This document shows, in pieces, positions 1 to 26,607 of a stretch of 26,607 bases of DNA; position 1 is the first letter of the stretch; every line of letters begins with the position of its first letter. The stretch spans positions 1 through 26,607 of the IMG/VR virus record IMGVR_UViG_3300044732_001740; one strand, given 5' to 3'. The position numbers and the translations under genes were made by a program. The notes beneath the pieces are model-generated. The model was not told where the DNA came from. It saw only the letters and a list, made by a program, of their open reading frames with translations, and did no database searches. Source of the stretch: a virus.

Positions 1-1
1 A

Positions 2-2761
2 TCAAAAAGAATTAAATCAATATTAACTGATTTATTTTATAATCAATTAGATATTAATACAAATTTACCCATGTGGACAAGAAATACTTGTAAATATGGT
101 GATAATTTTGTCTTTTTGAAATTAGATCCCGAAAAGGGAATTGTTGGTTGTTTCCAATTACCAAATATTGAAATTGAGCGTATTGAAAGGGGTATGGTTA
201 AACGTCCCGGTGGGACACCTGATAGTAATCCCGAAATTAAACAAATGAAGTTTTCTTGGAAACAAAAAGATTTGGAATTTAATACATGGGAAGTTGCACA
301 TTTTAGGTTGTTGGGCGATGATAGAAAACTACCTTACGGTACCTCAATTTTGGAAAAAGCAAGAAGAATCTGGAAACAATTAATTCTTGCAGAAGATGCG
401 ATGTTGATATATAGAACAACAAGAGCGCCTGAAAGAAGGGTGTTTAAAGTCTTTGTTGGAAACATGGATGATAAAGATGTTGAAGCATATGTACAACGAT
501 TTGCGAATAAATTTAAGCGTGACCAAGTTGCGGACCCAAAAACAGGTAACGTTGACCTAAGATATAATCAAATGGCGGTTGACCAAGATTATTTTGTTCC
601 TGTTAGAGATGTTACAGCACCAAATCCGATTGATACATTACCGGGAGCTTGTATTGCGTTAGATACAAGAATTCCCCTTCTTGATGGTAGAGTTTTAACC
701 TTGCAAGAAATAATCAATGAGTGGGATAGTGGTAATAGAAACCTTTGGGTTTATTCATGTGATCCAAATAGTGGTTCTGTTCATCCGGGTATGGTTACTT
801 GGGCGGGTATCACTAGAAAAAATGCTGAAGTTCTTAAGATAACATTAGATAATGGTGAGGAAATTGTTACAACTCCTGACCATAAATTTGTTCATAGAAC
901 TAGAGGATTTGTTGAAGCGAAAGATTTGGTTGTTAATGATAGTTTGATGCCTTTTTATCGTAAAAATGATTTTATTTTAAATAAAAAATATGCAAAAAAA
1001 TATGAAAAAATTTGGAATAACGATACTCAGAAATGGGAATTCACCCATAGAATGGTTTCGTCATTCTTTAGCGATAAATCACCATTATCCGTATTCACTT
1101 TTGACTCCGAATTTTTAAACTCGGAAAAAAATACAATACATCATGTTGATAATAATCGATTTAATAATAACCCAACTAATTTAGTTTATATGAACTCTAA
1201 GGACCATTATTTATATCACAGATATGAATTGTGGTCTACTCCAGAAAAAAAAGAAAAAAATAAAATTAAAATTTCAAATGGTATTAAAAATTATTTAAAT
1301 AATCTTTCTTCAGATGAATTACAAAAAAGACATGAAAGAATTAATAATCCGGTTTCGAAAGCTAAAACAACTAAAAAGTTATTGGAATGGAATAAAAATG
1401 ATGAAAATTTAAAAAATAAAGGTAAAAAAATTTCAAAAGCTTATACAGAAGAAAGAAAAAATAAGATAAAACAATTAAATTTAATAAAATGGTTGGACGA
1501 AGATTATCAAAATAAAGTTTTTTCTAAAAAACAAACAATAACATTTGATGATTACATATTTAATTCATTTGTTAGTGAATTTGAAAAGACTTTACGTGCT
1601 GATTTGGCGTTAAAGAACTTAAATAGTTCTTTTGAATTCATATCACATTTTAAAGAAATTAATGAGGAAATTAGAAGTTCGTTAACAAACTTAAATGAAT
1701 TCACGCAAAACCATGTAGATAAAATGGTTAAACAACGAGGGTTTAAAAATTTTACTGAATGGAAACATTTTGAGTGTAAAAAGAGAGGATTTAAAAATAT
1801 TCGTCAATGGAAGTATAATCTTGAGAGGGAAGTTTATTTTAACCATAAAATAACTAAGATTGAATGGTTATCAGAACGTATTGATACTGGAACTATTACT
1901 GTAGATGGTAATGAAATTTATTCAAAATCTCACACTTTTGCTATTGAAAACGGTATTTTCATTAAAAATAGTAACCTTTCCGAAATTGCAGATATAGAAT
2001 ACATACAGAAAAAACTTTTAACCGCTTTAAGGATACCAAAAGCGTTCCTTGGGTTTGAAGAAGTTGTTGCCGATGGTAAAAATCTTGCGTTACAAGATAT
2101 TCGTTTTGCGAGAACAATTAATAGAATACAAAAAAGCATGTTAGCTGAATTAAATAAACTCGCAATTATACATTTGTTTATTTTAGGTTTTGAAGATGAG
2201 TTATCTAACTTCACATTAGGTTTAACAAATCCCTCGACACAGGCAGATTTATTAAAAGTTGATGTCTTTAAAGAAAAAATCATAACTTATAAAGATGCTG
2301 TTCAAACAATTGATGGTATTGCACCGGTTTCACAATCTTGGGCGAAAAAGCATATTCTTGGATTCTCAGACGATGAAATTAAGTTAGACATTCAACAACA
2401 AAGAATTGAAAGAGCGGTTGGGAAAGAGCTTGAAAACACCGCAACCATTATCACAAAAACCGGTATTTTTAATAGTGTTGATTCAATTTATGGTCAAAAA
2501 GTAGGTGCCACCCCCGGAACTCCGGCACAAGAACCTAGTTCTGAAATGACAATGCCTGAAACTGATATTTCAGCACCTGAGACATCAACGCCTGAAGCAC
2601 CACCCATTGAAGCGCCAGCAACAGTACCTGAAGCTAAAACAGATAAAATAAACATTTTAGTGGAGGGTGGTTTATTAAAAGAAGATGAGGAAATTGATTT
2701 AATCAAAGGTAGATCTCAATTGGGTGAAATTGAGGAACAATTGAATAAATTACTAAATTGA
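2..2761 (+). CDS. gp20: Portal vertex protein, T4 gp20-like, 5' truncated by window edge, interrupted by an intein
   Basis: Portal protein of the T4 gp20 family, which forms the dodecameric ring through which DNA enters the head. The frame is open from base 2 with no stop, and the residues before the ATG at 71 (KRIKSILTDLFYNQLDINTN) read as portal sequence, so the true start lies left of the window and the Met at 71 is internal. The conserved portal motif DTLPG(A) is cut at base 650 and resumes at 1970 as SNLSEIADIEYIQKKLLTAL, so the mature extein reads DTLPGA-SNLSEI, close to the gp20 signature as I remember it. About 479 extein residues are visible; T4 gp20 has 524. The C-terminus carries a Pro/Glu/Thr-rich tail (about 2500-2640) before a last helix. 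It heads the head-gene cassette, 28 bases before the next gene. Confidence 0.88.
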   Translation, partial: SKRIKSILTDLFYNQLDINTNLPMWTRNTCKYGDNFVFLKLDPEKGIVGCFQLPNIEIERIERGMVKRPGGTPDSNPEIKQMKFSWKQKDLEFNTWEVAHFRLLGDDRKLPYGTSILEKARRIWKQLILAEDAMLIYRTTRAPERRVFKVFVGNMDDKDVEAYVQRFANKFKRDQVADPKTGNVDLRYNQMAVDQDYFVPVRDVTAPNPIDTLPGACIALDTRIPLLDGRVLTLQEIINEWDSGNRNLWVYSCDPNSGSVHPGMVTWAGITRKNAEVLKITLDNGEEIVTTPDHKFVHRTRGFVEAKDLVVNDSLMPFYRKNDFILNKKYAKKYEKIWNNDTQKWEFTHRMVSSFFSDKSPLSVFTFDSEFLNSEKNTIHHVDNNRFNNNPTNLVYMNSKDHYLYHRYELWSTPEKKEKNKIKISNGIKNYLNNLSSDELQKRHERINNPVSKAKTTKKLLEWNKNDENLKNKGKKISKAYTEERKNKIKQLNLIKWLDEDYQNKVFSKKQTITFDDYIFNSFVSEFEKTLRADLALKNLNSSFEFISHFKEINEEIRSSLTNLNEFTQNHVDKMVKQRGFKNFTEWKHFECKKRGFKNIRQWKYNLEREVYFNHKITKIEWLSERIDTGTITVDGNEIYSKSHTFAIENGIFIKNSNLSEIADIEYIQKKLLTALRIPKAFLGFEEVVADGKNLALQDIRFARTINRIQKSMLAELNKLAIIHLFILGFEDELSNFTLGLTNPSTQADLLKVDVFKEKIITYKDAVQTIDGIAPVSQSWAKKHILGFSDDEIKLDIQQQRIERAVGKELENTATIITKTGIFNSVDSIYGQKVGATPGTPAQEPSSEMTMPETDISAPETSTPEAPPIEAPATVPEAKTDKINILVEGGLLKEDEEIDLIKGRSQLGEIEEQLNKLLN
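650..1969 (+). mobile_element. In-frame intein with HNH homing endonuclease inside the portal gene (440 aa)
   Basis: The first intein residue is Cys (tgt at 650) in GA|CIALDTRIPLLDG. A block-B-like motif TPDHKF is encoded at 872-889 with its conserved His. The HNH nuclease core is encoded at about 1139-1219: IHHVDNNRF, then PTNLVYM, then KDHYLYH, with His/Asn/His in order. A long Lys-rich linker follows. The C-terminal Hint part ends SHTFAIENGIFIKN|S, with terminal Asn at 1967-1969 and Ser as +1 extein residue. The penultimate residue is Lys, not the usual His. It splices by autocatalysis (known for Hint domains); the HNH part probably drives homing into intein-less portal genes. Boundaries are exact to the codon if the Cys and Asn assignments hold. 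The reading frame is intact throughout, so it looks functional. Confidence 0.88.
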
Positions 2762-2789
2762 TGTATTTATTAATAAACAATTTTTAATC

Positions 2790-3497
2790 ATGAAAAACTT
2801 TGGATTAATAAAAACAAAAATTGAAGATAAACTAGTTGAGTCTTACAGTAACAATTCAATTAAAAACGAATTAAAAAGATTTAAGTCGCTGGTTCTAGAA
2901 AATAGAAATGCGTTACAATTATATCATCTTTATGATAATTTAAGCACTCCGCAAGGACGCAATGATGAAGATTCAAAGTTATTTTTGGGTGAAGCTGTTA
3001 ATATGATTAATAATTTAAGAAAAACAACAAATTTAGAAAAAATCAATGAATGGGTTAAAGATATAAAATCTGAAAATAGATATTCAGATATTGATACAGT
3101 TGTTGAGGGAAAAGTAACAAAATTAGATTTAATTGTTGCTAGCAAAAAAAATATTGTGGAAAATCTTAAAAGAAAAAAAGAAACAAAAGATGTTATAAAA
3201 CTTCCTTTGAAAACAATGCTAAAAGTTGCCAACAAAACGTTAAGCGAAGCTATTTCAAGTTTGGATGAAAAAGAAAAAACCGAATTAACTTCAATTCTTT
3301 CATTATCAAGTGACGAATTTAACAAGCAGTTTGGTGAATTAAAGGAAAACACAATTAAGAAGCTTGAATCATTGTTAACAGAACAAGCAGACGCTGGTTT
3401 AACCACTAAAGTTAGTGAGACCCTCAATAGGGTTAAAAGCGAACCCCCAAATAATTTAAATTTTTATAAGCTACAAAAACTTAACGAATCACTCTAA
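2790..3497 (+). CDS. Head-cassette protein of unknown function (235 aa), in the T4 gene 67/68 position
   Basis: I do not recognise a domain. The protein is Lys/Glu-rich, predicted almost wholly helical, without signal peptide or membrane segment. It lies between the portal and protease genes, where T4 has the prohead core genes 67 and 68, so a role as an internal or scaffolding head component is a positional inference. Residues about 190-200 contain SLLTEQADAG, which fits the gp21-type processing rule ([IL]-x-Glu then cut), as expected for a prohead core component. The start ATG at 2790 lies 28 bases after the portal stop. An A/T-rich element TGTATTTATT at 2762-2771 precedes it. Confidence 0.7.
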   Translation: MKNFGLIKTKIEDKLVESYSNNSIKNELKRFKSLVLENRNALQLYHLYDNLSTPQGRNDEDSKLFLGEAVNMINNLRKTTNLEKINEWVKDIKSENRYSDIDTVVEGKVTKLDLIVASKKNIVENLKRKKETKDVIKLPLKTMLKVANKTLSEAISSLDEKEKTELTSILSLSSDEFNKQFGELKENTIKKLESLLTEQADAGLTTKVSETLNRVKSEPPNNLNFYKLQKLNESL

Positions 3498-3511
3498 TAT
3501 TTGTTTTACGA

Positions 3512-3548
3512 ATAAAAGTTTCTTATACTTAAGAAAATAAACTTTTAT
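3512..3548 (+). repeat. AT-rich inverted repeat between two head genes
   Basis: ATAAAAGTTT (3512-3521) is repeated inverted and perfectly as AAACTTTTAT (3539-3548). Within it, CTTA and TAAG around a TACT loop (3522-3533) extend the stem with a small asymmetric bulge. It ends 12 bases before the start codon at 3561. There is no T-run after it, so it is more likely an RNA hairpin (processing, stability or translation control) than a terminator. Confidence 0.5.
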
Positions 3549-3560
3549 GAGAATGATTAG

Positions 3561-4031
3561 ATGAAGACTGGAAAAACATTAAAGGTATCAGGATTTGATA
3601 ACTTAAAAGTTTCTTATGGAACTGTGGATTTTAAAAATTTTAAATCACTGTATTTAAATATTCAAAGTTGGTTACAACCAAAAGCAGATTTAGAAAGTTG
3701 GGAACGCGTAGTGGGTAATTTAAGAAAAGAAATAAAACATGTTGTTAATGATATAGTAAATCCAATCTTTTTTGATGATAATTATATTGTTGATTTGGAT
3801 TTAAGAACTAGCGGAATACAATATGGTAAAAAAAGTTTTATGAATTTAGAAATAACACTCTATGTTAAACCACAGGTGGGTTTTAAATCAACAGAACTTA
3901 GAAATGAAATTACTTACATATCAAGATTGATAAATGATAAAATATTTTTAAACAATAAATATTTTATCTGCTCATCGACAAAAAAAATCAAAGAAGGAAA
4001 TATATTAGAATACTCGCATATTTATAGATAA
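3561..4031 (+). CDS. Head-cassette protein of unknown function (156 aa)
   Basis: Not recognised. A compact, probably soluble alpha/beta protein with no signal peptide or membrane segment. The sequence has an aromatic-rich middle (SWLQPKADLESWERVVGNL) and beta-rich stretches (MNLEITLYVKP) towards the C-terminus. It lies directly before the protease gene, in the T4 67/68 slot, so it may be a core or head-completion component, but nothing in the sequence proves this. The ATG at 3561 follows an inverted repeat; the upstream ATGs at 3547 and 3553 run into a stop at once. The gap to the next start is nine bases. Confidence 0.65.
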   Translation: MKTGKTLKVSGFDNLKVSYGTVDFKNFKSLYLNIQSWLQPKADLESWERVVGNLRKEIKHVVNDIVNPIFFDDNYIVDLDLRTSGIQYGKKSFMNLEITLYVKPQVGFKSTELRNEITYISRLINDKIFLNNKYFICSSTKKIKEGNILEYSHIYR

Positions 4032-4040
4032 AAAATATCT

Positions 4041-4763
4041 ATGAAAATTTTAGGAGCAAATGATATTGAACAAAGAGGTATTCTTATTGAAATGGATGCT
4101 GGTTATATTTCACCAAGCGATGAGCGTAACTTAGCAATCATTAAAGAATCTAAAAATTTATTGGATTATTCAAAACCGTTTGAATTTTATGCGGTATTAC
4201 AAAAATACGGTGTACCAAATAGAAACGGTAGAATTTATCCTGAGAATATTCTAAAAAGAGAATCTGAAAATTATATTAAGTTAATAAAGCAAGGAAAGGC
4301 TATGAGTGAATTAAATCACCCAGAATCTTCCCTTATTGATTTGGATAGAGTTTCACATCTTATTACAGATATGTGGTGGGATGCACATATTCTAATGGGT
4401 AAGTTAAAATTGTTAACATCTCCGGGATTTCATGAAAGAGGAATTGTTTCAACTAAAGCGGATATTGCAGCTAATTTATTAAGACATGGTGCAACCCTTG
4501 GTATTTCTTCAAGAGGTGTTGGTTCGTTAGCCAAGAAGGGCGAACAAAATGAGGTGCAATCAGATTTTGAACTCATTTGTTTTGATTTGGTTTCATCACC
4601 GTCAACACCGGGAGCATATCTTTTCAGCGATATAAATGATAAAAACAAATTTGATGAAAATATCGAAGAGGAGAGGAAATTAAGACAACCAAATGTTTCT
4701 GATAAAAAAGAAAACAAATCGCTTGACTTAATGAAAAGATTATCCGATTATTTGGGTAAATAA
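4041..4763 (+). CDS. gp21: Prohead core protease, T4 gp21-like
   Basis: Serine protease of the T4 gp21 (herpesvirus-assemblin-like) fold that digests the scaffold and trims head proteins during maturation. The N-terminal half has the family pattern FYAVLQKYGVPNRNGRIYP (about residues 49-67). The probable catalytic His lies in MSELNHPESS (about residues 90-99) and the catalytic Ser in LGISSRGVGS (about residues 153-162), in the usual order. Length 240 aa against 212 in T4. The C-terminal tail is charged. Gene order portal, two small genes, protease, scaffold, capsid matches T4. An A/T palindrome (AGATA-aaaaa-TATCT, 4026-4040) touches the start codon. Its cleavage rule in T4, [IL]-x-Glu, matches candidate sites in the capsid protein and several accessory proteins in this window. 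Confidence 0.88.
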   Translation: MKILGANDIEQRGILIEMDAGYISPSDERNLAIIKESKNLLDYSKPFEFYAVLQKYGVPNRNGRIYPENILKRESENYIKLIKQGKAMSELNHPESSLIDLDRVSHLITDMWWDAHILMGKLKLLTSPGFHERGIVSTKADIAANLLRHGATLGISSRGVGSLAKKGEQNEVQSDFELICFDLVSSPSTPGAYLFSDINDKNKFDENIEEERKLRQPNVSDKKENKSLDLMKRLSDYLGK

Positions 4764-4781
4764 TTTAAAATCTTTAAAAAA

Positions 4782-4997
4782 ATGAATGATAATGAAAAGT
4801 ATTTTGTCGCAAAGGTTTCATTGGACTTTACTGACCCCGAAACTGGTAGAGCTAAAATTAAAAAAGAAGAAAAATTGGTTAAGGGCTTTTCTGTTACCGA
4901 TGTTGAAGCTAAAATCACAAAAAAGTATGAGGGGTTCCCTAGTGATTGGAGAATAACTGCGGTGGTCGAGAGCAAAATTGATGAGGTTATAGGGTAA
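4782..4997 (+). CDS. Small conserved phage protein resembling the DUF4494 family (71 aa)
   Basis: A 71-residue soluble protein. The pattern FVAKVSLDFTDPETGRAKIK, then KEEKLVKGFSVTDVEAKI, then a final VVESKIDEVIG recalls the DUF4494 family of Bacteroidota and their phages (recalled from memory, not searched). Function unknown. It sits 18 bases after the protease gene and is followed by a strong terminator, so it is the last gene of the portal-protease unit. T4 has no counterpart between genes 21 and 22. Confidence 0.68.
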   Translation: MNDNEKYFVAKVSLDFTDPETGRAKIKKEEKLVKGFSVTDVEAKITKKYEGFPSDWRITAVVESKIDEVIG

Positions 4998-5015
4998 AAT
5001 ATTTTATATAATTCT

Positions 5016-5047
5016 TAAAAAAGGGGACATTTTGTCCTCTTTTTTGT
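5016..5047 (+). terminator. Rho-independent terminator after the protease block
   Basis: Stem AGGGGACA (5022-5029), loop TTT, stem TGTCCTCT (5033-5040) with one G-T wobble, flanked by an A-run and followed by TTTTTTG and a further T-run. It separates the portal-protease unit from the scaffold-capsid unit. Confidence 0.85.
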
Positions 5048-5072
5048 TTTTTTTATGTTTTTTTCGAAACAC

Positions 5073-5084
5073 GATATATTTATT
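5073..5084 (+). promoter_or_regulatory. Candidate late promoter element GATATATTTATT
   Basis: The element lies right after a terminator and about 16 bases before the scaffold start codon, so a promoter is needed here. Similar (G/A)ATATTTAT boxes precede other units in the window. It is comparable in size and place to the T4 late box (TATAAATA), which gp55 recognises, but differs in sequence. Confidence 0.5.
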
Positions 5085-5100
5085 GTAAAAAATACGATAA

Positions 5101-6645
5101 ATGTCAGAGAAAAAATCATTAGTAGAAGATACCTTACTCCAAATGAGAAATTTAGAGGAAGCTATCCAAGAAAATGCAAAAGGAATACTTGCTTCAACAA
5201 TGAAGGAAGAAATCAGCGATTTAGTAAAAGAGTCTTTAAGTGAGGCTGACGAAGATGAGGATGACGTTCCAAATATGGGAATGGATTCTGATTCCGATAA
5301 TGAAGAAAGCGAAGAATCGTCCGATTTAGAAATGGACATGGAAGACGATGAAGATTTAAGCGACGAATCTGAAGAGATGGGCGCTGAAATGAGTCTTGAC
5401 ATGGACGTAGAAGATGAAGTCCCTATGGACTTGACCGGAGCATCAACAGAAGAGCTTTTAAAGGTTTTCAAAGCTATGGGTGATGAAGATGGTATCATTG
5501 TTAAAAAAGACAATGATATGATTCACCTAAAGGATGACGCTGAAGATGTTGAGTACCTAATTGACTTAGGTGAAAACATTGAAGAACGAGCTTTTGATTT
5601 AGGTAGCGATGAAGATGAGGATTTTGAAAGCGAAGATGATGAAGAAAAAATTCAGAAAATCAGAGCGGAATTAGGTCTTAATGATGAACTTGAATTTGAC
5701 GAGTTTGAGGATCAAATGCCAATGCGCAGAGGTCACAAAGTTAGAAAAATGAGAGGTGAGGAAGAAATGACCGAAGAATCCGATGAAACCGAAACCGAAA
5801 AGCAAGCTGATATTGATGCTATGTTAGATGACATTTTTAACGAATCAGAAGAATCTGATGAGGTTGAGGAGGTTGTTTACGAAATCGAACTTGATGAAGA
5901 GGACGATACAGACGAAGATACAATGGAGGAAGCTGAAGAAACAGATGAGGAAATGAGTGAGACCTACGATTTGGAGGAAGTATTCAAACCAAAAATGTTC
6001 AAAGGAAGGAATCCAGAAAATAATTCAAATAGAGGTCCGAAAAAGATGTCAATGAAAAAGCCTACCGGAAAAATGTTTGGTATGACACCAAAGATGGGTA
6101 ACGCTACAAAAACATCTAAATCTGATGTAAAGAAAATTGAGACCAAGGAAGCTGCAAGAACTTTAGGTATGGGTAGCAAGTTTAGAAAGGGTGGATTACC
6201 GAAACCCAGAACTGCTCCAAGACATCTTGAAGAAGATTTTGATTTTGAAGAAATTAATGCTGAATTAACTTCATTAAGAGAAAAAAATGAAGAATATAGA
6301 AAGGCGTTAAATATCTTTAGAAACAAACTTAACGAGGTTGCCGTATTTAATTCAAATCTTGCTTACGCGACCAGACTTTTCACTGAACATTCAACTTCAA
6401 AACAGGAAAAAATTAACATCCTAAGAAGATTTGATGGTGTTGAGTCAATTAAGGAATCAAAGAACCTTTACACAACAATAAAAGAGGATTTAACATCCAA
6501 GAGTTCTACACCGATAACCGAGTCGATTGAGTCAAAAATTGAAAAGGCTCCTTCTAGCGGTTCTGCGGTTAATTTGATTGAGTCTAAGACTTATGAGAAT
6601 CCCCAATTCTTGCGCATGAAAGACCTCATGAATAAAATAAAATAA
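5101..6645 (+). CDS. gp22: Prohead scaffold / core protein, T4 gp22-like (514 aa)
   Basis: Major scaffold around which the capsid is built and which the prohead protease later digests. Residues 1-45 are helical. About 46-310 are extremely acidic with runs of Asp, Glu and Ser. About 310-385 are basic and rich in Lys, Met, Gly and Pro. The C-terminal part (about 390-475) is a coiled coil with the gp22-like pattern NSNLAYATRLFTEHSTSKQE, followed by KINILRRFDGV. Several [IL]-x-Glu sites (for example PITESIES) fit digestion by the protease. It is about twice the length of T4 gp22 (269 aa), mainly through the acidic part. It starts a unit with the capsid gene: the gap is 22 bases without promoter or terminator. 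Confidence 0.82.
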   Translation: MSEKKSLVEDTLLQMRNLEEAIQENAKGILASTMKEEISDLVKESLSEADEDEDDVPNMGMDSDSDNEESEESSDLEMDMEDDEDLSDESEEMGAEMSLDMDVEDEVPMDLTGASTEELLKVFKAMGDEDGIIVKKDNDMIHLKDDAEDVEYLIDLGENIEERAFDLGSDEDEDFESEDDEEKIQKIRAELGLNDELEFDEFEDQMPMRRGHKVRKMRGEEEMTEESDETETEKQADIDAMLDDIFNESEESDEVEEVVYEIELDEEDDTDEDTMEEAEETDEEMSETYDLEEVFKPKMFKGRNPENNSNRGPKKMSMKKPTGKMFGMTPKMGNATKTSKSDVKKIETKEAARTLGMGSKFRKGGLPKPRTAPRHLEEDFDFEEINAELTSLREKNEEYRKALNIFRNKLNEVAVFNSNLAYATRLFTEHSTSKQEKINILRRFDGVESIKESKNLYTTIKEDLTSKSSTPITESIESKIEKAPSSGSAVNLIESKTYENPQFLRMKDLMNKIK

Positions 6646-6667
6646 ACTTAAAAAACAATTTAAAACA

Positions 6668-8527
6668 ATGGGTGCATTATTAGATAGCGGTCTTGTTGGT
6701 AACATTGGTCTTAAGCATCTTAAGGTTATCAAGGAAGACACAATTAACAAGTGGGACAAACTAGGATTCTTAGAGGGTCTTAGAGGTCACTTAAAGGAAA
6801 ACATGGCTCAGTTGTATGAAAACCAAGCTTCACAACTTATTAACGAAGCGGCTTCTACATCTGACAGCGGTTCATTTGAAACCGTAGTTTTCCCGATTAT
6901 CAGAAGAGTTTTCTCGAAACTCTTGGCGAACGAAATCGTATCAGTTCAAGCCATGAACCTCCCTATCGGTAAGTTATTCTACTTCATTCCGAGAATTCAG
7001 GGTTATACCGGTGCTACTGCTGACGCTGCTATCCCCGGTGGTTATTCAGATTCAGGTCAGCACTACGCTCCTGTTGGTTCTCCCGGTAACTATCCCGGCG
7101 ATCCTAACACTGGATATCCCCCTGCTTCAAACGCTTATGGAAAGAGTCTTTATGACCTCTTCTATGAGGGTAACGAACCCGGATTGAACCCTGCTGGTCT
7201 TTTCGACTACTCAAAGGGTAGATTCCTTATCTTAACTGCTGCAACACAAACTGTCGCATGGAGCGGTTCTGACCTTGTTCCGACTGCTTACGCTTCAGGC
7301 GAATACAGAAAGATTTTGGTTGCTCTTTCAGGTTTCTCAAGTGCTGGTGCTGGTAAGCTCATCGGTCCTGATGGTCAGGAAATGGATACCGAATCATTCT
7401 TGTCAGACCTTACTCTTTACACAAACACTTCGGCTGTTGCTACTCAATTAGGTACAGCAGTTGTTACACCTCTTCTTTACAGAGTTGTAACTCAGAAGTA
7501 TGGTAAGGGTATTGTTCAATACGGTTCACAAACTCAAGCTCCGTTTAACAGAACCACAACAGGTGGTAATGGTGGTTATTTTGATGACATCTGCTCACCG
7601 ACTGGTATCATCTATCTCGAAGTTGATGCTCAAATTCCTGTTTGTATTTCGTGTGACAATGCTAACACAATTGACGGTTATTCTGGTGCAACTCTTACCG
7701 GTGCAGTTTGGTCAGGTTCATCTGGAAGCGGTCAGATTAATGCGGCTTGGAAGCGTTACGAAGAACTCGAATTCGAAGACAAGATTGGTGAAGTCTCTTT
7801 CGACCTTCAGTCAGTAACTGTATCAGTAACTGAAAGAAAGTTAAGAGCACAATGGTCTCCTGAACTCGCTCAAGACGTAGCTGCTTTCCACAACATCGAT
7901 GCTGAAGCAGAATTAACCGCTCTATTGTCAGAGCAAGTTGCCGCTGAAATCGACAGAGAAATCTTAAGAGATTTGAGAAAAGGCGCTGCTTGGACATTAA
8001 GATGGGATTACAATGGTTGGAAGAGATTAGGTACCGCTGCTGTTCCTTATACCCAAAAGGACTGGAACCAGACCCTCATCACCGCTATCAACCAAATCTC
8101 AGCACAAATCCACAAGTCAACCTTAAGAGGTGGCGCTAACTGGATTGTTGTATCCTCTGAAATCTCAGCTATCTTCGATGACCTCGAATACTTCCACGTT
8201 TCAAATGCTGCTCCTGAACAGGATCAGTACAACATGGGTATTGAGAAAGTCGGTACTTTAGCAGGTAGATATCAGGTTTACAGAGACCCTTACTTCCCAC
8301 CCAACACAGTATTGCTTGGTCACAAGGGAACATCTCTATTGGACACTGGATACGTCTACGCTCCGTATGTACCTCTCCAGTTAACTCCGACAATGTACAA
8401 TCCGTTCAACTTTACCCCGATTAAGGGTATCATGACCCGTTACGCCAAAAAAATGGTAAATAACAGGTTCTATGGTAGAATTATTGTTGACGGTGTTCGT
8501 TCATTTGACTTAAGAGAATTGAGATAA
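6668..8527 (+). CDS. gp23: Major capsid protein, T4 gp23-like (619 aa)
   Basis: Main subunit of the head shell (HK97 fold, gp23 family). The N-terminus (residues 1-60) is a helical propeptide ending in SQLINE, followed by AASTSDSGSFETVVFP. The cut after Glu60 corresponds to the T4 gp23 cut after Glu65 (FLTE|A). The family pattern FPIIRRVFSKLLANEIVSVQ, then MNLPIGKLFYF, follows. It is about 100 residues longer than T4 gp23; the Gly/Ser/Pro-rich stretch at about 115-370 may hold the insertion domain. The C-terminal part (KGIMTRYAKKMVNNRFYG) also fits the family. Codon use is unlike its neighbours, with many C-ending codons and higher GC, as in very highly expressed genes. Its mRNA ends at a strong terminator. 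Confidence 0.92.
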   Translation: MGALLDSGLVGNIGLKHLKVIKEDTINKWDKLGFLEGLRGHLKENMAQLYENQASQLINEAASTSDSGSFETVVFPIIRRVFSKLLANEIVSVQAMNLPIGKLFYFIPRIQGYTGATADAAIPGGYSDSGQHYAPVGSPGNYPGDPNTGYPPASNAYGKSLYDLFYEGNEPGLNPAGLFDYSKGRFLILTAATQTVAWSGSDLVPTAYASGEYRKILVALSGFSSAGAGKLIGPDGQEMDTESFLSDLTLYTNTSAVATQLGTAVVTPLLYRVVTQKYGKGIVQYGSQTQAPFNRTTTGGNGGYFDDICSPTGIIYLEVDAQIPVCISCDNANTIDGYSGATLTGAVWSGSSGSGQINAAWKRYEELEFEDKIGEVSFDLQSVTVSVTERKLRAQWSPELAQDVAAFHNIDAEAELTALLSEQVAAEIDREILRDLRKGAAWTLRWDYNGWKRLGTAAVPYTQKDWNQTLITAINQISAQIHKSTLRGGANWIVVSSEISAIFDDLEYFHVSNAAPEQDQYNMGIEKVGTLAGRYQVYRDPYFPPNTVLLGHKGTSLLDTGYVYAPYVPLQLTPTMYNPFNFTPIKGIMTRYAKKMVNNRFYGRIIVDGVRSFDLRELR

Positions 8528-8555
8528 TAGGCTCAAAAACAACAAAATAAAGAAG

Positions 8556-8581
8556 GCGGGAGATTTTCTCCCGCTTTTTTT
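8556..8581 (+). terminator. Rho-independent terminator after the major capsid gene
   Basis: Perfect GC-rich stem GCGGGAG (8556-8562), loop ATTTT, stem CTCCCGC (8568-8574), then a run of seven T. It lies 28 bases after the capsid stop codon. Confidence 0.93.
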
Positions 8582-8624
8582 ATTTATATTTTTCATGGTT
8601 AATTGACGATTATATGGAATAATA

Positions 8625-8636
8625 CTATATTTATAA
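8625..8636 (+). promoter_or_regulatory. Candidate late promoter element CTATATTTATAA
   Basis: TATATTTATA lies between the capsid terminator and the HNH gene, about 15 bases before its ATG. It matches the boxes at 5073, 10083, 12208, 13879 and 18418. The gene follows a terminator and so needs its own start of transcription. Confidence 0.45.
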
Positions 8637-8649
8637 AAAAAGAAATAGT

Positions 8650-10077
8650 ATGAAAAAAATAGAACCAACAAAGGAGCAAATTAATGAAATGTTAAGACTA
8701 TATAATGTTGGATTTTTAGGTTCCCCCGCAATCTCAGAGAGAATGGGTTTATCAAAACCAACAGTTATTAGAATTTTAAAAGAAAATGGCGCTAAGTTTG
8801 GTCCATCCGGTAGAAAATTTAAAGGTGGTAAAATAGTTTCAGATAAGAAATATCGTGAAAGTGAAAAAAATAAATTAAGAAAAAAAAATAATTCAGCACG
8901 TTGGTCAAAAGAAAATAAAGAACATTTAAAAAAATATCACAAAGAATGGGTTGAAAACAACATAGATAAAGTAAGAACTAAAAAAGCTAAGTATGAAAGA
9001 GAAAAAAAAGCAAAAGACCCCAAATACAAAATTTCCAGCGTATTTAGAACCGCATTATATACCGCTCTAAAAGAAAAAGACATTCTTAAAGATAAAAAAT
9101 GTTTTGAACTATTGGGTTACACAAAAAATGATTTGATAAAACACATAAATAAGTTATTGGAACCCCGAATGACCTTAGAAAATTACGGTGAATGGCACAT
9201 AGACCATATTATACCAATATCCAAATTTAATTATACATCAACAGATGACGAGCAATTTAAAGAATGTTGGTCATTAAGTAATTTAAGACCAATGTGGGGT
9301 TCTGACAATATAAGTAAAAGTAATAAAATTATTGCCCATCAATACAAAATACGACAACAAAAGCAAACCGAACAACAAAATAATATTGATTTTGATATCT
9401 CAAAAGTTTCATTAAATAATTGTGAAGTTCGCCAAATTACTAGACAAGTGTGCGAACCAATAATAAATGAGTATGAGTGGTTAGGTTATTTACCGAAATA
9501 CACAAATCTTTATTTTGGGATTTATTTTAAAGTTGGTGGTGATGAGAAATTAGGTGGTGTGGTTGCGTACCAACCAGAGTATGGTGAGAATATGGGTATT
9601 TGGGATAAATATGGTTATACCGGTAAAATAATACAATTAAGTCGGGGCGTTTGTCTTTGGTGGACACCAAAAAATACCGCATCATATTTTATAACCAGAA
9701 CAAATAAATGGTTAAAAGAAAATATGCGTTATAAAGTGGTTACCGCAACGGTGGATTCTTCAGCGGGTGAAATTGGAACAATATATCAATCAATGAATTG
9801 GTATTATGTTGGAACCTTTGGTGGTAATTTAACGAGCACTGGAAAGGAAAGAATACGTTATGGTTATATTATCAACGGTAAAACATATAATCAAAGACAT
9901 ATAAGAAGTATGATTGGTACCGCAAAAAAGGAAAATGTGTTGTCACACTTTCCTGATGTTAAAATGGTTAATTTGGGAAGAAAGAAAAGATATTTTATAT
10001 TCTTGGGAAATAAGAAAGAAAATGAGCAATTATTATGTTCAATAAAAAATATCATAAAAGAATATCCAAAACGATAA
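8650..10077 (+). CDS. Free-standing HNH endonuclease fused to a Mom/GNAT-like domain (475 aa)
   Basis: Three parts are visible. Residues about 5-45 form a helix-turn-helix (AISERMGLSKPTVIRILKEN). About 60-125 are a very basic linker. About 130-230 are an HNH nuclease of the H-N-N type: WHIDHIIPISKF with His186, LSNLRPMW with Asn211, then DNISKSNK. Residues about 258-440 form a separate domain with EWLGYLPKYTNLYFGIYF and LGGVVAYQPEYG, then VDSSAGEIGTIYQSMNW (Asp369). This pattern recalls the Mom-family DNA-modification proteins (GNAT fold) as I remember them. The HNH part suggests a homing endonuclease beside the capsid gene. The C-terminal part may be a modification enzyme or a captured domain. 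HNH is fairly sure; the Mom assignment is tentative. Confidence 0.75.
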   Translation: MKKIEPTKEQINEMLRLYNVGFLGSPAISERMGLSKPTVIRILKENGAKFGPSGRKFKGGKIVSDKKYRESEKNKLRKKNNSARWSKENKEHLKKYHKEWVENNIDKVRTKKAKYEREKKAKDPKYKISSVFRTALYTALKEKDILKDKKCFELLGYTKNDLIKHINKLLEPRMTLENYGEWHIDHIIPISKFNYTSTDDEQFKECWSLSNLRPMWGSDNISKSNKIIAHQYKIRQQKQTEQQNNIDFDISKVSLNNCEVRQITRQVCEPIINEYEWLGYLPKYTNLYFGIYFKVGGDEKLGGVVAYQPEYGENMGIWDKYGYTGKIIQLSRGVCLWWTPKNTASYFITRTNKWLKENMRYKVVTATVDSSAGEIGTIYQSMNWYYVGTFGGNLTSTGKERIRYGYIINGKTYNQRHIRSMIGTAKKENVLSHFPDVKMVNLGRKKRYFIFLGNKKENEQLLCSIKNIIKEYPKR

Positions 10078-10082
10078 TTCTA

Positions 10083-10092
10083 GATATTTATA
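10083..10092 (+). promoter_or_regulatory. Candidate late promoter element GATATTTATA
   Basis: It lies in the 29-base gap between the HNH-Mom gene and the next gene, 14 bases before the ATG at 10107. Same box and spacing as other units in the window. Confidence 0.45.
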
Positions 10093-10106
10093 TAAAAAAC
10101 TTTCAA

Positions 10107-11183
10107 ATGGGTAAATTTTTAATAACTGAAGATGAAAAAGCGAGAATATTAAGTTTATATTCTGCGTTTATTAATGAGCAAGAATTGATAAGAATTTATT
10201 CTAAAAAAGAGGATAAAAATCCTTCCAACGAGAAAAGGGCGGCTATTGAACGTTATTTTGAAAATAGAGGTATTGTGAAAAAATTAATAAAAGGTGAAGA
10301 CCAACTTGCTATTTGGAATGAAATGGTTGCTGATCCAAAACAAAAACCGTTTATTGCTGACATTGTTAGACATATTGAGAGCCATATTAACCTAATCGAC
10401 GGTCTTTTATTAAGAAAAGGAACCGAAGAAATAAAAAAAGAAAGTCCTAATGAACAACCCGGATTAACTGTTAGTCTTGATGAAAATGCAAAAACTAATT
10501 TTTATTTTAGAGATAATGAGTGGGAACTAACCGATGAAGGTAAAGCGGATATTCAAAATACAATTTTTGCCCAAGTTGATGCAAATATTAAAGAAAATGC
10601 GGGCTTTAACAAATGTGTTGATTCATTGATAATTAATAGTAGTGCTAGCAGATTTAGAAATACTGGTGATGCTGAAAAATATTCATTTGCTCAATTATCA
10701 AAATTAAGAAATGATTCGGTTAGAGACTTTATTATGCAAAGATTAAATGAAATGGGAATAACATTATGGTGTTCAACTCAAAATAATATTCAACAAAACA
10801 TAAATGGTGATAATGGTGACGGAACAAGCGGTCCAAATCCACCAAAACCATTACCTTTTATCCCAAAAGGTCAATCTTCAATGAAACCGTCTTCAACCGA
10901 TGAAACAAAACGAAATGAATTCGGTGAACCACTTGAAACAAAAGTAGAATATGATGTATATAAATACACAAAACCATCATTAACAATTGCATTTGCAATG
11001 GAAAAATCAATAGATAAACCCCCTGCGGAGGGAGTTAATATAGCATATGACGTTGAATTCTTTAAAGGTAAAACAAAAACAGGAAAGATAAGTGGTAGAA
11101 AAAATGCAAAAATTACAAAATTTGGAATACCAAAAACTAAGCTATTTGCTAAAATGATTGAATGTCCTGTATTTAATAAATAA
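10107..11183 (+). CDS. Unknown protein with capsid-targeting-like leader and a possible OmpA-like segment (358 aa)
   Basis: The start ATG at 10107 is chosen because it follows a promoter-like box and gives an N-terminus MGKFLITEDEKARILSLYSA followed by FINE|QE, a variant of the leader shared by four other genes here, with an [IL]xE site at its end. The middle (about residues 170-225) contains NSSASRFRNTG and then FAQLSKLRNDSVRDFIMQRL, which recalls the OmpA-like peptidoglycan-binding pattern (Gly-x-Ala-Ser ... Leu-Ser-x-x-Arg) in a degenerate form. A Pro/Gly/Asn-rich linker (about 230-270) and a beta-rich, Lys-rich C-terminus follow. There is no classical signal peptide. If packaged, it could be an internal or injected protein; that is inference. 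Confidence 0.65.
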   Translation: MGKFLITEDEKARILSLYSAFINEQELIRIYSKKEDKNPSNEKRAAIERYFENRGIVKKLIKGEDQLAIWNEMVADPKQKPFIADIVRHIESHINLIDGLLLRKGTEEIKKESPNEQPGLTVSLDENAKTNFYFRDNEWELTDEGKADIQNTIFAQVDANIKENAGFNKCVDSLIINSSASRFRNTGDAEKYSFAQLSKLRNDSVRDFIMQRLNEMGITLWCSTQNNIQQNINGDNGDGTSGPNPPKPLPFIPKGQSSMKPSSTDETKRNEFGEPLETKVEYDVYKYTKPSLTIAFAMEKSIDKPPAEGVNIAYDVEFFKGKTKTGKISGRKNAKITKFGIPKTKLFAKMIECPVFNK

Positions 11184-11681
11184 TTATTTATATCCCCATA
11201 TTTCACTATACACACCAACGCCTACCAACCATCCGTGGATGTTGTATTTAAATTTAAATGCGTAATATTTAAATTTTTTGTTGACCATAATTTTTCTATG
11301 ACCCGGTGATTTCATAAAGCTATCAAAAAATTCTTGTGCTTCTTGTTTTGCAGTTTTATCGCCTATAATATTTCCCATGATTGCAATTTCTGCATAATCA
11401 CCCGTATGATATGGAAATAAGCTAAAAATTCTATCCCCAACTGTTCTATATTTTGGAACATCCAATTGATGATGTGTAATCATGTTTTCTTCATGATTTG
11501 TAAGATAATTCAAATGAATTGTAACAACGGTATCAAAACATTCACCATATTTAATCTTATGATGAATTTTTTTGCAATATTCCTTATAAATCGCATTAAA
11601 TTCCCTTTCAATATCGTTAACTTCTTGGGAATAAGCGGGATAAACGGTAAAAAATGACAATAAGATAAGTAATTTTTTCAT
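11184..11681 (-). CDS. Secreted CAP/SCP-like (YkwD-type) domain protein (165 aa)
   Basis: An N-terminal signal peptide is clear: MKK, a hydrophobic core LLILLSFFTVYP, and a probable cut at AYS|QE, typical of Bacteroidota. The rest has the CAP-superfamily pattern: an early helix ending in HLNYLTNHEENM, then HHQLDVPKYRTVGDRI, and the diagnostic SPGHRKIM followed by a strand pair ending GVGVY. CAP proteins act outside the cytoplasm in many organisms; a biochemical function here is not evident. The gene is convergent with the preceding plus-strand gene (no gap) and has its own host-type promoter, so it looks like a moron-type accessory gene expressed independently of the virion genes, perhaps altering the host envelope. 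Confidence 0.7.
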   Translation of the reverse strand: MKKLLILLSFFTVYPAYSQEVNDIEREFNAIYKEYCKKIHHKIKYGECFDTVVTIHLNYLTNHEENMITHHQLDVPKYRTVGDRIFSLFPYHTGDYAEIAIMGNIIGDKTAKQEAQEFFDSFMKSPGHRKIMVNKKFKYYAFKFKYNIHGWLVGVGVYSEIWGYK

Positions 11682-11699
11682 TTTGTCTTAATTTGACAA

Positions 11700-11730
11700 C
11701 AAAGTTAAGAATAATTTTCAATTTACCAAA
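11700..11730 (-). promoter_or_regulatory. Bacteroidota-type promoter (TTTG - 19 bp - TAACTTTG)
   Basis: On the minus strand TTTG (11730-11727) is followed after 19 bases by TAACTTTG (11707-11700), matching the known Bacteroidota primary-sigma consensus TTTG-N(19-21)-TAnnTTTG. The ATG at 11681 is 18 bases downstream. Confidence 0.65.
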
Positions 11731-11965
11731 TCAATTTCTTCCAATTTTCGATAAATTCCGTTCTTTTTTCTTTATTAAGACCAATTTCTCTCAAATCAAT
11801 CTCAATTTTTTCAATTAATTTTGTTTTTTGCTCAACAATATTATCAATTCCCCCACCAAATGAAACAACCTTTCCAAATTTGGTGACATTTGTTAAAACT
11901 TCATAATATTCTTGTGAAGTTAATCCGGTTAAATGAAAATGTGCTTGAAATATTTGGTCACTCAT
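11723..11965 (-). CDS. Small protein of unknown function (80 aa)
   Basis: Not recognised. Soluble, with the Gly-rich turn VVSFGGGIDNIVEQ in the middle and a charged helical C-terminus (KIEIDLREIGLNKEKRTEFI). No signal peptide, membrane segment or metal site. The start overlaps the end of the upstream gene by eight bases, so the two form a translationally coupled pair. The product may work with its partner, but nothing shows how. Confidence 0.6.
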   Translation of the reverse strand: MSDQIFQAHFHLTGLTSQEYYEVLTNVTKFGKVVSFGGGIDNIVEQKTKLIEKIEIDLREIGLNKEKRTEFIENWKKLIW

Positions 11966-12170
11966 GGGTTATTATTTGTCTTAATGCTTTTGAAATTACC
12001 TCGCTTTCTTCCAATGAGAATGCGCCTCTATTGTGTGCCGCTTTTATTGCTTGATTTATACAGTAAAATGCTTGTTCTTTTGTCATTGAGGTAGAAAACG
12101 TTTCCAAATCACTATCTGAATAGTAATTTATTGTATTAAATAAAGTTCCTATTGGTGTTTTTTCTTCCAT
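11958..12170 (-). CDS. Small helical protein of unknown function (70 aa)
   Basis: Soluble, acidic protein. The pattern MTKEQAFYCINQAIKAAHNR followed by GAFSLEESEVISKALR looks like a conserved small helical protein that I believe recurs in Bacteroidota phages; no function is known to me. It is the first gene of a two-gene minus-strand unit. Upstream, on the minus strand, TATCTTTA (12185-12178) is one base off the TAnnTTTG box, without a clear TTTG partner. The longer shared intergenic space also holds the plus-strand box for the next gene. Confidence 0.62.
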   Translation of the reverse strand: MEEKTPIGTLFNTINYYSDSDLETFSTSMTKEQAFYCINQAIKAAHNRGAFSLEESEVISKALRQIITHE

Positions 12171-12207
12171 TTTTTATTAAAGATAAGAAAAATTTAAACA
12201 GCATCAA

Positions 12208-12217
12208 GATATTTATT
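12208..12217 (+). promoter_or_regulatory. Candidate late promoter element GATATTTATT
   Basis: It lies in a divergent intergenic region, 13 bases before the ATG at 12231. It is preceded by AA as at 18418 and matches the other boxes in the window. Confidence 0.5.
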
Positions 12218-12230
12218 GTTAAAATCATTT

Positions 12231-13445
12231 ATGAAAATTCCAAATGACATATTTTTTCGTTTTTTAGATTTAAAATTTGAGGATTATACACTAGTTAAAT
12301 CAACATGCTCAATTTCTGGTGATTATGGTTTTGTTATACCAGCTTGGGCGATGTATGCAATCGAATCAGGCAGTTACGATAATTTAAGTGAGGAAGAAAT
12401 ATCTAGCCTCGATGAATTTTTAGATGATTTGGTAAAAACTTATGGTAATGCTAATTTAACTTTTAGTGACGAACCTTATTTTGATAGAAGTAATGATATT
12501 GATAATCTTGCTGGTGATGTATATCTTGCTGGTTTGCACCCAAGTAAGGTTAATACTTTTATCGTCGATTTAGCTAGCAATAAATTAATAATGAAACAAG
12601 AATTTGACGAAAATTATATATTTTTTAACGATATTATTTATGATATATACAAAATTTTTAATTTATCCGATTATTATCTAGTTAGAGCAATACTTGATAG
12701 GTGGATAGAAAAAAGGTTTAATATTACGCAGGAAGATACTGGAGCGTATAATTTTTCAAAATTAAATTACCGTGATGATTTGATTCCCTGCATAATGCGC
12801 AAAGCAATCAAAACCATTGATTTAACCGATATTGCAAATCAGGAAAAAATTCCCTTAAATGAAAATTCAACATATGGTGAATTTAATGGTCCGATTTCTA
12901 TTGGATTAGTTAAATGGAGAAAAGACCAATTAAAACCCTTCACCGAGTTTTCAACTCACCCAATGAATAATGACAGCAAAAACAAAAAACTCAAAAACAA
13001 CATAAAACGAGTGCTGGGTATGTGGGAAAAAAATTCAAAGGGGGAGTATCACATTCCAACACATCCGGTGCATTCAATTAATGAAGATTTGGATGTCTGG
13101 TTTGGTAAAAAAAAGAAACCAAAAGGTAGTAAACAACCACAAGGTCCGTGGGTTAATATTTGCAAAAAGGATAAGAACGGTAAACACCCCCCTTGTGGAA
13201 GAAGTGAAGCCAAATCAACCGCTTATCCAAAATGTCGTGGTTATGCCGCAGCAAGAAGTATGTCTACTGAAGAAAAAAGAAGAGCTTGTTCTCAAAAAAG
13301 ACGAGCGGAGAAAAAAGAACCAAAGGTTGGTAAGGGAAATAAACCCACTATGGTTTCACATAAGAAAAAAACAAATGAGGAACAGATTAAACGATTGGTG
13401 GATTTAATTGTTTTAGGAAAGGGACTCAAGAATCTTATCCAATGA
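12231..13445 (+). CDS. Unknown protein with Cys/Arg-rich basic C-terminal domain (404 aa)
   Basis: The ATG at 12231 is preferred to an upstream TTG because a promoter-like box overlaps the latter. The N-terminal part (1-75) is acidic and contains DYGFVIPAWAMYAIESG and LSEEEISSLDEFL, a pattern seen in small Bacteroidota proteins of unknown role. The middle is helical. The C-terminal part (about 270-390) is strongly basic and contains GPWVNICKKDKNGKHPPCGR, then TAYPKCRG and RRACSQKRRAEKK. Four Cys residues with many Lys/Arg suggest a zinc- or nucleic-acid-binding module; similar CGR...YPKC modules occur in other phage virion-associated proteins as I recall. It converges with and overlaps the next minus-strand gene by 33 bases. 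Confidence 0.65.
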   Translation: MKIPNDIFFRFLDLKFEDYTLVKSTCSISGDYGFVIPAWAMYAIESGSYDNLSEEEISSLDEFLDDLVKTYGNANLTFSDEPYFDRSNDIDNLAGDVYLAGLHPSKVNTFIVDLASNKLIMKQEFDENYIFFNDIIYDIYKIFNLSDYYLVRAILDRWIEKRFNITQEDTGAYNFSKLNYRDDLIPCIMRKAIKTIDLTDIANQEKIPLNENSTYGEFNGPISIGLVKWRKDQLKPFTEFSTHPMNNDSKNKKLKNNIKRVLGMWEKNSKGEYHIPTHPVHSINEDLDVWFGKKKKPKGSKQPQGPWVNICKKDKNGKHPPCGRSEAKSTAYPKCRGYAAARSMSTEEKRRACSQKRRAEKKEPKVGKGNKPTMVSHKKKTNEEQIKRLVDLIVLGKGLKNLIQ

Positions 13446-13814
13446 GTGCCTAATGTTTGTGTTGATTTCTCTCTCCATTTTGAGTCTACGTTTCTCAACC
13501 TCTTCATTAAATTCTTTGATAATATTATCATAATCATTACCATCCATAAAAACGACATATGAATAGGTATGATTTGTGATTTTTACAACGCCTTCATGAA
13601 TAACAATAAACATTCCAAGAACATCATTTTTGATATATCTTTTTTCTGTGACCGGTGTTAACAAAAGTACGGTACCTTCTTTGTGAATTAATTTTTGACA
13701 AATCTGAAAGCAACGCTTTTCATGTTGTTGTTTTTTTGTTAACGCTCTATTGTCAAATTTTTTAAGAAAAATATATTGCTTTTGAAAAAAGCGTTTGATT
13801 TTGTGGGTGAGCAT
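13413..13814 (-). CDS. Unknown protein (133 aa) expressed from a host-type promoter
   Basis: The start at 13814 (MLTHKIKRFF) is chosen because a Bacteroidota-type promoter lies at 13838-13869; an ATG further upstream would overlap that promoter. The basic N-terminal helix is followed by a beta-rich core (VLLLTPVTEKRYIKN, then MFIVIHEGVVKITNHTYSYV) and a charged C-terminal helix. No known domain is recognised. Its 3' end overlaps the convergent plus-strand gene by 33 bases. Its own early-type promoter suggests a role in takeover of the host rather than in the virion, which is inference. Confidence 0.62.
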   Translation of the reverse strand: MLTHKIKRFFQKQYIFLKKFDNRALTKKQQHEKRCFQICQKLIHKEGTVLLLTPVTEKRYIKNDVLGMFIVIHEGVVKITNHTYSYVVFMDGNDYDNIIKEFNEEVEKRRLKMEREINTNIRHSLDKILESLS

Positions 13815-13837
13815 TTTATGTGTTTTTGTTTCTTTTG

Positions 13838-13869
13838 CAAAGATAATGACAAAGTTTGACATGTGCAAA
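13838..13869 (-). promoter_or_regulatory. Bacteroidota-type promoter (TTTG - 20 bp - TATCTTTG)
   Basis: On the minus strand TTTG (13869-13866), 20 bases, TATCTTTG (13845-13838), matching TTTG-N(19-21)-TAnnTTTG. It points to the gene starting at 13814 and lies back to back with the late-type box at 13879-13890 on the other strand. Confidence 0.65.
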
Positions 13870-13878
13870 CAAAGTTTT

Positions 13879-13890
13879 GATATATTTATT
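13879..13890 (+). promoter_or_regulatory. Candidate late promoter element GATATATTTATT close to a start codon
   Basis: Same sequence as the box at 5073, but here only three bases separate it from the ATG at 13894. If it is a promoter of the T4 late type, the transcript would be leaderless or start inside the gene; otherwise it serves another role. Confidence 0.4.
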
Positions 13891-13893
13891 GAT

Positions 13894-15417
13894 ATGGTAA
13901 AAAAAGATATTGTTATAACAGAATCGCAATTAAATCATTTGGTCAATTCCGTTAAGGTTATTTTGACCGAAGCTGATAAAAGGGATGTTATCGTTAAAAT
14001 CGGTTATTCAAAAGAATGGGCGGATGAGTTTCATAATTTGAGCGACAAATATTCGGTATGGATTGCGGATTCTTTCTTAAAAAAAAGAATGTCTGATAGT
14101 GGCTGGAGTAGAGAAGAAACTTTAGAGAAAATAAATAAAAAATCACCCGAAACAACTTATACTTGGTTTAATGGAATCCAAGGAACATATCAATACATTC
14201 TAGATTGGTTAAGAAGTCCAAGAAGAGAACAAATTGACTTAAAAACTCTTACCTATGATGATGCATTTGATAAGTCGCGTGAATGGCATGATTCATTAAA
14301 GGTGGGCGAAAAAAGAAAATATGAGGAAACGGGTAAGATAATTATTGACTATAGAAATTCAAATGGTGTTGGTTATTATTGGGCTGATCTTGGGACATCG
14401 TATTGTAGCGAAGAACAAAGAAGAATGGGACATTGCGGTAGGGCGGGACAAGGAAATACATTAATATCATTAAGAAATATAAATGAGTTTGGTGAAGGCC
14501 AAAGCTTTATTACTATGGCTTATAGCAAAAATGGTGTCGTTTATGACTTTAAAGCATCTGGAAATCAGAAACCCTCATCAAAGTATCACAAATATATTAT
14601 TGATATTTTAACTCAAGACAAGTATCCAATTATTGAATTATCAAATTCTGGATATCAACCGGAAACAAACTTTAAATTAAAGGATTTAACGCCTGAGCAA
14701 CAAGAATTTGTTTTTTCAAAAAATGAAGCATTAAAATATAACATTGAAGATAAATTAGCGCACCCATATATTATTGAAGCTATTTTAAACGGTAAATTAA
14801 ATTTTTCAAAGTATTCAAAATCACATCAAATTGATTTGCTCAAATCTTCAAACAACAATCCAAAGTTAATGGAAATGTTTAAAGATAATATATCGCATTT
14901 TAATCAACTGCTGCTTGATAGGAGTGCTGAGATTATTTTTATAATAAAAAACTTCTCTGACGTATTTAAAGAAATTTTAATTAATTACATCAATAATGGT
15001 GATTATGGACAATTTAAACGTGTTTTAATAGTAATTAGTTATTTATTGACAAATAACAAAATAAATTTAAATGAAGTGTTGTGTGAGGAATTAGAAAGGG
15101 GGTTTAAGAAATTTAAAAATAAAGAAATGGATATTATTAGTACCAAAGAAATTAGTAAAGCTGCTTTAGTTTGCGCTAAAAATTATAAATTAACTGATAA
15201 ATATGTATACGTTTCAAATCCCGATAAATTCAAACAAATGATTGTTATTACAGACCCAAACAATAAGAGGTTTGGTGTAATCAATCAAAAGGGTGGTGTA
15301 GTTATTCCCGCTGAATATGTAACATTAAGCTTGGCTAAAAATGACACATATGTGGGGAGAGCATCAGATGGTGAAATACGAATATTTGATAAAGACGGAA
15401 ATATTATTAATACCTAA
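13894..15417 (+). CDS. Modular protein: capsid-targeting-like leader, PcfJ-like motif, WG-repeat-like C-terminus (507 aa)
   Basis: The ATG at 13894 is chosen because the leader MVKKDIVITESQLNHLV follows it directly, as in three neighbouring genes. The leader ends VILTE|ADKR, a gp21-type site. Residues about 120-255 hold a Trp/Tyr-rich region, then SYCSEEQRRMGHCGRAG (Cys171, His180, Cys181), TLISLRN and GVVYDFKASGNQKP. This order of a His-Cys-Gly/Val motif, a Ser-Leu-Arg strand and a Lys-Gly-Asn turn recalls PcfJ-like phage and plasmid proteins of unknown function. The middle is helical. The last 60 residues (RFGVINQKGGVVIPAEY, then IRIFDKDGNII) look like WG/KWG beta repeats. No signal peptide. 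It overlaps the convergent next gene by 11 bases. Confidence 0.65.
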   Translation: MVKKDIVITESQLNHLVNSVKVILTEADKRDVIVKIGYSKEWADEFHNLSDKYSVWIADSFLKKRMSDSGWSREETLEKINKKSPETTYTWFNGIQGTYQYILDWLRSPRREQIDLKTLTYDDAFDKSREWHDSLKVGEKRKYEETGKIIIDYRNSNGVGYYWADLGTSYCSEEQRRMGHCGRAGQGNTLISLRNINEFGEGQSFITMAYSKNGVVYDFKASGNQKPSSKYHKYIIDILTQDKYPIIELSNSGYQPETNFKLKDLTPEQQEFVFSKNEALKYNIEDKLAHPYIIEAILNGKLNFSKYSKSHQIDLLKSSNNNPKLMEMFKDNISHFNQLLLDRSAEIIFIIKNFSDVFKEILINYINNGDYGQFKRVLIVISYLLTNNKINLNEVLCEELERGFKKFKNKEMDIISTKEISKAALVCAKNYKLTDKYVYVSNPDKFKQMIVITDPNNKRFGVINQKGGVVIPAEYVTLSLAKNDTYVGRASDGEIRIFDKDGNIINT

Positions 15418-15874
15418 AAATTGGAAAATTATCATATTTTTGTATTAATTCTTCATTATAATTTAAGGGTGTATCAACAATCCAAATAAGACCATTGGTA
15501 ATTTTAAGACTTTTTGGTAAACTTTTTATATTTGTACTTCTTAAATCTAAATGATTGTTAAGATTAAGGTTATTAGGTAAAGTTTTTAAATTTTTGCAAC
15601 CGCGTAACCATAAATAACCCCCCACGTAAAGATTATCGGGAAGGGATGTTACTGGGGTTTCATCCAAATCCAAACCACCATCAACAACAATCTTTTCATA
15701 AAACTTATTATGGTATTTTGCAAATTTTTCAGAATCCCCATCAAACGCCTTAAATAATCTAAATTTAAAATCTTCAGCATCTGTATACCAAACATCTTCT
15801 TCTTCTTGCTCAAGAAGAACTTGCCTTATCATGTCATAAAGGTCTGATTCTGTTATTTTGATTTTCTTTACCAT
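15407..15874 (-). CDS. Leucine-rich-repeat protein with capsid-targeting-like leader (155 aa)
   Basis: The start at 15874 places the leader MVKKIKITESDLYDMIRQ, then VLLE|QEEED, at the N-terminus; upstream ATGs would overlap the preceding gene. After an acidic stretch, residues about 70-145 are three to four leucine-rich repeats of about 20 residues: TPVTSLPDNLYVGGYLWL, then CKNLKTLPNNLNLNNHLDL, then TNIKSLPKSLKITNGL. LRR proteins bind protein partners; the partner is unknown. It is the last of three minus-strand genes sharing the same leader, starting five bases after the upstream stop codon. Confidence 0.72.
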   Translation of the reverse strand: MVKKIKITESDLYDMIRQVLLEQEEEDVWYTDAEDFKFRLFKAFDGDSEKFAKYHNKFYEKIVVDGGLDLDETPVTSLPDNLYVGGYLWLRGCKNLKTLPNNLNLNNHLDLRSTNIKSLPKSLKITNGLIWIVDTPLNYNEELIQKYDNFPIFRY

Positions 15875-15878
15875 AACG

Positions 15879-16310
15879 TTATCTTGCAATAACATCACCA
15901 TCCGATGTTACCATAATATCATCATTAAATTGAAATGAACCATTCATTCCTTTTATGGTCCAATTGTTATCTTTTTGATAGATACTAACGCCTCTACAAC
16001 CTAAGAATTGATTTAATCTATCCTTTGTTGTTCTAGACCACCACCCCTTTGTTTTTAATTTCATAATATCGGTGGGGTCGATTTCAATAATGTAAGTACC
16101 GTGTAATCTAATTCCTAAGACATTAGGTTCTAAACGCTCTAAAAATGTGTTGTTACCGATTTTTTTACTTTCTTTTTTACCCAAAAACTCAGATAGACTT
16201 TCATAATTCGCATTTGAGCATGTCAAATTAGCCATTTCTGTTATTACTCTTTTTGTTGTGTTAACAAGAATTTGAAGCTGTGATTCGGTTATTAAAATTT
16301 CTTTTTTCAT
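15879..16310 (-). CDS. Unknown protein with capsid-targeting-like leader (143 aa)
   Basis: N-terminus MKKEILITESQLQILV, then RVITE|MANL, matches the leader of its neighbours and ends in an [IL]xE site. The body reads FLGKKESKKIGNNTFLERL, then VLGIRLHGTYIIEIDP, then GWWSRTTKDRLNQFLGC and GVSIYQKDNNWTI. I recall close relatives of this body (HGT..., GGW.T.TTK.R.N..L) as a stand-alone small protein in cyanophages and others, of unknown function, where the leader is absent. That would make this a leader-plus-domain fusion. Confidence 0.68.
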   Translation of the reverse strand: MKKEILITESQLQILVNTTKRVITEMANLTCSNANYESLSEFLGKKESKKIGNNTFLERLEPNVLGIRLHGTYIIEIDPTDIMKLKTKGWWSRTTKDRLNQFLGCRGVSIYQKDNNWTIKGMNGSFQFNDDIMVTSDGDVIAR

Positions 16311-16327
16311 CTTATTAATGTTATTTA

Positions 16328-16765
16328 TTATTTATTTTTCCAGCTACCACCTTGCTTTTTATACCATTTTGCCGCCCATCCACTAGCATATGCTGAAGGC
16401 CATACTTTATATTTTGATTTTGCTAATGATTTGGCTCTTGACCATAGTGTTTTATTTGTTGGTTCACGTTTTGTTTCTTCATCCAATGGACCAACAGTAT
16501 GGTCACCTTCTTTTTCATTCATTAAGAAATCAAATACTTGATCCATATTTTCTGTTGCCGTGGCAATATGGTCATCCGCCCAATCATGACCATTTTGAAG
16601 GGTTTCTTCAATCATTTGCGGGTCGATTGATAATAACATATCAATTTGTCTTCGCATCTGTTTTAAATTGCTGAAAAACATGTAGTTTCCAGTTTTTTGT
16701 TCGTTAATTTTATTATTAATTAACTTAATTAATTGACTTTCTGTTAATTTAATTGTTTTTTTCAT
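16328..16765 (-). CDS. Unknown protein with capsid-targeting-like leader and a basic YPSAY-type C-terminus (145 aa)
   Basis: N-terminus MKKTIKLTESQLIKLINNKI, then NE|QKTG, is the leader in its shortest form. The middle has NGHDWADDHIATA, a motif I recall from other phage hypothetical proteins. The C-terminus (about 105-145) reads NKTLWSRAKSLAKSKYKVWP, then SAYASGWAAKWYKKQGGSWK, a short basic module often found in phage virion-associated proteins as I recall. Function unknown. First of three minus-strand genes with the same leader; the 17-base gap to the next gene and the region upstream carry AATAAATAA repeats. Confidence 0.68.
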   Translation of the reverse strand: MKKTIKLTESQLIKLINNKINEQKTGNYMFFSNLKQMRRQIDMLLSIDPQMIEETLQNGHDWADDHIATATENMDQVFDFLMNEKEGDHTVGPLDEETKREPTNKTLWSRAKSLAKSKYKVWPSAYASGWAAKWYKKQGGSWKNK

Positions 16766-16775
16766 TTTTTATTTA

Positions 16776-18362
16776 TTATTTTTTATTAACAATTTGAAAC
16801 TTAATAGTTCTTTTATAAGTGTCTTTTTCGCCACTAGTATTAACTTTTAAGTCAACAAAATATTCATTCGGTAATTTATCCCTCATATCAAAGATGAAGT
16901 AATATTCATTTGGTGTTCGATTAACCAACGCCCAATCTTGCACCTGAACTTCGGTTTGACCCTCCCTGACATAAACTCGATAATAAACCGTAACATCAGT
17001 TAAAAGTTGTTGTGTTGTATATGCTTTTTTAACAATAACACCAATTTTTCTAACATCGGTATTTAATATTTTTTCATCTTGCTTAATACCATAAAAATCA
17101 AACCCTAAAATTGTTGGTTCCTTTGATTCCGTACCTATATTAAAATAACTACCATATGGTTTTACAATTAAATCATTTTCAACATTTGGTAACGATATTC
17201 CGTTAATTGCGATACCGCTCCAAACATCGGTATATTGACAAGGTGTTGTTAATCCTGTTATCGCTGGAATTGTTACCTCATAAATACCTTTTGTTTTTAA
17301 ACAACTTGTTAGTCCCGTATAACCTGATATTGGATCTCCTAACGTATCTAAAATAGAAACAACCGGATTGCTATCAAAGTTAACAAAATCACCATTAACA
17401 TAAGCGTAAAGATAGAGTTTATTTTCCCTAAATTGAACAAAATTATTTCTATCATCCAGTATTAAATCATCATACACGGTTTCAAGACAGGGTTCATAGA
17501 AAGTTTGGGTATGTCTGGTAAAGAACCCAACCGAATAATTCTCAGTTAATCCGGTTAAATTTTCAAGTTCGGGTTTAAACGCAATTCCCCATCCTGTAAC
17601 ACCAGTTAATGTTCCATAAATAATTGAATTTATTTCGTTTGTCATATTAAATTCAATGTCCTCATTTCCAAATTCAAAGTGTTGTGTATCAACAATTGTT
17701 ATTGCACTATAATTTATATTTCCATTATTCTCGTTGTTATATATTCCCGGTTCTGACCAATAATTCAATGTGGTTCTTTTTAGCCAGTTTGACGGTCTAT
17801 CGGAATATGATTTGTCTTCGGGTTCATAAAGGGGAACTGAAGCTCCCTGAGTCGAGTTTAACGAGGTTGAGAAGTTATTATAATCATAACCAACACCTTC
17901 ATCCCATAACGCAACGCCTTGATTATAAATGCAAGTTGTTATTGCGGTTGGATTTGGTATTATGGGGTCACATGGGTCAAGTGGTGTCGGAATTGGATTT
18001 CCACTGATTGTGCATGTTGCAATTTGTGGAATTCTGAATAATATTAAATCAAATGACGTTGCTCTTCTTCTACCTGTTGAATCTAACGTATTTAATAATT
18101 CTTTATCAAATGCGGAAGTATTTGTCATACGTAGTGTATGAGTCATTGCTGTGGTACAACCTGTTGATACTGTGGTTCCGGTTATTTTATCAAGCAATGG
18201 TTGCAAATCCAAATCAAAAATAAATCTTGTAAAACCTTTTGGTGCGATAAGATTTGGATTAGTACCAAAATACAATTCGGTCACTGGATTTTGTCCGGTA
18301 TTTGTGCAATTATTGTAAATAATTGTGTTATTTCTGCTAAAATATGATTTATGTATGGACAT
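16776..18362 (-). CDS. Probable virion structural protein (528 aa), family not recognised
   Basis: Large beta-rich protein, with many Thr, Asn, Tyr and Gly residues and no signal peptide or membrane segment, typical of phage tail, neck or fibre components. It contains the stretches RFIFDLDLQPLLDKITG near residue 45, DRNNFVQFRENKLYLYAYVN near 310, and a C-terminal beta domain (VTVYYRVYVREGQTEVQVQ, then YFIFDMRDKLPNEYFVDLK) that resembles an Ig-like fold. Several Cys residues occur. Its own late-type box on the minus strand and its place beside the baseplate genes support a late structural role. The exact part in the virion cannot be told. Confidence 0.7.
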   Translation of the reverse strand: MSIHKSYFSRNNTIIYNNCTNTGQNPVTELYFGTNPNLIAPKGFTRFIFDLDLQPLLDKITGTTVSTGCTTAMTHTLRMTNTSAFDKELLNTLDSTGRRRATSFDLILFRIPQIATCTISGNPIPTPLDPCDPIIPNPTAITTCIYNQGVALWDEGVGYDYNNFSTSLNSTQGASVPLYEPEDKSYSDRPSNWLKRTTLNYWSEPGIYNNENNGNINYSAITIVDTQHFEFGNEDIEFNMTNEINSIIYGTLTGVTGWGIAFKPELENLTGLTENYSVGFFTRHTQTFYEPCLETVYDDLILDDRNNFVQFRENKLYLYAYVNGDFVNFDSNPVVSILDTLGDPISGYTGLTSCLKTKGIYEVTIPAITGLTTPCQYTDVWSGIAINGISLPNVENDLIVKPYGSYFNIGTESKEPTILGFDFYGIKQDEKILNTDVRKIGVIVKKAYTTQQLLTDVTVYYRVYVREGQTEVQVQDWALVNRTPNEYYFIFDMRDKLPNEYFVDLKVNTSGEKDTYKRTIKFQIVNKK

Positions 18363-18376
18363 TAAAATGTTTTCTT

Positions 18377-18386
18377 AATAAATATT
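18377..18386 (-). promoter_or_regulatory. Candidate late promoter element AATATTTATT (minus strand)
   Basis: Reads AATATTTATT on the minus strand, 14 bases before the ATG of the structural gene at 18362. It lies opposite to the plus-strand box at 18418-18427 in a divergent intergenic region. Confidence 0.45.
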
Positions 18387-18417
18387 GGATTTTTTAATTA
18401 AAATTGATTTATCTTAA

Positions 18418-18427
18418 GATATTTATC
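18418..18427 (+). promoter_or_regulatory. Candidate late promoter element GATATTTATC
   Basis: It lies 24 bases before the ATG at 18452 and is preceded by AA, as at 12208. It is the only promoter candidate for this isolated plus-strand gene. Confidence 0.42.
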
Positions 18428-18451
18428 TAATGCCAAACCAATAATAACCAA

Positions 18452-18868
18452 ATGAGGAAATATTTAATTTTTTTATTATTTTTGTTTTTTGGTAATATGG
18501 TTTTATGTCAAGATAATAAAACTATGATGTATGTTAGAATAGTTGATAGTAATTTATTAAACCCTGTGGGGTGTGAAATCCAGATTTGGAAAGAAATCGA
18601 AGAGGGAAAATACGCTAGAGGGTCAATAATTTTTATTCAACAAGCAAAAATTTCATTAAGTAAGGGTACTTATACTTTTTTATTTGTTATTAACGATAAA
18701 ATTATGCATAAAGACTATATTGAGGTTGGTCAATATGATGATAGTATTATATATAATATATACGCTAAACCATTAAAATTATCGGATGCTGATTTTAATG
18801 AGATTTCAATAATGACACCGGAAATTCATAGATTTTTAAATCATAGAACGGTATATATCGAATTGTGA
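18452..18868 (+). CDS. Small secreted protein, isolated moron-like gene (138 aa)
   Basis: N-terminal signal peptide MRKYLIFLLFLFFGNMVLCQ with a probable cut before or after the Cys; a lipoprotein is possible but the lipobox (MVLC) is poor. The mature part is beta-rich: MMYVRIVDSNLLNPVGCEIQ, then KISLSKGTYTFLFVIND, then YIEVG. This resembles the small beta-sandwich, carboxypeptidase-regulatory-like domains common in exported Bacteroidota proteins. It stands alone on the plus strand between two minus-strand structural units and converges on the next gene with a one-base gap. It is likely an envelope-directed accessory protein; function unknown. Confidence 0.65.
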   Translation: MRKYLIFLLFLFFGNMVLCQDNKTMMYVRIVDSNLLNPVGCEIQIWKEIEEGKYARGSIIFIQQAKISLSKGTYTFLFVINDKIMHKDYIEVGQYDDSIIYNIYAKPLKLSDADFNEISIMTPEIHRFLNHRTVYIEL

Positions 18869-18869
18869 A

Positions 18870-20438
18870 TTAGTTAATCCTAATATTACTATTTAAAATA
18901 TTATCCGAAGCGTTTCTAATCTTGTTTAAGATATCTTGTGATTGAATTCCGGTTGTGCTAACAGGAACAGGTGGTAGCCCCGGAAAAGGGTGAACGTGCG
19001 TTATTAAAAATTGAACAACTAAATTTAACAAATCCATTAATTCCTCACCCCTAACCATTGAGCTTGTTTTTGGTATTAATTCAGAATTCATTAATTCTTG
19101 TGAAATACCATACACAGTACCGTCAATATTTATTTTACCTTTGCTTGGTATTATGGAGTTATGTGACATTAAGAATAACTTATCACCACCCAAAATACCA
19201 ACAGTTTGAGTTGATGGACTTACCGCTTTTTCGATATATTCCTCATTTGTAAATTGTAATGGTTTTCCAAAACTATTTTTTGTATATAAAACACCGCTAC
19301 CAAAAATTTTATCTGATGGTTGCAATTTTACATTTGAAAAGAAATAACTCACATTATTAAATTGAACCGAATATTGAATTGGGTCTTCAGTTGAGATCCA
19401 CTTGTAAGTAATTTTATTTGGTCTGAACGCAAGCGGAAATACATTTGGTAGCGTTATTGTAACCCCTTGTGTGTTTGTTATTCTACCCTCATTGTTTAAT
19501 CTTTTAAGAACGTCATTTATGAATTGTGCGGTTTGTTCTTTTGTTAAAGAATTAAATTGTAACGAAGTTACTAAAGTTAAATCGCTAGATTCAACTTGCG
19601 TGTCAACAGTAAAATCAACATTTTTTAATGATTCAATATTATCTTTTAATTGATATAAATCTAATGTTCCTGTGAAATTATTTGGTGTTGTATTATTTTC
19701 GGGGTTTAAAATTGACCATTCCAATAAGAATTTAACTTGTGGTGTTCCGGTTGATATTTTTGTCACTTTTCTAATACCAACACTATTTTCAGTTGTTCTA
19801 TACGCGGAAAGTTGCAAAAATGACCTTTTATCATAATATCTTGGAAGTTGGTTGATTTTTTGCGGTACATTTCTACCCGCTCTTAAAATAACATCATTTT
19901 CTTTAACGATTATGTCACAAGTTCCTCGACCAATAATTGCATTGTCTCTGGGTTCAGGATAAACGCCTTTACTAAAATTATTATAATATTCATCCGTTCC
20001 CGGTTTTTTAATGTCGGGTAATGGCTTTATTTGAGTACCTTGTGATGTGTATTTTCTTGAACTTAAATAACTTTCAAAACTCGATGCGACCGGAGAAGAA
20101 AAACCTCCTTGCACATAATATTTGTTTTGATATGGAAATTCTTTATTTGCATAAAAAATATTAGCAGATTCTTGAATTTCCGGTTGTTGATTAATAAAGA
20201 ACGGTAATAATGGTAAACATAAAAAAGGGTCTCTGGTTGTCCATTTATATTGCTCCGGAATATCATCCTCCGCATCTTTTGATGATTTTTTTAAACCCAA
20301 AGCATCACTCCATACCGCTTGAACAATTTGTACTTTATTATCTAATTGTGATACAGCACGAATTCTTCCCAATAACAAAGGATCTTTATTATCAATTACG
20401 ATAGCTGGGAATATTATTTGGTTTTTATTTTTTGTCAT
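18870..20438 (-). CDS. Baseplate spike/hub protein with gp5-like OB-fold, no lysozyme part (522 aa)
   Basis: Residues about 8-40 read FPAIVIDNKDPLLLGRIRAV, the OB-fold signature shared by T4 gp5 and VgrG-like spike proteins (x-V-x-D-x-x-DPL-x-LGR-x-R). It is followed by WTTRDPFLCLPLLPFF, the expected interface strand. No lysozyme catalytic pattern is present. The middle is beta-rich, with a helical segment (SLTKEQTAQFINDVLKRL). The C-terminus has MDLLNLVVQFLITHVHPFPG, a His-containing motif often seen at the end of phage baseplate proteins as I recall. It belongs to a tightly packed late unit; its ATG overlaps the upstream stop (ATGA). It probably forms the central baseplate or tail tip. Confidence 0.68.
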   Translation of the reverse strand: MTKNKNQIIFPAIVIDNKDPLLLGRIRAVSQLDNKVQIVQAVWSDALGLKKSSKDAEDDIPEQYKWTTRDPFLCLPLLPFFINQQPEIQESANIFYANKEFPYQNKYYVQGGFSSPVASSFESYLSSRKYTSQGTQIKPLPDIKKPGTDEYYNNFSKGVYPEPRDNAIIGRGTCDIIVKENDVILRAGRNVPQKINQLPRYYDKRSFLQLSAYRTTENSVGIRKVTKISTGTPQVKFLLEWSILNPENNTTPNNFTGTLDLYQLKDNIESLKNVDFTVDTQVESSDLTLVTSLQFNSLTKEQTAQFINDVLKRLNNEGRITNTQGVTITLPNVFPLAFRPNKITYKWISTEDPIQYSVQFNNVSYFFSNVKLQPSDKIFGSGVLYTKNSFGKPLQFTNEEYIEKAVSPSTQTVGILGGDKLFLMSHNSIIPSKGKINIDGTVYGISQELMNSELIPKTSSMVRGEELMDLLNLVVQFLITHVHPFPGLPPVPVSTTGIQSQDILNKIRNASDNILNSNIRIN

Positions 20439-20650
20439 TTCACTCTAGAAGTGTATTCGGTGTGTATCTTATTATAAGTTTCTTCAACATAATCTAAATG
20501 TTTTGATAACTTAATAATTAAAATTTTTGTTTCTTCAAATTCTTCATTTAAAGAATCCAAAACGAATATTAAATCTTTATTTGACGAATTTTTATAATCC
20601 TCAAGTATGGATTTTATCTTTTCTTTATTTGTTTTGTTTGTATCAATCAT
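20435..20650 (-). CDS. Small coiled-coil protein (71 aa) between baseplate genes
   Basis: Short, highly charged and helical. The heptad-like stretch FVLDSLNEEFEETKILIIKL suggests a coiled coil. ATGA overlaps at both ends couple its translation to the genes before and after it, so the three products are probably made in fixed ratio for one tail structure. No family is recognised. Confidence 0.65.
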   Translation of the reverse strand: MIDTNKTNKEKIKSILEDYKNSSNKDLIFVLDSLNEEFEETKILIIKLSKHLDYVEETYNKIHTEYTSRVK

Positions 20651-22551
20651 GCTTTAATTCCGTATAATGTTATTGGTGTTGGTGCGGGTAATAAAACATT
20701 AACAACCCCGTTTTGAATATCTTCTGTTTGTACGCCAGTGATTTCGGCAAATTTTGAGGCTAACATTAAATTTGGACTACCATCTGGCATTGGTCCGGTT
20801 GGTAAACCTAATTTTTGATACTCAGTGATTACATTTGTAAAAGCTCTCGAATTATCAAAACCAGAACGCAATGGTGCCGCAGCTAAAAGAGGTGTTGGTA
20901 TAAAAAAGGGTGTGCTTCGTGTCGCTAACGACAAGATTTGTAATATCTCATCAACAACACTTTTACATCTTCTATAATCAGAAATTAAATTTGCAACAAC
21001 TAATGCGAGTTCAATTAAAGATAAAATCATCGCATATCTTTTTGTAATTGCATTTCTCGCTAAATCACCAATAATTACTTGGACTAAAATTCTTAAATCT
21101 TTTACAATGATATCAAACAATTCTTTAACAAAGATTGCGAATATTTTAGATGTTAAATTAACCATTAATCTAATATTTTTCTTTATAAATTCAGTTAAAT
21201 TTACAAATTCATAAACAAATAACTTACCTAACGCTAATGACATAACAACAAATGGAAATAAAACTTTTGGTGTTAATAACGCCAAAACAACTGCTCTTGG
21301 TAATGATTTTAATATGTCTGTATTGATATTTACTTCTAATGCTGTTGGAATTGTAATTCCGCCCCATCCCTGACTTTGTAATAAAGTTTGAGTTAATGAA
21401 TCGGTGATATTATCTTCGGCATTTGGGTCCGAAACAAAATTCATTTGGTCAATTAAATCGAATAATGATTCAATATCGACAGGAAGTTTAACATTATCAC
21501 AATCTGTGAATTCGACAACACCTAATTGAATATCAGATATTCTAGCATCAATTGTTCTTAAATCAATATCTGTAAGTTCAAAAAAACTTTGGTCAATCGC
21601 ATCCACTTCAGGTGTTTTTGCAATACCGCTTACGTCAATTTCACGATTAAAATCAAAACATAGACCTAAAATTCTTTGTAAACGAAGTAAAAACTTACTT
21701 TGTTCTTCCATGTCCGATTTTAGCTTTATTGAAATTGCACCGGTTAGTATTTCAATAATTTGTGATAAAATATTTTTTGGTTCAATTACTTTTATTTTTC
21801 TAAAATAGTCAGCAAAGAATTCTGATACTTTCCGACTATTACCTAAAGTCACAATAAAAGCTTCGGTTTGGTAGTTAAATGGAAATGGTAGTGTTGCGGT
21901 TGGATTAAATGTAATGTCAAATAATGATTGGTTGGAATATCCTAAATAGGGAGTTCCAAATGTCGCATTAAAATAGTTAGGGTTTATATTCTGTGTTGCA
22001 TAGTAAAAACTTCTATTTAAACTAAAAGGTGTTACACCAATAGAATTACTATCGGATTTTTCATAAAAAAGTTTACCGGTTACAGAATTTGGTTCTTGTT
22101 TAAGTTGTTTAAATAAATCAAAAGACCATAAAGGTACTGTAACTTGTATATTTTGTTGATATTCCTCTTGCTCAGAACAACCAAGAGCTTGTATCATTTC
22201 ATCTTGCAAAAGCTTTGTTATTTTTGGACCGCTTCTGTTTGCAGATGCGATTAACGCTTTTTTAACATAATTTAAAGTTGTTGAATTTCCTTGTGTGCCA
22301 CCTCCGTTTGGATTAAATTTTACAAAATCTAAAAGCCTATCAAATTGATTTTTTACTTCTTGTTCATATTTTTTTGTAATTTTACTTACACCATCGGGTA
22401 AACCCTTATTAACAAGGTTATCAGCTTGTGCTAAATTGTTACCGACAGATTTTTTTAGACTTTTAATATCGTCAGTAACTTGCTTATACGTAGCATAAGC
22501 TTTACTTTTTTCTTCAATTTCTATATAAGAACTTTCTAAATCCGCAGCCAT
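20647..22551 (-). CDS. Large structural protein with hydrophobic helices (634 aa), probably baseplate or tail
   Basis: The N-terminal 100 residues form a charged coiled coil (EKSKAYATYKQVTDDIKSLK). The centre (about 140-260) is rich in Phe, Asn, Pro and Tyr. Then come hydrophobic helices at about 415-450 (VVLALLTPKVLFPFVVMSLA), about 455-490 and about 505-520 (ILSLIELALVVANLI). A Pro/Ala-rich C-terminus follows (FFIPTPLLAAAPLRSGFDNS). The pattern ALLTPKVL...PF followed by hydrophobic helices is one I recall from structural proteins of cyanophage T4-like phages. The helices could meet the host membrane during injection; this is speculative. Part of the late minus-strand unit, coupled by overlap with the next gene. 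Confidence 0.68.
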   Translation of the reverse strand: MAADLESSYIEIEEKSKAYATYKQVTDDIKSLKKSVGNNLAQADNLVNKGLPDGVSKITKKYEQEVKNQFDRLLDFVKFNPNGGGTQGNSTTLNYVKKALIASANRSGPKITKLLQDEMIQALGCSEQEEYQQNIQVTVPLWSFDLFKQLKQEPNSVTGKLFYEKSDSNSIGVTPFSLNRSFYYATQNINPNYFNATFGTPYLGYSNQSLFDITFNPTATLPFPFNYQTEAFIVTLGNSRKVSEFFADYFRKIKVIEPKNILSQIIEILTGAISIKLKSDMEEQSKFLLRLQRILGLCFDFNREIDVSGIAKTPEVDAIDQSFFELTDIDLRTIDARISDIQLGVVEFTDCDNVKLPVDIESLFDLIDQMNFVSDPNAEDNITDSLTQTLLQSQGWGGITIPTALEVNINTDILKSLPRAVVLALLTPKVLFPFVVMSLALGKLFVYEFVNLTEFIKKNIRLMVNLTSKIFAIFVKELFDIIVKDLRILVQVIIGDLARNAITKRYAMILSLIELALVVANLISDYRRCKSVVDEILQILSLATRSTPFFIPTPLLAAAPLRSGFDNSRAFTNVITEYQKLGLPTGPMPDGSPNLMLASKFAEITGVQTEDIQNGVVNVLLPAPTPITLYGIKA

Positions 22552-22561
22552 AAGAAAAAAA

Positions 22562-22930
22562 TTATTTTAATTTATATGGCGTGTTGTCAGAAATGTTTTC
22601 AATATCTTTTTTCATTAAATTTTCAATCAATGTGGGGTCAATATCCGCCAAATTATAATCTTCAGTTCTTCCATTACTTTTCTCCCAAATTGATGCTTGT
22701 AGTTTAGCTAGAGATAGCTTTTTCTCAACAACATCATTAATTATTTTTTGTTGTTTTTCAATGACAGGACCGATAGTTGCCATATCTTCAGGTTCCTTTA
22801 ACATAACCAACATTTTATTTTGAATTCTAATGGCAGTATTTCTCTGCTCAACAAGTTCGTTGTAGATTTCTTGCATTACCGCAAGAATTGATTCTTTTGT
22901 TAGGCTTATTTCTTTTTTTCTCCCTGACAT
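22562..22930 (-). CDS. Small helical protein of unknown function (122 aa)
   Basis: Entirely helical and charged, with heptad-like runs (ILAVMQEIYNELVEQ, then VIEKQQKIINDVVEKKLSLA), so a coiled coil is likely. No signal peptide. The N-terminus SGRKKEISLTKESILAVMQE has a faint likeness to the ITES leader of other genes but lacks its key spacing, so I do not class it with them. Ten bases separate it from the next structural gene, which suggests a tail-related role. A late-type box lies four bases before the ATG. Confidence 0.62.
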   Translation of the reverse strand: MSGRKKEISLTKESILAVMQEIYNELVEQRNTAIRIQNKMLVMLKEPEDMATIGPVIEKQQKIINDVVEKKLSLAKLQASIWEKSNGRTEDYNLADIDPTLIENLMKKDIENISDNTPYKLK

Positions 22931-22934
22931 AACT

Positions 22935-22944
22935 ATAAATATTA
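22935..22944 (-). promoter_or_regulatory. Candidate late promoter element TAATATTTAT (minus strand)
   Basis: Reads TAATATTTAT on the minus strand, ending four bases before the ATG at 22930 and overlapping the stop of the sigma gene. The tight spacing resembles that at 13879-13894. Confidence 0.35.
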
Positions 22945-23673
22945 GTCTAGTATATTTTTTAATGTATTACCGTATAGTATCTTAAATTTCTTTATTGAAA
23001 TTCTAATTTCTTTGGTCGATAAATTTGTTAATTCTCTTAATGTAAGTAAAATTAAATTCTTATTAAATTTATTATTTCTTGTTTCATAAAATAAAGAATC
23101 GTAATTGGAAAATAACTCTATTAACCCATAGGCTAATTTTTTTTCATTTTCATTTAATTGAGGGTTTTCAGCAAATTCAATCAACTCCGCTAAATATTTT
23201 TTAACAATATCCTCATCATCCACCTCATAGTTTTCTATTAAATAAGACATTTTATAACTATTTTCGAGACTACTTGACACGTCATCATAAGATATTTTCT
23301 TATTCATGTCCTTTTGGTCCTTAATAATTTGACCCATTAAATAATTTTTACAAATTGTACCAAAATAAGAATACGCTTTCTTTTCTCTTGACGGTTTGAA
23401 TTTATCAACTTTCGTCATTAAAAAAGAATGTGTATCCGAATGGATTTCTTTGAAGTCCATGTCTTTCCTATATAATTTATATCTTCTTATTATTGAAGAT
23501 ATCATTTTGTCAAGAGGGTGTTTTAAATACTCGTTGTATATCTTATTCTTTTCATCAATTGTTGATGCGGATAAAAATAACCTAACGGCTTGTTCTTGCT
23601 CCGAACCAAAATAATTTTCTTTTTCTGTTTGTTCACCTCCTGCTTTATTAACCATTTTAGGTTTTACAAGCAT
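22942..23673 (-). CDS. gp55: Late-transcription sigma factor, T4 gp55-like (243 aa)
   Basis: Small divergent sigma-70-family protein. Residues about 50-75 (LDKMISSIIRRYKLYRKDMD) and the run KVDKFKPSREKKAYSYF, then GTICKNYLMGQIIKD (about 90-120) match the region-2 pattern of gp55 of T4-like phages: a hydrophobic first helix, then F(D/K)P...KAFSYF..I..N. The C-terminal half is helical. T4 gp55 has 185 residues. In T4, gp55 with gp33 and the clamp redirects host RNA polymerase to late promoters. Its start codon shares one base with the upstream stop (TAATG), so it is coupled to the glycosyltransferase gene. It is the natural reader of the (G/A)ATATTTAT boxes, which is inference. Confidence 0.75.
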   Translation of the reverse strand: MLVKPKMVNKAGGEQTEKENYFGSEQEQAVRLFLSASTIDEKNKIYNEYLKHPLDKMISSIIRRYKLYRKDMDFKEIHSDTHSFLMTKVDKFKPSREKKAYSYFGTICKNYLMGQIIKDQKDMNKKISYDDVSSSLENSYKMSYLIENYEVDDEDIVKKYLAELIEFAENPQLNENEKKLAYGLIELFSNYDSLFYETRNNKFNKNLILLTLRELTNLSTKEIRISIKKFKILYGNTLKNILD

Positions 23674-24479
23674 TAAACTTCTTGTTGTTCATATTTTATA
23701 TCCCTATCTTTCGTAAAGAAATATTCTTTTTTGGCGGTATTTACCCAGAATTTTACCTCATCTTCGGTAAGAACATTTTCTCCGTTCTTGTAGTTCCAGA
23801 AAATAGAACCTTCTCTTAAGTTGAGGTGCTTATAACCAACTCTTGGGATTGTCATTATTTTTGCGGAATTATAAGTCATTCTTAGCAAGAACTCATAAAC
23901 AAATGTTAATTTGAGAGATGATTTAAACATTCCAAATTCCATAACTTTTTCTCTTTTAATTACCATACCAGAAGTTTGGAAATTTTGATAATTGTGTAAA
24001 GTTTCGTTTGTTAAAATACCCATTTCCATTGCAAAGTTTGCGGCGAATGTTGCTTCATTTGTGAAACCAGCAAAAGTTCCTTTAGCATCAACATCAACAA
24101 CAATTGGTAAGAATGCTTGAACATCGGGATAGACTTCAGCGAATTTCTTAACATTTTTAAACCAAATACTGGAATACTCATCGTCAAATTCAAAGAACGA
24201 TACCCATTCAGATGTTGATGATTCAATGCCTAAATTAATCTGTGATGAAAAATTAGGCGTGTCTTTATATTCGATAAGCTTAACGTTTAATCCGCCAAAG
24301 TCATATTCTTTTAATTTATTAACTAATTGTTCTTCAGTCGTATGAACAATTATTAAATCGTTAATACCAACTTGTTGGGTTTGCAATGATTTAATTGCTT
24401 TATCAAAGTAATCATTAAAATCTTTTACCAATGCTGATTTGATTGGTAGAATAACGGATAAATTTAAATTGTTTTCCAT
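23673..24479 (-). CDS. Glycosyltransferase family 2-like protein (268 aa)
   Basis: GT-A fold pattern: LNLSVILPIK (strand 1), DLIIVHTTEEQ, then SSQINLGIESSTSEWVSFFE followed by FDDEY, the metal-binding DxD-like motif (about residues 93-98), and FQTSGMVIKREKVMEFGMF as the acceptor-side loop. The His in VGYKHLNLREGS may be the late metal ligand. It would transfer a sugar from a nucleotide-sugar; donor and acceptor are unknown. The start at 24479 (MENNLNLSV) leaves a one-base gap to the upstream stop; the ATG at 24500 would overlap that gene. It forms a pair with the next GT-B-type gene. Confidence 0.78.
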   Translation of the reverse strand: MENNLNLSVILPIKSALVKDFNDYFDKAIKSLQTQQVGINDLIIVHTTEEQLVNKLKEYDFGGLNVKLIEYKDTPNFSSQINLGIESSTSEWVSFFEFDDEYSSIWFKNVKKFAEVYPDVQAFLPIVVDVDAKGTFAGFTNEATFAANFAMEMGILTNETLHNYQNFQTSGMVIKREKVMEFGMFKSSLKLTFVYEFLLRMTYNSAKIMTIPRVGYKHLNLREGSIFWNYKNGENVLTEDEVKFWVNTAKKEYFFTKDRDIKYEQQEV

Positions 24480-24480
24480 A

Positions 24481-25548
24481 TTAAGCTTCGACTGTTTCAT
24501 TTAGTTTATTTAGTTGTAATTCAAAAGACCCCTTTCTTGATGTTAAGTACGAATCAAAAAGCTCAACCACCTTGTTGTTAAATTTTTCAGGATCTGAAAA
24601 TTGCGCTGCTGTTGTTTCGATTTCAGAGAAGAGTTCGGGTTTGATATTGTCCTCAATCCAGTTTTGGATAAAATCTGCGGTAATATCAGCTAATTGCGTT
24701 GGATTCTCCAACCAAATACCATTTTCTTCTTTCATCCAAGCTGGTGTCAAATTAGGGACTTGTCCAATGACAGGTACACCAACTTTCATTGATTCTAGTG
24801 GGAACGTACCAAACGCACTTGTGGGGTCAATCCAAATAGAAAGGAAGCAATCTTTTAATCCGGTTGCAAATTCTCTTTCGGTCAAACCTCTTAGGTCTCT
24901 AAAAGTAACCCATCTGAATTGGGGATATTTTAGATAGAAAGTTTTAATGAAATTCAAACCATCTCTTTGTTCTCTAGCGTGTACCGCAACAATTGGTTTT
25001 GCGGGAAGGGTTGCTTTTTCAAAAGTATCGGGAATATAAGGTTCCAAAATATCAATTGATGCTGTTTTCATTATTTTGGAAATGAAATCTTTTTGTGTCT
25101 CGGACGTGGTAATGCATTTAACAAAACCATATTGCATCCAAGTTGCACCGGGTTGGAGGGTTTCCATCATGTGGTCATATGCTTGACAAAGAACAATTTT
25201 TCCGCAAGGGAGGTTCTTAACCTGATCCATAACAAATGCAAAAACCTCAGGAATTACAAGATAATCTTCGGGGGAAATCTCCAAATTGGTACCTTCCACA
25301 GATTTGTGGGGAAGTTCTTTCATATAATCTTCTCCCAACCAATTTGCAACACCAATATAATCGGGTTTTTCATGAAGAATTATCGCGTTATAACCCGCTC
25401 TCTTTAATGTCAATGCAATTTGATAAATGTATCTAATGGAAGCTTTTGCATTTCCTTTAGTGTCTTGAACAAAGAAATAAATCTTAGAATTTTTTTGTTC
25501 TATATTTGCAATAGAATTTTTTAATTTTTCTACAACGCTATTATCCAT
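24481..25548 (-). CDS. GT-B-type glycosyltransferase (355 aa)
   Basis: Two Rossmann-like halves. The first has KIYFFVQDTKGNAKASIRYI and RAGYNAIILHEKPDYIG. The second has PIVAVHAREQRDGLNFIKTF and, at about residues 240-265, IDPTSAFGTFPLESMKVGVP followed by VIG, the nucleotide-sugar-binding E-x-K/G-P motif of GT4/GT1-like enzymes. No signal peptide or membrane helix, so it acts in the cytoplasm. Together with the adjacent GT2-like gene it may glycosylate virion proteins, DNA or a host surface polymer; T4-like phages are known for DNA glucosylation and some for capsid glycans, but these proteins are not obviously related to T4 alpha- or beta-glucosyltransferase. Confidence 0.78.
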   Translation of the reverse strand: MDNSVVEKLKNSIANIEQKNSKIYFFVQDTKGNAKASIRYIYQIALTLKRAGYNAIILHEKPDYIGVANWLGEDYMKELPHKSVEGTNLEISPEDYLVIPEVFAFVMDQVKNLPCGKIVLCQAYDHMMETLQPGATWMQYGFVKCITTSETQKDFISKIMKTASIDILEPYIPDTFEKATLPAKPIVAVHAREQRDGLNFIKTFYLKYPQFRWVTFRDLRGLTEREFATGLKDCFLSIWIDPTSAFGTFPLESMKVGVPVIGQVPNLTPAWMKEENGIWLENPTQLADITADFIQNWIEDNIKPELFSEIETTAAQFSDPEKFNNKVVELFDSYLTSRKGSFELQLNKLNETVEA

Positions 25549-25549
25549 A

Positions 25550-25810
25550 TTAAATTTTGTTAAGTATTTTATGTTTTATTAATGTATTAAATGCTAACTT
25601 AAAGGGAATAGAAATTGAACTTCCTTTTAATCCTAATGTTTCGTCAATTTGCTCCTCATTTGAAAGAACGACCTCAATCATCGCTTTAAGAATTTCAAAT
25701 TTAACAACGCTTATGTTATGTTCAGTTCCACCTGTGGGGTTTGGGATATTAACATATTCATCAAAGTTATCTATGTCAATATAATATGCGTCTCCAAATA
25801 ATTTAATCAT
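25550..25810 (-). CDS. Small protein of unknown function (86 aa)
   Basis: Acidic N-terminus with DAYYIDIDNFDEYVNIP, then NPTGGTEHNISVVKFEILKA in the centre and a basic C-terminus. No family recognised. It overlaps the upstream HAD-like gene by eight bases and ends one base before the glycosyltransferase gene, so it is translated within this unit. It could be an adaptor or regulator for either neighbour. Confidence 0.62.
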   Translation of the reverse strand: MIKLFGDAYYIDIDNFDEYVNIPNPTGGTEHNISVVKFEILKAMIEVVLSNEEQIDETLGLKGSSISIPFKLAFNTLIKHKILNKI

Positions 25811-26471
25811 TTTTTATCGTGTTAACTACCCCTTCCAATTCTTTAATTCGATTTATTTCGTATTTTGAAGGAATATGTTTATTATATTCTTGATTGAATT
25901 TTATTATTAGTTTACCGTTTGGAATATTCAATAATAAATCGGGATTTGCTGTAAGTAAAACATCAATTTCATCCCACATTGAGTTTATTGTTGAGTTGCT
26001 ATAAAACTTTATCTTTTCAATAAGACAACCAAATTTTGATAAGAAAAATAATGAAGCTGGTTTTGATTTACCAATCTCATCAGACACAATGGTTAAATCA
26101 TGATAGTCTCTTAAGGTGCGATAAATTTCGTTTAAGTCGTTGAACGTGGATGTTTCAACAGAACCGGAATGACCGAATATTTGCATGGGAAATTCTTCAT
26201 ATAAGAACGAATATAATTCATCGTCATTTCTAAATGCAAAATGGTCTTTAAGGGTTAAGCTGTTAATTGGTCTTTTTATCTCGTATGTAAAATTATCCGC
26301 ATTAGGTATTTCAGTGAAGGTCGCTTCTTCTGTGTTTAATTCAGATTCACCCTCATGTTGTTTTAGTGGTGACTCATCAATATCTTGCTCTAGATAAGCT
26401 TTTTCATAGACTTGAATAATCTTACCCAATGTATCCCGTAAAACACCATTTAATTCAATACCAATTCTCAT
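25803..26471 (-). CDS. HAD-superfamily-like protein with degenerate catalytic motif I (222 aa)
   Basis: The start at 26471 (MRIGIELNGVL) is an ATG; a TTG 18 bases upstream is less likely. Residues 2-10 align with HAD motif I of the nucleotidase type (IGIDLDGVL), but the two aspartates are Glu and Asn (IELNGV), so the phosphoryl-enzyme Asp is missing. About 125-137, TIVSDEIGKSKPASLFFLSK fits motif II (Ser/Thr) and the motif III Lys. About 168-178, DVLLTANPDLLLN fits motif IV, but with Thr-Ala in place of the usual Asp-Asp. It is probably a non-catalytic relative with a binding or regulatory role; the function is unknown. Confidence 0.62.
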   Translation of the reverse strand: MRIGIELNGVLRDTLGKIIQVYEKAYLEQDIDESPLKQHEGESELNTEEATFTEIPNADNFTYEIKRPINSLTLKDHFAFRNDDELYSFLYEEFPMQIFGHSGSVETSTFNDLNEIYRTLRDYHDLTIVSDEIGKSKPASLFFLSKFGCLIEKIKFYSNSTINSMWDEIDVLLTANPDLLLNIPNGKLIIKFNQEYNKHIPSKYEINRIKELEGVVNTIKND

Positions 26472-26526
26472 TAATACTTTTTCATACAAAATAAAAATTA
26501 AATTGGATAACTAAATAGTTGTTAAT

Positions 26527-26607
26527 TCACTCTTCGTATTTTTTTAAGATTTTGGAAATTATTGAATTTCTAACAATATCGGAATCTGTAAAACTAAATA
26601 TTCCGAT
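26527..26607 (-). CDS. 3' end of a minus-strand gene cut by the window edge
   Basis: The frame is open from base 26607 to a TGA at 26529-26527 and gives 26 residues, including SDIVRNSIISKILKKYEE, a plausible charged C-terminal helix. The gap to the next start codon is 55 bases, as expected between genes of this unit. Too short to identify. Confidence 0.4.
   Translation of the reverse strand: MGIFSFTDSDIVRNSIISKILKKYEE

Follow-up and report, generated by a model that had tools for sequence, protein, structure and literature searches.

Interchangeable N-terminal leaders on unrelated proteins of large T4-like phages, probably capsid-targeting propeptides

In the large T4-like phages described here, whose hosts are uncultured bacteria of gut and water, hundreds of unrelated proteins carry one of a few short N-terminal tags, and the tag probably marks its protein to be packed into the head and delivered to the next host. 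We read these leaders as capsid-targeting propeptides like those of the T4 internal proteins, which would bind cargo to the core of the prohead and then be removed by the prohead protease, and give this reading a probability of about 0.75. It had been proposed from the sequence of a single phage fragment (the sequence-only reading). The predictions of that proposal that could be computed held, and our results support it, with packaging and cleavage being what we infer from the patterns described below.

The fragment, a complete 26,607-base IMG/VR record, was analysed in full and is referred to as the window. It comes from a T4-like phage and encodes a Gp20 portal with an intein, an S77 prohead protease, a protein in the scaffold position and the Gp23 capsid protein. 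The relevant features are as follows, a slash marking each putative cut.

4041..4763, plus strand: peptidase S77, the gp21-type prohead protease and candidate processing enzyme (PF03420, E=5.7e-22)
5101..6645, plus strand: scaffold/core protein candidate, located between S77 and Gp23
6668..8527, plus strand: major capsid protein Gp23 (PF07068, E=9.2e-71)
10107..10178, plus strand: type II leader MGKFLITEDEKARILSLYSAFINE, putative cleavage after E24 (INE/Q), by the type II profile
12216..13445, plus strand: member of a family with a short C-terminal amphipathic helix in most members, by family comparison
13894..13971, plus strand: type I leader MVKKDIVITESQLNHLVNSVKVILTE, putative site LTE/A, on a 507-aa protein, by the seed profile
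15809..15874, minus strand: type I leader MVKKIKITESDLYDMIRQVLLE, putative site LLE/Q, repeat-rich body, by the seed profile
16236..16310, minus strand: type I leader MKKEILITESQLQILVNTTKRVITE, putative site ITE/M, Kyano_Gp96 (PF23790) body, by Pfam and the seed profile
16700..16765, minus strand: type I leader MKKTIKLTESQLIKLINNKINE, putative site INE/Q, YMFFSNL/DUF5872-like body, by the seed profile

The five tagged N-termini lie where the sequence-only reading had placed them, all with ATG starts. Against the seed profile, of which they are themselves part, the four LTES/ITES leaders reach 34-47 bits. The fifth, at 10107, had been taken for a variant of the other four and instead belongs to a second class of its own, so a single class covering all five genes was rejected. 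The protein family of its body (10179-11183) is also represented in contig G035; a homologue in locus L349 likewise carries a type II leader, and one in L174 has a different N-terminus. The names proposed for the window bodies stood only in part. Kyano_Gp96 is confirmed for the 16310 body (2.1e-9), a DUF5872 likeness of the 16765 body (6.6e-6) stays slightly below the family cut-off, and the OmpA, WG and LRR assignments fall below Pfam cut-offs.

To describe the leaders beyond the window, a profile of 25 leaders (A1) was run on the ORFs of all fetched loci. Excluding the random controls, 234 distinct matches lay at an N-terminus, 3 at a C-terminus and 2 inside a protein; there was no match in either 120 random viral loci or the loci of named relatives. 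The N-terminal matches are not due to chance. As they fall on 151 body clusters, the claim that the leader is a module placed at the N-terminus of unrelated proteins is upheld. The type I consensus is MKK-[IV]-[IV]-[RK]-LTESDL-x-R-[IL]-V-K-R-V-I-x-E. With one representative for each of the 151 clusters, column information is mostly 2-5 bits through the Glu (position 0), with two variable positions low, and then drops sharply, to 1.9 bits at +1, where Gln makes up 50%, and to at most 0.35 from +2, which agrees with the earlier statement that conservation ends at [IL]xE. Glu occupies the terminal column in 229 of the 234 leaders; its 100% frequency in the information table is by construction, because the rows without Glu (5/234) were omitted, and the apparent invariance is further inflated since the profile used for selecting leaders itself contains Glu.

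Instead of the one leader class first supposed, there are at least three. A longer form of type I and the whole of type III turned up in relatives. The longer form, from gut and rumen phages, reads HRIVKESVNRIL-x-E, with a helix four residues longer; it has the terminal Glu in 142 of 156 cases and only 0.44 bits at +1. The residue after Glu is not part of the rule, Gln being common in freshwater phages and no preference being seen in gut and rumen ones. Type II has the consensus ITEEEKxRILxLH followed by 1-15 residues to [IL]xE, and its profile found 79 N-terminal matches and 0 in other places. In 70 of the 79 an [IL]xE falls within residues 18-40, compared with 8-15 per 73-77 elsewhere in the same proteins. 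Type III (MNLQENIxRIKxMMGL..E) was matched 27 times at the N-terminus and once elsewhere, with the site in 23 of the 27. As a sequence pattern, the hydrophobic-x-Glu end of a T4-type capsid-targeting sequence (CTS) is thus present in 229/234, 142/156 and 70/79 of the short type I, long type I and type II leaders, respectively.

All classes together comprise 475 tagged proteins in 311 body clusters, clustered at E<=1e-4 or 1e-5, so that distant homology may merge some; the loci, picked for their similarity in capsid protein or leader, do not constitute independent samples. The short shared N-terminal extension on unrelated proteins, a mark of T4-type CTS, is present. Two contigs of 322 and 304 kb have 12 and 17 genes tagged by the A1 profile, all N-terminally, and among large type I contigs type II occurs in 11/11 and type III in 8/11. 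Unsupervised pair comparison gave 176 N-terminal pairs against 24 mid-protein and 35 C-terminal ones in G035, and 303 against 27 and 39 in G023, some of these pairs being ordinary paralogues. Six body clusters combine different leader classes; in one of the six this is due to a single ORF, in locus L184, that bears type II and type I leaders in tandem. Judged from these sequences, the leader classes are interchangeable on homologous bodies. The bodies themselves are mostly without annotation.

The sites also resemble those of the head proteins. INE is the commonest type I end (43/151) and is identical to the conserved LINE/A site at about residue 60 of Gp23. The sequence-only reading had named this site, together with the S77 protease and Gp23; both genes are confirmed by the Pfam matches listed above, the site is present as claimed, and it occurs in 90 of 94 Gp23 relatives, counting only relatives with a site found by pattern. 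The earlier claim of the same tripeptide at the capsid protein's own site thus held as well. In the scaffold candidate, the N-terminal helix ends in ..EEISDLVKESLSE/A (..LVKESLSE), which resembles a leader end. The N-terminus at 2790 in the window was considered as a further cut site and rejected, as the Glu is not conserved there.

Twenty-two near-complete contigs (at least 200 kb) had been selected by leader; S77 was found in 20 of these as well as in the window, so the expectation of a gp21-like protease in leader genomes was borne out with two exceptions. Among freshwater and marine-type leader contigs S77 is present in 25/47 of at least 34 kb and 10/11 of at least 200 kb, and among gut and rumen-type contigs in 12/19 and, at 200 kb or more, in 10/11. 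The exceptions, in which S77 was not detected, are G096 (317 kb, with leaders) and G042 (200 kb), whose leader genes resemble those of the S77-bearing G035. None of 23 random contigs had a leader or S77; being mostly shorter and with neither, they mark rarity and no functional tie. The co-occurrence is weak functional evidence because the lineages that yielded the leaders are T4-like and would be expected to have S77 in any case, and it may reflect shared ancestry. Conversely, several S77-bearing T4-like phages are without the three leader classes, namely immuto, RM378, Mel-JY01 and two uncultured huge phages.

An upstream element, TA[TC]TTATA, precedes 99/221 leader genes, most often 19-24 bases before the start, as well as 12/17 scaffold genes, 16/43 protease genes and 217/1181 other ORFs. 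It is missing from capsid protein genes (0/75) and hence is not a general late signal. The window has a TATTTA element at -22 of the S77 gene and at -24 of the scaffold candidate gene. Across the whole window TAYTTATA occurs 10 times versus 6.6 expected, not clearly above chance, and its position alone is suggestive.

A terminal amphipathic helix of about 18-20 residues is indicated by the consensus hydrophobic pattern and by an AlphaFold2 model of the 16765 protein, which places a separate helix at 9-24 with moderate confidence (pLDDT 77.6, pTM 0.40). Foldseek found no match to this model at E<=0.001, and a 10107 model was left out for low confidence (pLDDT 43). We consider it unlikely that the leader is an uncut assembly or docking helix, recruiting proteins to a phage structure or condensate, with the Glu as helix end or binding face. 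Its length, amphipathic pattern and mostly N-terminal, sometimes C-terminal placement do match bacterial encapsulation peptides (PMC7221423). A few relatives of the 12216..13445 protein carry the full type I tag C-terminally (L010 and L041/L068 end KKTVRLTESDL..), and the window member ends EEQIKRLVDLIVLGKGLKNLIQ, without a site. The 2790 family also has a somewhat leader-like N-terminal helix, but there the position of the Glu is occupied by E, D, N or S, so Glu is not a requirement of such a helix as such. In the 16765 family, E22 is invariant in 33 aligned homologues while the lengths of the upstream helix and linker vary, and some members without the LTES half still keep the Glu. A conserved Glu with a variable P2 and hydrophobic P3 is the pattern of a protease rule, and the wide variation in type II spacing to [IL]xE likewise argues against a helix that is simply retained.

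It is improbable that the leaders instead target the tail or baseplate, the cell envelope or an export route, and are kept or removed by another protease. The LysM, PG_binding_1 and OmpA domains in a few bodies would fit such destinations, and three tagged genes of the window lie directly downstream of the 18362-16776 gene on the same strand. However, every leader class is without a hydrophobic signal-peptide core, and most bodies are without envelope domains, others having NUDIX, annexin or zinc-ribbon domains. That the shared stretch is a functionless 5' gene segment, promoter and start region together, spread by recombination is scarcely credible: tagged genes do frequently stand in arrays, many behind a promoter-like element, but the DNA upstream of leader genes with different bodies has 0.63 differences per base, leader codons differ more at third positions (0.44) than at first (0.27) or second (0.18), conserved Leu, Thr, Ser and Arg use four or five synonymous codons, and homologous bodies carry unrelated leader classes in the same place. 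The same contrast of upstream divergence with third-position changes led to the rejection of promoter copying along with the leader as the only cause. By their codons, the leaders are under protein-level selection.

Related arrangements exist in an isolated phage. Flavobacterium phage immuto, in full vB_FspM_immuto and with LMO8 as its host, has shared N-termini of its own with the same kind of end, MENFDLKKFLVENKLTxNSKLLKE on the four proteins gp3, gp178, gp193 and gp194 and MKKQILSEQFxRMQKLAGIITE/S on the two proteins gp42 and gp187, with 25 N-terminal pairs against 4 mid-protein and 10 C-terminal. Its protease (GLLTE/S), scaffold (QAIAE/A) and gp199 (FIAE/A) start with similar sites. With the consensus of type I (23 aa) and of type II (30 aa) as queries, tblastn found nothing in named phages; queries this short have limited sensitivity, although a 32-aa immuto leader retrieved its own records. 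A scan of bacterial genomes with the 16765 protein found no relative. With a tight type I alignment there were 3 matches in 84,980 species: two are on short contigs of one MAG that also holds an S77 gene, and the third lies near the end of a Bacteroidales contig from a MAG without detected S77. This contig, related lake phages (PMC9723584) and A-rich start regions lead us to infer Bacteroidota as hosts. In the open literature, including a full-text search for leader strings, we found no description of these tags, nor virion proteomics of leader-bearing phages.

The closest known system is that of T4. Its internal proteins have CTS propeptides of 10-19 residues, which attach to the core and are cleaved off by gp21; processing depends on residues close to the end, and in Alt both ends are processed (PMC9026906). 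The T-even ip genes were themselves discovered through their shared signal (PMC12373910). In features visible from sequence the present tags resemble the CTS of IPI-IPIII and Alt: a short N-terminal propeptide on unrelated bodies, a gp21-type x-x-Glu end and an encoded S77, and T4 also has some proteins processed at the C-terminus. They look different in sequence and are longer (~22-30 residues), and we claim no homology to the IPIII leader. The present phages also have several leader classes per genome, and about 10-30 tagged genes per large genome as against three IPs and Alt in T4. The giant phages SPN3US and phiKZ eject head proteins whose N-terminal propeptides a related prohead protease cleaves after x-x-Glu, and SPN3US gp53 and gp54 have identical N-termini (PMC5694885). 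Most of their propeptides are long, in some cases >100 residues, and the sites read A-x-E or S/A/G-x-E; a common tag across many unrelated bodies is not described there. In P1, the N-terminal 30 residues of DarB suffice for entry of a reporter into the head, but Dar N-termini are without a consensus sequence (PMC9024508). Microcompartment encapsulation peptides are amphipathic helices of 18-20 residues, N-terminal or less often C-terminal on the cargo (PMC7221423). They belong to bacterial organelles, and the likeness is one of kind only. To our knowledge, these peptides are not known to be removed at a terminal Glu.

Taken together, our results suggest the following course. Cargo would be synthesised with an N-terminal amphipathic helix, which may bind the scaffold of the prohead core. 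The capsid shell would close around the core, and the S77 protease could then cut after the conserved [IL]-x-E, freeing the cargo inside the head to leave together with the DNA. In T4, each of three internal proteins blocks a particular type IV restriction enzyme (PMC12373910), and by extrapolation the bodies described here may act in the infected cell. We give even odds to a broader view, that the leaders form a general protein-packaging code in T4-like jumbo phages of Bacteroidota-type hosts, in which unrelated leader classes use the same core and protease to load tens of proteins per virion, and the early effectors injected comprise hundreds of unknown families, many of them perhaps serving counter-defence.

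Proteins of the restriction-blocking internal type are hard to detect by homology. If the reading is true, a simple N-terminal signature would predict the injected protein repertoire of many uncultured jumbo phages and would yield some 300 candidate families at once, almost all unannotated. The interchangeable leader classes may offer a route to learning how the prohead core recognizes its cargo.

The Gp20 portal gene (window 2-2761) contains an intein (Pfam Intein_splicing, 4.4e-12) with an HNH-like part (Pfam HNH_3, 0.0024), and a further ORF looks, by eye, like a homing insertion:

Window 8650-10077: ORF whose zinc motif is HNH-like; flanked by the capsid gene and by the tagged (leader-bearing) gene at 10107

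In four leader-bearing contigs from gut/rumen (G097, G102, G094 and G103), matches to S77, the gp21-type prohead protease and candidate enzyme for leader removal, are split into separated pieces within long ORFs of 380-609 aa, as though an intein or another inserted element broke up the protease.

At many loci, GGGGTTTTT / AACCCC stretches lie 5' of the leader genes, and because of these a terminator is suggested ahead of many tagged genes. The gut-form leader, a longer type I tag, gave five internal matches in the gut/rumen loci L502, L462, L556, L515 and L463, some at about 70-155 residues into the frame. These five are possibly two tagged proteins fused, or frames with wrongly placed starts. 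The gut-form leader was also found on a bacterial contig:

L445 111-1541: gut-form leader gene and adjoining phosphoribosyltransferase-like gene, close to the end of a Bacteroidales contig

The phosphoribosyltransferase-like gene starts with LDNIIKESIDNIINE, and a repeat stretch separates the housekeeping genes from this gene pair.

Many members of the capsid-neighbouring family of window 12216-13445 have C-terminal amphipathic helices, preceded by a KPKNES-type linker. The body of the tagged gene at 16765 has a homologue in a huge phage:

L346 14740-15204 (LR756502.1, 642 kb): 16765-body homologue

Leader classes II and III had no match in this phage; the frame of the homologue starts with MENIKSFDSFNE, which is reminiscent of the T4 leader, the capsid targeting propeptide of T4 internal proteins.
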